Assembly: GCA_947469285.1 (NCBI GenBank)
Contig: CANIOW010000010.1
Coordinates: 37,189-101,188, forward strand
Length of the DNA: 64,000 nucleotides
Source of the DNA: Gammaproteobacteria bacterium
GTDB taxonomy: Bacteria > Pseudomonadota > Gammaproteobacteria > Steroidobacterales > Steroidobacteraceae
Direction of reading: 5' to 3'
The notes below the pieces were generated by a model. The model saw only the letters and a program-made list of their open reading frames with translations, did no database searches and was not told where the DNA came from. The translations under genes were made by a program, and so were the position numbers. This document shows positions 1 through 64,000 of the stretch, piece by piece (position 1 is the first letter of the stretch; each line of letters starts with the position of its first letter).

Positions 1-1425
1 ACGGTGGCGAACTTGCTGCAAGACCGCGGGTATCGCACCTACGTCACGGGCAAATGGCATGTTGGCCGCGAACCGCACAATTTGCCTCCGGCTCGCGGTT
101 TTGATCATTCACTCATCCAAGCCGACAGCGGGTCAGATAATTGGGAGACCGGTCAGCGTTATCTCGGGGTGACCGATGCGGTGCACTGGTACGCGGAGGG
201 TCGCCCGGCGCGCATGCCCGCTAACTTTTATTCCTCACGGTTTTTTATCGATCGTCTGCTGGCTTTTCTGGTGGCTGATGCTGGGCGTCCGCAGCCGTTT
301 TTTGCTTATGTGGGGTTTCAGGCCAACCACTTGCCGGTGCAGGCACCACGCGCGTTCACGGCGCATTATCGTGGCCGTTACGCCGCCGGCTGGGAAGTGC
401 TGCGCGAGGCACGGCGACAGCGTGCGGTGGCCTTGGGTGTTGTGCCAGCCGGCGTGCCGATGGGCCGTTTGAGCAGCACCCCGCGCTGGTCGTCACTCGA
501 TGCCGCCGCACAGCAGACCAGTGCGCGCAACATGGAGGTCTATGCAGGCATGGCCGAAGCGATGGACTTTGAGGTCGGTCGGCTGGTGCAGCATCTGCAG
601 GCCACGGGTCAGTATGCCAAGACGGTGTTCGTGTTTCTGTCGGATAACGGACCGGAAGGCTCAGACCCCTATGCTAACTGGGCGGGGGCTTTATGGCTGT
701 CCACGCAATACTCCCGCGATCCAGCGCGATTGGGCGAAAAAGGCACCTACGGCGTCATCGGTCCGGGGTGGGCCACCGCAGCTGCGTCGCCGCTGGCGGG
801 TTATAAGTTCTACGCCGATGAAGGCGGGGTGCGGGTACCGCTGATTGTCAGTGGCGTCCCCGGAAGTACGCCGGGAACGGTGCATCACCAGTTCGCACAG
901 GTGCAAGACATTGTGCCGACGCTGCTCGAATTGACCGGCACTCCAGGCCCCGCAGCCACCTACGCTGGGCACTCGGTCGAACCGCTGGGAGGCCATAGTC
1001 TGCTGCCGGTGCTGCAAGCGCGCGCTACGCACACCTACGCGGCCGATGAACCCGTGGGGTATGAATTGTCGGGAAATGCGGCTTTGTACAAGGGTGATCT
1101 GAAGCTGGTGAAACTATTGCCGCCGGTCGGCGATAACCAATGGCATCTCTATAACCTGATGCTGGATCCGGGCGAAACGCGCGATTTGCGTCTCCAGCAG
1201 CCAGCAGCCTTCCGTGAGCTGCAAGCCGATTACGCCGCTTATGCGGCGGCAAACAAGGTGTTGCCGATGCCACCGGGCTACGAACCCGTGCAGCAGGTAC
1301 TCATTAATGCGGTGGTTAATGTCTATCTGCCGCGCTGGCGTCCCGTGGCGGTTTGGGGCGTGCTGTCGCTGGCATTGCTCGGGGTCTGGTGGTGGTGGCG
1401 GCGACGTACTTTGCCTGTCGCCTGA
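1..1425 (+). CDS. Sulfatase (arylsulfatase-like), 5' truncated by the window edge
   Basis: Predicted hydrolase of sulfate esters in the alkaline-phosphatase superfamily. The reading frame is open from base 1, so the N-terminus, including the Cys/Ser that would become formylglycine, lies outside the window. Visible family marks are the GKWH lysine-histidine motif (nt 49-60), the SDNGPEG metal/active-site segment near nt 640-660, a GGVRVPLIVS-type segment near nt 822-850, and the C-terminal sulfatase subdomain. The protein ends in a hydrophobic helix followed by WWWWRRR, which suggests a C-terminal membrane anchor, unusual for a soluble periplasmic sulfatase. lolC follows 20 bp downstream in the same direction. 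The substrate cannot be inferred. Confidence 0.88.
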   Translation, partial: TVANLLQDRGYRTYVTGKWHVGREPHNLPPARGFDHSLIQADSGSDNWETGQRYLGVTDAVHWYAEGRPARMPANFYSSRFFIDRLLAFLVADAGRPQPFFAYVGFQANHLPVQAPRAFTAHYRGRYAAGWEVLREARRQRAVALGVVPAGVPMGRLSSTPRWSSLDAAAQQTSARNMEVYAGMAEAMDFEVGRLVQHLQATGQYAKTVFVFLSDNGPEGSDPYANWAGALWLSTQYSRDPARLGEKGTYGVIGPGWATAAASPLAGYKFYADEGGVRVPLIVSGVPGSTPGTVHHQFAQVQDIVPTLLELTGTPGPAATYAGHSVEPLGGHSLLPVLQARATHTYAADEPVGYELSGNAALYKGDLKLVKLLPPVGDNQWHLYNLMLDPGETRDLRLQQPAAFRELQADYAAYAAANKVLPMPPGYEPVQQVLINAVVNVYLPRWRPVAVWGVLSLALLGVWWWWRRRTLPVA

Positions 1426-1445
1426 GTGTCCCGCACAATAGCCGG

Positions 1446-2717
1446 ATGTTCTCTCGTTTCCTTCCGCTGGCAATTGGCCTGCGCTACGTGCGCTCGCGCG
1501 ACGCCGGGTTCTTTGTCTCCTTCAGTAGCTGGCTGTCGCTGGCTGGCGTGTGCGTGGGAGTGGCTGCGCTCATCACCATCCTGTCGGTGATGAACGGCTT
1601 CGAAGGAGAGCTGCGGGGGCGCCTGCTGGCCATGGGAGCGCCGGTTACCTTGATGGCGACTCCCGGCACCCCGCCGCTGACGGAGGCGCAGTGGACGCCC
1701 GTGGTGGCGCGACTACGGACGGCGGGTCTGCCCGTAGGGGCCAGTGCGCCTTTTATTGATCAGCAGGCGTTGCTGTCCAGTGGCAGCGAAATGACAGGCG
1801 CGCTGGTGCGCGGCATTGACCCACGCCGTGAACAGGGGGTCTCCGCTGCGGCCCGTGCGATGGTGGAAGGACGACTCGATGCCTTGCAACCGGGCCTGGA
1901 GCGGATCGTGCTGGGGGTTGGCCTCGCCGATCAGCTGGGTGTGCAGGTAGGCGATGCGGTCACGGTACTCGTTCCCGGGCGTCGTCATGGCGCGCTCGAT
2001 CTGACGCCGCAGTTACGGGTGTTTACGCTGGCAGGCGTGTTTGAAGCCGGCATTGCCGACCATGATGCCGGTCTGGCGTTGGTGCATCTGGACGATGCTT
2101 ACACCCTCGGCGGTGGCGAGGGAGCGGTGCATCCCGCCGGATTGCGGCTGAGCCTGCCAGACCCCTTGCAAGTGCCCGAGCTGCGCGCGGCGCTGGAGCG
2201 GGCAGTGGGCCCCGCTATCCAAGTGCGCGACTGGACCGATGACAACGCCACGTACTTTCATGCCATACGCATTGAGAAACGGATGGTGACGGCCATCTTG
2301 TTGCTGGTGGTAGCGATAGCGGCCTTCAATATTGTGGCGATGCTGGTCATGGTGGTGCGTGCCAAACGCACGGACATCGCTATCTTGCGCACACTGGGTT
2401 TGACGCCGCGCGCGGTGCTGCAAGTATTCATGGTGCAGGGGCTGGTCATTGGTTGGGCAGGTGCCACGCTGGGGGTGGTGTTTGGGCTCTTACTGGCCAA
2501 TCATGTGGACAGCATCGTGCCGTGGCTGGAGCACCTGTTTGGCTTTCAGGTGTTTGACGCGGCGGTCTACTACGAAACGGCCATTCCCTCCGACCCGCAC
2601 TGGACCGATGTGGTGGCCATTGCTACCGCCGCTTTCACCTTGACCTGGCTGGCCACGTTGTACCCGGCGCGGCGTGCGGCGGCCACGTCCCCGGCGGCGG
2701 CGCTGCGTTACGAATGA
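1446..2717 (+). CDS. lolC: Lipoprotein-releasing ABC transporter permease LolC
   Basis: Inner-membrane subunit of the LolCDE machine, which extracts outer-membrane lipoproteins and passes them to LolA. The 423-aa product has the MacB/FtsX-type layout: an N-terminal TM helix ([14 protein letters not shown]), a large periplasmic domain, then three TM helices. The opening GLRYVRSR and closing AAALRYE resemble LolC more than LolE. ATG 1446 was chosen because the longer open frame upstream runs into the sulfatase and adds 31 residues that do not fit the family. It overlaps the next permease by 4 bp (ATGA), so translational coupling is likely. The partner chaperone gene lolA is at 46315. Confidence 0.93.
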   Translation: MFSRFLPLAIGLRYVRSRDAGFFVSFSSWLSLAGVCVGVAALITILSVMNGFEGELRGRLLAMGAPVTLMATPGTPPLTEAQWTPVVARLRTAGLPVGASAPFIDQQALLSSGSEMTGALVRGIDPRREQGVSAAARAMVEGRLDALQPGLERIVLGVGLADQLGVQVGDAVTVLVPGRRHGALDLTPQLRVFTLAGVFEAGIADHDAGLALVHLDDAYTLGGGEGAVHPAGLRLSLPDPLQVPELRAALERAVGPAIQVRDWTDDNATYFHAIRIEKRMVTAILLLVVAIAAFNIVAMLVMVVRAKRTDIAILRTLGLTPRAVLQVFMVQGLVIGWAGATLGVVFGLLLANHVDSIVPWLEHLFGFQVFDAAVYYETAIPSDPHWTDVVAIATAAFTLTWLATLYPARRAAATSPAAALRYE

Positions 2718-3979
2718 ACGGCATGCCCTACGAATGGCGGTTGGCGCGGCGCGCACTCGGCGGGGGTGGCTTTCTGTCGTTCATCTCTGGGGTGGCGTTG
2801 GGCGGTATTGCGCTGGGCGTGGCGGTACTCATTGTGGTGCTGTCGGTCATGAACGGCTTTGAGCAGGAGCTGCGTGAACGCATTCTAGGGGTCGCTTCCC
2901 ATGCCACGGTCAGCGGTTTGGACGGTCGCCTGCCGGACTGGCGTGCGCAGCAGCGGGTGGCGGCGAGCGCGCCAGGCGTGGTTGCAGTCGCGCCGTATAT
3001 TGAAGACCAGGGCTTGGTGATGGCGGAGCAGCCCGCAGGCGCAGGCGATAGTGCGGGTCCGTTAGGTACGGTGGTGCGTGGCATCGACCCGCTGGCGGAG
3101 GCGCGAGTAGGCCGTCTTGGCGAGCATCTGCTGGCCGGACAACTCAGGGATCTGCAGCCGGGCCGTTGGCGTGTGGCGCTTGGCCGGCAGTTGGCGGAGT
3201 CGCTGGGAGTGCACGTGGGCGATCGGGTCGTGCTCGTGGTGCCGCGTGGTAATGCCACACCCGCGGGCGTCGTGCCACGACTGCGACGGTTGACGATCGC
3301 CGCCATCTTTGATGTGGGTATGTACGAATACGATCACGGCTTGCTATTAATCAATCTGCAAGACGCAGCCCGTTTGTACCAGTTGGGTGACGCGGTGACG
3401 GGTTTGCGGCTGGCGCTGGATGATCCCTTTCAGGCCGGCAGCCGGGTGCACGAAGTGGCTGTGCGCTTGGGTGGGGGCGTCTATGTCAGTGACTGGTCGC
3501 GCAAGCATGCGAATTTTTTCCGTTCCATCCAAGTCACCAAGGGCATTTTATTTGTCATCTTGTTGCTGGTGGTGGGCGTGGCTGCCTTTAATATTGTGGC
3601 CACACTGGTGATGGTAGTGAAGGAAAAAGGCGCGGATATCGCCATTTTGCGCACGCTTGGTGCCACCCCGGGAGGAGTGCTGCGGACCTTCATGCTGCAA
3701 GGACTGGCCCTGGGCGCTCTGGGCACCGGTGTCGGCGTGGTACTGGGTTTGCTCGTCGCTTGGAATATCGGCGCGCTGGTGCATGGACTCGAGTATTTCT
3801 TCAACACCACGCTCGTTGATGGCCGCGTGTACCTGATTGGTGATTTGCCATCCCGGGTAGAACCTGCGGAGGTGCTGGCCGTCAGTCTGGTAGCGCTGGG
3901 GCTGGCGGCATTGTCGACACTTTATCCGGCTTGGCGCGCCTCGCGCCTGGCCCCTGCACAGGCCTTGCGCCAGGAATGA
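2714..3979 (+). CDS. lolE: Lipoprotein-releasing ABC transporter permease LolE
   Basis: Second permease of the Lol system, 421 aa, paralogous to the preceding gene. It has the same one-plus-three TM arrangement around a periplasmic domain. The segment [14 protein letters not shown] and the following [16 protein letters not shown] resemble LolE. The ATG at 2714 overlaps the lolC stop, and a second in-frame ATG lies at 2723. The gene order here is C-E-D rather than the C-D-E of E. coli. Its stop codon overlaps the lolD start (ATGA at 3976-3979). Confidence 0.92.
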
Positions 3980-4686
3980 CCATGTACACGGACTTTGCTC
4001 AGCCCACCGCGCCGGTGCTTTTGGCCACGGGCCTGGTGAAAGAATTTCATTCTGGCCCAGCCGTGTTGCGCGTGTTGGACGAAGTGGAGTTCACGGTGCG
4101 CCGGGGTGAGCGCATCGCAGTGGTCGGTGCCTCTGGGTCTGGCAAGACCACGCTGTTGCAGGTGTTGGGTGGGCTGGATTTACCGACGCGCGGTAGTGTC
4201 GTGATCTGCGGCGAATCCATGACGGCGCTGGGGGAAGCGGCGCGCGGCCAGCTGCGCAATCGGGCGGTAGGATTCGTCTACCAGTTTCATCATCTGTTGC
4301 CAGAATTTACGGCGCTGGAGAACGTGGCGATGCCGCTGCTGATCCGGCGCGATCCGCCGCAGCAGGCGCTGGCGACAGCGCAGGCGTTACTGGAACGGGT
4401 GGGTTTGGGCCCGCGCTTGCAGCATCGGCCTGCGGAGCTGTCCGGCGGTGAACGGCAGCGTGCAGCGGTGGCCCGTGCGCTGGTGACGCGTCCAGCGCTG
4501 CTGCTAGCGGATGAGCCCACCGGCAATCTAGATGGCCGTAATGCTGCAGCCGTGTTTGCGCTGATGTTGGAACTGAATGCCGAACTGGGGACCAGCCTGG
4601 TGGTGGTGACTCATGACGAACGACTGGCAGCACGCATGGAGCGCCGCGTCATGCTGAGTGAAGGGCGATTGATTGACACGAAATGA
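3976..4686 (+). CDS. lolD: Lipoprotein-releasing ABC transporter ATPase LolD
   Basis: ATPase subunit that powers lipoprotein release by LolCE. The 236-aa protein shows Walker A GASGSGKT (residues 51-58), the signature LSGGERQR, and Walker [14 protein letters not shown], followed by the switch histidine in VVVTHDE. ATG 3976 overlaps the lolE stop. An alternative ATG at 3982 would remove two residues. The open frame further upstream lies inside lolE and is not used. Length and motifs are typical of LolD/MacB-class ATPases, and the two flanking permeases settle the assignment. Confidence 0.95.
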
Positions 4687-4754
4687 CGCGACGCGTGCCT
4701 GCACGCTCGCCTTCTAGTCTGTAGACGCTCGATTGCCGCCCGGGTAGGTAGTGG

Positions 4755-7190
4755 GTGCCGGGCCACACTGTCCGCATGCCGTGGTTGCCGTTCGCTCTGG
4801 CCTGGGCAGCGCTGTCTGCTTGGGGACTCACCTGGTCACAGCTGCCGACATTGACTGTCTGGCGGGTCGGTGGCCTGGCGGCGGCGAGCCTCCTATGTGC
4901 GGTGAGCCTTCAGGCCGGCCGGCAGCGTTATCTGTCCGGTTTACTGCTCGGTGCGCTCGTGGGCTATGCGCATTTCAGCTGGCAGGCACAGGCGGCGTTG
5001 GCGCACCGCTGGCCGGTGAGGCAAGAGTCGGCGACCGTGTCGTTGCAGTTGTGTGTCACCACACTGCCGGAAATCCGCGCTGACCGGGTGCGTTTCGACG
5101 GACGGGTGCTGGCGGGCGCGGCTCGCGTGCGACAGGTCCGGCTTGGGTGGTACCACACGCGTCAGCGGCCGTTGGCTGGCGAGACTTGGCGCATCGAGAC
5201 GCGCCTGCGGGCGCCGCGGGGTTTAGTGAACCCCAACGGACGTGACTACGCGCTGGGGTTGCTGGCGGAGGGCATCGACGCGACGGGGACGGTGCGCAGC
5301 GCGCAGCGTGTGGTGGCACCGTCGTGCGTGCGGGGTCGTGATCGTCTCTTGCTCGCCGTCCAGCGCGTGCGCAGCACACTGGCTGAACGCTTGCGTGCTA
5401 GCGCCATCCGAGCGGCGCCGCCGCCGGATACCGGCACGGTAGTGGTCGATGCGGCACTGGCCGTGCAAGGGTCGGGCTTGTTGCTGGCGCTGGCCTTGGG
5501 CTTTCAGGACGCGGTGCCGGATGTGCAGTGGCGGTTGTTTTCGCTCACGGGCGTGTCGCATTTGGTGGCGATCTCGGGGCTGCATGTCACGCTGTTTGCG
5601 TGGCTCGTCCTCAGTGTGGCGCGCTGGGTGCAGGGGCGTGGCCGCGCAGTACCACCGGCGGCCCTAGGGGTGGGTGTGGCCAGCTTGGCGGTGTTGGCCG
5701 CCTTTGCTTACGCGTTACTGGCGGGTGGTAACTTGCCGGCCTTGCGGACGGTGTGGATGCTGGCCGTGGCGCTCGCGGTGCGTTTGCTGCGGCGTCAGGC
5801 GGGCATCAGCGAGGCCTGGTCTGCTGCGCTGGTCACCGGTTTGTTACTGGAGCCGTTTGCGCCCGCCTTGCTGGGGTTTTGGTTGTCGTTTGGGGCGGTG
5901 GGGGCACTGCTGTGGGCGGAGGCCGGGCAGGTGCGCACGGCGGTGGCACCTCCACGCGGGCTGCTCGCCCGTGGTGGCAGCCACTGGCGCCTCTTTCTGC
6001 TGACGCAGTGCGCCGTGACGGCCGTGCTCACGCCGGTGTTGGCCGGTTCGGTGGGCAGTCCCTCGTGGGTGAGCCTGCCGGTGAATGCGCTGGCCATCCC
6101 GCTGTGTACCTGGCTGGTGGTGCCGGCGGTGTTGCTGGTGACCCTGATGGTGGCGGTGGCCCCGGCACTGGCTGGCAATGCCGTCCATGCGGTGGCGGTC
6201 GGGCTGGGTGTGCTGGTGCAAGGCTTGGCAGCGGCGGCCGCGTGGCCAGGTGCAGGTTGGAGCCTGCCGGCCTTGTCCTGGTCGGGAGCCATGGTGGCGG
6301 TGGTGTGTGCGCTCGCGGCGTGTACGCCGTTGCTATGGCGGCGAATCCGCGTGCTAGCCGCGTTGCTGTGGTGTCTGTTGTTGCTCTGGCCGCCGGTGCG
6401 ACCTGCCGTGGGTGGCTTCACGGTCACGATGCTGGATGTGGGCCAGGGCAGTGCGGCCGTCATTGAAACGGCGCACAGCGCCTGGGTATTTGATCCCGGC
6501 CCGGTGTACGGCCCCGAGGCAGATGCCGGTGGGCGGGTGGTGGTGCCGTTTTTGCGTGCACGTGGCTGGCATGAGTTGCAGGCGATCGTGGTCAGTCACG
6601 CCGACAATGACCATGCCGGCGGATTACGACCCGTGCTGGAACGGTTTCCGCAGGCCACCGTCTGGTGGGGTGGGGATGATGGGGCCGCGAACCACACGCA
6701 GTCGCCGTGTCGCGCAGGGCTGAGCTGGCGCCGAGACGGTGTGCGCTTTACCTTTCTACATCCTGGCGCCGCGGTGGAGCGGGATGATAACGCGGGCTCC
6801 TGTGTGCTGCAGGTGGCCGGCCTACGGCATAGCGCCTTGCTACTGGCCGATATTCCGCGCCCGGTGGAAGAGCGGTTGGTAGCGGCTGGCCTGCCACCGG
6901 CGACCCTGGTGCTGGTGGCGCACCATGGCAGTACCACCGCCTCCGGCACTGCCTTGCGTTGGGCCACACAGCTGCCACAGGGGACTGGCGAGGCCGTGAT
7001 TTCGGCCGGCTACCGTAACCGCTGGGGGTTTCCCAAGCCGGCGGTGCGGCAGGGTTGGCAGGACGCCGGTCGGCGGGTGTGGGTCACGGGTGAGCACGGC
7101 GCCGTGACGGTCACGCTGCCGCAGACTGGACCTGCGAGGGTGAGTGCGGCACGTCTTGGTGAGCCCCGCTGGTGGCGCCCCCCCGGGTGA
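4755..7190 (+). CDS. comEC: ComEC/Rec2 family DNA-uptake channel
   Basis: Inner-membrane channel that carries single-stranded DNA into the cytoplasm during natural transformation. The 811-aa protein contains an N-terminal membrane/OB-like region (to about residue 200), a polytopic competence domain containing LTGVSHLVAISGLHVTLF, and a C-terminal metallo-beta-lactamase-like domain starting at TMLDVGQGSAAVIE with the metal motif SHADNDHAGG. The GTG at 4755 has AGG six bases upstream. An ATG at 4776 is the alternative start. No other competence genes are in the window. A comEC gene just before exbB/msbA is a common gammaproteobacterial order. Confidence 0.93.
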   Translation: MPGHTVRMPWLPFALAWAALSAWGLTWSQLPTLTVWRVGGLAAASLLCAVSLQAGRQRYLSGLLLGALVGYAHFSWQAQAALAHRWPVRQESATVSLQLCVTTLPEIRADRVRFDGRVLAGAARVRQVRLGWYHTRQRPLAGETWRIETRLRAPRGLVNPNGRDYALGLLAEGIDATGTVRSAQRVVAPSCVRGRDRLLLAVQRVRSTLAERLRASAIRAAPPPDTGTVVVDAALAVQGSGLLLALALGFQDAVPDVQWRLFSLTGVSHLVAISGLHVTLFAWLVLSVARWVQGRGRAVPPAALGVGVASLAVLAAFAYALLAGGNLPALRTVWMLAVALAVRLLRRQAGISEAWSAALVTGLLLEPFAPALLGFWLSFGAVGALLWAEAGQVRTAVAPPRGLLARGGSHWRLFLLTQCAVTAVLTPVLAGSVGSPSWVSLPVNALAIPLCTWLVVPAVLLVTLMVAVAPALAGNAVHAVAVGLGVLVQGLAAAAAWPGAGWSLPALSWSGAMVAVVCALAACTPLLWRRIRVLAALLWCLLLLWPPVRPAVGGFTVTMLDVGQGSAAVIETAHSAWVFDPGPVYGPEADAGGRVVVPFLRARGWHELQAIVVSHADNDHAGGLRPVLERFPQATVWWGGDDGAANHTQSPCRAGLSWRRDGVRFTFLHPGAAVERDDNAGSCVLQVAGLRHSALLLADIPRPVEERLVAAGLPPATLVLVAHHGSTTASGTALRWATQLPQGTGEAVISAGYRNRWGFPKPAVRQGWQDAGRRVWVTGEHGAVTVTLPQTGPARVSAARLGEPRWWRPPG

Positions 7191-7249
7191 TGCCGGGCGC
7201 GGTATCATCCCTGCTGGTCCGACATCGAGCTCAGGAGCGTCTTCGCCCC

Positions 7250-7912
7250 ATGTGGGAAATCTTCAAGACCGGTGGTCCGGTCATGTGGCCGATTCTCCTG
7301 TGCTCCATCATCGCTGCCGCCATCTTGGCAGAGCGACTGTGGAGCCTGCAGGAGCGCCGCGTTCTGCCGCCCGACCTCGCCGGTAAAGTATGGAAGCTCA
7401 TCGAAGCGCGGCAGCTCACCGACCGCCATGTGAGCATGCTTGAGCAAAACTCGCCGCTGGGCCGAGTGCTCGCCGCTGGCCTGTCCAACCGGCACCGCAG
7501 CCGCGACATCATCAAGGAAAGTATTGAAGACACCGGCCGGCATGTCGTGCATGAACTCGAGCGCTTTCTCAATCCACTGGGCACCATCGCCGCGGTGTCG
7601 CCACTGCTCGGGTTGCTCGGGACAGTCACCGGAATTATCTCGGCATTCAACGCCATCACTTCCCAGGGCGTGGGCGATCCACGGGTGCTGGCGGGCGGCA
7701 TTGGCGAGGCATTGATCACCACGGCCGCGGGTCTGTTAGTCGCCATTCCGGCATTGATCGGCTATCGCTACCTGCGCGGCCGGGTGGATGGCTTGGTGGT
7801 CGACATGGAAAAGGAAGCATTGCTGCTCATCCAGGCGCTGGACTTACAGGCGCGTGCTGAGCGTGCGGTGAAACCACGCCCCGCTGTGCCGGTGTCCGAA
7901 GCGGACGGTTGA
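7250..7912 (+). CDS. exbB: MotA/TolQ/ExbB-type proton channel protein
   Basis: Inner-membrane stator protein, 220 aa, with three predicted TM segments: PVMWPILLCSIIAAAILAE near the N-terminus, then TIAAVSPLLGLLGTVTGIIS and EALITTAAGLLVAIPALIGY. With the ExbD-like protein it would convert proton motive force into mechanical work for TonB-type or related envelope transport. ATG 7250 is preceded by CAGGAGC at 7232-7238 and fits the usual ExbB N-terminus, whereas the open frame continuing upstream does not. No tonB is present, so the energised partner is unknown. The position just before exbD and msbA is recurrent in gammaproteobacteria. Confidence 0.9.
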   Translation: MWEIFKTGGPVMWPILLCSIIAAAILAERLWSLQERRVLPPDLAGKVWKLIEARQLTDRHVSMLEQNSPLGRVLAAGLSNRHRSRDIIKESIEDTGRHVVHELERFLNPLGTIAAVSPLLGLLGTVTGIISAFNAITSQGVGDPRVLAGGIGEALITTAAGLLVAIPALIGYRYLRGRVDGLVVDMEKEALLLIQALDLQARAERAVKPRPAVPVSEADG

Positions 7913-7914
7913 CG

Positions 7915-8364
7915 ATGCGCTTCCAGCCCCGTCGCCAAGAAGATCCGGAGATCAATCTCACCTCGCTCATCGACGTGGTGCTGTTGCTGGTTATTTTCTT
8001 CATGGTCAGCACCAGCTTTACCGTGGATGGGCGTCTGCAGTTGCGCTTGCCGCAGTCCAGTGCGGCGCCTGAGCGACGGCTGGCGGATGCGATCGTGATT
8101 ACGGTCACGGTGGATGGCGAATACCGGGTGAATGACCGGGTGCTGGCCAATAGCAGTCCTGCCACCTTGCGTGAAGCTCTCGAGCGTATCGCGGCTAGTC
8201 GTGGCGGCACACGCGGTCGGCAGGTGACGGTGCGCGCAGATGCACGTGCTACCCATCAGGCTGTGATCACCGCCATGGATGTGGCAGGAAAACTCGGGTT
8301 TATGCAGGTCAATATTGCAACTCTGCAGGGCGAATCGGTGGCGGCACCTGATGGAGGTCACTAA
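7915..8364 (+). CDS. exbD: ExbD/TolR-family biopolymer transport protein
   Basis: Partner of the ExbB-like protein. It has a short cytoplasmic N-terminus, a single TM helix containing the conserved Asp in LIDVVLLLVIFFM, and a C-terminal periplasmic domain ending near residue 149. ATG 7915 gives the usual MRFQPRRQEDPEINLTSL start. A TTG at 7909 overlaps the exbB stop in the same TTGA arrangement used by genes near 47-49 kb, so a two-residue-longer form cannot be excluded. msbA starts 2 bp after the stop. Confidence 0.9.
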   Translation: MRFQPRRQEDPEINLTSLIDVVLLLVIFFMVSTSFTVDGRLQLRLPQSSAAPERRLADAIVITVTVDGEYRVNDRVLANSSPATLREALERIAASRGGTRGRQVTVRADARATHQAVITAMDVAGKLGFMQVNIATLQGESVAAPDGGH

Positions 8365-8366
8365 AC

Positions 8367-10145
8367 ATGGCTCGTCCTGGCGAAACGCCTATCCCGGTCA
8401 CTAACTTCAGCCTGGCGGACGACCCTTGGGCGGTCTGGCGGCGGTTGCTGACCTACGCTCGCCCACATTGGGCCATGTTCGCGCTGGGTGTGTTTGGCAT
8501 GGCGCTGTTCGCTGGCGTCGACACCGCCATGGCTTGGTGGGTCAAGCGTTTTCTCGATGGCGCTTTCGTCGAGCACGACCCGAGCACCCTGCTGATCGTG
8601 CCGGTCGGCCTCGTGGTGCTGTTTGCCATTCGCGGTGTGGGCGATTATCTCTCGGCCTATGCCCCGGGGTTCGTCGGACGTAAAGTGATCCAGAAGATTC
8701 GCGGTGACCTGTTTCGCCATTGTCTCGACTTGCCCACGGCGTATTACGATCGTGAGGCGGGAGCGCAGCTGCTCTCAAAGCTGACCTTCAATACTGAACT
8801 GGTGGCAGAGGCTGCAACCAATGCGCTGACTGTGTTCATTCGTGACACGCTGACCATCATGGGTTTGCTGTGCTATATCTTCTGGCTTAATTGGAAGCTG
8901 GCGGCATTTGCCTTCCTGATTTCCCCGGTTATCGCGACGCTCATCCGCCTCGTGAACCGCGCGTTTCGCCGCTATAGCACCCGTATCCAAGGATCGATGG
9001 GGGATGTCACCCGAGTGGCTAAAGAAGCCATCGATGGTCATCGTCTGGTCAAAGTGTTCAATGCGCAGGAACATCAGGCAGCGCAGTTCGCCACGGTGAA
9101 TGAACAGAACCGCTTTCAGAACATGAAGCTCATTCGCGCGCGAGCCATCAGTAACCCGACCGTGCAGCTCATTACTGCCCTGGCGCTCTCTGGCGTGCTT
9201 TATATTGCCATCCGTGGCGTGTTGGCGCACACCATGACCGTGGGCGCCTTCATGTCCTTCCTCACCGGCCTCATGCTGATCACCGCACCGCTGCGGCGAC
9301 TGGTTCAGGTGTTTGGCCCGTTGCAGCAAGGTATTGCTGCCGGGGCCAGTGTGTTCCAGATGCTGGATACGCCGATCGAGGACCGCGGGGGCGACCGACC
9401 ACTGGGGCGTGCCGTGGGTGAGGTGGAGTTCCGGGACGTGTACTTCACCTACGACACCGAAAAAGGGCAGGTCCTCAAGGGGGTCAGCTTTTATGCCCGG
9501 GCCGGACAAACCGTGGCCATTGTTGGCCGTTCTGGCGGTGGCAAAACTACCCTGGTGGGCATGTTGCCGCGTTTCCATGACCCCGCGCCAGGGTCGGTAC
9601 TCCTCGATGGGCATGATGTCCGCGACTATCCACGAATTGCCTTGCGCGACAATGTCAGTCTGGTCTCGCAGGATGTCATTCTGGTCAATGGCAGCATTCG
9701 CGACAACATTGTCTACAGCACGCTGCAGGCGACCCAAGAGCAAGTGATCGCGGCTGCGCGTGCAGCCCACGTTCTTGAGTTTGCCGAGGCGTTTCCGCAG
9801 GGGCTCGATACGCCCGTTGGTGATCGTGGTTCGTTGTTATCGGGTGGCCAGAAGCAGCGCATTGCCATCGCGAGGGCTTTGCTTAAGAACGCACCAGTGC
9901 TCATCCTCGACGAAGCGACCAGCGCCCTCGACACGGAATCTGAGCACATTATCCAAACAGCGCTGGAAACGCTTAAACGCGGGCGTACCACGCTGGTGAT
10001 CGCGCATCGGCTGTCGACCGTAGAACATGCCGATCTTATCGTCGTCATCGACGAAGGACGCTGCTTGGAGCAAGGCACCCACGCAGAGCTCATCGCGCAC
10101 GGCGGGGCGTATGCGGCCCTTCACCGGATGCGCTTCGACGCGTGA
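8367..10145 (+). CDS. msbA: Lipid A export ABC transporter/permease MsbA
   Basis: Homodimeric flippase that moves core-lipid A across the inner membrane. The 592-aa protein fuses a six-TM type I exporter domain (to about residue 330) to a nucleotide-binding domain with Walker A GRSGGGKT (387-394), signature LSGGQKQRIAIARAL, Walker B VLILDEATSALD and the switch His in VIAHRLSTV. Length matches E. coli MsbA (582 aa). It is followed directly by lpxK with a GTGA overlap, the classic msbA-lpxK pair, which supports lipid A as substrate rather than a drug. Confidence 0.95.
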   Translation: MARPGETPIPVTNFSLADDPWAVWRRLLTYARPHWAMFALGVFGMALFAGVDTAMAWWVKRFLDGAFVEHDPSTLLIVPVGLVVLFAIRGVGDYLSAYAPGFVGRKVIQKIRGDLFRHCLDLPTAYYDREAGAQLLSKLTFNTELVAEAATNALTVFIRDTLTIMGLLCYIFWLNWKLAAFAFLISPVIATLIRLVNRAFRRYSTRIQGSMGDVTRVAKEAIDGHRLVKVFNAQEHQAAQFATVNEQNRFQNMKLIRARAISNPTVQLITALALSGVLYIAIRGVLAHTMTVGAFMSFLTGLMLITAPLRRLVQVFGPLQQGIAAGASVFQMLDTPIEDRGGDRPLGRAVGEVEFRDVYFTYDTEKGQVLKGVSFYARAGQTVAIVGRSGGGKTTLVGMLPRFHDPAPGSVLLDGHDVRDYPRIALRDNVSLVSQDVILVNGSIRDNIVYSTLQATQEQVIAAARAAHVLEFAEAFPQGLDTPVGDRGSLLSGGQKQRIAIARALLKNAPVLILDEATSALDTESEHIIQTALETLKRGRTTLVIAHRLSTVEHADLIVVIDEGRCLEQGTHAELIAHGGAYAALHRMRFDA

Positions 10146-11266
10146 TTAGCTTGCTGCGCCGTGGCGGCCTCGAACACTGGGTGGTGCAGGCCTGGTACGG
10201 TGCCTTGGAGCGTAGTCGCTGCCAGCGCTGGTGGGTCACGGTGCTGATGCCGCTTGCTTGGTGTGTCGCTGCTGTCGCTCGCCGACGCCGGCAACGCGCG
10301 GTGCGGCACATGCTGGGCAGGCCGCTAGTCGATGGCCTCTTGCTGCCGCCGGTCGTGGTCGTCGGTAACCTCACGGTGGGTGGTACCGGCAAGACACCGG
10401 TAGTGGCCTGGCTTGCTAGACAACTGCTGGCTCGTGGCCAACGGGTAGGTCTGGTGTCTCGTGGGCATGGGCGAGCGAGCTTGAAGGTGCGGCGCGTCCT
10501 GCCGGGAGATTCCGTGACGACGGTCGGTGACGAGCCAGCATGGTTGGCCGCACAGACCGGTTGTCCGGTAGTAGTCGGTCGAGACCGGCTTGCTGCAGCA
10601 GCGGCTTTAATCGGGGAAGTGAGCGTGGTGCTGTCCGATGATGGTCTGCAGCATTGGCGGCTGCCGCGGCGATTGGAAATTGTCGTGGTGGACGCCACGC
10701 GCTCGCCATTACTGGGAACTGGGCGCTGCGTTCCGGCGGGGCCATTGCGCGAGCTGCCAGATTTCATCGGACCCGGCCAGATCGTTCTGTTTAATCACGG
10801 CGCTGCTATTAGCGGGGAGGGTGCTGTGGTCGGTGTGGCGGCGGCGGCGGCAGCTTTCAGCGTCCCGGATTGGGCGCGGCGTGCCACCGTGCTGCATTGT
10901 GCGGTGCAGCCACGCTTGGCGGTTAATCTGCGCAGTGGTGAACGGCGCCCATTGGCCGCTTTTACCGCGGCGGCCGGTTTTTCGGGGGCGCACGTCGTGG
11001 CGGGCATCGGCCACCCGGAACGTTTTTTTGCGGGCTTGCGGGCGGCCGGCGTTATGCTGGCATCGGTTCGTGCGCTCCCAGACCATCATGCCTTCACGGC
11101 TGAAGATTTTTCTGGATTGGAAGGCACGGTGCTCATGACGGACAAAGACGCCGTCAAATGTGCAGGCTTCGCTGGGCCGGATTGGTGGCGGGTGGAGGCG
11201 GAGTTGCAGTTCGCCGCTGGCGCTGGCGAGCAGTTATTGCAGGCGGTGTTGGCCGTCGTTGGTTGA
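10142..11266 (+). CDS. lpxK: Tetraacyldisaccharide 4'-kinase LpxK
   Basis: Phosphorylates the 4' position of the lipid A disaccharide at the inner membrane. The 374-aa protein has an N-terminal hydrophobic/basic segment, a P-loop in VVGNLTVGGTGKTPVVAWL (around residues 76-94), and downstream LSDDGLQH and MTDKDAVKC segments typical of LpxK. The GTG start overlaps the msbA stop (GTGA at 10142-10145). Length is slightly above the E. coli enzyme (328 aa). Confidence 0.94.
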   Translation: MISLLRRGGLEHWVVQAWYGALERSRCQRWWVTVLMPLAWCVAAVARRRRQRAVRHMLGRPLVDGLLLPPVVVVGNLTVGGTGKTPVVAWLARQLLARGQRVGLVSRGHGRASLKVRRVLPGDSVTTVGDEPAWLAAQTGCPVVVGRDRLAAAAALIGEVSVVLSDDGLQHWRLPRRLEIVVVDATRSPLLGTGRCVPAGPLRELPDFIGPGQIVLFNHGAAISGEGAVVGVAAAAAAFSVPDWARRATVLHCAVQPRLAVNLRSGERRPLAAFTAAAGFSGAHVVAGIGHPERFFAGLRAAGVMLASVRALPDHHAFTAEDFSGLEGTVLMTDKDAVKCAGFAGPDWWRVEAELQFAAGAGEQLLQAVLAVVG

Positions 11267-11283
11267 ATGGAGAGACTGTACTC

Positions 11284-11475
11284 ATGGAGCCAAAATTACT
11301 TGACCTGCTCGCCTGTCCGGCGTGCAAAGGACCGCTGCAGTACGCGCGTGCCGCAGCGGTGCTGGTATGTCGTGCTGATCGATTGGCCTTTCCGATCCGC
11401 GACGGTATTCCGGTGATGCTGGAAGACGAGGCGCGGGTCTTGGCCAGTGATGACGCGCTGCTGAAAACCGGATGA
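11284..11475 (+). CDS. Trm112-family small protein (YcaR-like)
   Basis: 63-aa protein with a CPAC metal-binding pair near the N-terminus, a further Cys in LVCRADRLAFPIRDGIPVMLEDEAR, and the hallmark FPIRDGIPVML segment of the bacterial YcaR/Trm112 family. The exact role of the bacterial members is poorly defined. They sit almost invariably between lpxK and kdsB, as here. ATG 11284 was chosen over the longer open frame because the upstream part lies within lpxK. The stop overlaps kdsB by 4 bp (ATGA). Confidence 0.9.
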   Translation: MEPKLLDLLACPACKGPLQYARAAAVLVCRADRLAFPIRDGIPVMLEDEARVLASDDALLKTG

Positions 11476-12239
11476 GTACGCCGTTTCGCGTGGTGATTCC
11501 AGCCCGCTACGCGTCGACGCGCTTGCCGGGCAAGCCGTTGCGTTTACTGGCGGGTCAGCCGATGGTGCAGCATGTGTATGCGCGCGCCTGTGCTTCTGGG
11601 GCGGCTGAGGTGATCATTGCTACGGATGATGCACGGGTAGCCAGCGCTTGTGCCGCCTTTGGCGCACGCGTCGTGATGACCGACCCCGAACATGTATCTG
11701 GCACGGATCGGTTAGCGGAAGTTGCGGCGCTTGAGGGTTGGCGTCACGATGAACTGGTCATTAACGTGCAGGGTGACGAGCCATTACTGCCGCCAGAGAA
11801 CGTTGCGCAGGCCGCCGCATTGCTGATGACGGACGAGGGTGCGGATATCGCTACCCTAGCGACACCTATTCACGGTCTGCACGAGTTTATTGATCCGAAT
11901 GTGGTGAAGGTAGTCGCTGCGGCCAACGGCCGCGCGCTGTATTTCAGCCGTGCCCCCATTCCGTGGTCGCGTGACAGTGCGCCGGCTGGGCTGCACAGCC
12001 AGACGGCCTTCGAGGGCGCGTTACGCCATGTAGGCCTGTATGCCTATCGCGTGGGGGCGTTGCGGCAGCTGGCTGCCTGGGCGCCCTCGCCACTGGAATT
12101 GACGGAGCGATTGGAACAATTGCGCGCGCTGGAGAATGGCTTGGTGATTGCGGTGGCCGTTGCGGTAGTAGTGCCGGGGCCTGGCGTGGACACGGAAGCT
12201 GATGCGGTGGCGGTGGAACGCATGCTGTTGGCTCAGTAA
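11472..12239 (+). CDS. kdsB: 3-deoxy-manno-octulosonate cytidylyltransferase KdsB
   Basis: Activates KDO with CTP to give CMP-KDO for LPS inner-core synthesis in the cytoplasm. The 255-aa length matches the family. Motifs include IPARYASTRLPGKPL at the N-terminus, VMTDPEHVSGTDRLAEV, NVQGDEPLLPP, and the RAPIPWSRD segment. It is the last gene of the exbB-kdsB run. A 105-bp gap without any obvious terminator separates it from the convergent glycosyltransferase gene. Confidence 0.95.
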   Translation: MSTPFRVVIPARYASTRLPGKPLRLLAGQPMVQHVYARACASGAAEVIIATDDARVASACAAFGARVVMTDPEHVSGTDRLAEVAALEGWRHDELVINVQGDEPLLPPENVAQAAALLMTDEGADIATLATPIHGLHEFIDPNVVKVVAAANGRALYFSRAPIPWSRDSAPAGLHSQTAFEGALRHVGLYAYRVGALRQLAAWAPSPLELTERLEQLRALENGLVIAVAVAVVVPGPGVDTEADAVAVERMLLAQ

Positions 12240-12344
12240 GCCTGACGAGCTGGGGCGGCAGCTGGCCGTGACGAAAGCGTGTCGCTGGAGCGTAACCCAG
12301 CAGTTCTGCAGCGCACCTAGAGAATACGTCTACCGCTACCGGCG

Positions 12345-13148
12345 TCACTTGTCGGAAAACGGCGTTTCTTGGCTGCGATCTGCGGTTTTTTGGAGTATCC
12401 AGAGGCGCAGATACTTTTGCCTTACGTAGTTGGCTTCGATAAACGCGATGCACAAGCCGCGCCAGCCATCGAGCAGGCCGAGGCGCAGCATGTAGGCGCG
12501 GAAGAACCGCCAGAACGGGTTGAAGAAGATTTCCACCAGACTGGCCCGCTTCCCCTTGGCGTGGCGGGCTTCGGCCCACAGCCGCGCATAGCGCTGCAGC
12601 TTGGCCAGTTGGTCGTCCAGATCTTCGTAGGAATCGTGGAGGATGCGGTGGCGCAGGCTGCCCACCTTCCCTTGAGGCACTACCTTTTCGTGCACTTCCT
12701 CGCCACCGAAGCGGCACCGGTGGCGGTCGAACACGCGCAGGAGGCGGTCCGGGTACCAGTCGCCGTGGCGTATCCATTCGCCGAAGTAGCGCGTCATGCG
12801 CGGCATGCGGTAGCCCACCACACCGGCTGTGGCGGGCGCTTCGCGCAGGCGCATGATTTCCTCGCGCAGTCCTTCTGACAGGCGCTCGTCAGCGTCGAGG
12901 CTGACCACCCAGTCGTGGGTGGCGGCGTCCACCGCGAACTGCTTCTGGGAGCGGTACCCAGGCCAGTCGCGCTCAATGACACGTGCGCCCATTGATAGGG
13001 CAATCTCGCGGGTCTGGTCAGTGGAGTGGGAGTCCACGACGATAATTTCATCGCAGAAGTCGAGTGAACGCAGGCAGTCGGCGAGTTGCGCTGCCTCGTT
13101 CAGCGTAATGATGCAGGCGGTGAGCGGACGCACCACCGGAGCGGTCAT
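12345..13148 (-). CDS. Family 2 glycosyltransferase (WaaE/KdtX-like)
   Basis: 267-aa GT-A fold transferase. The N-terminus ITLNEAAQLADCLRSLDFCDEIIVVDSHSTD and the DADERL metal-binding motif match the LPS core beta-glucosyltransferase group (WaaE/KdtX-type), which add a sugar to inner-core heptose or modify the core. The middle PRMTRYFGEWIRHGDWYPDRLLRVFDR segment is typical of this group. The start overlaps the stop of the FkbM gene by 4 bp, so the two are probably cotranscribed downstream of rne. Proximity to kdsB and lpxK supports an LPS role, but the acceptor is inferred only. Confidence 0.85.
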   Translation of the reverse strand: MTAPVVRPLTACIITLNEAAQLADCLRSLDFCDEIIVVDSHSTDQTREIALSMGARVIERDWPGYRSQKQFAVDAATHDWVVSLDADERLSEGLREEIMRLREAPATAGVVGYRMPRMTRYFGEWIRHGDWYPDRLLRVFDRHRCRFGGEEVHEKVVPQGKVGSLRHRILHDSYEDLDDQLAKLQRYARLWAEARHAKGKRASLVEIFFNPFWRFFRAYMLRLGLLDGWRGLCIAFIEANYVRQKYLRLWILQKTADRSQETPFSDK

Positions 13149-13894
13149 TTAACGCTCTTGTGTACAGCGAAGCAGTTCATTTCCACTGCGCGCGGAAATT
13201 GTGTGCCAGGCGCGATGGGGGAAAAGCCGGCAATATCGAACTGATAGCGCTCCAATGCCTCCAGTGTGTCGCGCACCGTGGGCATGCCCGCATACAAGGG
13301 CTTGATGGCCACTTCCGTTTGCAGTCCTAGCAGCTGCGACAAGACGGACTCTCCGCCGCGGAGTACTTCCAGATCAAAACCTTGGGTGTCCAGTTTCAGG
13401 AACGGCCGGCGGACGCCGTGCCGTTGCTGGAGGTCTTGTAACAAAGCAGCGAAGGTGCGTACCTCAACGACCTCCTTGCGGACCACGGTATTGGCAGCGG
13501 CAAAGGGTGCGCTTGCATCGGGTTGCAGAAAGCTGCTGAAGACATCGGTGGCCATGACGTTGAGTGTCGCAGTTCCGGGTGTCGCCCCAAGCGCGCAGGC
13601 ATGCACTTCCCAGAGCGGATCTTCCTGGGCAGCACGGGCGCTTAAACCCGCCGCGAGCGCAGACAGCGGTTCCACGGAGACGATGCGTCCGCGGTAGCCA
13701 ACGAGCTCCCGCAATTGGTCGCGGTACTGGCCACGGTTGGCGCCCACGTCGATGACGCAGTCGATCTCAAGCCGCTCCAGCAGACGCTGGAGCAAGCTGA
13801 TTTCCTGCCAGTATTTGGCGACGCGCTTCGGTAACAAAATGTAACCGAAAGCGCGTGCCAGGCCGGCGAGCGGCTTGCCGAGCAGGCCGCTCAT
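13145..13894 (-). CDS. FkbM-family SAM-dependent methyltransferase
   Basis: 249-aa protein with the FkbM fold: the SAM-binding segment DCVIDVGANRGQYRDQLRELVGYRGRIVSVEPL near residues 43-75 and the downstream FLKLDTQGFDLEVLRGGE, a hallmark of the family. Such enzymes often O-methylate sugars of capsules, O-antigens or glycolipids, which fits the adjacent glycosyltransferase. The start lies only 2 bp after the rne stop, so it is likely read from the same transcript. Confidence 0.86.
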   Translation of the reverse strand: MSGLLGKPLAGLARAFGYILLPKRVAKYWQEISLLQRLLERLEIDCVIDVGANRGQYRDQLRELVGYRGRIVSVEPLSALAAGLSARAAQEDPLWEVHACALGATPGTATLNVMATDVFSSFLQPDASAPFAAANTVVRKEVVEVRTFAALLQDLQQRHGVRRPFLKLDTQGFDLEVLRGGESVLSQLLGLQTEVAIKPLYAGMPTVRDTLEALERYQFDIAGFSPIAPGTQFPRAVEMNCFAVHKSVK

Positions 13895-13896
13895 TC

Positions 13897-16755
13897 TTAG
13901 GTCTTCGGCGGCTCGTCAGCCGCAGGCGCTGGCGGAGTGACCGGAGCGACGGGTGCTGGCGACTCGTCGACCACGGGTACCGGTGCTTCCACGGCGGCTT
14001 CGATCGCAGCGCTGGGCGTTGTGATACGAATCGGCTGGGTGGATTCCATGTCAGGTTCCTGAGCGACCACGGCTGCCGCTGCCATAAAGGGCGATGGCAG
14101 CTCCAATGTGGTATCCGTGGGGTCATCGTCCTCCACTGCAGGGGCTGCCACCGGGGCTGCCACAGGTGCTGCCACAGGTGCTGCCACCGGGGCTGGCGTG
14201 GCCGCGGGTGCTGTTCTGGGCGCCGGGTCACGTCGGCTTTCGCGTGACTGCTCGGCCTGGTAGGCATTCCAGGCGCGATCTTCCTCGTCCTGACGGCGCC
14301 GCATTTCCTGCTCCGTCAGTACGGGGAAGGTACCCGACTCGCCGATCTCCGGCACGTCCGCCCCATATTCGCTACCCGAGTGGGCGGGAGCAGCCGTCGT
14401 CGGCTCTCCACCTTCTGCACCCGGTGCACCATCAGGTCCGCGACCACGACCGCCACGGCCACGACGCCGGCCACGACGCCGACGGCTGGAGCCGTCACCG
14501 CCATCCTGTGCAGCGCCTTCCGGCGCTCCACCGGCAGCATTCAGCGTGTCTTCGTTTGCTTCTGCAGCACGGCCGGCATCCTCACCAGAGGACGACGGCG
14601 CGGGGCGCTGCGCCTGCGGTGGGCGGGGCTCACGTGGTTCACGCGCTTCCCGTGGTTCTCTGGGCGGGCGTGCGTCCTGACGCGGGGGGCGCTGAGCATC
14701 GCGCGGACCTTCACGTCCGGCATCTCGCCCGCCGTCCCTTCCGCCGTCCCGAGTCGGCTGTGGCTCGCGGGCACCGTCAGGGCGTCCGTCGCGCTTGGTA
14801 TCGCGGCCACCACGACCATCACGACCATCACGCTTGGCATCGCGGTCACCACCATTGTTGGGGGCGTCACGTTCATTGCGATCACGGTCATTGCGGCTAC
14901 GGTCATTGCGGCCACGGCCGTAACGATCATTGCGGTCCGGGCGGTCGTTGCGGCCATTGCGGTCGGGGCGGCCGCTGCGGTCATTGCGGTCGGGGCGCTG
15001 ATCACGATCACCCTGTTTTGGGGTGGATTCGCCGAAGAGCCAGGTCCACAGACGACAGAAAATGCCTTTGCGCGGGCCTTCCTGTAGCGGGGCCGGAGCC
15101 ACCACCACCGGTACTGGGCGCGGTGCAGCCACTGGTGCTGGCTCAGTGGGCATCAGCGGCGTTACCGCCGGCTGTTGCTGTTCCAGCAGCGCTTTTTTGG
15201 CGCGTTCTGTGGCTACTTCCAGTTCGATCACCTCGCGGCGACCCATCTGGTGGCTGGCCATCTGGTTTTCCTGCAAACTCATTTCGTCTTCACGGACACG
15301 ACGCAGGATGTAGTTCGGCGTTTCGAGGGTGGGGTTCGGGACGAGCACGATGCCCACGCCTGAACGCTCCTCTACCTGACGCAGGTCGTGACGCTTCTCA
15401 TTGATGAGGAAGGTAGCGACCTCTACTGGTAACTGTGCAATGACCTTCGAGGTACGGTCTTTGCGCGACTCCTCGCCGATCAGGCGCAGCACTGCCAGTG
15501 ACAGGCTTTCGATGCCACGAATGGTACCGAGCCCATTGCAGCGTGGACATTGCATGTGAGTGCTTTCTTCGAGCGCCGGCCGCAGACGCTGACGCGACAT
15601 TTCGAGCAGACCGAAACGCGAGATGCGGCCGATCTGGATGCGGGCACGATCCTGCTTGACGGCGTCGCGGAGGCGGTCTTCCACGGCCTTCTGGTTCTTG
15701 GTCGACTCCATGTCGATGAAGTCGATGACGATGAGGCCGCCGAGATCGCGGAGGCGTAACTGCCGGGCGATCTCATCCGCTGCCTCCAAGTTGGTGTTGG
15801 TGGCGGTGGTCTCGATGTCGGCGCCCTTGGTGGCGCGGGCCGAGTTGATGTCGATAGCAACCAGTGCTTCGGTGTGGTCGATCACCAAGCTGCCGCCGGA
15901 GGGCAGGTTGACCTTGTGGCCGTAGGCGCTTTCGATCTGGTTCTCGATCTGGTAGCGCGTGAACAGCGGCACGTCGTCCTGGTAGAGCTTCAACTTCCGC
16001 AGGTACTCCGGCGGCATGAAACGCTGCATGTACTCGCGGCTGCGCTCGAAGGTCGCCGGATCGTCCAGCAATACTTCGCTCACGTCGTCCGACAGGTAAT
16101 CGCGCAGTGCGCGGGTGACCGCGTCACTTTCCTGATAGATGAGGAAGGCGCCCTGGCGGTCCTTCGCGGCGGCCGCGATGGCATCCCAGTTGGCACGCAT
16201 GTTGTCGAGGTCCCACTGGAGTTCCTCGGTGGTGCGACCGACGCCGGCAGTGCGCACGATGGCGCCCATACCGTCGGGAATTTGCAACGCATCCATCGCC
16301 TCGCGGGTGACCTCGCGGTCCTCGCCTTCAATACGGCGGGAGACGCCACCGGCACGCGGGTTGTTCGGCATCAGCACCAGGAAGCGGCCGGCGAGACTGA
16401 TGAACGTGGTCAGGGCTGCGCCCTTGTTGCCGCGCTCTTCCTTCTCGACCTGGACTAAAATCTCCTGGCCTTCTGTGAGTACGTCACGGATAGCGTATTT
16501 GTTGCCCTGCACGGGCTGACGGAAGCAGTCGCGTGACAGTTCCTTCAGCGGCAGAAAGCCGTGACGTTCCGCACCGTAATCGATGAACGCAGCTTCAAGA
16601 CTGGGCTCGACGCGGGTTACGCGGCCTTTGTAAATATTGGCTTTCTTCTGTTCCCTGGAGGGGATCTCGATGGAAAGGTCGTAAAGTTTCTGGCCGTCAA
16701 CCAGAGCAACGCGCAGTTCTTCCTGCTGCGTCGCATTGATAAGCATTCTCTTCAT
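13897..16755 (-). CDS. rne: Ribonuclease E
   Basis: Essential endoribonuclease for mRNA decay and for rRNA/tRNA processing, and scaffold of the degradosome. The 952-aa protein begins [17 protein letters not shown], has an S1 RNA-binding domain, the catalytic DNase I-like region with IDINSARAT and VIDFIDMES aspartates, and the zinc-link CPRCNGLG. From about residue 580 it is disordered: an Arg/Asp/Gly/Asn-rich RNA-binding stretch, a Pro/Arg stretch, then an acidic Ala/Pro tail with a four-fold VAAP repeat. It diverges from rluC, as in many gammaproteobacteria, and is preceded by a long leader. Confidence 0.96.
14144..14191 (-). repeat. 12-bp tandem repeat, four copies, within rne
   Basis: Four consecutive 12-nt units of the form GCTGCCAC(C/A)GG(G/T) on the plus strand encode the repeated Val-Ala-Ala-Pro near the RNase E C-terminus. 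Copies differ at two positions. It is a coding microsatellite, prone to length change, in a disordered tail where copy number would be tolerated. Confidence 0.85.
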
Positions 16756-17350
16756 GGGCCCCTACTTGGGTTCTGGAGGGGGCCGATGGGCAATGGGCGT
16801 AAGAAGACCGTAGCGCGACGGAGCACGTTTGAACCGGGCAGGGCCGGTGGTAGGCAAGGCAGGAGAGAGTCATGTTCATGATCCGCAGCGCGTCGCGCGT
16901 CTTTCGGGCAGCGGGCTGGGTCGTAGTACGACCCAGTCGCCGGGGAGAGACGGGTGACGCCAGCAAGCCTGGTGCGTCCTGTCGAGTATCCGGGTCTCAC
17001 GCCCGTGGCTCCTTAGTATCACCTTGCCGTACCGCGCGGGGGGCCCCTTAAGGGAGCCGCAAGGCGCGCTGGCAGGGTGGGCTGGAGTGCCCACGGGCCG
17101 AGCGAGGGTTGACGGACGGTGACCAAATCTTTTGGTCGGTTGCGCCGCAACCCACTAAGATGCAGCCCCCGGCCCGTGCTGGGCACCTGCTGCCCCTCAG
17201 GGCGGGCGGGTGGCCAAGGCGGCGGTACCAGGGACCGCGCTGAAGCCTGGCCGGCCCGGCGCCGCTTCGCGACGCTGGCCCCGGTAGGCTCTTGGGTTCA
17301 AGAATCTAGCAGCGTTCCTACGAAAAATCAACGTCTTACAGGAAATCCTG
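16756..17350. other. 595-bp intergenic region between divergent rne and rluC
   Basis: The longest stretch without a gene in the window. It should hold the rne leader and promoter (minus strand) and the rluC promoter (plus strand). Visible structure includes a 9-bp hairpin with a three-base loop at 16916-16936, a 7-bp hairpin GACCAAA-TCT-TTTGGTC at 17121-17137, and GC-rich blocks around 17035-17055. No convincing tRNA, RNase P RNA, 6S or other named RNA signature was found. In E. coli the rne leader mediates autoregulation by RNase E. A similar role here is inferred from position and length only. Confidence 0.6.
16916..16936 (-). promoter_or_regulatory. Hairpin in the rne leader
   Basis: Perfect 9-bp inverted repeat CTGGGTCGT / ACGACCCAG around a three-base loop, about 160 nt upstream of the rne start on the rne-coding strand. 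It is a candidate structured element of the 5' leader. There is no U-tract, so it is unlikely to be a terminator. Function is inferred from location. Confidence 0.45.
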
Positions 17351-18457
17351 ATGCCGAATACCACGACTGACACTCCCGCCCCCAAGGCGGCTGCCGTTCC
17401 CCCGGGTGGGCGAGGCGTGGTGCGCGTCGTCGTGGGGGTGGGTGAGGATGGCCAGCGTCTGGATAACTGGCTGATCCGCGAATTGAAGGGTTTGCCGCGC
17501 TCAGCCATCTATCGAGTGCTGCGCAAAGGTGAAGTCCGTGTGAATGCCAAACGCGCCAAACCAGAGCAGCGACTGGCCACGGGCGATGAAGTACGTTTAC
17601 CGCCGATGCGCGCCGAAGTGGCGCCGGAGGCAGGGGCTGCGGGTGTGGGAGCCGCCGGACCGCGCAAGGTGCCGCGCAGCCTCATCGATGCTATTGAAGC
17701 GGCGGTGGTGTTCCAGGACGACCGGTTCCTGGCCATCGACAAACCATCTGGTCTGGCCGTGCACGGCGGCAGTGGGCTCAGCTTCGGGGTCATTGAGGCC
17801 CTGCGGGCGTCCCGGCCACAGGAAGAGCTGGAGTTGGTGCACCGTCTTGATCGGGACACCAGCGGTTTGCTGTTGGTGGCGCGCGACCGCGGCAGTTTGC
17901 GCATTGCCCACGGGCTGATCCGCGAAGGCCAGATGGAAAAGCAGTACCTGACTTTGGTGCTCGGCAACTGGCCGCATGGCACTAAGCTGATCGACGCACC
18001 GCTGGCCACCCAGAATCGTCAGGGTGGGGAACGGTTCGTGCGCGTGGATCCGCGTGGCAAGGAGTCCCGTTCCACCTTCATCCCGGTCGATTTCTTCGGC
18101 AATATGGCGACGCTGCTGCAGGTGCAGCTCGATACCGGCCGCACCCACCAGATCCGGGTTCACGCCGCCTATGCCGGTCACCCGGTGGCGGGCGACGACA
18201 AATACGCCACCCGTGAGGACAATGCCTTGTTGCTGGAGGCGGGGCTCAATCGCATGTTCTTGCATGCGCAGTCGTTGTCTTTCGAATGGCCAGGCGGCAA
18301 GCAGTACGCCTTTTCGGCGCCGCTGCCCGCAGATTTGGCGGAATTGCTCGATTCCCTCGGTAACCTTAAGCGCAAGCGCAAGAAAGCCGCCGACGCAGCT
18401 ACCTCGCGCCGAGTGGGTCAAGCCCGGCGTGCCGCAGGGCCGCGGAAAGCCAAATAA
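17351..18457 (+). CDS. rluC: 23S rRNA pseudouridine synthase RluC
   Basis: Isomerises specific uridines in 23S rRNA to pseudouridine. The 368-aa protein has an S4 RNA-binding domain (about residues 35-90, with GLPRSAIYRVLRKGEVRVN) and a RluA-type catalytic domain with the active Asp in LVHRLDRDTSGLLLVA. Further marks are the GRTHQIRVH motif and KYATRE. The C-terminus is a basic Lys/Arg tail, longer than in E. coli RluC (319 aa). Its 3' end overlaps the convergent maf gene by 59 bp. Placement opposite rne supports RluC over RluD. Confidence 0.93.
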   Translation: MPNTTTDTPAPKAAAVPPGGRGVVRVVVGVGEDGQRLDNWLIRELKGLPRSAIYRVLRKGEVRVNAKRAKPEQRLATGDEVRLPPMRAEVAPEAGAAGVGAAGPRKVPRSLIDAIEAAVVFQDDRFLAIDKPSGLAVHGGSGLSFGVIEALRASRPQEELELVHRLDRDTSGLLLVARDRGSLRIAHGLIREGQMEKQYLTLVLGNWPHGTKLIDAPLATQNRQGGERFVRVDPRGKESRSTFIPVDFFGNMATLLQVQLDTGRTHQIRVHAAYAGHPVAGDDKYATREDNALLLEAGLNRMFLHAQSLSFEWPGGKQYAFSAPLPADLAELLDSLGNLKRKRKKAADAATSRRVGQARRAAGPRKAK

Positions 18458-18995
18458 GAGGGAGCCCGACCAGGGCGGTTGGGTCATCGGTTTCCAGGCG
18501 TTCAAACAGCGCAATGCCGAGGCCCTCGCTGCGGAAGCTGCCGGCGCAGTCCAAGGGCTGGTCACGTTCCACGTAGCGGACAATCTCCGCATCCTGCAGC
18601 ACCCGGAACTTCACCCGGGTGGTATCCACATGGCTTTCCTGCCGGCCGGTACCGAACTGCAGCAGGCGCACGGCGGTGTAGAAGGTCACCATGCGGCCGC
18701 TGCACATGGCCAGTTGCTGGCAGGCTGTGTCGACGTTGCCGGGTTTGCTGAGCACCTCATCGTCTAAGGCGGCGACCTGGTCGCTGCCGATGACCCAGGC
18801 CGTTGGGTGGAGCCGGGCGACCGCCTCGGCCTTGTGCCCCGCAAGACGCGCTGCCAGGCCGTGTGGTGGCTCACCGGGGCGGGGAAACTCATCGACCCCC
18901 GGGGCGGCCACGGTGAACGGCAGGCCTAGACGCTCCAGTAGCGCGCGGCGGTAGGGCGAGGTCGAACCAAGGATGAGCGGGGCGGTGTTGGTCAT
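18399..18995 (-). CDS. Maf-family nucleotide pyrophosphatase (YceF-type)
   Basis: 198-aa house-cleaning enzyme that hydrolyses modified NTPs to monophosphates. The start LILGSTSPYRRALLERLGLPF is the Maf signature and GSDQVAALDDEVLSKPG is the catalytic loop. SDQV at that site is characteristic of the YceF branch, which prefers m7GTP, rather than the dTTP/UTP branch. ATG 18995 was chosen, as the open frame upstream crosses the yceD gene on the other strand. The gene lies between rluC and yceD, as in E. coli, but with a 59-bp 3' overlap with rluC. Confidence 0.9.
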   Translation of the reverse strand: MTNTAPLILGSTSPYRRALLERLGLPFTVAAPGVDEFPRPGEPPHGLAARLAGHKAEAVARLHPTAWVIGSDQVAALDDEVLSKPGNVDTACQQLAMCSGRMVTFYTAVRLLQFGTGRQESHVDTTRVKFRVLQDAEIVRYVERDQPLDCAGSFRSEGLGIALFERLETDDPTALVGLPLIWLSAALRHAGLDPLGAR

Positions 18996-19047
18996 AAAGG
19001 GGCTGCCAAAACAATTCGCAAAACAAGGGCTTGCAGCATAAGGCCTT

Positions 19048-19076
19048 TTGACAGCAGCGCCCGGCATCCCTATCAT
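19048..19076 (+). promoter_or_regulatory. Sigma70-type promoter for yceD-rpmF-plsX-fabH
   Basis: TTGACA (19048-19053), 17-bp spacer, TATCAT (19071-19076): a consensus -35 and a near-consensus -10. The expected transcription start is about 19083, only two or three bases before the yceD ATG at 19086, which implies a nearly leaderless message. The sequence directly upstream of the ATG is C-rich with no Shine-Dalgarno, consistent with this. Confidence 0.65.
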
Positions 19077-19085
19077 ACCGCCCCC

Positions 19086-19631
19086 ATGCTGAAGACCCCT
19101 GCGGATCCGGTCGATATCGGCCTGCTGTCCGCGCAGGGGTCGCAGTTTGTCTGTCATTACACTCTCGCTCAGTTGCCGCGTTTTACCGCTGGTCTGGCGG
19201 GTGCGAAAGGGCAGGTTGACGCCAGCTTCAGTTTCCGAAAAGTGCAGGGTTTCCCTGCGCTGGAAGGATCCATGGCAGCGCAGGTCACCGTGATCTGTCA
19301 GCGCTGCCTCGAGATATTTCTGCTGCCTTTGGTGGCAGAACTGAAATTGGTGTTCGTGCCGACCGAAGAGGATGAGTCGCTGGTGCCCGCGGAGCTTGAG
19401 GCCGTGGTGCACCCCGATCACCGCCTCGGGTTGCGCGAACTGGTGGAAGATGAGCTGCTGCTGTCGTTCCCGCTGGTGCCGATGCATGCGCTGGGCGACC
19501 CAGCCTGCCGGCCGGCGGTGAAAGTTTTGTCCGAGGCGGAAGCCACCGTGACAGAAGTACCCGCAGCCGCCGTGGAAGTGACGACGCGCCCGCTGGCGGG
19601 GCTCAAGGATTTGTTGCGGCGGGAAGACTGA
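19086..19631 (+). CDS. yceD: YceD/DUF177 family protein
   Basis: 181-aa protein of the YceD family, linked to 23S rRNA accumulation and almost always encoded just before rpmF, as here. The central CQRCLE motif with the preceding aromatic/hydrophobic strands and the acidic ELVEDELLLSFPLVPMH segment are family hallmarks. It has an extended, Ala/Val-rich C-terminus. The start at 19086 sits just after the predicted promoter. Confidence 0.9.
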   Translation: MLKTPADPVDIGLLSAQGSQFVCHYTLAQLPRFTAGLAGAKGQVDASFSFRKVQGFPALEGSMAAQVTVICQRCLEIFLLPLVAELKLVFVPTEEDESLVPAELEAVVHPDHRLGLRELVEDELLLSFPLVPMHALGDPACRPAVKVLSEAEATVTEVPAAAVEVTTRPLAGLKDLLRRED

Positions 19632-19673
19632 ATTCCCGACGTACTTCGAGACGACTGAATGAGGAGTTGAATC

Positions 19674-19862
19674 ATGCCTGTCCAGAAAAGCCGCAAGACC
19701 CCGTCGAAGCGCGGCATGCACCGGTCGCACGACCACCTGACCGCGCCTACGCTGTCCACCGAGCCGACATCGGGTGAAACGCACCTGCGTCACCGTGTCA
19801 GCCGCGATGGCTACTACCGTGGTAAGAAGGTGCTTGAAACCAAGGCCGATACGCAGGACTGA
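19674..19862 (+). CDS. rpmF: 50S ribosomal protein L32
   Basis: 62-aa large-subunit protein beginning [20 protein letters not shown] and containing [21 protein letters not shown], typical of L32. It is of the cysteine-free type, without the zinc ribbon seen in some bacteria. A strong Shine-Dalgarno (GAGGAG) lies about 8 bases upstream. plsX starts 2 bp after the stop. Confidence 0.97.
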
Positions 19863-19864
19863 CC

Positions 19865-20902
19865 GTGTCCTCCGTGACCACTGCGGTCACGGTCGCCGTG
19901 GATGTGATGGGGGGCGACCACGGCTGCATCCCCTGCGTCGAGGGTGCCTTGCGCGCCCTCGACGACCCCAGGACTCCACCTGAGACTCGCCTGTGTCTGG
20001 TTGGCCATGCCGGCCAGATACGGGCGGCTTTGGCTGCCTGCGGCCGGCCAGCCGCCATGGCCCGGGTCGAGGTCCTGGAGGCCCCTCAGGTGGTCAGCAT
20101 GGATGACGCTCCGCGAGACGCCATCCGTCGCAAAAAACACTCTTCCATGCGTCTGGCGCTCGATGCCGTCGCCGCAGGTCGCGCCCAGGCTGCCGTCAGT
20201 GCCGGCAATACTGGCGCCCTCATGGGCATGGCGCATTTCGTGCTGGGTGCCTTGCCAGGGATTGAGCGTCCGGCGCTGATGGTGGCCTTGCCTTCGCCGC
20301 AAGGTTGCACCTGGGCATTGGATTTTGGTGCCAATGCCAGCGCTACGCCGCGCCAGTTACAGCAATTCGCCCTGATGGGGCATCTGGTGGCACAAGAAGT
20401 CGGCGGCCTGGCACAGCCACGTATTGGCCTGTTGAATATCGGTGCCGAAGAATTGAAGGGCCATGAAAGTATCCAGGCGGCGCATGCCTTGCTGCGGGCT
20501 GCTCCCGGGCTGAATTACTGCGGTTTTGTTGAAGGCCACGATTTTTTCAGTGACCGCGTCGATGTGGTAGTCACCGACGGCTTTACTGGCAACGTTGCTC
20601 TGAAATCTATTGAAGGCGTGGCGCGCTTTATCCGCGGTACGCTGCGTGAGGAATACACGCGTGGCCCGTTGCAGCAGCTGGCCGGATTGCTATCGACGCC
20701 GGTTCTGCGGCGTGTGGCGGCACGGCTCGACCCCGGCAGGTACAATGGCGCCAGTCTCGTCGGTCTGCAGGGCGTGGTCATCAAGTCGCACGGTGGAGCG
20801 GACGCCAGTGCTTTCGCCCATGCGGTGGTCACTGCAGCATTGGAAGCACGGCATCACCTGCCGGAACGCATCTCGGCACAATTACTTCTACAACCGGCTT
20901 AG
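19865..20902 (+). CDS. plsX: Phosphate acyltransferase PlsX
   Basis: Converts acyl-ACP to acyl-phosphate for phospholipid synthesis at the inner membrane. The 345-aa protein carries VAVDVMGGDHG near the N-terminus, SAGNTGALM, LGANA-type FGANASATP, LNIGAEELKGHE and VDVVVTDGFTGNVALKSIEG, all diagnostic. The start is GTG 19865. The gene sits in the conserved rpmF-plsX-fabH cluster. Confidence 0.96.
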   Translation: MSSVTTAVTVAVDVMGGDHGCIPCVEGALRALDDPRTPPETRLCLVGHAGQIRAALAACGRPAAMARVEVLEAPQVVSMDDAPRDAIRRKKHSSMRLALDAVAAGRAQAAVSAGNTGALMGMAHFVLGALPGIERPALMVALPSPQGCTWALDFGANASATPRQLQQFALMGHLVAQEVGGLAQPRIGLLNIGAEELKGHESIQAAHALLRAAPGLNYCGFVEGHDFFSDRVDVVVTDGFTGNVALKSIEGVARFIRGTLREEYTRGPLQQLAGLLSTPVLRRVAARLDPGRYNGASLVGLQGVVIKSHGGADASAFAHAVVTAALEARHHLPERISAQLLLQPA

Positions 20903-20909
20903 GTGACAG

Positions 20910-21878
20910 ATGTATTCACGTATCGCGGGCACTGGCAGTTACTTGCCAGAGAAAGTACTGACCAACGCCGATCTCGAGAAGATCGTGGATACCACGGACG
21001 AATGGATCCGTTCACGCTCGGGTATTGAACGGCGCCACATGGCGGCGGAGGGTGAGACAACCTCTACCCTGTCCACCGCCGCGGCACGTCGGGCTATTGA
21101 GGCCGCCGGTATCGACGTGCAGGAAATCGACCTGATTATCGTGGGTAGCTGCACGCCTGATTTCGTGTTTCCCAATCTTGGCGTGTTGGTACAAGAACAG
21201 CTGGGTTTGCATGATTGCCCGGCTTTTTCCGTTGAAACCGCCTGTAGTGGCTTTATTTATGCGCTGTCGCTGGCCGACAAATTCATCCGTCTTGGCGACG
21301 CCAAGTGCGCACTGGTCATTGGCGCGGAAACACTGACGCGCATCGTGGACTGGAGCGACCGCACTACTTGCGTGCTGTTTGGTGATGGCGCAGGCGCCGT
21401 CATTCTGAAAGCATCGGAAGAGCCCGGTATCATTGCCACTCATCTGCATGCCGATGGCCAGTACAAAGACCTGCTGTGTTACCCGTATGGCCCTTCGTCG
21501 GGGATCGACAAGCTCCGTGCTGCCATCAATCCTGGTATCCAGATGAAGGGCAGCGAAGTCTTTAAAGTGGCTGTGCGCACGCTGGAGCGCTTGGTTAATG
21601 AAACGCTGGAGAAAAACGGCGTTGCCAAAAGCGATATCGACTGGCTGGTGCCGCATCAGGCGAACCTGCGCATTATTGATGCCGCGGCGCGCAAGCTGGA
21701 CATGCCCATGGAACGCGTGGTGGTGACGGTGCAAGACCACGGCAATACTTCATCGGCCTCCATTCCACTGGCGCTCGACACTGCCGTTCGCGACGGCCGC
21801 ATTAAGCGCGGTCAATTACTGTTGCTGGAAACCTTTGGCGGTGGCTTCACCTGGGGTTCCGCACTGCTGCGGTTTTAG
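20910..21878 (+). CDS. fabH: 3-oxoacyl-ACP synthase III FabH
   Basis: Starts fatty-acid synthesis by condensing acetyl-CoA (or another acyl-CoA) with malonyl-ACP. The 322-aa protein has the catalytic triad: Cys112 in VETACSGF, His in WLVPHQANLRI, and Asn in DHGNTSSAS, plus the C-terminal ETFGGGFTWGSALLRF. Unlike the usual fabH-fabD-fabG-acpP order, the next gene is on the opposite strand and fabD is absent, so the fatty-acid cluster is split. Confidence 0.96.
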   Translation: MYSRIAGTGSYLPEKVLTNADLEKIVDTTDEWIRSRSGIERRHMAAEGETTSTLSTAAARRAIEAAGIDVQEIDLIIVGSCTPDFVFPNLGVLVQEQLGLHDCPAFSVETACSGFIYALSLADKFIRLGDAKCALVIGAETLTRIVDWSDRTTCVLFGDGAGAVILKASEEPGIIATHLHADGQYKDLLCYPYGPSSGIDKLRAAINPGIQMKGSEVFKVAVRTLERLVNETLEKNGVAKSDIDWLVPHQANLRIIDAAARKLDMPMERVVVTVQDHGNTSSASIPLALDTAVRDGRIKRGQLLLLETFGGGFTWGSALLRF

Positions 21879-21881
21879 GTC

Positions 21882-22088
21882 TTATTTGCGCAGCACGCGC
21901 TGCCGCCAGGCGGTGAGCGGATCCCAACCAGCGCGGGCACGGGCCACTTCGGTCGAGCTGACCGTGGCGATGGGTGCGCGTGTTTTGACACGTTCCTGCC
22001 AGACGCCGGCAGCGCTCCAGCCTTGACTCTGTTCTGCCGCAAACTCGGCCAGTTCGACCAGTTCGTCTAGGGGGCTGCGTGGGTTCAT
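21882..22088 (-). CDS. Small hypothetical protein, 68 aa
   Basis: Not recognised. It is a short, charged, apparently soluble product beginning MNPRSPLDELVELAEFAAEQS, with many Ala, Glu, Arg and Trp residues and no signal peptide, TM helix or cysteine. It ends 3 bp from the fabH stop in convergent orientation and fills the space up to the L,D-transpeptidase promoter region. A plausible gene by position and by lack of any overlapping frame, but evidence is limited to the open frame. Confidence 0.5.
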   Translation of the reverse strand: MNPRSPLDELVELAEFAAEQSQGWSAAGVWQERVKTRAPIATVSSTEVARARAGWDPLTAWRQRVLRK

Positions 22089-22206
22089 GTGGAAGTTCCG
22101 GGGGGCGTCGGGAGTATTTCGGTCTTCGTCTCGGTTACAGTGAACCTTAGGCCTGCTGGCAAGGTCTTGCCATGAAGCAGTTCACAGTCGAGCGGAGACG
22201 GCCACG

Positions 22207-23205
22207 GTGAAGATGACAGGCAGCAAACGGCAGCAACCCACTGCGCGCACGCAGTGGCTGCGGGTGGTGGGTATGTTCGCGGGCGGCATGCTGGCCGGTG
22301 TTTCCTTGGGATCCCGCGCGGATGCGTACCCGCTACCGTCCCAAGGCGAAGCGGTGATCGGTGAACCGGCGGAGGTGGTGGCCGGCCACGACGACACACT
22401 CATCGATCTGGCACGCCGCCATGGACTCGGTTTCGAGGAAATCGTGAATGCCAACCGTGGCGTGGACCCTTGGTTGCCCGGAGAGGGCACGCGCATCCAG
22501 CTGCCGAAACAGCGCATTCTCCCGGACACTCCCCGCGAAGGGATCGTGGTCAACCTGCCGGAGCACCGGCTGTACTACTACCCACCGCCGAAAGTGCCCG
22601 AACCCCCTATCGTGATCACTTACCCGGTCAGTGTGGGCAAGATGGACTGGGCCACTCCGCTCGGACTGACGCGCATCGCCCTGAAAGTGCGTAATCCCAC
22701 CTGGACACCGCCGGAATCGGTCCGTCAGGAGCATTTGAAAAATGGTGAGGTGTTGCCGAAAGTCGTGCCGGCTGGGCCCGATAATCCACTCGGCCTGTTC
22801 GCTATGCGGCTGGCCATTCCGGGAGGGGCGTACATGATTCACGGCACCAATAAACCCGCCGGTGTCGGCATGCAGGTCACCCATGGCTGCATGCGTTTGT
22901 ATCCGGAAGATATTGAGGCTTTGTTTGCCATGGTGCCCGAAGGCACACCCGTGCGGATTATCAACCAGCCACACAAGGTGGGTTGGCGCAACGGGCGTTT
23001 GTATGGCGAAGCGCATCCGGCGCTGGAAAGCACGGAGGCGCGCATCATCGAGCCTGACCTGCAGTCGTTGCTGGCGTTGGTGGCGCAGCAGGCGGTGTTG
23101 CAGTCCGCCACCGTCGAATGGACGGAGACCGAAGCGGTTTATACCGCAGCCTCTGGCATGGCAACGGTGGTGGCACAACGGACAGTGGAATTGGATGGCA
23201 CATGA
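22207..23205 (+). CDS. L,D-transpeptidase (ErfK/YbiS/YcfS/YnhG family) with LysM-like domain
   Basis: Periplasmic enzyme that forms 3-3 peptidoglycan crosslinks or attaches lipoprotein to peptidoglycan. The 332-aa protein has an N-terminal signal segment (hydrophobic LRVVGMFAGGMLAGVSLG ending at ADA), a LysM-like region (DTLIDLARRHGLGFEEIVNANRG) and a YkuD domain with HGTNKPAGVG and the catalytic THGCMR (Cys228). The start is GTG 22207 or ATG 22213. The next gene overlaps its stop by 4 bp. A Lys-terminated lipoprotein encoded nearby (24121-24453) is a candidate substrate. Confidence 0.93.
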   Translation: MKMTGSKRQQPTARTQWLRVVGMFAGGMLAGVSLGSRADAYPLPSQGEAVIGEPAEVVAGHDDTLIDLARRHGLGFEEIVNANRGVDPWLPGEGTRIQLPKQRILPDTPREGIVVNLPEHRLYYYPPPKVPEPPIVITYPVSVGKMDWATPLGLTRIALKVRNPTWTPPESVRQEHLKNGEVLPKVVPAGPDNPLGLFAMRLAIPGGAYMIHGTNKPAGVGMQVTHGCMRLYPEDIEALFAMVPEGTPVRIINQPHKVGWRNGRLYGEAHPALESTEARIIEPDLQSLLALVAQQAVLQSATVEWTETEAVYTAASGMATVVAQRTVELDGT

Positions 23206-24038
23206 AACACACACTGGCGAACCGGCCGCTACCTGAGTTTTGGAGTGCCTCTGGCACTGCCCTGCTGTGGCTGCTCTTGCTCCCCGCACTGCTCACCGGC
23301 TGTGTCACCACGGCCACGCACGAGACCTCGCGGGTGGGCCCGGCGCCGCTGGTGGGTCCGATGCTGCATATTCCATCGGGTCGGGTGTTGATGGGAGTGG
23401 CTGCAGGCGACACCACCGGCTGGCCCAATGAAATGCCGGTGCATGAGATTGCGGTAGCGGCTTTCGAATTGTCCGCGTACGAAGTGACCCTGCAGCAATG
23501 GGAGGCCTATGTGGCAGAAACGCCGCATGCGGCACCTGGTTGCGGTGAGACGCCGCTACATGCAACCGGCTGCATCGGCTGGGACGACGCGCAGGCGTAT
23601 CTGGTCTGGCTCGGTCACAAGACGGGCCTGGCTTATCGCTTGCCGAGCGAAGCGGAATGGGAATATGCAGCGCGGGCCGGTGTGCGCACCCGCTTTCCCT
23701 GGGGGGATTTGGAAAAACACGCTTGCCGGTTTGCGAATATCAATCCTTGCAAAGCGATGGGTAAACAACCAGTTGGTCGGTATCCACCCAACCCGTTTGG
23801 TTTGTATGACTTGATCGGCAATGTCGCGGAATGGACACAGGACTGCTGGCATGAGAGCTATGACGGCGCACCGGTGGATGGCAGTGCCTGGTTACAAGGC
23901 GACTGCGCACACCGTGTCATGCGTGGCGGCGCTTTCGACGACCGTCCGGTGAGTTTTCGACTGTCGATGCGCGGTTTTGGCGGCACCATGCCGCGCGGCG
24001 ATTTTCAGGGGTTTCGGGTAGCGCGCAGTCTGCCGTAG
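23202..24038 (+). CDS. SUMF1/formylglycine-generating-enzyme-like lipoprotein
   Basis: 278-aa predicted lipoprotein with lipobox LLTGC (Cys34) and a SUMF1-type C-type-lectin fold: VLMGVAAGDTTGWPNEMPVHEIAVAAFELSAYEVTLQQWEAYV, YRLPSEAEWEYAARAG, NPFGLYDLIGNVAEWTQDCW and the closing GDFQGFRVARS. The segment that holds the catalytic cysteines in true formylglycine-generating enzymes reads GGAFDDRPVSFRLSMR, with none. It is therefore probably a binding or structural protein rather than a sulfatase activator. ATG 23202 overlaps the transpeptidase stop, so the two are likely coexpressed. Confidence 0.85.
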   Translation: MKHTLANRPLPEFWSASGTALLWLLLLPALLTGCVTTATHETSRVGPAPLVGPMLHIPSGRVLMGVAAGDTTGWPNEMPVHEIAVAAFELSAYEVTLQQWEAYVAETPHAAPGCGETPLHATGCIGWDDAQAYLVWLGHKTGLAYRLPSEAEWEYAARAGVRTRFPWGDLEKHACRFANINPCKAMGKQPVGRYPPNPFGLYDLIGNVAEWTQDCWHESYDGAPVDGSAWLQGDCAHRVMRGGAFDDRPVSFRLSMRGFGGTMPRGDFQGFRVARSLP

Positions 24039-24044
24039 ATGCGC

Positions 24045-24078
24045 AAAAAAAACGCCGCGTTCTACCGCGGCGTTTTTT
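24045..24078. terminator. Bidirectional intrinsic terminator
   Basis: Perfect GC stem CGCCGCG (24053-24059) / CGCGGCG (24066-24072) with a 6-nt loop, flanked by an A8 run on the left and T6 on the right, so it can end transcription from both the SUMF1-like gene and the convergent lipoprotein gene. A second imperfect 10-bp hairpin (24079-24102) follows directly. Confidence 0.9.
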
Positions 24079-24120
24079 CGGTCACCCGTGAACGGGTAAC
24101 CGGCGAAGCAAGGTCTGACC

Positions 24121-24453
24121 TTACTTCGACATCGAGCGCTTGAACATGCGGTCGATCTTCTCGTTGGTCGCATCGCAGCACTGCTGGCTGGTCGTCGCGG
24201 CAGCGAGTGCCTGGTCGGCCTTGGCACCGGCGGCTGAGGCAGCCTGCTGGGCAGCAGCAGCAGCGCGAGCAGCGCCATCAGCGGCGGCGGCATTGGCGTT
24301 GGCAGCGCTCATCATGCTGGCATGGTCACCCTGCAGCTTGGCGACCTGGGTCTTCAAGGTGTCGACTTCAGCCTGTAGTGGCTTCAGATCAACGCAGCCG
24401 GCAGCGAACACAACACTCAGGGCCACAGCGCCCACTTTTGCAAATTTCATCAT
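24121..24453 (-). CDS. Alanine-zipper lipoprotein (Lpp/OprI-like)
   Basis: Small outer-membrane lipoprotein. The signal peptide ends in lipobox FAAGC (Cys20 from the first Met, or Cys19 from ATG 24450), followed by a coiled-coil heptad region (LQAEVDTLKTQVAKL) and a long Ala-rich zipper. The protein ends in lysine (MSK), as Braun's lipoprotein does, making it a candidate for covalent attachment to peptidoglycan by an L,D-transpeptidase. Unusual features are the length (about 90 mature residues) and a Cys-Cys pair just before the C-terminal basic helix. AGGGG lies upstream of the start. Confidence 0.85.
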   Translation of the reverse strand: MMKFAKVGAVALSVVFAAGCVDLKPLQAEVDTLKTQVAKLQGDHASMMSAANANAAAADGAARAAAAAQQAASAAGAKADQALAAATTSQQCCDATNEKIDRMFKRSMSK

Positions 24454-24639
24454 GGTTTCATACCCCTAGCTAGGTTAATGGACATTACTTCCGCACGCGA
24501 GGCAGGGGGCTGCGCACGGCGCGTCTAATGATCACCCGTGTAGGGTAAGACATAACGCGCCAGAAAGGCAGTCCCCCCAGCCGTCGCAAGACCACGACAA
24601 CAGAATCGGGTGGTCGACGCTGTCCGTTAACGTACCTAC

Positions 24640-24669
24640 TTGCACCGGAGGCTATTTCTCGGGTACTGT
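24640..24669 (+). promoter_or_regulatory. lexA operon promoter
   Basis: TTGCAC (24640-24645), 18-bp spacer, TACTGT (24664-24669). The -10 hexamer lies inside the LexA box, so bound LexA would block RNA polymerase. ATG of lexA is 41 bp downstream. Confidence 0.55.
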
Positions 24670-24681
24670 GTTTACATACAG
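24666..24681 (+). promoter_or_regulatory. LexA (SOS) box
   Basis: CTGT-GTTTACAT-ACAG matches the gammaproteobacterial consensus CTGT-N8-ACAG exactly, 29 bp before the lexA ATG. It implies autorepression of lexA and damage-induced expression of the downstream imuA, imuB and dnaE2. Confidence 0.92.
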
Positions 24682-24710
24682 CCCTGAGTATTTCCCCAGT
24701 GGAGCGCGCC

Positions 24711-25340
24711 ATGTCGGACCTTACCCCTCGCCAGCAACAGATCCTCGACTTCCTCCGCGAGCAGATTCAGGAAACTGGCATGCCGCCCACGCGTGCGGAA
24801 ATCGCCCGTGCCCTGGGCTTTAAGTCGGCCAATGCTGCGGAAGACCATCTACGTGCTCTACAGCGCAAGGGCGTGCTGGAGCTGGTGCCGGGCGCCTCGC
24901 GTGGCATTCAGCTGAAGGAAATGCTGCGCGAGCCGCCTCCGGGGTTGCCGCTCATCGGCCGTGTGGCCGCCGGCAGCCCCATTCTGGCAGAGCAAAATAT
25001 TGAGGCGCGTTACCAAGTCGACCCAGACCTGTTCCATCCCAAGCCACACTACCTGTTAAAAGTAGTTGGTATGTCCATGAAAGATATCGGTATTCTCGAC
25101 GGAGATCTGGTGGCTGTGCATCGCACACCGGAAGTGCGTAACCGCCAGGTGGTGGTAGCGCGCCTCGAGAATGAAGTGACGGTCAAGCGTTACCGCCAAG
25201 ACGGTGCCGTGGTGTGGTTGTTGCCGGAAAATCGCGACTTCGACCCCATCCGCGTGAACCTTGAAGAGCAGTCGCTCATTATCGAGGGGGTGGTGGTGGG
25301 CGTCTTGCGCTGCGGCCGCTCTATCGACCGGCTCCAATGA
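24711..25340 (+). CDS. lexA: SOS repressor LexA
   Basis: Transcriptional repressor of the SOS regulon, inactivated by RecA-stimulated self-cleavage. The 209-aa protein has an N-terminal winged helix-turn-helix ([25 protein letters not shown]), the Ala87-Gly88 cleavage site in GRVAAGSP, and catalytic Ser122 (GMSMKD) and Lys159 (EVTVKR). ATG 24711 fits the [14 protein letters not shown] start; four residues of upstream frame are discarded. It overlaps imuA by 4 bp (ATGA), making it the first gene of a mutagenesis operon. Confidence 0.96.
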
Positions 25341-26053
25341 GTGCAGGCGCTTCCCGATTTTCGGGGGCGCCACCGGCCGTTCGTACGCAAGCCCTGTCCA
25401 CATTGCTGGAACAGGCCTCCGGCGCGGTGTGGCGGGTAGGGCCGCAGGGAAGTGTGTCGGCCGCTTTTGGAGCGACCCATCTCCCCACCGGATTCCCCCG
25501 ACTCGACACCGTCCTGCCCGGGGGAGGCTGGCCGGTCGGTACCCTGATCGAAGTGCTGACAGCACGCGCTGGTGTGGGCGAAGTGTCCCTCTGGTTGCCG
25601 GCCCTACAGCACTGGTCGGTGGGTGTGTCCGCGGCGACCACCGTGCCGGCCCATTCCCGCTGGGTGGCCTGGGTTCGTCCGCCTTACGTGCCCTATGGGC
25701 CGGCTCTGGCTCAGGCCGGGCTGCGGGTAGAGCAGATGTTGTGGGTGGCCACGGAAGGGCCGGCAGAGGCGCTATGGGCTGCCGAGCAGGTGCTGCGGTC
25801 TGGTGCCTGTGCTGCCGCCTTTGTCTGGGCCCATCCAGCGGACGACCGCGCCTTGCGGCGCCTGAAACTAGCGGCGGCCCAGGGGCAGTCGCTCGGCGTG
25901 GTGTTCCGCCCCTTGGCGCAGGCAGCTGTTGCCTCACCCGCCAGCCTACGCTTGGTACTGCACCCACGTCCCGCAGGCGGCCTCGACATCGAAATGCTCA
26001 AATGTCAGGGGAGTTACCCGGGATGGGTGCGTGATGCGCTCCGCCACTGCTGA
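25337..26053 (+). CDS. imuA: Translesion synthesis-associated protein ImuA
   Basis: 238-aa RecA/SulA-like accessory factor of the ImuA-ImuB-DnaE2 mutasome. The N-terminal half contains [22 protein letters not shown], where a RecA core would have its P-loop; the GKT is not preserved, as is usual for ImuA. Position between lexA and imuB is diagnostic. The start overlaps the lexA stop and the end overlaps imuB by about 20 bp. Confidence 0.9.
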
Positions 26054-27746
26054 AGCGTTGTCAGCCAGTTCGCTCCTGCCGGCGCTTGAACCGCCAGCCA
26101 GTCCGCTCGCGCCAGCCATCGCCGATGGGCGCAATCTGTTTTGCGACACCCGGATGGCTGTGCCTCCTGTGCCCGCTGTGCGGGCGGCGGCACGTCATTT
26201 GTGGCTGGCGGTGCATCTGCCGCAGTTGGCGTTGGAATGCCTGCCGCGGCCATTGCCGGCAGCAGCGTCGCGGTCTACTCCGCTTCCACAAGTCGTGGTG
26301 TCCGGCGAGGGTGCGCAGTGCGAAGTGGTGGCGGTGGATACCGCAGCACTTGGCTTGGGGATACGCCAAGGTCATGGTCTGAACGCGGCATATGCGCTGT
26401 GCCCTTTACTGGAGGTACTGCCACGCGACCTGGATCGTGAGCTGCAAATGTTGCAAACGCTCGCCCGTCTGGCCACGCAGTACACGCCTTGGGTCAGCCT
26501 CGAGCCCCCCGACGGGCTCTTGCTCGAGGTGCGCGGCAGCCTACGCTTGCTCGGGGGGACGCGTGCCTTACTGGCCCGATGGCGTCAGGACCTGGCTCAG
26601 CAAGGCCTCACGGCCGCTCTGGCGCTCACCCCCACGCCTTGGTCAGCGTTATGGGCTGCGCGTGCGGCCACGCCGGGTGCTGCCGTCCGTGTGATCACGG
26701 AATGGGGAGCGCTGGCAGCTGCCTTGTCCGGGCTGCCACTGGCGGTCACCCGCTGGCCTGAAAGCCTGCGCGATCGGCTGGCGGAGGCCGGTGCGCGTCA
26801 GGTCGGGGATATCTTGCGTTTGCCGCGCGATGGTCTGGCGCGTCGTTATGGGCCTGCCATGGCACAGATGCTCGAACAGGCGCTGGGTCAACGGCCCACA
26901 CCGCGAGCGCGCACCGTGTTGCCGGAGCGCTTTGTTACTACCTTCGAGCTGGAAGCGGAAGCCACGGACGTGGCACATCTGCAGCCAGCGGTGGACCACG
27001 TGTTGCACGCATTGGAAACCTTTTTGCGTGTACGTACCGCAGGTGTGCATGGTGTGGTGCTGCAATTGCGTCATCGCCCTGGTCCGCAGGAATCGGTGAG
27101 CCCTGCGCTGACGACTCTTGCGCTGAGCCTCGTCGCTCCCGGTGCTTCTGCAATGCGTCTGGGGGCCTTGCTGCGTGAACGACTAGAACGGCTGGTGCTG
27201 GTGGCGCCGGTGCGTGCCCTACGGCTGCGCTCGGGTGTGGTGGTGCCACTGCCTGCCGCCACTGACGCAGTGCCTGGAACGAGCAACCTGACGGAGGTTG
27301 GGGCCGCAGCGGCCTTGCTCGATCGTCTGCGTGCCCGTCTTGGTGCGGGCGCGGTGCAAGGTGTGTGCCTGGTGCCTGAACATCGTCCGGAGGCTGCCTG
27401 GCGTCGCGCGGTGCCCACCGTGCGCGCCACGCCGTCTATGCGTGCTGCCAAGGCTAGCAACAGCAGACGGAGCAGTGGTATGGCACAGACCACGACGCCC
27501 ATGCGTCCATTGTGGCTGTTGCCTGTGCCAGAGCGTCTGCGTGTATGCCACGGGCAGCCGTGGCATGCAGGCCTGCTAACCGCTGAACAGGGTCCGGAGC
27601 GTATCGAAAGTGGCTGGTGGGATGGCGCTGAAGTGCAGCGCGACTACTACGTGGTGCGTCAGGAGGATGGGGTTCGGCTGTGGATTTTTCGCGAACGTGG
27701 CGAGGTGGCACCAGGGAGCTGGTGGCTGCATGGCGTGTTCGGTTGA
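26034..27746 (+). CDS. imuB: Y-family polymerase-like protein ImuB
   Basis: 570-aa Y-family homologue that acts as a hub linking DnaE2, ImuA and the beta clamp, not as a polymerase. The catalytic first motif reads LWLAVHLPQLALE, lacking the Asp of active Y-family enzymes, and LSGLPLAVTRWPESLRDRLAEAGARQVGDILRLPRDGLARRYG gives the helix-hairpin-helix-type region. The start is uncertain: ATG 26034 (overlapping imuA) leaves about 55 residues before the first motif; ATG 26154 would leave about 15. The C-terminus YYVVRQEDGVRLWIFRE is typical of ImuB. Confidence 0.88.
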   Translation: MRSATAEALSASSLLPALEPPASPLAPAIADGRNLFCDTRMAVPPVPAVRAAARHLWLAVHLPQLALECLPRPLPAAASRSTPLPQVVVSGEGAQCEVVAVDTAALGLGIRQGHGLNAAYALCPLLEVLPRDLDRELQMLQTLARLATQYTPWVSLEPPDGLLLEVRGSLRLLGGTRALLARWRQDLAQQGLTAALALTPTPWSALWAARAATPGAAVRVITEWGALAAALSGLPLAVTRWPESLRDRLAEAGARQVGDILRLPRDGLARRYGPAMAQMLEQALGQRPTPRARTVLPERFVTTFELEAEATDVAHLQPAVDHVLHALETFLRVRTAGVHGVVLQLRHRPGPQESVSPALTTLALSLVAPGASAMRLGALLRERLERLVLVAPVRALRLRSGVVVPLPAATDAVPGTSNLTEVGAAAALLDRLRARLGAGAVQGVCLVPEHRPEAAWRRAVPTVRATPSMRAAKASNSRRSSGMAQTTTPMRPLWLLPVPERLRVCHGQPWHAGLLTAEQGPERIESGWWDGAEVQRDYYVVRQEDGVRLWIFRERGEVAPGSWWLHGVFG

Positions 27747-27747
27747 C

Positions 27748-30700
27748 ATGCCCTACGCAGAGCTCCATGCACTGTCTAACTTTACTTTTTTGCGCGGCGC
27801 TTCACATCCGCACGAGTTGGTGAAACAGGCGCAGATGCTCGGCTACGCCGCACTGGCACTGACCGATGAATGCTCGGTCGCCGGAGTGGTACGAGCGCAC
27901 GCGGCGGCGAAGGACTGCAAGCTGCCTTTCATTGTTGGTACCGAATTGCGTTTCGTTGAAGGGTTGCGGTGCGTGTTGTTGGCTACCAGTCGTTGTGGTT
28001 ACGGCCAGTTGTCTCGTCTCATTACCGCTGCGCGGCGTGCGGCGGCTAAGGGTGGCTACCACCTCACCTTGCAAGATCTGGAACGCCCGCTCGAGGACTG
28101 TCTGTTGCTGTGGCTGCCGGGAACGCCCGGTGCCATGGAGGAGCCGGTAGAGCACGTCCCTTTCTTACGTGAACGATTTGAGGGCCGGTTGTGGCTGGCA
28201 GTGGAGCTGCTGGGTGGTGGCAATGATCGCCAGTTGGTACGGGAGCGGGTGGCATTTGCCAACCGCCATGGGCTGCCCAGTGTGGCCACGGGCGATGTGC
28301 ATATGCACTTGCCCTCGCGACGCGCTCTACAGGACACGCTTACGGCCATCCGTCTGCGCGTGCCGTTACAGGCCGCAGGCCATGCCTTGTATCCCAACGG
28401 TGAGCGCCACTTGCGGACTTTGGCGCGGCTGGAAAAACTCTACCCCACGCCCTTGCTGCGGGCCACGCTCGAAGTGGCGGAGCGGTGCCGTTTTTCACTC
28501 GATGAGCTGCGCTATGAGTATCCGGCGGAACTGGTGCCACCGGGGCAGAGCGCCACTGGCTGGTTGCGCCATCTGACGACGGAGGGTTTGCAGCACCGTT
28601 ATCCGCAGGGAGTACCTGCCAAGGTACAGACACAGGTCGAACACGAGCTGGGGCTCATTGAAGAGCTGCGTTACGAGCCGTATTTTTTGACGGTGCAAGA
28701 TCTGGTGGCCTTTGCCCGCAGTCGCGGCATCTTATGTCAGGGCCGTGGTTCTGCCGCTAACTCCGCCGTGTGCTATGCGCTGGGGGTAACCGAAGTTGAC
28801 CCGGCCCGTTTGCAGTTGCTGGTGGAACGTTTTATCTCGCGGGAGCGCAACGAACCGCCAGACATTGACATCGATTTTGAGCATGAGCGACGTGAAGAAG
28901 TGATCCAGTATCTGTATACGAAGTACGGTCGAGATCGTGCTGCATTGGCAGCTACGGTCATCACTTACCATCCACGCAGTGCGCTGCGAGATGTTGGTAA
29001 GGTCCTTGGTTTTGATGCTCTGCAGGTGGATCGTCTGGCGCGTTCTTTACGCTGGTGGGATGTCCGTGAAGCGGATGTCGCACCAGCGCATGATGAGAAT
29101 GCCGCGCGGCTGCGCGATGAGAATGCCGCGCGGCTGCGCGAGGCGGGCTTTGAGGCGACAAATCCGCAAGTACAACGTTTGCTGAGCTTGGTGGCGGCGC
29201 TGGAGGGGTTCCCGCGACATTTATCACAGCATGTTGGCGGCTTTGTGATAGCGCGGGGCCTGCTCGAGGAGCTGGTGCCGGTGGAAAATGCCAGCATGTC
29301 GGGGCGGACCGTTATCCAGTGGGACAAGGACGATCTCGACGAACTGGGTTTGTTGAAGGTGGATGTGCTCGCGCTCGGTATGCTCACGGCCATTCGGCGC
29401 GCGCTCGACTACCTAGGTGCTTGGGAAGGACGCACGCTGACGCTGGCGGAGGTGCCGGCAGAAGACCCGGCCACTTACGCCATGATCTGTCGTGCCGATA
29501 CGGTGGGTGTGTTCCAGATTGAATCCCGCGCCCAGATGGCGATGTTGCCGCGCTTGCGGCCGCGTCATTACTACGACCTGGTGATTCAGGTGGCCATTGT
29601 TCGGCCCGGTCCTATTCAGGGGGACATGGTGCATCCCTACCTGCGCCGCCGTAATGGCGAAGAGCCGGCGACTTATCCGAGCCGCGAAGTCAAAAGCGTG
29701 CTCGAACGGACGCTGGGTGTGCCGCTGTTTCAAGAACAGGTCATGCAGGTGGCGATTGTGGCCGCCGGATTCACGCCTGGCGAGGCGGACCAGCTACGGC
29801 GCGCGATGGCGGCCTGGAAACGGCGGGGGGGGCTGGGGCCCTTTGAGGCACGGTTGCTGGAAGGTATGCGCCTACGCGGCTATGCCCCCCATTTTGCCGC
29901 ACAGCTGTTCCGGCAAATTCGTGGCTTTGGAGACTATGGGTTTCCGGAGTCGCATGCAGCCAGCTTTGCCTTGCTGGTGTATGTCTCGGCGTGGCTGAAA
30001 TGCCATGCGCCGGCGGCGTTTCTGGCCGCGCTGCTCGACAGCCAACCGATGGGGTTTTATGCGCCAGCCCAATTGGTGCGTGATGCGCGTTCACATGGCG
30101 TTGAAGTGCGGGCGGTCAATGTCCAGCACAGTGGTCAGGGGTGTGTGTTGGAGCGTGCAGCGGACGGTCAGCCAGCGGTTCGCTTGGGTCTGGATCGCGT
30201 GGCCGGACTCGGTGTTGCCGCCGGACAGCGCGTTGTGGCCGCGCGCGCCGCCGGCGTGGCCTTCAGTAGCGTGCAGGAGTTGGCGGAACGGGCGCAACTG
30301 ACACGACGTGAACTTGGCGTCTTGGCTGCCGCCGGCGCACTCGAGGGGTTGGCGGGTCATCGCCATCGTGCGGCCTGGGAGGTGGCGGGTGTGGAAGATT
30401 CACTGCCGCTGTTTCCGGAGCTGCGCATCACGGAAGCTATTCCGTTACTGCGTGCGCCCACGGCGGGTGAAAATGTGGTGGCGGATTATCGTCAGCTTGG
30501 GTTGACGTTGGGCCCGCATCCGGTGGCCTTGCTGCGGTCCGGGCTGGCCGCGGTGGCAGTACATACCGCTGAAGAAGTATTGACGCTGGCACACGGCACG
30601 CGAGTGCGGGTCGCCGGTTTGGTGCTGGTGCGGCAGCGTCCAGGGACAGCCAGTGGAGTCACTTTCGTGACGCTAGAAGATGAAACGGGCGTGACGAACT

Positions 30701-30879
30701 TGGTGGTGTGGAAACGCATTGCGGAACGGGATCGTCGGGCACTACTGAATTCGCGTTTGTTATGGGCGGAAGGCGAAGTGCAACGCGAAGGCGATGTGGT
30801 GCACGTGGTGGCGCGTCGTCTGCGTGATGAATCGTTGCGCTTGGGTGAGCTGCTTGCCCGGTCACGCGATTTTCAATAA
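27748..30879 (+). CDS. dnaE2: Error-prone DNA polymerase DnaE2 (ImuC)
   Basis: Catalytic alpha subunit of the damage-induced mutasome, 1043 aa. It has an N-terminal PHP domain (YAELHALSNFTFLRGASHPHELV), the C-family palm with PDIDIDFEHERREEVIQYLY and VDVLALGMLTAI, a helix-hairpin-helix region (FGDYGFPESHAASFALLVY) and a C-terminal OB fold (FVTLEDETGVTNLVVW). ATG 27748 lies 1 bp after the imuB stop. Residues 449-464 contain a perfect 24-bp in-frame tandem duplication (DENAARLR twice), so the gene is likely intact but locally elongated. Confidence 0.95.
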   Translation: MPYAELHALSNFTFLRGASHPHELVKQAQMLGYAALALTDECSVAGVVRAHAAAKDCKLPFIVGTELRFVEGLRCVLLATSRCGYGQLSRLITAARRAAAKGGYHLTLQDLERPLEDCLLLWLPGTPGAMEEPVEHVPFLRERFEGRLWLAVELLGGGNDRQLVRERVAFANRHGLPSVATGDVHMHLPSRRALQDTLTAIRLRVPLQAAGHALYPNGERHLRTLARLEKLYPTPLLRATLEVAERCRFSLDELRYEYPAELVPPGQSATGWLRHLTTEGLQHRYPQGVPAKVQTQVEHELGLIEELRYEPYFLTVQDLVAFARSRGILCQGRGSAANSAVCYALGVTEVDPARLQLLVERFISRERNEPPDIDIDFEHERREEVIQYLYTKYGRDRAALAATVITYHPRSALRDVGKVLGFDALQVDRLARSLRWWDVREADVAPAHDENAARLRDENAARLREAGFEATNPQVQRLLSLVAALEGFPRHLSQHVGGFVIARGLLEELVPVENASMSGRTVIQWDKDDLDELGLLKVDVLALGMLTAIRRALDYLGAWEGRTLTLAEVPAEDPATYAMICRADTVGVFQIESRAQMAMLPRLRPRHYYDLVIQVAIVRPGPIQGDMVHPYLRRRNGEEPATYPSREVKSVLERTLGVPLFQEQVMQVAIVAAGFTPGEADQLRRAMAAWKRRGGLGPFEARLLEGMRLRGYAPHFAAQLFRQIRGFGDYGFPESHAASFALLVYVSAWLKCHAPAAFLAALLDSQPMGFYAPAQLVRDARSHGVEVRAVNVQHSGQGCVLERAADGQPAVRLGLDRVAGLGVAAGQRVVAARAAGVAFSSVQELAERAQLTRRELGVLAAAGALEGLAGHRHRAAWEVAGVEDSLPLFPELRITEAIPLLRAPTAGENVVADYRQLGLTLGPHPVALLRSGLAAVAVHTAEEVLTLAHGTRVRVAGLVLVRQRPGTASGVTFVTLEDETGVTNLVVWKRIAERDRRALLNSRLLWAEGEVQREGDVVHVVARRLRDESLRLGELLARSRDFQ
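29092..29139 (+). repeat. Perfect 24-bp tandem duplication inside dnaE2
   Basis: Two identical, directly adjacent 24-nt units, each starting GATGAGAATGCC and encoding Asp-Glu-Asn-Ala-Ala-Arg-Leu-Arg. The complete absence of differences suggests a recent slippage event or strong conservation. It preserves the reading frame. Confidence 0.97.
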
Positions 30880-30893
30880 CGTGATGCCGGCGT

Positions 30894-31940
30894 TTAGCCG
30901 AGTTCCTGCCGCAGCACGGCGATGGCATGGTCGATGTCAGCGGCATTGAGGTCCAAATGCGTCACGCAGCGCAGCCGGTACAAGCCGGTAGCCAGCACGC
31001 CGGCATCCCTTAAACGGTCAATGAGGCCTACCGCACGGAGGTGGGGCACGTCGATGAACAAGATATTGCTCTGCGGCGGTTCCACCACCGTTCCTGGCAG
31101 GCCGGCTAGGCCCGCGGCCAGTCGCTTGGTGAGGGCATGGTCCTCGCTCAGGCGGACCACGTGATGGTCGAGCGCGTGGTGGGCCGCCGCAGCCAGCAGC
31201 CCGGCCTGACGTAGGCCGCCGCCGGCCATCTTGCGCCAACGGTGTGCACGGTGGATAAACTCTCGCGAGCCGCACAGGACGGAACCGATCGGCGCCCCCA
31301 GTCCTTTGGAGAAGCACACCGAGACGCTGTCAAAGCCAATACAGAGTGCGCGCGCTGTTGCGTAGGGGTCGCCGTGGAATTCCCCCCCGGGGTCGGCGGC
31401 GAGGGCGACGGCCGCATTAAATAATCTCGCCCCGTCCAGATGCGTTGTTAAGCCATGACGATGCGCCAAGACGGTTGCCGCCTGAAGGTATGCCAACGGC
31501 AATACCTTGCCACCGATGGTATTTTCCAGCGTCAGCAGGCGAGTGCGCGCGTAGTGCGCATCGTCCGGTTTGATATTGGCTTCGATATCGGCGAGCGCCA
31601 GCGAACCGTCGGGCTGGTGGGGCAGGGGTTGTGGTTGGATGGAGCCGAGTACCGCCGCACCACCACCCTCCCAGCGATAGGTGTGCGCGTACTGTCCGAC
31701 CAGATATTCATCGCCACGCTCGCAGTGTGCGAGTAGGGCGCAGAGGTTGCTTTGGGTGCCGCTGGGCATAAACAGTGCGGCCTCGTAACCCAAGCGGTCC
31801 GCTACAGCGACTTGTAGCGCATTCACGGAAGGGTCGTCACCGAACACATCGTCGCCCAACGGCGCCGCGAACATGGCGGCCCGCATGGCGGCCGTGGGAC
31901 GGGTGACGGTATCGCTGCGCAGATCCACAAGCCGGGTCAT
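30894..31940 (-). CDS. ltaE: Low-specificity L-threonine aldolase
   Basis: PLP-dependent enzyme cleaving L-threonine/allo-threonine to glycine and acetaldehyde. The 348-aa protein begins VDLRSDTVTRPTAAMRAAM, the family hallmark, has GDDVFGDDPSVNALQ, the substrate/PLP motif HLDGARLFNA and the PLP lysine in CFSKGLGAPIGSVLCG. It lies 54 bp downstream of gspF in the same direction, with no obvious terminator between. Its stop is 14 bp from that of the convergent dnaE2. Confidence 0.94.
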   Translation of the reverse strand: MTRLVDLRSDTVTRPTAAMRAAMFAAPLGDDVFGDDPSVNALQVAVADRLGYEAALFMPSGTQSNLCALLAHCERGDEYLVGQYAHTYRWEGGGAAVLGSIQPQPLPHQPDGSLALADIEANIKPDDAHYARTRLLTLENTIGGKVLPLAYLQAATVLAHRHGLTTHLDGARLFNAAVALAADPGGEFHGDPYATARALCIGFDSVSVCFSKGLGAPIGSVLCGSREFIHRAHRWRKMAGGGLRQAGLLAAAAHHALDHHVVRLSEDHALTKRLAAGLAGLPGTVVEPPQSNILFIDVPHLRAVGLIDRLRDAGVLATGLYRLRCVTHLDLNAADIDHAIAVLRQELG

Positions 31941-31994
31941 GAGGGTTCCAGTGGCTGTAAGGCTGGGGCCCGCGGGAAGCGCGGCCCACTGGCT

Positions 31995-33209
31995 TCAGCG
32001 GACGAGTGTGTTGAGTTCGAAGATCGGCAGCAGCAGCGCCAGGACGATGAACAGGACGAAACCACCCATGAACAGGATCATCACCGGACCGAGCACGCCA
32101 ACGGCGGTGGTGATGAGATCGTTCATCTCGCGTTCCTGATTCAGCGCGGCGCGCTCAAGCATGGTGCCCAGTTCGCCGCTGGTTTCGCCGCTGGCGATGA
32201 GATGCACCAGCATGGGCGGAAATAGTTTGCTGTGGCCCAAGGAGCGGGCAATGGGCGCGCCTTCACGGACACGTACGGCTGCTGCTGCCACGGCCTCGCG
32301 CATGGGCACGTTGGCCACAACTTCGCCAGCGATGCGCATGGCATCGAGCACGGGTACGGCGCTGGCGGTAAGCGTGGACAGGGTGCGTGAAAACCGCGCG
32401 GCATTGACGCCGCGCGCTACGCGGCCGATGAGCGGCAGGGTGAGCACCCAGCGATCGAATTGGCGGCGTGCCGTGGCTCCTTTGAGCCATTGACGGAAGG
32501 CCCAGGCACTGCCGACGATGCCGGCTCCCAGGGCCCACCAGTAGTCGCGCAAAAAATCGCTGAAGCCGATGAGGATGCGGGTGGGTAAGGGCAGGGTTTG
32601 GTGGCCGGTGCGGAAGACGTTGACGACCTCCGGGACCACCTTGAACATCAGCACGCTCACAATCACAAACGAGGCGCACATCAGGATGACCGGATAGACC
32701 ATCGCATTACGGACCTGTGATTCGGTGAGCTGGCGGCTTTCGGTGTATTCCGCAAGACGCTCGAGCACCGGATCCAAACGGCCGGATTGTTCGCCGGCCG
32801 CAATGGTGGCGCGGTAGATGTCCGGGAAGGCTTGTGGGAATGCGCCGAGCGCATCGGCCAGACTGCGTCCTTCCATCACCCGCGCACGCACGCCGGCCAT
32901 GATATTGCGTACTCGGGGTTTTTCGGTCTGCTGTGACACGGCGAGCAGTGCTTCCTCCAGCGGCAGACCCGCGCGTGCCAGCGTGGCCAGCTGGCGGGTC
33001 AGCAGTGCCAGGTCCGCCGCGGTGATGCCGCGACGCGTGGTGATGCCACCTTGGCGTGCGGCTTCCTTGCGTTCCACCTCGTGGACAGCGGTGGGTAACA
33101 GACCGCGTTCACGCAGCTGCTGTCGGACCTGACGTGCAGTGTCACCTTCCAGCACACCTTTCTGGGTGCGGCCAGCGGCATCGAGGGCTGAATATTCAAA
33201 TGCTGGCAT
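31995..33209 (-). CDS. gspF: Type II secretion system inner-membrane protein GspF
   Basis: Polytopic platform protein of the type II secretion machine. The 404-aa protein has two repeated GspF domains, opening with MPAFEYSALDAAGRTQKGVLEGD and including FPDIYRATIAAGEQSGRLDPVLERLAEY and its second-copy counterpart LVHLIASGETSGELGTMLERAA. Three TM segments are visible, the last at the C-terminus (VMILFMGGFVLFIVLALLLPIFELN). It follows gspE by 9 bp. gspG, which normally comes next, is missing. Confidence 0.95.
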   Translation of the reverse strand: MPAFEYSALDAAGRTQKGVLEGDTARQVRQQLRERGLLPTAVHEVERKEAARQGGITTRRGITAADLALLTRQLATLARAGLPLEEALLAVSQQTEKPRVRNIMAGVRARVMEGRSLADALGAFPQAFPDIYRATIAAGEQSGRLDPVLERLAEYTESRQLTESQVRNAMVYPVILMCASFVIVSVLMFKVVPEVVNVFRTGHQTLPLPTRILIGFSDFLRDYWWALGAGIVGSAWAFRQWLKGATARRQFDRWVLTLPLIGRVARGVNAARFSRTLSTLTASAVPVLDAMRIAGEVVANVPMREAVAAAAVRVREGAPIARSLGHSKLFPPMLVHLIASGETSGELGTMLERAALNQEREMNDLITTAVGVLGPVMILFMGGFVLFIVLALLLPIFELNTLVR

Positions 33210-33218
33210 TGGAGTGGG

Positions 33219-34718
33219 CTAGTCCTCGCGCGTGACGCGCAGGACTTCCTCGACGGTGGTAATACCGGCCAGTACTTTGTGTCGCCCATCGTCGCGGATG
33301 CCGCCGGTGAGCGTCCGTGCATGACGTTCCAGTTCCTGTTCACCGGCACCGTCATGAATGAGGGTACGCAGGTGTTCATCGACGAGCGTCAGCTCGTAGA
33401 TGCCAGTACGGCCCTTGTAACCGGCCTCAGCCCCCGGGTGGTAGAGCGTTACCGGACCACTGTCTGCCGGGACGTTGAGCAGGCGGCGTTCGTATTCACT
33501 GGCAATGTACGGCACCCGAGTAAGCGGATTGAGCGTGCGCACCAGGCGCTGGGCCACTACGCCGAGCAGGGTCGAGGACAGCAGGAACGGCTCCACACCC
33601 ATGTCGCGCAAGCGGGTGATGGCACCCACCGCCGTATTGGTGTGCAGGGTTGACAGCACCAGGTGTCCAGTCAGCGACGCCTGCACCGCAATTTGGGCGG
33701 TTTCCAGGTCACGGATTTCGCCGACCATCACCACGTCCGGATCTTGGCGGAGGATGGCGCGCAAGCCGCGGGCGAAGGTCATGTCGACTTTGGTGTTGAC
33801 CTGGGTCTGGCCAATGCCATCGATGTAATACTCGATGGGATCTTCAACGGTGAGGATGTTGCGTGAGTTGTCGTTGAGCTTCTCAAGCCCGGCATAGAGC
33901 GAGGTGGTTTTGCCGGAGCCCGTCGGGCCGGTCACCAAGATGATGCCGTAGGGCTTGTGTAGCAGTTCGTCGTATTGCGTGCGTGTAGCAGGGTGCATGC
34001 CCAGCGCGGTCAAGTCGAGGCGCCCCGCCTGCTTGTCGAGCAGTCGCAGCACCACCCGTTCACCATGGCCGGCCGGAATCGTGGAGACACGTACATCCAC
34101 CGGACGACCCGCGATGCGCAGGCTGATGCGGCCATCCTGCGGCAGGCGTTTTTCGGCAATGTCGAGCTTCGACATGACTTTGATGCGCGACACCACCAGT
34201 GGCGACAAGGCGCGGCGTGACACGAGCACCTCACGTAACACACCATCCACGCGAAACCGCACCACGAGCCGGTTTTCATACGGTTCGATGTGAATGTCTG
34301 AAGCGCCTTCTTTCACTGCCTGTGTGAGCACGGCGTTAATCAGCTTGATGATGGGCGCATCATCTTCGCTTTCCAGCAGGTCCGAAGGCTCCGGCAGTTC
34401 TTCGGCCAGCAGCGTCAGGTTGGTATCACCCTCCAGCCCTTCGGCGGCTTCCATAGCCGCTTCGGTGCCGGCTTCGTAGGCTTTTTGCAGTAACTCGTCG
34501 AAGGTCTCGGTGGGCACCCGTTCGATGCGTAGGCGCCGCCCTAGATGGCGGCGCACCTCGGCCAGACCGCGCGGGTCTGCGCCCTCGCGGCAAGTGACGA
34601 GAGCGTCTTCGCCGTCGAAGCCACGCACCAGTACCCCCTGCCGTTTGGCGAAGGCGAAGGACAGCCGTGCCTCTGGCGGTAAGCGCGGGGCAATGACGGT
34701 GTCGGGACTGGCGGCCAT
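33219..34718 (-). CDS. gspE: Type II secretion system ATPase GspE
   Basis: Cytoplasmic hexameric ATPase that powers pseudopilus assembly. The 499-aa protein has an N1E-like N-terminal domain, an NT2 domain ([23 protein letters not shown]), Walker A GPTGSGKT (264-271), Asp and His boxes, and Walker B (MVGEIRD). The C-terminal zinc module, normally two CxxC pairs, is absent: the equivalent positions read RTLNPLT (394-400) and [13 protein letters not shown] (427-439), with the second pair apparently deleted. The only Cys is residue 43. Core ATPase motifs look intact. Confidence 0.95.
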
Positions 34719-34726
34719 GGCTGTGC

Positions 34727-36886
34727 TCAGGTGCCGGGGGTGGCGGGCGTAGCACGGGTGGGGGCGACGCTGGGTATCGCGCCCACTGGCAGTTTGTCGC
34801 TGACTGACTCCTGCGTCGGCTCTTTAGCGGGTTCGCTCGCCGGGGTAGCCGATGGCGGAGCGACTGGCTGCGGCGCCGGACGCGGTGACAGGAACTCCAT
34901 TGCCGGCAGGGTGGGCTGACGCTCGCCCGGGAGCATGGGCGCGCGGCCGTTGCTGCGGCCGGACTGGATGCCGCGCAGGTAGTTATATTTCGTCTCCGTT
35001 TCCACGGCGACGGAATGCGCATCCAGCAGGATTTTCGGGCGAATAAATACCATCAGATTGGTTTTGGTCTTTTTGGCGTTGCGGGTGCGGAACAGTTCGC
35101 CAAGCAACGGCACACGGCCCAGGAACGGCACCCGCTGCTCGCCATCGGTGAGGCTGTCGGAGATCAGCCCGCCGAGCACAATCACTTCGCCGTCTTCCGC
35201 TAGCACACGGGTGCTGATGGTGCGTTTGTTGGTGATCAGGTCGACGGCGCTGGTGGCCGTGGCCGACAGACTGCTCGCTTCCTGCTCGATCTTCAGCACG
35301 ATAGTGTTGTCGTCGGTAATCTGGGGCGTAATCTTGAGGATGGTGCCCACTTCCTGCCGCTGGATGGTCTGGAACGGGTTGACCGACCCATTGCCGCTAC
35401 CGCTACCAGTGTTGGTGAACTGGCCGGTGATAAACGGCACTTCCTGCGCCACTTTGATCTGCGCTTCCTGGTTGTCGAGGGTGATGATAGATGGCGTGGA
35501 GATGATGTTGGTGTGCGCATCACCGCGGATGGCGCGCAGGATGGCAGCGAAGCTGGTGCCAGTATCACTGAGACGGCCAACGCCGAAGGTGACGCCGGTC
35601 GGCAGGGTGGTGATGGATGTCGGGTCCTTTACCGCACGATAGATGTCGCCGATGCTGGTGCCACCGATGGGTGAAACGAAACCGCCGGCGGCAAGCTGGT
35701 CCTTTGAGCCGTCGACCACCCAGTTCACACCGAGGTCCACATTCTTATCGCCGGACACTTCGACGATGATGGCTTCGACCAGCACCTGTGCACGACGGAT
35801 GTCGAGGCGATCCACCACGGACATCAGCGAACGCATGATTTTCGGTGGCGCCGTGATGACCAGTGCGTTGGTGTCAGGGTCAGCCCACAGGGTGGTGCTG
35901 TTTTCGTTGCGGGCCCCCCCACCGGCGCTGGCGCCACTACCGGCGGCAGCCTGCAGGCCATTGAGCTGCTCTTTGAGTTTGCCGGCAATCTTCTCGGCAT
36001 CGGAATAGCGCAGGTAACGCACCTGCGTGTCGCCGCCAGATTCCAGCGGGGTATCGAGGTGGGCAACGAGAGCTTTCAGACGCAATCGCGCGCCGCTTTC
36101 GCCGCTGATGAGCACGCTGTTGGTGCGCTCATCCGCCACCAGCTTGACGGTGCTGCCGCCTTCGCCGCCCTGCGGTTGCGCCGCCAGTGAATTGACGACG
36201 CGGACGACTTCCGCCGCGGAGGCGTGCTCTAGGCGGATGACATCGATGTCTTCATCGCCAGCCTGATCGATGCGCTTGATGATGCGCATCAGCCGGTTTA
36301 CGTTATTAGCGCGGTCCGAGATGATGAGCATGTTCGACGATGGATAGGCCGCCAAATGCCCGTACTGTGGGATGAGCGGCCGCAGGATGGGCACTAGCTG
36401 TGCGGCGCTGACATTGCGCACTTGCATGACTTGCGTGACGATCTCGTCGGAGGTGGCGCTGACTTTATCGGGGAGATCGTTTGCCGGCACTTGGCGGGCG
36501 TTGGCGTCGGGGATGATTTTCCACACCCGACCGGAAGGCACGGCAACGAAGCCGTGCACCTGCAGGATCGACAGGAACGCTTCGTAGAAAGCATCTGCGG
36601 ACATCGGCGTGGCTGAGAGCATCGTGACCTGCGCGCGTGCGCGCGGGTCGATAATGAAATTCTTGCCGGTGACCTGACTGACGGCCTCAACGATCTGGCC
36701 GAGGTCGGCATCTTTGTAGTTCGGCGTGATCATGGGACCCGCTGCACGCGACGCGGCCGCCGGGGCCTGCGCGAGTGCGATGGGCACGAGGCCGGGGCCG
36801 GCCCCGAACACTGGCAGCATGGCCAGCATCAGAGCGAGAACACGGGGGGTGAGGCGTGCGGGTAAGCCCGCGGGCACGGTCGTCAT
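34727..36886 (-). CDS. gspD: Type II secretion system secretin GspD
   Basis: Outer-membrane secretin channel, 719 aa. It has a signal peptide (hydrophobic [26 protein letters not shown]), an N0 domain ([35 protein letters not shown]), N1-N3 repeats ([35 protein letters not shown]), a Gly/Ser linker in N3, and the C-terminal secretin domain with EVPFITGQ and [15 protein letters not shown]. The tail is Pro/Ala-rich. The start overlaps the gspC stop by 4 bp. Confidence 0.96.
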
Positions 36887-37827
36887 TCTGTGGACTCCGG
36901 AGACGGGGCAGCTTTGCCAGCGATGTCAGACAGCTGGTTGGCATCAATAGTGATATCGCGCGTCACGCCATTGCGGGAAACAGTCACGCTGACCCGGTCA
37001 CCGGGCTGCAGCCCGGTGATGGCGGACAGGCCGCGTGCGGGGTCGGTGAGAGCGGTGCCATTCACTTGCGTGACCAGATCGCCTGGCTGCAAACCCAGGG
37101 TAGTGAAAGCTGCGCGGTCGCGACCAGGATAGACGCGAAAACCTTGCAGCTGCCCGTCCATGAGCACCGGCGTCGGGCGGATGATTTCAGCGACAAAGGC
37201 GGGGTTATCGGCCATGGCGCGGCGCTGCACATCAATGCTGGGGCGCCGTGGCCGCGGTGGGAACCCCTGCACCTCGGCCACTGGGGCAGCTGTCGGCAAG
37301 GCAGGAGGGGCCATTCCGGCTGGCAGGTCGCGTGGCAGGGTCAGGGTTTCCAGAGCGCCATTACGCTCCAGAACCACACGATCGGCGTAGACCGAATGCA
37401 ATTGCGCACCACCGGGCACCTGAGCGCCCACGCGGAAGAACTTTGCCGTTTCTGCTGTCTCGCCGAGAATAGCGAAGCCCAGCGCCGGGTCCCGATAGGC
37501 GATGGTGCCGGCTAGCACCAGCGCTAGCCCGGTTTGGGGGGCGCCACCTGTTTCGGTGAGGCTGGCGGTAGCGCTACCGAACAGATGGGCTGCCGCCAGC
37601 TGGGCGGCATCGACGCCAGCGGCGGGCGCGGCGCCGGTAAAGGCCGGCAGGTTGAGGTTGGCCACTTGGCCTTCCCCGGTGGCGTGAGCGCCCAAAAAGC
37701 CGAGGACCGTGCGGGCGGCGAGGGCGGCCAGGGCGAGCGCCAGCACGACCGAGGCCAGTACCGGCCCACGGCCATCCATCCAGAGGGTAATACGGGCACC
37801 CGCGCCGCCGACCATGGCCAGTTTCAT
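36883..37827 (-). CDS. gspC: Type II secretion system protein GspC
   Basis: Inner-membrane linker to the secretin, about 314 aa. It has a cytoplasmic N-terminus, one TM helix (VLASVVLALALAALAARTVLGFLG), a homology region binding GspD (LVLAGTIAYRDPALGFAILGE with the following RVGAQVPGGAQLHSVYADRVVLERNG), and a C-terminal PDZ domain (YPGRDRAAFTTLGLQPGDLVTQVNGTAL). ATG 37827 was chosen; a TTG two codons upstream and an ATG at 37815 are alternatives. It is the first gene of gspC-D-E-F. Confidence 0.92.
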   Translation of the reverse strand: MKLAMVGGAGARITLWMDGRGPVLASVVLALALAALAARTVLGFLGAHATGEGQVANLNLPAFTGAAPAAGVDAAQLAAAHLFGSATASLTETGGAPQTGLALVLAGTIAYRDPALGFAILGETAETAKFFRVGAQVPGGAQLHSVYADRVVLERNGALETLTLPRDLPAGMAPPALPTAAPVAEVQGFPPRPRRPSIDVQRRAMADNPAFVAEIIRPTPVLMDGQLQGFRVYPGRDRAAFTTLGLQPGDLVTQVNGTALTDPARGLSAITGLQPGDRVSVTVSRNGVTRDITIDANQLSDIAGKAAPSPESTE

Positions 37828-37850
37828 GTGCAAGCTCTCAGCATCCGCCC

Positions 37851-37880
37851 ATGATACGGGGGTCTCAGGAAAACGCTCAA
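37851..37880 (-). promoter_or_regulatory. Promoter for the gspCDEF operon
   Basis: On the minus strand TTGAGC (37880-37875), 18-bp spacer, TATCAT (37856-37851). Expected start of transcription is near 37844, giving a leader of about 17 nt before the gspC ATG. Confidence 0.55.
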
Positions 37881-37975
37881 GGGATTGGTGGTCGTGGACG
37901 GTGGCTTTTTGCGGGTGCTAGGTCACAACTTGCGTGCTTTTCGGGGTGTCGGCGGGTGTGGCCAGCTTTGACACC

Positions 37976-38004
37976 TTGTCATCCCCCGCAGCCGGCCCTA
38001 TAAA
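37976..38004 (+). promoter_or_regulatory. Promoter for clpS-clpA
   Basis: TTGTCA (37976-37981), exactly 17-bp spacer, TATAAA (37999-38004). The expected transcription start is about 38010-38013, which coincides with the GTG chosen for clpS, so the message may be leaderless. A purine-rich AAAGG at 38003-38007 overlaps the -10 and could only act as a ribosome site if transcription began further upstream. Confidence 0.6.
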
Positions 38005-38011
38005 GGGTGCT

Positions 38012-38380
38012 GTGACACACGCAAACCCCATCGGTGGCCCCTCCGACCCCCCACAGCATTCCGCCGGTGATGAACCGGGGGGTGGCGTTGGCTTGGTCGT
38101 CGAGGAAGCAACCCCCAAACTCAAGCACCCTGCCCGATACCATGTGTTGTTGCTCAACGACGACTACACACCGATGGAATTCGTGGTCGATGTGCTGCAG
38201 CATATTTTCGGTCTGGATCGCATTCGCGCTACGCGGGTGATGCTGGAGGTACACACCAAAGGTAAAGGGGTCTGCGGCTCTTTCACTTATGAAATTGCCG
38301 AGACCAAGGTTGCGCAGGTTTTAGCCTACGCTCGTCAGCATCAGCACCCGTTGCTGTGCACTATGGAAGAGGCGGACTGA
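38012..38380 (+). CDS. clpS: ClpA adaptor ClpS
   Basis: N-end-rule adaptor that delivers substrates with bulky N-terminal residues to ClpAP. The 122-aa product has a flexible N-terminal extension and the core [25 protein letters not shown] with the Asn-Asp-Asp substrate pocket, [24 protein letters not shown] and [12 protein letters not shown] 38012 gives an N-terminal extension comparable to that of Pseudomonas ClpS. A longer frame from GTG 37934 starts upstream of the predicted promoter. clpA begins immediately after. Confidence 0.9.
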
Positions 38381-38381
38381 A

Positions 38382-40664
38382 TTGCTATCTAGCGAACTCG
38401 AATACTGCCTCAACGAGGCCTTCCAGGCAGCCCGCGAGGGCCGTCATGAATACATGACAGTCGAGCACTTGCTGCTGGCCATCCTCGATACTCCGAAGGT
38501 GCGAGAGGTGTTGCGTGCCTGTGGCGCCGACCTCGTACGACTGAAGAAAGACCTGGAACAATTCATCGACGACGGTACGCCACGTCTGCCCGAGGAAGAT
38601 GAGCGGGAAGTACAGCCAACGCTGGGATTCCAGCGTGTCCTACAGCGGGCGGTGTTTCATGTGCAGTCGAGCGGCCGCAAGGAAGTAGGGGTCGCTAACG
38701 TGCTGATCGCTATTTTCAGCGAAAAACAGTCGCACGCGGCATTTTTGCTCAGTCAGCAGGATATTGCCCGGCTGGATATCGTCAACTATGTGTCGCATGG
38801 ACTGTCCAAACTGAAAGACGAGTCGACCGACAAAGACGAAGTGCCAGCGGCGGAAGCCGAAAAAGAGGGCGCGGAGAGCGGCAACGTACTGGAGAAGTAC
38901 TGTTCCAATCTCAACAAGCTGGCTATTGAGGGTCGCATTGATCCGCTCATTGGCCGCCAGCTTGAAGTGGAACGCACCATCGAGATCTTATGCCGGCGCC
39001 GCAAAAACAACCCGCTCTACGTCGGTGAAGCTGGCGTGGGTAAAACGGCCATTGCTGAAGGCCTGGCGCGGCTCATCGTCGAAGGCAAAGTGCCGGACAT
39101 CCTGTCGGATTGCACCATCTGGTCGTTGGATATGGGGGCGCTGATCGCCGGCACGAAATACCGTGGCGATTTTGAAAAACGCCTGAAGGGCGTGCTCACG
39201 GAGCTGCATAAACAGCCCGGCGCAGTGTTGTTCATCGACGAAATTCACACCGTGATTGGTGCCGGTGCCGCCTCGGGCGGCGTCATGGACGCCTCGAATC
39301 TCATTAAACCGGTGCTGGCCAATGGCGAGCTCCGCTGCATTGGGTCGACGACCTATCAGGAATACCGCGGCATCTTCGAGAAAGACCATGCTTTGGCGCG
39401 GCGCTTTCAGAAAATCGATGTGGTAGAGCCGAGCATTCAGGAAACTTTCGAGATCCTCAAAGGGCTCAAGCCCCGCTACGAGGAGCATCACGGCATCAAG
39501 TATCAGGACGAAGCGCTACGCTCGGCCGCCGAGCTGGCTGCCCGTTACATCAATGACCGGCATCTGCCGGACAAAGCCATTGACGTGGTGGATGAAGCGG
39601 GCGCCAATTTACGTCTGAAGCCGGCGGCGCAGCGCCCGTTGGAAGTGGACGTGGCGCAAATCGAAGCGGTGGTTGCACGCATTGCACGCATTCCCCCCAA
39701 GCAGGTGTCGTCGACGGACCGTGAGGTGTTGAAGAACCTCGAGCGCAATCTCAAGCTGGTTATTTTTGGTCAGGATCCCGCCATCGATTCACTGAGCGCG
39801 GCCATCAAGCTGTCGCGTGCGGGTCTTGGCGATGGGCGCAAGCCCGTGGGCTCGTTCCTGTTCGCCGGCCCCACGGGCGTTGGCAAGACGGAAGTGACGC
39901 GTCAGCTGGCCATTTCGCTGGGCGTGGAGCTGGTGCGATTCGATATGTCTGAATATATGGAGCGACACACGGTGTCGCGGCTTATCGGCGCGCCGCCGGG
40001 CTATGTCGGCTTCGATCAAGGGGGCTTGCTCACCGAGGCGATTACCAAGCATCCGCACTGCGTGCTGCTGCTCGACGAAGTGGAAAAAGCCCACCCCGAG
40101 GTGTTCAATCTGCTGCTGCAGGTGATGGACCACGGCACGCTCACGGACAACAATGGCCGCAAGGCGGATTTCCGTCACGTCATCATCGTGATGACGACCA
40201 ATGCCGGGGCCTTCGAGATGTCGCGCTCGTCGGTAGGCTTTATTCAGGCGGACCATGCCAGTGACGGCATGGAAGCGATCAAACGTCTCTTCAGTCCGGA
40301 ATTCCGTAACCGGCTCGACGGTATCATTCATTTCTCCCCGCTTGGCGAAGCCACCATCGAACGCGTTGTCGACAAGCTATTGGTTGAGACAGAAACGCAG
40401 CTCGAACAGAAGGGCGTGCAACTGCACGTGGACGATGCAGCGCGTCGCTGGCTGGGCAAAAAAGGCTACGACCCGAAGATGGGTGCTCGCCCCATGGCGC
40501 GCCTTATCCAGGAACAGATCAAACGGCCGCTGGCGGAAGAGCTGCTGTTTGGCAAGCTGGCCAACGGCGGTTCAGTGCACGTGACGGTGGCCAGCGACGC
40601 CGCAGAAGCGCTAAAGCTCATCACCCGTGCGGTCGACGAGCCTGAGCTGCTGACACTGCATTAG
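38382..40664 (+). CDS. clpA: ATP-dependent Clp protease ATP-binding subunit ClpA
   Basis: AAA+ unfoldase for ClpP, 760 aa. It has an N-domain ([16 protein letters not shown]), D1 with Walker [18 protein letters not shown] and [14 protein letters not shown], and D2 with [45 protein letters not shown] and arginine-finger SPEFRNRLD. The TTG at 38382 is 1 bp after the clpS stop and yields [14 protein letters not shown], which aligns with the known ClpA N-terminus. clpP is not in the window. Its stop overlaps the infA stop codon region (convergent). Confidence 0.96.
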
Positions 40665-40879
40665 CGGCCGCGGTAGGTGATGCGGCCTTTGCTCAGGTCG
40701 TAGGGGGTCATTTCAACGGTGACGGCGTCACCGGTGAGGATGCGAATATAGTTTTTGCGCATCTTGCCCGAGATATGGGCGGTCACAATGTGGCCGTTCT
40801 TCAGCTTTACGCGGAAGGTAGTGTTGGGCAGGGTCTCGACGACCTCGCCTTCCATCTGTAGTGCGTCCTCTTTGGACAT
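40661..40879 (-). CDS. infA: Translation initiation factor IF-1
   Basis: 72-aa OB-fold protein that binds the ribosomal A site during initiation. The sequence [46 protein letters not shown] and [21 protein letters not shown] is nearly canonical. The frame extends upstream, but the family length fixes ATG 40879. Its stop overlaps that of clpA by 4 bp, a convergent arrangement also seen in other gammaproteobacteria. Confidence 0.97.
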
Positions 40880-40994
40880 TCTGTACCTGTTGTCTGCTGG
40901 ATGATGGGCCGCACCAGTATGATGCGGTCCCTTTGGCGCGCGGATTGTGCGGCAAACCCCGCAATCTTGCAATGAAACCCGGTGCTTGGCCGAA

Positions 40995-41780
40995 TTAGCT
41001 GCGGGGCAGCCGGGGTGGCGCACGGGGCCGTTGCCAGGCGCGTGGTGCGGTTTCAAGGTGGCCTGGTGCAGCGCCGGTGAGTCGCGCTACGGCGTCTAAA
41101 AACACCGGACGGGATATTTCCAAGGCCCCGAGCGAGGCCAGATGGGGGGTACGAAACTGGCAGTCGATCAGCTCAATCCCGCGATCTTGGCATTCCGCCG
41201 CCAGCGTCAGCAGTGCGATCTTGGACGCATCGCGCGCGCTACTGAACATCGATTCGCCAAAAAATAGGCCACCCAGCGCCACGCCGTAAAGCCCGCCCAC
41301 GAGGCGCTCTCCCTGCCACACTTCGATGGCATGTGCATCACCGGCCTGGTGCAGAGCGACATAGGCTGCCGCCATCGCCGGCACAATCCAGGTGCCGCCC
41401 GCGACCTCGGTGTCGGCCGCCTCGGCCGCTTCCGCTGCCAGACCGGCCAGCGGACGGGGTGCGGCGCAGGCGGCAACCACGCCGGCGAAATCGACATCGA
41501 CGCTAACGAGATAGCCGCGGTTGCGTACCGATTGCCGCAGGCTGCGCGCAATGCGCAGCTTCCCGGGGTAGAACACGGTACGTGGGTCGGGCGACCACCA
41601 CAGGATGGGGTCGGTGTCGCTGAACCACGGGAAAATTCCCTGCCGGTAGGCATGGCGCAGCCAGTCCGGGGTGAGCGCGCCACCGGCGGCCACCAGACCG
41701 GCAGGCTCGTCCAATGCGCGGTGGGCGGGTGGCAGTGCGGTGGGCGGGGCGGCAGGCGGTAATAGCGGCACCCGTCGCAT
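40995..41780 (-). CDS. aat: Leucyl/phenylalanyl-tRNA--protein transferase Aat
   Basis: Adds Leu or Phe to proteins with N-terminal Arg/Lys, creating substrates for ClpS. The 261-aa protein has [79 protein letters not shown] and [16 protein letters not shown]. There is an insert of about 15 residues rich in Ala/Glu ([17 protein letters not shown]) before GTWIVPAM. It is adjacent to clpS-clpA-infA, giving a full adaptor-transferase-unfoldase set. The start overlaps the next upstream gene by 1 bp. Confidence 0.95.
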
Positions 41781-42958
41781 CAGTGTCCTGCTTCACCGGC
41801 GAGCTGCAGCGGCAGGGGGTCGGCCTTGAAGGGCACATGTTCACCGACGGCGGCGGCGTAGCTTTGGACCTGCTGCGTCTCGGCTTGAATGAAGCGGCCA
41901 ACAGCGTCCATGAACCGTGCATCCGCCAGCCAATGCACGGAGTGGGTGAGGGTGGGCGCAAACCCCCGCGCCACCTTGTGTTCTCCCTGGGTGCCCGGTT
42001 CAAACCGCCGCAGTCCGCGCTCGAGTGCCAGTTCCACGCCTTGGTGGTAGCAGGCTTCAAAGTGCAGGCTGTGCATGGCGGCGGTGGCGCCCCAATAGCG
42101 ACCGTAGAGGGTATCGCGCCCGGTAAAGAACACGGCGGCGGCCACGGCTTCCCCGTGCAGGGTGGCGAACTTCACCACCGGTTGCCCGGGCAAGGTCCGC
42201 ACCAGTTCGCGGAAAAACTCACGGTTCAGATACGGTTCATGACCATGTCGAGTGAAGGTGTCGCGGTAAAAAGTGTAAACGCTGTCCCAGCCGGCCTCAT
42301 CAAGTTCAGCGCCGGCATGGGTCTGGAAAACGATGCCTGCCTCGCTGACCCGGCGGCGCTCGCGCTTGACCTTCTTGCGTTTATCGGCGGTGAAATGCGC
42401 CAAAAACCCCTCGAAATCGCCATAGCCGGCGTCCTGCCACAGAAACTGGCAGGCGACGCGCGGCAGGAACCCGGCGGCCACGAACGCCGGGACTTCAGCG
42501 GGGTCGAGAAACTGCACGTGGACGCCCGATAGGCCCTCGGCCTTCACCAGTGCTTGCAGCGCTGTGGCGGCCGCGTGCCGTACCACTCCGGGGTCGCGCT
42601 GCGGTGCTACCAGCACGCGCGGCCCGGTGGCGGGGGTGAACGGCGTGCACGACAGCAGCTTCGGGTAGTACGCCAGACCATGGCGTTGGTAGGCCTCGGC
42701 CCAGGAAAAGTCGAAGACAAACTCTCCCCAGCTGTGGCCTTTCAAATACAGCGGCATGGCCCCGGCCAGGCCGTCGGCATCTTCGAGCAGCAGGTGGCAG
42801 GGTTGCCAGCCAACGGTTGGGCACAGCGACTGCGAATGCTCCGCAGCCGCCAAGAAAGCGTGGCGCAAAAAAGGCACCCCGCCTTGTTCCAGTGCATCCC
42901 AGTGCGCGGCCGGAATGGCGTCCATCCCCGGCACCGTCCGCGCCTGTAGTGTGCTCAA
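41780..42958 (-). CDS. GNAT-fold peptidogalycan-type protein (COG3146/DUF482-like)
   Basis: 392-aa protein of the FemX/GNAT-like group: PFLRHAFLAAAEHSQS at the N-terminus, MPLYLKGHSWGEFVFDFSWAEAYQRHGLAYYPKLLSCTPFTPATGPRVL, and LYGRYWGATAAMHSLHFEACYHQGVELAL followed by FEPGTQGEHKVARGFAP. These proteins are predicted acyl/aminoacyl transferases of unknown substrate. Position directly before aat is common in proteobacteria and hints at a tRNA- or aminoacyl-related reaction, but that is inference. No signal peptide. Confidence 0.85.
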   Translation of the reverse strand: MSTLQARTVPGMDAIPAAHWDALEQGGVPFLRHAFLAAAEHSQSLCPTVGWQPCHLLLEDADGLAGAMPLYLKGHSWGEFVFDFSWAEAYQRHGLAYYPKLLSCTPFTPATGPRVLVAPQRDPGVVRHAAATALQALVKAEGLSGVHVQFLDPAEVPAFVAAGFLPRVACQFLWQDAGYGDFEGFLAHFTADKRKKVKRERRRVSEAGIVFQTHAGAELDEAGWDSVYTFYRDTFTRHGHEPYLNREFFRELVRTLPGQPVVKFATLHGEAVAAAVFFTGRDTLYGRYWGATAAMHSLHFEACYHQGVELALERGLRRFEPGTQGEHKVARGFAPTLTHSVHWLADARFMDAVGRFIQAETQQVQSYAAAVGEHVPFKADPLPLQLAGEAGH

Positions 42959-42966
42959 GGGGGTGC

Positions 42967-46314
<3,348 letters not shown>

Positions 46315-46318
<4 letters not shown>

Positions 46319-47010
46319 GCGTGGGAGCAGCCGTAAAGCGGCGAGCTGGTCCGCTGCGAGGGCAGCAGGCGCGACCGCTAGCCAGCTGGGTCCTACGCAC
46401 GTTGTTGGGTTTCATGGCGGTGCTGTTGCCTGCGGTGGTGTGGGCCGATACCGTGGCGATTGCCCGGGTGGAGGCGCTGCTAAACGGCACGCAGGCCTTG
46501 CGAGCCACGTTCACGCAGGAAGTGCATGACGCCAATGGCAGCGTGACGCAAAGTGCCGCAGGCACTTTCTGGCTGCAAAAGCCGGGGCGTTTTCGCTGGG
46601 ACTACAGCACACCGCGGCAAGCGATTGTTTCGGACGGGACGCGACTGTGGTTCTACGATGCCGATCTTGAGCAGGTGACGGTGCGTCGTCAGCGTGACGT
46701 GCTAACCCAGGCGCCGGCCATGCTGCTGGCGGGTAAAGGTCGTGTGGCGGATGGCTTTGAGGCCGAAAGTTTGCCGCCGTCCGCGGGTCTGGAATGGCTG
46801 CGGTTGACGCCGCGGACCGGCGCGGGTGATTTTCGTGAGCTGCAGCTGGGTTTTGCCGGTAGAGACTTACGGGAACTGATACTGCTGGACCGTCTCGGAC
46901 AACGCACGCTCATCCACTTTTCGGCTTTGCAGCGCAACCCGGTGCTGCCTGCGAACACCTTTCGCTTTCAGCCGCCGCCGGGCACGGATGTCGTGGGAGA
47001 GGCGCCTTGA
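46315..47010 (+). CDS. lolA: Outer-membrane lipoprotein carrier protein LolA
   Basis: Periplasmic chaperone that ferries lipoproteins from LolCDE to LolB. The 231-aa precursor has a basic N-terminus, a signal segment ([17 protein letters not shown]), then the LolA half-barrel: [59 protein letters not shown] and a C-terminal [19 protein letters not shown] 46315 overlaps the ftsK stop. The signal peptide is preceded by about 30 residues, longer than usual, so a downstream start is possible. Stop overlaps the next TTG (TTGA). Confidence 0.93.
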
Positions 47011-47413
47011 TCCGCTCTGTGCGTGAAACTTTCTGGCGCAGCGAGTTGCGGTGGTGGCCGCTGTGGATCACCGGCAGTCTCATCGGCTTGGCGCTCACGG
47101 CTTGGTTCAGTTTGCGTCCGGGTGGCTTGCTGGTGCCCCATTGGATGAGCGACAAGCTGCAGCATGCCATCGGTTACCTGGTGCTCACCTTGTGGTTCTG
47201 TGGCTTGGTGCCACGCTCTCGTCAGTGGCGCACGGTGCTGGCCTGCGTGGCGCTCGGGGTGCTGATGGAAGGGTTGCAAGGCGCACTCACCGCCAACCGC
47301 GTCGCCGACCCACTCGATGCACTGGCGAACGCCACCGGCGCAGTCATCGCCTTGGTGGTGGCACGCAGCGGGCTCGCCAGCTGGGCGGTGTGGGTTGAAG
47401 GCTGGGGTAAGCG

Positions 47414-47417
<4 letters not shown>
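47007..47417 (+). CDS. VanZ-like membrane protein
   Basis: 136-aa inner-membrane protein of the VanZ-like superfamily with about four TM segments; the motif MSDKLQHAIGYLVLTLWF and the later VLMEGLQGAL and DPLDALANATGAVIAL are characteristic. Molecular function in this context is unknown. It starts with TTG at 47007 overlapping the lolA stop (TTGA), and its own stop overlaps the rarA TTG. Insertion of a VanZ gene between lolA and rarA is a local variation on the ftsK-lolA-rarA order. Confidence 0.8.
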
Positions 47418-48714
<1,297 letters not shown>

Positions 48715-48718
<4 letters not shown>

Positions 48719-49134
48719 ACACCCTGCTCGGCGTGTCTTGGGGATGTTGGTTCGCCGCGGCTTTCGGCAGTGCGCTGGGTGGCGTGCTGCGTTATGCGGC
48801 GCAGCTGCTCAGCGGCCGGCCGGCCGTGACGGGTTGGCCCTGGGGGACGTTCCTCGTTAACTTGCTAGGCTGCCTGGCCATAGGGCTGGTCGCTGGATGG
48901 TGGTTCGGTCGTGGGCAGCCGCCATTGGGTCGGGCCTTGTTGATGGTGGGTGTGTTGGGCGGCTTCACCACCTATTCCAGCTTCGCGCTGGAGGTGGTGA
49001 TGTGGTGGCAGCAAGGTGCAGCGCTGCGTGCGCTGTGCTATGTGGCGGCCACAACACTGGCCTGTGTGTTGGCCGCGGCGGCGGGCCTGTGGCTGTGGCA
49101 GAACTTACTATCGAATGGGGGCGTAGGGCGCTAG
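48715..49134 (+). CDS. crcB: Fluoride ion channel CrcB (Fluc)
   Basis: 139-aa four-TM protein that exports fluoride as an antiparallel dimer. Diagnostic segments are GSALGGVLRYAAQLLSG, WPWGTFLVNLLGCLAIGLVAG with the conserved Asn, and GVLGGFTTYSSFALEVVMW with the Phe-Thr-Thr-Tyr-Ser motif. TTG 48715 overlaps the rarA stop (TTGA). No fluoride riboswitch can be placed, because rarA lies immediately upstream. Confidence 0.93.
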
Positions 49135-50436
<1,302 letters not shown>

Positions 50437-50443
50437 CCGCTGC

Positions 50444-50472
50444 CGCTTGCCGCTACCGGCAGGCGGCAAGCG
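50444..50472. terminator. Stem-loop between convergent serS and BI-1 genes
   Basis: Perfect 10-bp inverted repeat CGCTTGCCGC / GCGGCAAGCG with a 9-nt loop, just after the serS stop and 16 bp from the end of the convergent gene. No T-run follows on either side, so it may terminate weakly or protect 3' ends. Confidence 0.5.
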
Positions 50473-50487
50473 CTGTGCGTCTGGGCC

Positions 50488-51162
50488 TCAGTCGTCTGCC
50501 GAGGCGAAGCCGAGCAGTTGCAGCAGGCTCAGGAACAGGTTGTACAGACTGATGTACAGCGTGACGGTGGCGCTGATGTAATTGCGCTCGCCGCCGTTGA
50601 TGATGGCGGAAGTCTGCCAGAGGATCATGCCACCGGAGATGAGCACGAACAGCCCGGAGGCCACTAGCGAACCGGCGCTCCAGTGGAAGAAGAACGCACC
50701 CAGCGACAGCAGGAAGGCGGCGATGGCGCCCAGCGCCAAGAAGTTACCCATGAAGCTGAAATCGCGGCGGGTGGTGACCACGTAGGCCGAGAGGCCAACG
50801 AAGGTGAGTCCCGTCAGCCCCAGTGCCTGCATCACAAGGCCTGCCCCTTGCGGCAGCCGCAGGTACATCTCCACGATGCCACCCAGCGTGTAGCCGAGCC
50901 AACCGGTGAGCGCAAACACGGCCAGGACACCCCAGGCGCTGTTTTCCAGGCGTTTCACCCCAAACAGGATGCCGAAGTAGCCCAACAGCATCAGCCAAGG
51001 GTTCATGCGGGGCAGGTCGAAGCTGATGACGCTCCACGACACAGCCGCACTGAACAGCAACGTGACGGAGAGCAGCAAGTAAGTGTTGCGCAGCACGCGC
51101 TGGGCGCTGGCCGCGTAGGCACTGGTGCTGGAGGACAGCACTTCGGCGGAAGGACGGTTCAT
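50488..51162 (-). CDS. Bax inhibitor-1 / YccA family membrane protein
   Basis: 224-aa protein with about seven TM helices and the BI-1 signature near the middle (TGLTFVGLSAYVVTTRRDFSFMGNFLALG). The C-terminal TLYISLYNLFLSLLQLLGF with the adjacent acidic residues is typical. Bacterial members modulate membrane proteolysis (FtsH) or act as pH-dependent ion leaks; the role here is not determinable. An AGGAGTTC Shine-Dalgarno precedes ATG 51162. Confidence 0.92.
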   Translation of the reverse strand: MNRPSAEVLSSSTSAYAASAQRVLRNTYLLLSVTLLFSAAVSWSVISFDLPRMNPWLMLLGYFGILFGVKRLENSAWGVLAVFALTGWLGYTLGGIVEMYLRLPQGAGLVMQALGLTGLTFVGLSAYVVTTRRDFSFMGNFLALGAIAAFLLSLGAFFFHWSAGSLVASGLFVLISGGMILWQTSAIINGGERNYISATVTLYISLYNLFLSLLQLLGFASADD

Positions 51163-51196
51163 GCGGGGAACTCCTCAAACAAGTAATAGAAGCAGT

Positions 51197-53806
51197 CTAA
51201 GTCATTTGACTGGAAACGGGGAGAGGAGTTCCCTGAAGACGCTTGGCAATCTCCAGGACGGCCAGCACGCTGCTGCCGGTGAGCAGGGCGGCGAGCAGGT
51301 TCGGCGCGGACAGCGGGGCGAAGCGGAACACCGCGGTCACCGGCGGGCTCACTTGGGTCAGGGTCAAGACGGCCGTTACCACCAGCAGCACCACGAGCAG
51401 CGTGGGGTTGGGTCGACGCAGGATGGCGCTCCAGGCGCGACTGAATGAGCGGTTGACCAGAATGAGGCTGAGGATGCTCATGACCAGCGCGAAGAAACCC
51501 AGAGTGCGCAGTGCCGGGCCGTCCATGCCGTGCGCCGCTGCATAGAGCAGCAGGCTGGCGGTGGCGGTCAGCGCGGTGGCGCCTTGTAAAACCGACCAGG
51601 CCAGCAGTCGCCGGGAGAAGAGCGGCGCGCGCGGCGATCGCGGCGGGCGTTGCATCAGATCACTTTCTTCCGGTTCGCTTTCGAAGGCCAGCGAACACAC
51701 CGGGTCGATGATCATTTCCAGAAAGGCGATGTGGATGGGGGTGAAGAGAATGGGTAGGCCGAAGATCAGCGGCAGCAAGGCGAGACCGGCGATGGGAATA
51801 TGCACGGCGACAATGAAGCCCATGGCCTTGCGCAGGTTGTCGTAGATACGCCGCCCAACGCGCACCGCTCTGGCGATGGAGCCGAAGTCATCATCGAGCA
51901 GGACCAGCGAAGCGGCCTCCCGCGCGACGTCCGTGCCACGTCCGCCCATCGCAATGCCGATGTGGGCAGCCTTCAGAGCCGGTGCGTCGTTGACGCCATC
52001 GCCTGTCATGGCCACCACTTCACCCGCCGCTTGCAGCGCTTGGACAATGCGCAGTTTTTGTTCTGGCAGGATGCGGGCAAACACGCTCACGTCGGCGGCT
52101 TGGGCATTCAGCGCCGGTCCCGCCAAGGCCGCCAGTTGTACGCCGGTGATCACGCCTCCGGTCGCTAGCCCAGCTTGGCCGGCGATGGCCAGCGCCGTCT
52201 GTGGATAGTCACCGGTGATCATCACCACGCGGATGCCCGCCGCGCGGCATTCCTTAACGGCCGCCGGCACCGCGGCGCGGAGGGGGTCGGCCAGGCCCAC
52301 CAACCCACGGAACACAAAGGGAAACGCCTCGGGAGTGTCGGGCAGCGGCGTTGCGGCTGCCCACGTGGCCTCGGCCACGGCAAGTACGCGCAGCCCCGCA
52401 CCGGCCATGGTATCCACTGCCTGTTCCAGCGCCGTGAGAGCAGCGACGTCCAAGCGGCACAGCGCCGCGATAGCCTCGGGCGCGCCCTTGGCGGCGATCT
52501 GCAAGCTGGACTGCGCTGGCGCTTGCCAGACATGGGTCATGGCCAACAAGGCCGGGGACAACGGGTAGCGACGAATAAGCGTGGGTGCCGACGGTGGTGC
52601 TTGCGTTTGGTGGGCCATTGCCCAGCTGGTGGCCAGTCGCTGGAACGCCAGTTCCATTGGGTCGGTGGGCTGGGGCGTGCTGGCCAGCACGGCGCAGGCC
52701 AGGAGCCGTGCTTCGGCGCTGGCTTCAGTGCACCGCTCGGGCACGTCACGAAGCTGGACCCGTTCCGGTCCATCCGGTAGACCGAGCTGCGCTACGCGCA
52801 TGCGATTTTCGGTGAGGGTGCCGGTCTTGTCAGTGCACAACACCGTGGCGGCGCCTAAGGTTTCAATGGCGGCGGCTCTTCGGGTGAGCACCCGGGCGTG
52901 CGACAGGCGCATGGCGCCCATCGCCATAAAGACGGTCAGCACCACCGGAAATTCTTCCGGTAGCATCGACATGCCAATGGCAATGCCGGCCAGCGCCGCT
53001 TCGAGCCAGCTGCCACGTAGCCAGCCGTAAAGGACGACTGAAGCCACGCTTACGAGGCCGCCGATAGCGGCAAACCACAGCACCAGCTGCCGCGTTTGTC
53101 GTTGCAGTGCTGGGGCCTCGGTTTCGACTGTGTCGAGTGCCTGACCAATGCGGCCGACTTCCGTGCGAATACCGGTGGCAGCCACTTGGCACACGCCATG
53201 CCCGCCGACCACGAGGGTAGCGGCATACACGGACGGTAGCCCATCGCCCCCCGGACGCGGCAAGGCTGCCAGCAGCGGGGCAGCAGTTTTTTGCACCGGC
53301 ACCGACTCGCCAGTGAGCAGAGATTCGTCCACCAGCAGGTGGTGGCATTCCACCAGCCAACCGTCGGCCGGTACCCGGTCGCCTTCGCCGACCACCATCA
53401 GGTCGCCGCGGACCACTTCGCGACCGGCAATGCGCTGCCGCTGTCCGTCACGAATGACCAGGGCGCGGGGGCAGGTCAGATCGCGCAGCGCTTCCAGTGC
53501 GCGTTCGGTACGGGTTTCCTGGATGACGGTGATGAGAATGGACAGGCCCGCGAAGGCCACCAGAATGAGGGCCTCCTGCAAATCGCCCAAGATCAGGTAA
53601 ATGAGGCCGCCCACGAGCAGCAGCGCGAGCATGGGTTCACGCAGCACATCGCGCACAATGCGCCAAGCGTTACGTTGGCCGTGCCGTGGCAGCTCGTTGC
53701 CACCCTCCCTGGTTAGGCGAGCGGCGGCAGTCGCCGCGGTAAGGCCCACTGGCGGGGTCAGAGGACCGGCCGCATTCCCTGCGGTGGAGAGGGTCGACGT
53801 GGGCAT
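51197..53806 (-). CDS. Cation-transporting P-type ATPase (P2-like, PEEFP motif)
   Basis: 869-aa ion pump. It has an N-terminal cation-ATPase domain, actuator loop (GDRVPADGWL, DESLLTGESVPVQK), M4 motif LPEEFPVVLTVFMAMG, phosphorylation motif CTDKTGTLTENRM, hinge MTGDGVNDAPALKAAHIGIAMG and four C-terminal TM helices. It lacks heavy-metal-binding domains and the CPC motif, arguing against Cu/Zn/Cd export. The PEEFP sequence differs from the PEGLP of typical Ca2+ pumps, so the ion is uncertain. It lies downstream of tRNA-Ser on the same strand. Confidence 0.93.
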   Translation of the reverse strand: MPTSTLSTAGNAAGPLTPPVGLTAATAAARLTREGGNELPRHGQRNAWRIVRDVLREPMLALLLVGGLIYLILGDLQEALILVAFAGLSILITVIQETRTERALEALRDLTCPRALVIRDGQRQRIAGREVVRGDLMVVGEGDRVPADGWLVECHHLLVDESLLTGESVPVQKTAAPLLAALPRPGGDGLPSVYAATLVVGGHGVCQVAATGIRTEVGRIGQALDTVETEAPALQRQTRQLVLWFAAIGGLVSVASVVLYGWLRGSWLEAALAGIAIGMSMLPEEFPVVLTVFMAMGAMRLSHARVLTRRAAAIETLGAATVLCTDKTGTLTENRMRVAQLGLPDGPERVQLRDVPERCTEASAEARLLACAVLASTPQPTDPMELAFQRLATSWAMAHQTQAPPSAPTLIRRYPLSPALLAMTHVWQAPAQSSLQIAAKGAPEAIAALCRLDVAALTALEQAVDTMAGAGLRVLAVAEATWAAATPLPDTPEAFPFVFRGLVGLADPLRAAVPAAVKECRAAGIRVVMITGDYPQTALAIAGQAGLATGGVITGVQLAALAGPALNAQAADVSVFARILPEQKLRIVQALQAAGEVVAMTGDGVNDAPALKAAHIGIAMGGRGTDVAREAASLVLLDDDFGSIARAVRVGRRIYDNLRKAMGFIVAVHIPIAGLALLPLIFGLPILFTPIHIAFLEMIIDPVCSLAFESEPEESDLMQRPPRSPRAPLFSRRLLAWSVLQGATALTATASLLLYAAAHGMDGPALRTLGFFALVMSILSLILVNRSFSRAWSAILRRPNPTLLVVLLVVTAVLTLTQVSPPVTAVFRFAPLSAPNLLAALLTGSSVLAVLEIAKRLQGTPLPVSSQMT

Positions 53807-53872
53807 GCACCATCCTGGTTACGCTACCCTGAAATCTACGGCATGCACGGCCGTGTCGACAACCAGAATGAA

Positions 53873-53962
53873 TGGCGGAAGGGGTGGGATTCGAACCCAC
53901 GGACGGGTTACCCCATCGTCGGTTTTCAAGACCGGTGCCTTAAACCGCTCGGCCACCCTTCC
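53873..53962 (-). tRNA. tRNA-Ser (anticodon TGA)
   Basis: 90-nt class II tRNA with CCA encoded (53873-53875). It reads GGAAGGG...CCTTCC in the acceptor stem, D-arm GGCCGAGCGG, anticodon loop CTTGAAA (TGA), a long variable arm with GGG-GTAA-CCC, and T-arm GTTCGAATC. The anticodon stem ACCGGT/ACCGA has a C-A mismatch at its top pair (27-43), unlike the C-G of E. coli. Otherwise canonical. Confidence 0.95.
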
Positions 53963-54037
53963 GCGCGGCTCGCATTCTAACGCAGCCTAGAGTGTGACGC
54001 GACCCGCGGAATTTCCCGTGTTAAATCAGGGGGGTTT

Positions 54038-54062
54038 GCGCTGAATTTAACTTAATCAGCGC
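54038..54062. promoter_or_regulatory. Inverted repeat upstream of the secreted-protein pair
   Basis: GCGCTGA - 11 nt AT-rich - TCAGCGC, a perfect 7-bp inverted repeat in a 242-bp gap between tRNA-Ser and the first secreted paralogue. It could be an operator or a weak hairpin; there is no T-run. Confidence 0.35.
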
Positions 54063-54118
54063 TTGCTTAGGACGGCAGTCACAGTTTCGACAGCCCCTCG
54101 CCCGCGATCATTACAGTG

Positions 54119-54149
54119 GGGTTATTGTCCATTCCCAAGGGGATAACCC
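54119..54149. promoter_or_regulatory. Second inverted repeat upstream of the secreted-protein pair
   Basis: GGGTTAT - 17 nt - ATAACCC, a perfect 7-bp inverted repeat about 56 bp before the start codon at 54205. Size and spacing would suit a dimeric regulator or a leader hairpin. Function is unknown. Confidence 0.35.
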
Positions 54150-54204
54150 ATCCGCACTATGACGTATGTCCTTTGGTATCACACGCAGGTTTAAGGGGTC
54201 CGAC

Positions 54205-57200
54205 ATGAAGTCCGTTACGCTTCCCAAGAGCACCACCGCTGTCAGGAAAGCACTTTCAGTGCTGCTGGCGTTGGCTGGCAGCCTCATTTTCTTCGGCGCA
54301 GCCCACGCAGCACCGACGAAAGCGCCCGTCGTAGGCGAGATTGAGGGCTTCACCATCGACACGCCTACCGACCATTGGTCGGGCGGCACCGTGGTGGTGG
54401 GCAGCAAGATCATTATCCTCCCCCGCAACCTGTTGCTGGACCTGCCCGCCAACCGCCTCACCCTGTGGCAGTTGTACGACCAGGCTCCTCCAGCCTGTAA
54501 GGCCCTCGGCGAGACCGGCCTTGCCAAGAGTGACAAATGCAACCACAGTGGCTTTGGCGGCATTGCGAGTATCGCAGCCAACAAGACCAACGGCGGCAAT
54601 GTCATTGCCGGTGACGTGCTGCTCGTCAAGGGCGAGGAAGCGGTCATCGGTCGCGTTACCTACATTAACTACACCGACGGTTACCTCCGGGTGAACGGTG
54701 TGGTAGGCGATGCCACCAAGGGCCTGATGGCCCGCATGAACGACCCCACCTCGCGCCACACCGTGCAGCAGGGCCTGGGATGTTCGGTAGACAGCCTGCT
54801 GGTGAACTGCAGCGCCGACCCGCGCTTTGCTCTCGACGCCGACAACTACGTGAACGTGTCTACTACCGGCTTCCCGATGTGCCTCCCCAGCACGGTCAGC
54901 CGCACCTGGGCCGGCCTGCCGTCGCAGAGCACGGGCGCTAACAACTCGCCTGCCGTCGCTGGTGGCAGCACCGCTTCCGACGCCAATGGCGTAGGTGACG
55001 CGCTGTGCCCGTCCACGAACCGCGTCGCTACGGACCTCGCAGCGGACTCGCGCCGCTTCGCGCCCATCAAGGTGGGCGATGACATCGAGCTCGAGGGTAA
55101 CTTCGAGGACGTCGATGGCGTTCACTTCCTGTCGTTCCATACGTCGAAAACCATGGTCGCTTTGGGCACCAAGACGGCGCTGTCGCAGCCGGACTACCTG
55201 TTGCCTGAGGAAGTGTTCGTCGAGGCTCCGGCCTTCCAGAATTCGCGTGCACGCACGCTCATCATCGGTTTCTCTACCCTGCGCCCAGATATTCTGGTGA
55301 ACAGTATCCACTACGACCCGCAGACCAATACCAAACACGAAAAGCCGCTCGCCTCGACCGCGGGTTGCGACGCCGTAGCGGGAGCTGGCCAATGTGCCGG
55401 CACCGGTATCCTTGGGGCGCCGAACCAAGGCGCTGCCGGTGCCAATATCTTCCGCATTCGTTACGATGTGGACTTCGTCATCGGTGCCGACGCGCGCCTC
55501 GACCCGTGCAGCCAGCTCCGTGCGGACCCCCGCATGTGGCTAAAAGCGGCGAACGGCACCCCCATGCAGCCCTGCCCGGGTTGGGGTCTGACCGGTAAGG
55601 CGTCGCTCTACAACGCGCAGGCCATTGGTGAAAGTTTTGCGGTGCTCAGCCCCATCATGCACGAAGTGCAAATGCGCACCGGCCATTTGCTGGCAGCGAA
55701 CGCCGCAGGCATTACCCCCACCACGGTGGACGTCATGGGTCGGGCAGCCACTAACGGCCAGTACCTGTACCCCTTCGGCATCAACCTCGGCGGTATTGAA
55801 GTTGCCGACTTCCTGGAAATCAACATCGCCCTGTTGCAGGCACCGTATCCGTTCTCTGGCATTCCTTGGAACCTGGACCGTCGCCTGAGCCCCAATGGTT
55901 GTCTGGACGGGGTGTGCGAACCCACACCGCAGCCCTTAGAGCCGTTTCCGTTCGAGGACCAAGACCCCCGCACCCAGACGCTCGCCTTGGCAGCCGGTGG
56001 CGTAGGTCCCGGTGCGCTACCCAACGTGCTCTATGCCGACCCGACGTTTACGGCTTCTGCATTGTCCACCGTGCGCAACCGCGTGTTGTCCTATGTCACA
56101 CGTCTGCCGGACACGCTCCCAGAGCGGTTCGACTTCAATGGCAACAGTAGCGTGCTGGCCTGGCCGCCGACGGACCCGGTAGCCCAGGCGATCGTCGCCA
56201 CCCCGGCGCTGACCTTCTGCGCCTCCAACACGCTTGGCGGCTGCACCGTGAATTCCGGTGTGCTGTTCAGCGCGCCAACCGCGGTGGCTTCGGTGGCATC
56301 GCCGGTGTCGCTGAGCGCCGTAGGTACGGCACATACCGTGAATGCGGGCACGCAGGTCACGCTGTCGGCGGCTGGCAGTGTCGACACCAACGACCCGGTG
56401 CTGCCGCTGTCTTACGCCTGGTCGCAGGTCTCGGGCCCGGCGGTCGCACTGACTGGTGCGGCCACGGACGCGCCGACGTTCATCGCGCCTATTGCCGCGA
56501 CGGATTCGGTGCTGGTATTCAGTCTGACCGTGAGCAACGGTCAGGCGAACGCCACTGCAGAGGTGACGGTTAATGTCAACCAAGTGTCTGCGCCGACCGC
56601 AGTGGCCACCACCAGCACGGCCACGGTCAACGCCGGTAGCGCCATCAGCCTGTCGGCTGCTGGCAGCGTCGACACCAACTCCCCGGCGGTGTTGGGTCTG
56701 ACTTACCTGTGGACCAAGCTCAGCCCGGCTAGCCCGGCGGTGACTATCACCAACGCCACCCGCGCCACGCCGACCATCACGGCGCCAGGTGTGGCTACGG
56801 CCACGGTGTATACCTTCCAGGTGGCGGTCAGCAATGGCTATAAGACCAGCACGGCGACTGTCACGGTGACGGTGAACCCGTCGCCGCCCACGGTCACAGT
56901 GACGAACGCCACGGTGAATGGCCGTTCGTTCAGCACCGTGTCCGCTACGGCCACTGGAACACCTGGCACGACGCTCAGCTACAGCTGGGTGAAGCTCTCG
57001 GGCACAGCGGTGACCTTCACTGGTGGCACTACCCGCACCATCTCCTTCACGGCACCGGGCGTCCCGGGTCCGCTGGTGTTCACGGTCACGGTCACGGACA
57101 ACCTGGGTCTTTCGGCCTCGGCCAACGTCACCATCACGGTGGTGGCAGATGCGCTTCGTGCCCAGGCGTTCTACTACACCGGGCAGAAGAAGGTGACGGT

Positions 57201-57507
57201 GTGGATGAACTCCAATGCCACCGCGCTGGCTTCTCTAACGGCCAGCTTCCAGGATGGTGACAAGACGTGGACGCAGACCAAGACGGAAGGCCTCAACTTC
57301 TCCGGCTTGTTGGGTGCTTCCAGTAACTGCAACACCGGGCTGAGCTCACCGAACGTGACGAAGTGCGCCATTGTCTTGCTGGTCGGTACCTCGGCAGTGC
57401 CGACGGCCGGTACCGGCACGGCAGCAGCGCCGGTCGGCACCTGGGTGTCCATCACCTCGCCCGGTGGTGGTGGTGCGATCTCGGTGCCGATGGTCATCAA
57501 GCCGTAA
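54205..57507 (+). CDS. Large secreted protein with PKD/Ig-like repeats, unrecognised family (paralogue A)
   Basis: I do not recognise the main domain. The 1100-aa precursor has a Sec signal peptide (ending near AAHA, residue 35). A region of about 650 residues follows that is strongly similar to the next gene: GGTVVVG, LPRNLLLDLPANRLTLWQL, AGDVLL-KGEEAV, LMARMNDPTSRHT, LPEEVFVEAPAFQN, RIRYDVDFVIGA, HEVQMRTGHLLAA, GQYLYPFGINLGGIE and IPWNLDRRLSPNGC. Residues about 693-982 form three Ig/PKD-like repeats (first two with LSAAGSVDTN), then a short C-terminal domain. It probably acts outside the cell or at the surface. ATG 54205 follows AAGGGG; frame upstream adds 13 residues. Confidence 0.85.
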   Translation: MKSVTLPKSTTAVRKALSVLLALAGSLIFFGAAHAAPTKAPVVGEIEGFTIDTPTDHWSGGTVVVGSKIIILPRNLLLDLPANRLTLWQLYDQAPPACKALGETGLAKSDKCNHSGFGGIASIAANKTNGGNVIAGDVLLVKGEEAVIGRVTYINYTDGYLRVNGVVGDATKGLMARMNDPTSRHTVQQGLGCSVDSLLVNCSADPRFALDADNYVNVSTTGFPMCLPSTVSRTWAGLPSQSTGANNSPAVAGGSTASDANGVGDALCPSTNRVATDLAADSRRFAPIKVGDDIELEGNFEDVDGVHFLSFHTSKTMVALGTKTALSQPDYLLPEEVFVEAPAFQNSRARTLIIGFSTLRPDILVNSIHYDPQTNTKHEKPLASTAGCDAVAGAGQCAGTGILGAPNQGAAGANIFRIRYDVDFVIGADARLDPCSQLRADPRMWLKAANGTPMQPCPGWGLTGKASLYNAQAIGESFAVLSPIMHEVQMRTGHLLAANAAGITPTTVDVMGRAATNGQYLYPFGINLGGIEVADFLEINIALLQAPYPFSGIPWNLDRRLSPNGCLDGVCEPTPQPLEPFPFEDQDPRTQTLALAAGGVGPGALPNVLYADPTFTASALSTVRNRVLSYVTRLPDTLPERFDFNGNSSVLAWPPTDPVAQAIVATPALTFCASNTLGGCTVNSGVLFSAPTAVASVASPVSLSAVGTAHTVNAGTQVTLSAAGSVDTNDPVLPLSYAWSQVSGPAVALTGAATDAPTFIAPIAATDSVLVFSLTVSNGQANATAEVTVNVNQVSAPTAVATTSTATVNAGSAISLSAAGSVDTNSPAVLGLTYLWTKLSPASPAVTITNATRATPTITAPGVATATVYTFQVAVSNGYKTSTATVTVTVNPSPPTVTVTNATVNGRSFSTVSATATGTPGTTLSYSWVKLSGTAVTFTGGTTRTISFTAPGVPGPLVFTVTVTDNLGLSASANVTITVVADALRAQAFYYTGQKKVTVWMNSNATALASLTASFQDGDKTWTQTKTEGLNFSGLLGASSNCNTGLSSPNVTKCAIVLLVGTSAVPTAGTGTAAAPVGTWVSITSPGGGGAISVPMVIKP
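56281..57150 (+). repeat. Three tandem Ig/PKD-like modules in paralogue A
   Basis: Three protein modules of about 90-100 residues. The first two share VNAGT/S-x-x-x-LSAAGSVDTN, a LSYAWSQVSG or LTYLWTKLSP strand, and an ending -TVNVN/TVTVN. The third is more diverged (TTLSYSWVKLSGTAVTFTGGTTR). Such modules are usual spacers or carbohydrate/protein-binding domains in secreted proteins. Confidence 0.75.
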
Positions 57508-57518
57508 GGCAAGCGCTT

Positions 57519-57542
57519 GGCCGGTGGCAGGTGCCACCGGCC
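57519..57542 (+). terminator. Strong hairpin between the two secreted paralogues
   Basis: GGCCGGTGGC / GCCACCGGCC, a perfect 10-bp stem with an AGGT loop, 12 bp after the first stop codon. There is no T-tract directly after it (a TTTT occurs about 15 bases later). It may attenuate transcription or stabilise the 3' end of the upstream message, changing the ratio of the two proteins. Confidence 0.55.
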
Positions 57543-57586
57543 GTTCAGAATTCAGTTTTCAAACGCAGGTTTAAAGAGGTTTTCCC

Positions 57587-60160
57587 ATGAAGTCCTTAAC
57601 GCCAAGGAAGAGCGCGGTGACGGTCACTCAGGTCGCTGGCGCCTTAGCCGCCGCCCTAGTGGTCAGTCTGGCCGCCGGTCCCGTACAGGCCGCACCCGTT
57701 AAAGCACCGCTGTCCGGTGAGATCGAGCGCATTACGCTCAACAACCCCGCCGACTACTGGACCGGCGGCACCGTGGTGGTGGGCGGTCAGACCGTTATCC
57801 TGCCGCGGAATTTGCTGCTGGATCTGCCGGCCAACCGGCTCACGCTGTGGCAGTTGGTAGACCAGGCCCCCGAGCCGTGCAAATCGCGCGGTGAAACGGG
57901 CCTCGCCAAGGGTGACACTTGTAATCTGTCAGGCACCGGCGCCATCGCCAGCATTGCGGCCAACCGGACCAATGGCAACAACGTCATTGCCGGTGACGTC
58001 CTGATCGAGAAGGGCCGCGAGGCCGTGACCGGGGTGGTCACTTACATCAATTACGACCAGGGTTATCTGCGCATTGACGGCGTGCCGGGCAGCGACAGCG
58101 CGGGCCTGATGGCGCGCATGAACGACCCCACCTCGCGGCATACCATTCAGGTGGGCGCCGGCTGTGGAGCGGGCCCCAATTGCAGCCCAGACGATCGCTT
58201 TGGCCTCGACGCTGACAATTACACGAACACCACCCCGACCGGGTACCCCATGTGTCTTCCGAGCACCATCGCGCGGCCGTGGGCCGGCTTGCCGCAGCAA
58301 GACATTGCCACGGCGCTGGGGGGACTGTCGAGCGACCGCTCAGTGGCCGTAGCCGCTGGAACCGCACAGGCAGCGGCAGATGGCACGGGGGATGCCCTGT
58401 GTCCTTCGACCAACCGCACGGCAAACTTTACCGTAGCAGACTCGCGCCGCTTCGCCCCTATTTTGGTGGGCGATACCATTACGCTGGAAGGCAGCTTCGA
58501 AACTGTGGGGGGGGTGCGTTTCCTGTCGTTCCATACCTCAAGTACAGCACTGGCTTTGGCGACGCGGACGGCTGGAACACAACCCGACTACGTGCTGCCT
58601 GAAGAAGTGTTCGTGGAGGCCCCAGCCTTTCAGAACCTGCGCGCACGCACGCTGATTATTGGTTTCTCTACGCTGTTCCCAGACATTCTGGTGCACACGC
58701 TGCACTACGATCCCATCACCGGCACCAAGCACGAGAAGCCTTTTGCCACCACCCGCGGCTGTGACAACGCGACAGCGGCCAATAACTGTGCGGGCGTGGG
58801 CATCCTGGGTACTCCCAACACCGGGCCGGCCGGTGGCAACGTCTTCCGCATTCGCTACGACATTGACTTCGTCATTGGCGCGCTGGCCGACTTAGACCCT
58901 TGTGCGCAGCTCCGTGCGGACCCGCGCATGGGTTCCGGTTTCTGCCCAAACTGGGTGTCTACCGGTAAGCCGGCGCTGTACAGTGCCAATGCCGTGGCCG
59001 AGATGTTCGCCATCCTCAGCCCCATCCCGCACGAAGTGCAGATGCGTACCGGCCATTTGCTGGCCGCCCAAGCCAAGAACTTCACGCCGACCACGGTAGA
59101 CGTGAATGGTCAGCCGGCCACCAATGGCCAGTACCTGTACCCGTTTGGCATCAATCTGGGCGGGATTGAAACGGCGGACTTCCTGGAGATTAATGCGGCG
59201 GCCCTCGGCAAACCGTTTCCGTTCTCCGGCATCCCCTGGAACTTGGACCGTCGCCTGAGCCCCAACGGCTGTAAGAAGGACGCAGGCGGCACACCGGTGT
59301 GCGAAGGCGCACCGCAGCCGCTCGAGCCGTTCCCCTACGAGGGCCTGGACCCGCGGACGCAAACGGACACCTGTGGTGCGGCTCCCTGCGCGCTGCCCAC
59401 CGTGCCCTATAACGACTCGAAATTCACGGCGTTGCCGCTGAGCACGGTGCGGAACCGCGTGTTGTCCTACATGACGCGCATTGGCACCACCACGCCGGCC
59501 GTGTACGACTTCGCCGGCAATGCCAGCGTGTTGGCCTGGCCACCGACGGACCCCGCGGCGATCGCGGTAGATGTCACGCCGACCGTGGACTACTGCGTCT
59601 CGGAGCTGGGCAACTGCTTGCCGCCACGGGTGGCGCCAGTGTGTGGCGCCGGTGAGGTGCCACTGAATGGTGCTTGTGTGGTGCCGGTGCCGGACTGCAC
59701 GGCCGGTCAGGTGCTGCAGAACAATGTCTGCGTGACACCGGTGCTGGCTTGCGGCACGGGTCAAGTGGCTTCGGGTGGCTTCTGTGTGGCACAGGTACTG
59801 ACGGTACCCACCTGCACGGCTACTCAGGCGCTGCAGAACAACGTCTGTGTCACCAAGGACATCGTCACTATTCCCCTCGTCACTTGGGTGGCGGCGGGTG
59901 GTGGACGTGGTCTGACGGTGGTGGCCAAGAGCAACAATGCGGCGGCTAACCTGGTGGTGACTGCAGCGGCTGGGACGACGAACGTGCTGAGCAGTCGGGC
60001 TTTAACCCGCGTGACCACCAACCAAGGGACGGTAGTGTGCACCACGGCCGCTCCTTGCTGGACGTTGGCGCGGACCCGGACGGTGTTGGATACGAAACCC
60101 ACCTCGGTGGTGGTCACGTCCGACAAGCTGGGGACGGCGACGGCCACCTCAGGCTTCTAA
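57587..60160 (+). CDS. Large secreted protein with paired-cysteine repeats, unrecognised family (paralogue B)
   Basis: 857-aa precursor, paralogous to the preceding gene over signal peptide (35 residues, ending PVQA) and about 640 residues; shared blocks include LPRNLLLDLPANRLTLWQL, NVIAGDVL, GLMARMNDPTSRHT, LPEEVFVEAPAFQN, RTLIIGFSTL, HEVQMRTGHLLAA and YPFGINLGGIE. Instead of PKD-like repeats it carries four modules of the type Cys-x9-Cys-Val (residues about 686-754), then a C-terminal beta-rich domain of about 100 residues. No enzyme motif was recognised. It begins at ATG 57587, 79 bp after the first gene, behind a leader sharing ACGCAGGTTTAA. A rho-independent terminator follows. Confidence 0.85.
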   Translation: MKSLTPRKSAVTVTQVAGALAAALVVSLAAGPVQAAPVKAPLSGEIERITLNNPADYWTGGTVVVGGQTVILPRNLLLDLPANRLTLWQLVDQAPEPCKSRGETGLAKGDTCNLSGTGAIASIAANRTNGNNVIAGDVLIEKGREAVTGVVTYINYDQGYLRIDGVPGSDSAGLMARMNDPTSRHTIQVGAGCGAGPNCSPDDRFGLDADNYTNTTPTGYPMCLPSTIARPWAGLPQQDIATALGGLSSDRSVAVAAGTAQAAADGTGDALCPSTNRTANFTVADSRRFAPILVGDTITLEGSFETVGGVRFLSFHTSSTALALATRTAGTQPDYVLPEEVFVEAPAFQNLRARTLIIGFSTLFPDILVHTLHYDPITGTKHEKPFATTRGCDNATAANNCAGVGILGTPNTGPAGGNVFRIRYDIDFVIGALADLDPCAQLRADPRMGSGFCPNWVSTGKPALYSANAVAEMFAILSPIPHEVQMRTGHLLAAQAKNFTPTTVDVNGQPATNGQYLYPFGINLGGIETADFLEINAAALGKPFPFSGIPWNLDRRLSPNGCKKDAGGTPVCEGAPQPLEPFPYEGLDPRTQTDTCGAAPCALPTVPYNDSKFTALPLSTVRNRVLSYMTRIGTTTPAVYDFAGNASVLAWPPTDPAAIAVDVTPTVDYCVSELGNCLPPRVAPVCGAGEVPLNGACVVPVPDCTAGQVLQNNVCVTPVLACGTGQVASGGFCVAQVLTVPTCTATQALQNNVCVTKDIVTIPLVTWVAAGGGRGLTVVAKSNNAAANLVVTAAAGTTNVLSSRALTRVTTNQGTVVCTTAAPCWTLARTRTVLDTKPTSVVVTSDKLGTATATSGF
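59642..59848 (+). repeat. Four paired-cysteine modules in paralogue B
   Basis: Repeating units CGAGEVPLNGACV, CTAGQVLQNNVCV, CGTGQVASGGFCV and CTATQALQNNVCV, each about 14 residues and separated by 9-12 residues of Val/Pro-rich linker. Units 2 and 4 are nearly identical in DNA as well (CAGG-GCTGCAGAACAA-GTCTG). They look like small disulfide loops of an extracellular stalk. Confidence 0.8.
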
Positions 60161-60867
60161 ATCCGGGTTGATCGCTTAAGTGGAAACGGGGGCTTCGGCC
60201 CCCGTTTTCTTTGGGCGGTGCGCCAGCGCGCCGCATCGGTGGGTGTGTCGAGATCTAAGCCTGCCCGGGGCAGGAGCACGGCCTGGACGTCACGCGCTGC
60301 CGGTCGGCCCGCTGCCGGTGCGGTGGTGTTTCCGTTCAGCCACGGCCCAAGCCCCGTATCACCGCGCAGCCGAGCCAGCGCGGTGGGCGTGAGGCCACGT
60401 GGCAGCACCACTGGCGCTTGTCGTCGACCGCCTGAACGGGTGCAAGCGGCGGCCAGTTGCCAACGCCCGCCGCCGCGGGCGGCCTTGACCAATGCGCGTA
60501 GATCTTCAGCCTCAAGCCAGGCTTGGTCCACCAACAGCACCAGCGCCGCATGCCAGTCCGCGGGCAAGGCGCGCAGGCCATCGCGCAGCGATCCCCCCAT
60601 CCCTTCACGCCAAGCGTGCGCGTGAATGAGCGTGAGCCGGCGGAACCCGAGCGCGCGCTGGGCGGTGGCGCTCAGCACAGTCCGCAGTCGTGGCGCCGCG
60701 GCGCCCAGCACCACGCAAGCCTCGGTAAAGCCGGCGGCGCGCGCCAACTGCAACTGCCGCAGGAGCAGGGGATGCGCGCTGCCGCCGAGGGTGCCCTTCG
60801 GGCGGCCGAGGCGACGGCTGCGCCCAGCGGCCAGCAATAACAGACAGGGCATGGGTGGGTGGTGCAT
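60157..60867 (-). CDS. MobA-like nucleotidyltransferase (molybdenum cofactor cytidylyltransferase type)
   Basis: 236-aa GT-A fold nucleotidyltransferase. The N-terminus LLLLAAGRSRRLGRPKGTL is the nucleotide-binding loop of the MobA/MocA group, followed by GGSLRDGLRAL, LVLLVDQAWLE and a GDTGLGPWL segment. These enzymes transfer CMP or GMP to molybdopterin, but the substrate is not settled by sequence. ATG 60867 or 60852 is the likely start; the longer upstream frame overlaps the divergent phosphatase gene. The last 17 codons lie across the terminator of the preceding gene. Confidence 0.8.
   Translation of the reverse strand: MHHPPMPCLLLLAAGRSRRLGRPKGTLGGSAHPLLLRQLQLARAAGFTEACVVLGAAAPRLRTVLSATAQRALGFRRLTLIHAHAWREGMGGSLRDGLRALPADWHAALVLLVDQAWLEAEDLRALVKAARGGGRWQLAAACTRSGGRRQAPVVLPRGLTPTALARLRGDTGLGPWLNGNTTAPAAGRPAARDVQAVLLPRAGLDLDTPTDAARWRTAQRKRGPKPPFPLKRSTRI
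60184..60210 (+). terminator. Intrinsic terminator after the secreted-protein pair
   Basis: AAACGGGGGC - TTCG - GCCCCCGTTT followed by TCTTT: a 10-bp stem with a stable tetraloop and a short T-run, 24 bp after the second secreted gene. The 3' coding end of the convergent nucleotidyltransferase runs across it. Confidence 0.9.
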
Positions 60868-60886
60868 CGGCGCTATCATCGCGCAC

Positions 60887-61450
60887 ATGCAGCTGAAGAA
60901 ACATGCCGCCTTGCGCCGTCGCCCGCTCTTGACCCCAGTGTGGTTGTCGGCGCTCGGGGCAATATTGTTCGCAGTGACCTTGAGTTGGGTTTGGCAACAT
61001 GTGGCCATGACTACCGTGTTTGTCATTCGCCATGCGGAAAAAGTAGCGTCTGGCACGCAGGACCCCGCGCTGTCCGCCGCGGGCGAGGCGCATGCGGCGC
61101 GCTATGCGGCTTTGTTTGGCACCGCTGTGCGCGGGCAGCACCTGCAAGTGGTGTACGCCACCGAATTCCGCCGCACGCAGCAAACAGCGGGGTTGGTCGC
61201 CCGGCGTCTCGGGATTCCGCTGCGTATCATCCCGGCGGCAGACACGGCCGAACTGGTGGAGCACTTGTTGCGGCACTACCGTGGGCAGCGCGTGCTGGTG
61301 GTAGGGCACAGCAACACGGTGCCAGCGCTCATCAGCGCCCTGGGCGGCGACACGGTGCCGGCGCTGGGCGAAGCGGACTACTCCCGCTTGTATGTGGTGT
61401 CGGTGGGGTTGTTTTCGCGCACCACTGTGACTGAATTGGCGCTGCCCTGA
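60887..61450 (+). CDS. Membrane-anchored histidine phosphatase (phosphoglycerate-mutase fold)
   Basis: 187-aa protein with a basic N-terminus and one TM helix (VWLSALGAILFAVTLSWVW), then a histidine-phosphatase domain with the catalytic RHAEK motif (VFVIRHAEK), the TEFRRTQQTA segment and the second histidine in VVGHSNTVPALI. The catalytic domain is probably periplasmic, given the anchor. The substrate is unknown. The ATG at 60887 fits; further upstream frame overlaps the divergent gene, whose start is 20 bp away. Confidence 0.87.
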   Translation: MQLKKHAALRRRPLLTPVWLSALGAILFAVTLSWVWQHVAMTTVFVIRHAEKVASGTQDPALSAAGEAHAARYAALFGTAVRGQHLQVVYATEFRRTQQTAGLVARRLGIPLRIIPAADTAELVEHLLRHYRGQRVLVVGHSNTVPALISALGGDTVPALGEADYSRLYVVSVGLFSRTTVTELALP

Positions 61451-61451
61451 T

Positions 61452-61499
61452 GGCCGCTAGCCGGTGCCGTCAGGCCGCTGGCCGGTGCCGTCAGGCCGC
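61452..61499. repeat. 21-bp tandem repeat, about 2.3 copies
   Basis: GCTAGCCGGTGCCGTCAGGCC (61456-61476) is followed directly by a copy differing at one base (61477-61497), with partial copies at both ends. It fills the gap between the convergent phosphatase and GNAT genes. No coding or terminator function is evident. Confidence 0.85.
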
Positions 61500-61507
61500 G
61501 CCTGCCG

Positions 61508-62002
61508 CTAACGCGCTACGGCGCTGAAGTCGGTTTCGAAGACGCTGTAGCCGGCTTCTTTCATCCCGACCTGGAGGTAGGTGTTGCGTGCCGTGTGGTT
61601 GTCATGGTCGACGTAAAGGCGCAGCCCACAGACCCCCGGGGTTTGTTGGGCAGCCTCTAGAACCGTGGCATAGAGGGCACGGAAAACGCCTTGGCCGCGC
61701 GCCGCGGGCGACACGTACACCGACTGAATCCACCAAAACTCGCCATTCCGCCAGTCGCTCCATTCTTGCGTCAGCATCAAGGTGCCCACGGGGGTGGCCT
61801 GTGGACCGGTGCGCGCCATGAAATATCGGCCGCGCTGCGGGTTGGCGAGTGCTGCGGCCACGCCGGCGGTGAGGGTGGCGCGGTCCAGTTCGCGCTGTTC
61901 GGTTTCAAGCGCGATGCCCAGGTTGGCCGCGACGAGGTATTCCAGATCCGTCAGCTGCGCAGGTTCGATAGCGAGGCGGAGGGCGGCGGTCTGACGGGTC
62001 AT
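61508..62002 (-). CDS. GNAT-family N-acetyltransferase
   Basis: 164-aa acetyl-CoA-dependent transferase. The acetyl-CoA-binding segment WWIQSVYVSPAARGQGVFRALYATVLEAA (motif A: Q/R-x-x-G-x-G/A here as RGQGVF) and GLRLYVDHDNHTARNTYLQVGMKEAGYSVFE (motif B) are clear. The acceptor is unknown. It is transcribed away from tRNA-Ala. Confidence 0.88.
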   Translation of the reverse strand: MTRQTAALRLAIEPAQLTDLEYLVAANLGIALETEQRELDRATLTAGVAAALANPQRGRYFMARTGPQATPVGTLMLTQEWSDWRNGEFWWIQSVYVSPAARGQGVFRALYATVLEAAQQTPGVCGLRLYVDHDNHTARNTYLQVGMKEAGYSVFETDFSAVAR

Positions 62003-62051
62003 CGTTGGTTGCTTCCTGAACGTGGGGGCTTTAGTATGCCCGGTCTTATAT

Positions 62052-62127
62052 GGGGCGGTAGCTCAGCTGGGAGAGCGCTGCGTTCGCAATGCAGAGGTCG
62101 GGAGTTCGATCCTCCTCCGCTCCACCA
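62052..62127 (+). tRNA. tRNA-Ala (anticodon CGC)
   Basis: 76-nt tRNA with encoded CCA. Acceptor GGGGCGG/CCGCTCC, D-arm GCTCAGCTGGGAGAGC, anticodon stem CTGCG/TGCAG with loop TTCGCAA (anticodon 62085-62087, reading GCG codons), T-arm GGGAG-TTCGATC-CTCCT. All stems pair. Confidence 0.97.
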
Positions 62128-62132
62128 TATTG

Positions 62133-62166
62133 AAGGGCCCGGTTTTACCACCGGGCCCTTTTTTTT
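62133..62166 (+). terminator. Terminator of tRNA-Ala
   Basis: AAGGGCCCGGT - TTTACC - ACCGGGCCCTT followed by a run of eight T (62159-62166), 6 bp after the tRNA CCA end. Very strong intrinsic terminator. Confidence 0.95.
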
Positions 62167-62237
62167 GGACCTCACTTAGGGCTCTGGGGGGCATAGGCGG
62201 TGTTACGTTTCGTTCTCTTGCTAGATCGGGCAGCCCC

Positions 62238-63908
62238 ATGAACCTCCAGGCGGAAAGCGCGCAATCGTCGAGCCTGGAAGGCGATTACGACTACCTGGTG
62301 GTCGGTGGGGGCTCGGCGGGGTGCGTGCTGGCGGCACGCTTGAGTGAAGACCGCAATGTGCGCGTGGCATTGCTGGAGGCCGGGCCGGTAGACCGCAGCG
62401 TGCTCATTCATTGTCCGGCAGGCATTGCGGCTCTGGCGCGCACCGGCACTGCCAACTGGCGCTATGCCACCGTGCCCCAGGCCGGTTTGCTGGGGCGATG
62501 CGGCTATCAACCGCGCGGCAAGGTACTGGGCGGGTCCAGTTCGCTCAACGCCATGGTTTATATCCGCGGTCATGCCGCGGACTATGACGCTTGGGCGGCG
62601 GAGGGTAACCCGGGTTGGTCTTATCACGAGGTGCTGCCTTATTTCAAACGGGCCGAGCACAACGAGCGCGGTGGCGATGCCTGGCACGGTACCGGTGGGC
62701 CCTTGAACGTCATGGACCTGCGTTCGCCCAATGGCCTGCTGCCCGATTTCATCGCGGCCGGTGTGGCCGCCGGCTGGCCACGCACGGCGGATTTCAATGG
62801 CGCTTCCCAAGGGGGGGTAGGCGCCTATCAGGTGACCCATCGTCAGGGGGAGCGCTGTAGTGCGGCGAAGGCCTACCTCACACCGGTGCTTGGCCGCTCG
62901 AACTTAAGCGTGTTCACCGGTGCGCACACCACCCGCATCCTCACCGCGAGCGGCGCGGGCCCCAGGCGTGCCGTGGGCGTCGAGTTTCGCGGCGCAGGTG
63001 GCCAGGGACCATTGCAACGCTTGTCGCTGCGCGCTGGCGGCGAAGTGGTGTTGGCCGCGGGCGCTTTTGGTTCGCCGCAGCTGCTGCTGTTGTCTGGTAT
63101 CGGCCCGGGGGCGCAGTTGCAGCAGCATGGGGTGCCGGTGCTGCATGATTTGCCGGGGGTCGGGGAGCATCTGCACGACCACCCCGACATGATTCTGGTG
63201 GTCGACGCGCCCCGGGCGCACGAGGTGCTGGGCTTGTCCTGGCGCGGCCTGGCGCGCGGGCTGCGTGCGGTGGGGGAGTGGCGTCAGCACCGTCGAGGAC
63301 TGCTCACCACGAACTTTGCAGAAGCCGGTGGCTTCATTCATACCGACCAGAGCGAAGCCTTGCCCGATCTGCAACTGCATTTCGTGGTGGCGAAGCTGGC
63401 CGATCACGGGCGACGCACGCTGTTCGGTCAGGGTTATTCCCTGCATGTCTGTTTGTTGCGCCCGCGCAGCCGTGGCAGCGTGCGTCTTGCCGGGCCCGAC
63501 CCTTTGGTGGCACCACTCATCGATCCGGCCTTCCTACAGGACGCGGACGATCTGCGCCGTCTGGTACGCGGCGTGCACTTGGCTCGGGACTTGCTGGGGC
63601 AAGCGCCGCTGGCCCGGCACGGTGGCCAGGAGTCTGCCGCCTCGCGCCACGCCCAGACGGACGCACAGCTGGCCGATTTTGTGCGGCGGAATTCCGACAC
63701 CAGCTACCACCCGGTCGGTTCCTGCCGCATGGGGTCGGGCCCACTGGATGTGGTGGATGCCACCTTGCGCGTGCATGGCGTGGCGGCTTTGCGCGTGGCA
63801 GATGCGTCCATCATGCCGTCCATCGTGGGCGGCAATACCAATGCACCGAGCATCATGATCGGCGAAAAAGCGGCGGATCTGCTGCGCGCGGCACGGGCCA
63901 CGGCGTAG
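62238..63908 (+). CDS. GMC-family FAD oxidoreductase (choline dehydrogenase-like)
   Basis: 556-aa flavoenzyme that oxidises an alcohol. It has the FAD-binding YLVVGGGSAGCVLAARLSED, GGSSSLNAMVYIRGHAADYDAWA, VVLAAGAFGSPQLLLLSGIGP with VGEHLHDHPDM, and the C-terminal catalytic His/Asn region YHPVGSCRMG...VGGNTNAPSIMIGEKAADLL. Similar to BetA but also to PEG and other alcohol dehydrogenases, so the substrate is open. ATG 62238 starts the FAD motif after about 25 residues; earlier frame crosses tRNA-Ala. It lies between two tRNA genes. Confidence 0.92.
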   Translation: MNLQAESAQSSSLEGDYDYLVVGGGSAGCVLAARLSEDRNVRVALLEAGPVDRSVLIHCPAGIAALARTGTANWRYATVPQAGLLGRCGYQPRGKVLGGSSSLNAMVYIRGHAADYDAWAAEGNPGWSYHEVLPYFKRAEHNERGGDAWHGTGGPLNVMDLRSPNGLLPDFIAAGVAAGWPRTADFNGASQGGVGAYQVTHRQGERCSAAKAYLTPVLGRSNLSVFTGAHTTRILTASGAGPRRAVGVEFRGAGGQGPLQRLSLRAGGEVVLAAGAFGSPQLLLLSGIGPGAQLQQHGVPVLHDLPGVGEHLHDHPDMILVVDAPRAHEVLGLSWRGLARGLRAVGEWRQHRRGLLTTNFAEAGGFIHTDQSEALPDLQLHFVVAKLADHGRRTLFGQGYSLHVCLLRPRSRGSVRLAGPDPLVAPLIDPAFLQDADDLRRLVRGVHLARDLLGQAPLARHGGQESAASRHAQTDAQLADFVRRNSDTSYHPVGSCRMGSGPLDVVDATLRVHGVAALRVADASIMPSIVGGNTNAPSIMIGEKAADLLRAARATA

Positions 63909-63923
63909 ACTAGCGCCGGCGTT

Positions 63924-64000
63924 GCCCCGGTAGCTCAGTTGGATAGAGCGCGCCCCTCCTAAGGGCGAGGTCACAGGTTCGACTCCTGTTCGGGGCACCA
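63924..64000 (+). tRNA. tRNA-Arg (anticodon CCT)
   Basis: 77-nt tRNA ending exactly at the window edge with encoded CCA. Acceptor GCCCCGG/TCGGGGC, anticodon stem CGCCC/GGGCG with loop CTCCTAA (anticodon 63958-63960, reading AGG), T-arm ACAGG-TTCGACT-CCTGT. Complete. Confidence 0.97.

Follow-up and report, generated by a model that had tools for sequence, protein, structure and literature searches.

Two large genes lie side by side in a 64,000-nucleotide stretch of a Steroidobacteraceae genome (the window). What do their products, predicted to be secreted, do? The original prediction, made from the DNA letters, held that the genes are tandem paralogues. Both open reading frames are present. 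Briefly, gene 1 (54205..57507, + strand) encodes a protein of 1100 amino acids with a signal peptide, a family core and a PKD-type tail. Gene 2 (57587..60160, + strand) encodes 857 amino acids: a signal peptide, the family core, a Cys-rich linker and an Ig-like end domain. BLASTP returned a single alignment, starting at residue 1 of each protein, with 449 of 692 residues identical (65%). All five blocks that had been quoted, among them YPFGINLGGIE, are identical in the two proteins. Across 662 aligned codons, the genes agree at 76% of first, 79% of second and 51% of third positions. Because first and second positions agree more than third positions, the likeness is held at the protein level, far beyond chance. 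The GC content of both genes is 0.64, compared to 0.635 for the window and 0.61-0.66 for six measured neighbouring genes. Hence, composition gives no mark of recent acquisition.

The N-terminal 35-residue segments (54205..54309 in gene 1 and 57587..57691 in gene 2, both + strand) end with AHA or VQA, after which comes APTKAPVVGEIE or APVKAPLSGEIE. On inspection of the translations by eye, these segments are predicted to be Sec signal peptides, as anticipated. In the open reading frame list gene 1 starts at 54166, which is 13 codons 5' of 54205. We favour 54205, since this position is supported by the start of the paralogue and by a shared leader. The leader element before gene 1 (54183..54198, + strand) resembles that before gene 2 (57563..57579, + strand) and those of congeners. 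An inverted repeat, identified by eye at 57519..57542 (+ strand) in the 79-base intergenic gap, has no T run and does not appear in the terminator-scan list. It is a possible attenuator. A tRNA-Ser(tga) gene (53873-53962, - strand) lies approximately 240 bases 5' of gene 1 and is a possible insertion landmark.

The region common to both proteins had been thought to match no recognised family. This core occupies 54310..56217 (+ strand) in gene 1, approximately residues 36-671, and 57692..59581 (+ strand) in gene 2, residues 36-665. Consistent with the prediction, no Pfam or NCBIfam model matched the core of about 650 residues. The core of protein 2, modelled alone, gave a pLDDT of 91.3 and a pTM of 0.90. 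Compared with the PDB, this model had no significant fold match, and the fold comparison indicated no function. The model suggests an OB-like barrel near the start of the core. A relation to DUF5666 was considered, and we do not claim one. One UniRef homologue bears the name; in nine proteins including that homologue, Pfam at E values up to 10 returned no DUF5666.

Proteins with this core are widespread and unnamed, with 561 homologues among the candidates scored. A second branch was traced from Paraburkholderia plasmid proteins (29% identity to the window core over 46% of the query). Further proteins of this branch, reached via a Nitrosomonas-family genome and a Roseomonas plasmid, are mostly of about 500 residues. 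No Pfam domain was found among the 120 listed of 226 second-branch homologues. Profiles of the two branches align with a probability of 99.9 over 325 columns and, on this comparison, the branches are one family. Motifs kept across both are N-D-P, D-x-R-F-x-x-D-x-x-N, T-G-x-P-x-C and C-P-x-x-N-R. In protein 2 numbering, residues identical in 31 of 31 alignment rows include N179, D180, D202, R204, D208, N211, T218, G219, P221 and C223, together with C272, N276 and R277, among others. Both window proteins show similarity over the length of the core and carry the blocks common to both branches. The conserved acidic and amide blocks could constitute a binding site. No relative of the family was found in the viral contigs searched. 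We also found no description of it in the literature searched, which does not prove that none exists; the accessible part of PMC13386937 contains nothing on the family.

The C-terminal regions are a different matter. In protein 1 the tail (56266..57504, + strand, residues 688-1100) matches the Pfam K319L-like PKD model in three stretches (E 2.5e-32). Many homologue tails are similarly like known K319L-like PKD and bacterial Ig/FN3 tail proteins, and PKD, Ig, FN3 and dockerin-like types all occur. The likeness to such proteins is confined to the tail, whereas the core is missed by Pfam and NCBIfam. Protein 2 has a linker defined by its cysteine positions (59594..59848, + strand, residues 670-754) and then a C-terminal Ig-like beta-sandwich (59852..60157, + strand, residues 756-857). 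The suggestion of an ancestral duplication followed by module swapping was upheld on both counts. Copies 1 and 2 form two sister clades with 100/99 support each. All seven copy-1 homologues tested have the PKD tail, and the Cys tail is found in nine of nine tested copy-2 homologues. A related Cys-type tail, 36-50% identical, links copy 2 with the outgroup homologues (5/5). Since the outgroups and copy 2 have the Cys-type tail, the simplest interpretation is that copy 1 replaced its tail after one duplication predating these genomes.

We surveyed genomes for the pair, and it recurs in tandem in congeners. Three of the four genus genomes carry it: that of the window (G000), G001 and G003. Contigs of G001 and G003 break inside the genes, yet two adjoining family genes are evident in each. 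Of the 396 genomes in the sample of the order, the other 393, including G002, gave no match. The class sample, of 368 others, yielded matches in G483 and G716. G716 was also matched among 397 others in the phylum sample, which partly overlaps. A further match in that sample, in G1111 (E 4e-4), we attribute to chance, since neither of the two family HMMs gave a hit there at E values up to 10 and no multicopper oxidase (MCO) motif is near. With a second-branch query, 2 of 296 genomes of the order were matched, both of the window's genus, as were 3 of 91 in the family of G716.

Which genes accompany the family elsewhere? We opened eight loci outside the genus (L003, L004, L028, L048, L049, L060, L066 and L067). 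Two further Paraburkholderia records, near-identical to L028, were left out of the count. At all eight loci, an MCO gene lies 31-4,699 bases from the family gene. This link was not selected for, because the loci were found by searches with family proteins and not with MCOs. Judged by the MCO counts, chance would put an MCO this close with a probability of 0.8-4.7% at a given locus, with a product of approximately 10^-11.5 excluding G1197; the estimate is rough, as PF07731 gives too low a count for MnxG types (to correct for this, one was added for G716 and G1197) and the loci are not fully independent. A SCO1 copper chaperone is encoded at six of the eight loci, identified by Pfam at four and by homology to those for L028 and G716. 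A gene for a c-type haem protein or cytochrome occurs at five. At L003 and L004 we noticed no gene for SCO1 or for a haem protein, and L003 has almost no upstream flank. A di-haem MauG-like gene adjoining the family gene was identified at two of the eight (L028 and G483).

The arrangements differ between loci. The Sideroxyarcus locus (L003) has the family gene and then the MCO; after these (L003:6874-10849) the translations read as a PAS-type sensor kinase and a response regulator. In Desulfuromonadales (L004) the order is MCO, family gene and another secreted protein. The Paraburkholderia locus (L028) consists of a family gene, a CCP_MauG di-haem protein, a second family gene, an MCO, a small protein, a SCO1-cytochrome and a DUF5666 protein. 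G483 encodes CCP_MauG, the family protein, an MCO and a SCO1-cytochrome. G1208 has MCO, SCO1 and family genes. Here (L067:9488-18081) the SCO1-MCO pair is repeated: a secreted FN3 protein is encoded between two MCO frames of 658 residues each, which have the same ends. Finally, G716, G1197 and a Roseomonas gilardii plasmid encode an MnxG-type MCO (2058-2163 residues), a short and a longer frame, SCO1, cytochrome c and the family protein. In G716 and on the Roseomonas plasmid the family gene is of the second branch. Two of the MnxG-type assignments come from PDB matches, 9bxa MnxG being best for both G716 (E 1.2e-101) and the Roseomonas plasmid (E 2e-85). The third, in G1197, comes from synteny and the copper motif. 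Pfam Cu-oxidase_2 was below cut-off in both MnxG-type proteins scanned. We found no MnxG-type gene in G483 or in the genomes of L003 and L004.

Tails are also shared between family proteins and their neighbours. At L003, the tails of the family protein and the MCO are 49% identical over 98 amino acids. At L004, the family protein and the product of the next gene are 94.5% identical over 200 amino acids. In G483, the family protein tail is 69% identical over 98 amino acids to that of the di-haem peroxidase and 42% identical over 60 amino acids to that of the MCO. Pfam places thrombospondin-3 repeats in both the G483 peroxidase and family protein, and a dockerin in the peroxidase; the dockerin match of the family protein is just below cut-off. 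From these common tails, we infer that enzyme and partner are likely to go to the same place. A search of the window's own genome with the protein 1 tail found only that tail itself, so no tail sharing with partners was found there by this tail.

The loci with MnxG-type MCOs resemble a known system. In the accessible part of its description, the mnxG operon of Pseudomonas putida GB-1 runs mnxG, YVTN propeller, SCO1, SCO1 and cytochrome c/substrate-binding, with a SurA-domain gene last (PMC11409713). A comparable order of MnxG-type MCO, longer frame, SCO1 and cytochrome c protein is found in G716, G1197 and the Roseomonas plasmid. In G716 the longer frame is a YNCE-like propeller, and the cytochrome c protein has a periplasmic-binding domain. 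The last gene differs: it is the family gene at these three loci and, as far as this source describes it, the SurA-domain gene in the P. putida operon (PMC11409713). The OmpB/MofA clusters and the three-MCO cluster of Sideroxydans lithotrophicus ES-1 are alike in combining genes for an extracellular MCO, SCO1 and cytochrome c, and have been proposed to act on Fe or Mn; the available portions of their descriptions do not mention the family protein (PMC5566968; PMC12016527). According to the parts of the literature at hand, clusters of the MnxG and OmpB/MofA types are tied to Mn and Fe (PMC5566968, PMC11409713, PMC12016527, PMC8218464). For this reason, a partner role in metal oxidation is the most likely one for the family.

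The window pair departs from the mnxG operon in having no adjoining MCO. No MCO gene was found beside the pair in the window or in congener contigs; in the window's own genome the downstream sequence ends after 3.8 kb, so distant linkage is possible. The sole MCO motif match in the window (41210-41779, - strand) is in a frame overlapping a Leu/Phe-transferase gene, and we took it to be chance. With no MCO gene alongside, we do not file the pair as an MnxG/MofA/OmpB-type cluster. Other contigs of G000 carry MCO, SCO1 and CCP_MauG genes and a PrsT-like TPR gene, the last below cut-off. In alignments of 569-727 amino acids, the G000 MCOs are 35-36% identical to the G1208 MCO and 31-34% identical to the L028 MCO. 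The G000 di-haem peroxidase is 36% identical to the L028 di-haem protein over 731 amino acids. Searching G000-G003 with the first 1400 amino acids of the G716 MnxG revealed no MnxG-type gene; MCOs of another type are present. Hence, any metal link for the window pair runs via a different MCO type. G002 (99% complete, 310 contigs) has MCO and SCO1 and no match to the pair. Since both are kept there, MCO and SCO1 do not require the pair in that genome.

The interpretation that we hold, with roughly even confidence, is that the pair are probably partner or scaffold proteins outside the cell, where copper oxidases would drive the oxidation of metals, for example Mn(II) or Fe(II). The link is genomic. 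For the window pair the metal assignment is two inferences away, since the pair is apart from the oxidase genes and the MCOs of the genome are not MnxG-type. MCOs oxidise many substrates. The pair could instead serve extracellular oxidation of organic polymers or phenolics, with a laccase-type MCO, a MauG/RoxA-like di-haem enzyme and a core that binds polymer. The MCOs that are not MnxG-type have bilirubin oxidase, CueO and phenoxazinone-synthase-type models as their nearest matches, and the di-haem proteins have a RoxA-like cytochrome match, which is weak and below the curated cut-off. We nevertheless consider a role with polymers unlikely, given MnxG-type MCOs at three loci and the Fe or Mn link of other extracellular MCO-SCO1-cytochrome clusters in the available parts of their descriptions (PMC5566968, PMC12016527, PMC11409713).

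The remaining alternatives concern the proteins themselves. If the oxidase link had been lost in this genus, the window pair might act on their own, as surface adhesins or matrix proteins. This would fit the PKD and Ig-type tails, and also the flanking sequence available for the three genus genomes with the pair, where no MCO was found. PF00395, which we take to be SLH, is present in 2 of the 120 homologues listed; the window proteins have no Pfam SLH match at E values up to 1. Conversely, an MCO lies close by at all eight loci opened outside the genus, and a core with approximately 100 invariant columns in 33 rows is, in our judgement, unusual for a plain adhesin. An adhesin role is less probable again than one with polymers. 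MbnP/MopE-type proteins have a copper site with an oxidised tryptophan made by a di-haem enzyme. By analogy, the family protein might itself be what the oxidase or di-haem enzyme acts on, for instance by being oxidised or cross-linked into a copper site or matrix. As with MbnH/MbnP and MopE/CorA, a MauG-like di-haem enzyme is encoded next to a secreted protein at two family loci (L028 and G483), and di-haem genes exist in G000, where one product has a weak MbnH-family match below cut-off. All 31 alignment rows have Y335 and Y516. However, such a di-haem gene was identified at just two of eight loci, and in the 31-row alignment the two branches have no conserved tryptophan in common. The family proteins also differ from those copper proteins in size and in the presence of an MCO. 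We regard this last alternative as the least probable of those considered.

How might a partner or scaffold for metal-oxidising copper oxidases work? Sec export would be followed by release or surface display, likely via a type II system. The conserved acidic and amide blocks of the Cys-rich core may then bind metal, polymer or oxidase. Tails would place the protein, and the same tail on an oxidase or di-haem peroxidase elsewhere would give both the same destination. By comparison with MnxG/MofA/OmpB-type clusters, a SCO1-loaded copper oxidase would oxidise the substrate, with O2 or a co-encoded cytochrome receiving the electrons. In the window's genus, as far as the short contigs show, duplication gave two copies, the first of which exchanged its tail, and both lie away from the oxidase genes.

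The locus had also been put forward as a candidate undescribed system. The family is indeed unnamed. Because relatives outside the genus are tied to MCOs, the family is better described as a component of a known kind of system than as a new one standing alone. Copper oxidases that act on Mn(II) or Fe(II) outside the cell shape minerals and element cycles, but accessory proteins for them are little known. The family described here, predicted to be secreted, is large, conserved and without annotation; it accompanies such oxidases in both Pseudomonadota and Desulfuromonadales, and some members have the tail of the enzyme. More tentatively, the family could be an unrecognised kind of component of extracellular copper-oxidase metal oxidation, besides the oxidase and the electron carrier. 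It would provide a secreted core serving both MnxG- and laccase-type oxidases, with swappable tails common to the enzymes and, in this genus, a free-standing diversified pair shaping where metal oxide forms. As a concrete target, the family may help to show how the oxidase is positioned and at what site the oxide forms. It is also a lead on hundreds of proteins now named hypothetical or Ig-like.

For export, the window contains the type II secretion genes gspF, gspE and gspD (31995..36886, - strand), which may provide the route. Type II export of the pair is plausible. Its best support comes from the Paraburkholderia locus, where a type II secretion-like set (GspF, GspE, pseudopilins and GspG; L028:521-10211) lies just upstream and is perhaps dedicated to that locus. 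Elsewhere in the window, genes for LexA, an unassigned frame, an ImuB-like polymerase (IMS domain) and a second-type DNA polymerase III alpha subunit (24699-30879, + strand) form what we take to be an ordinary SOS mutagenesis cassette.
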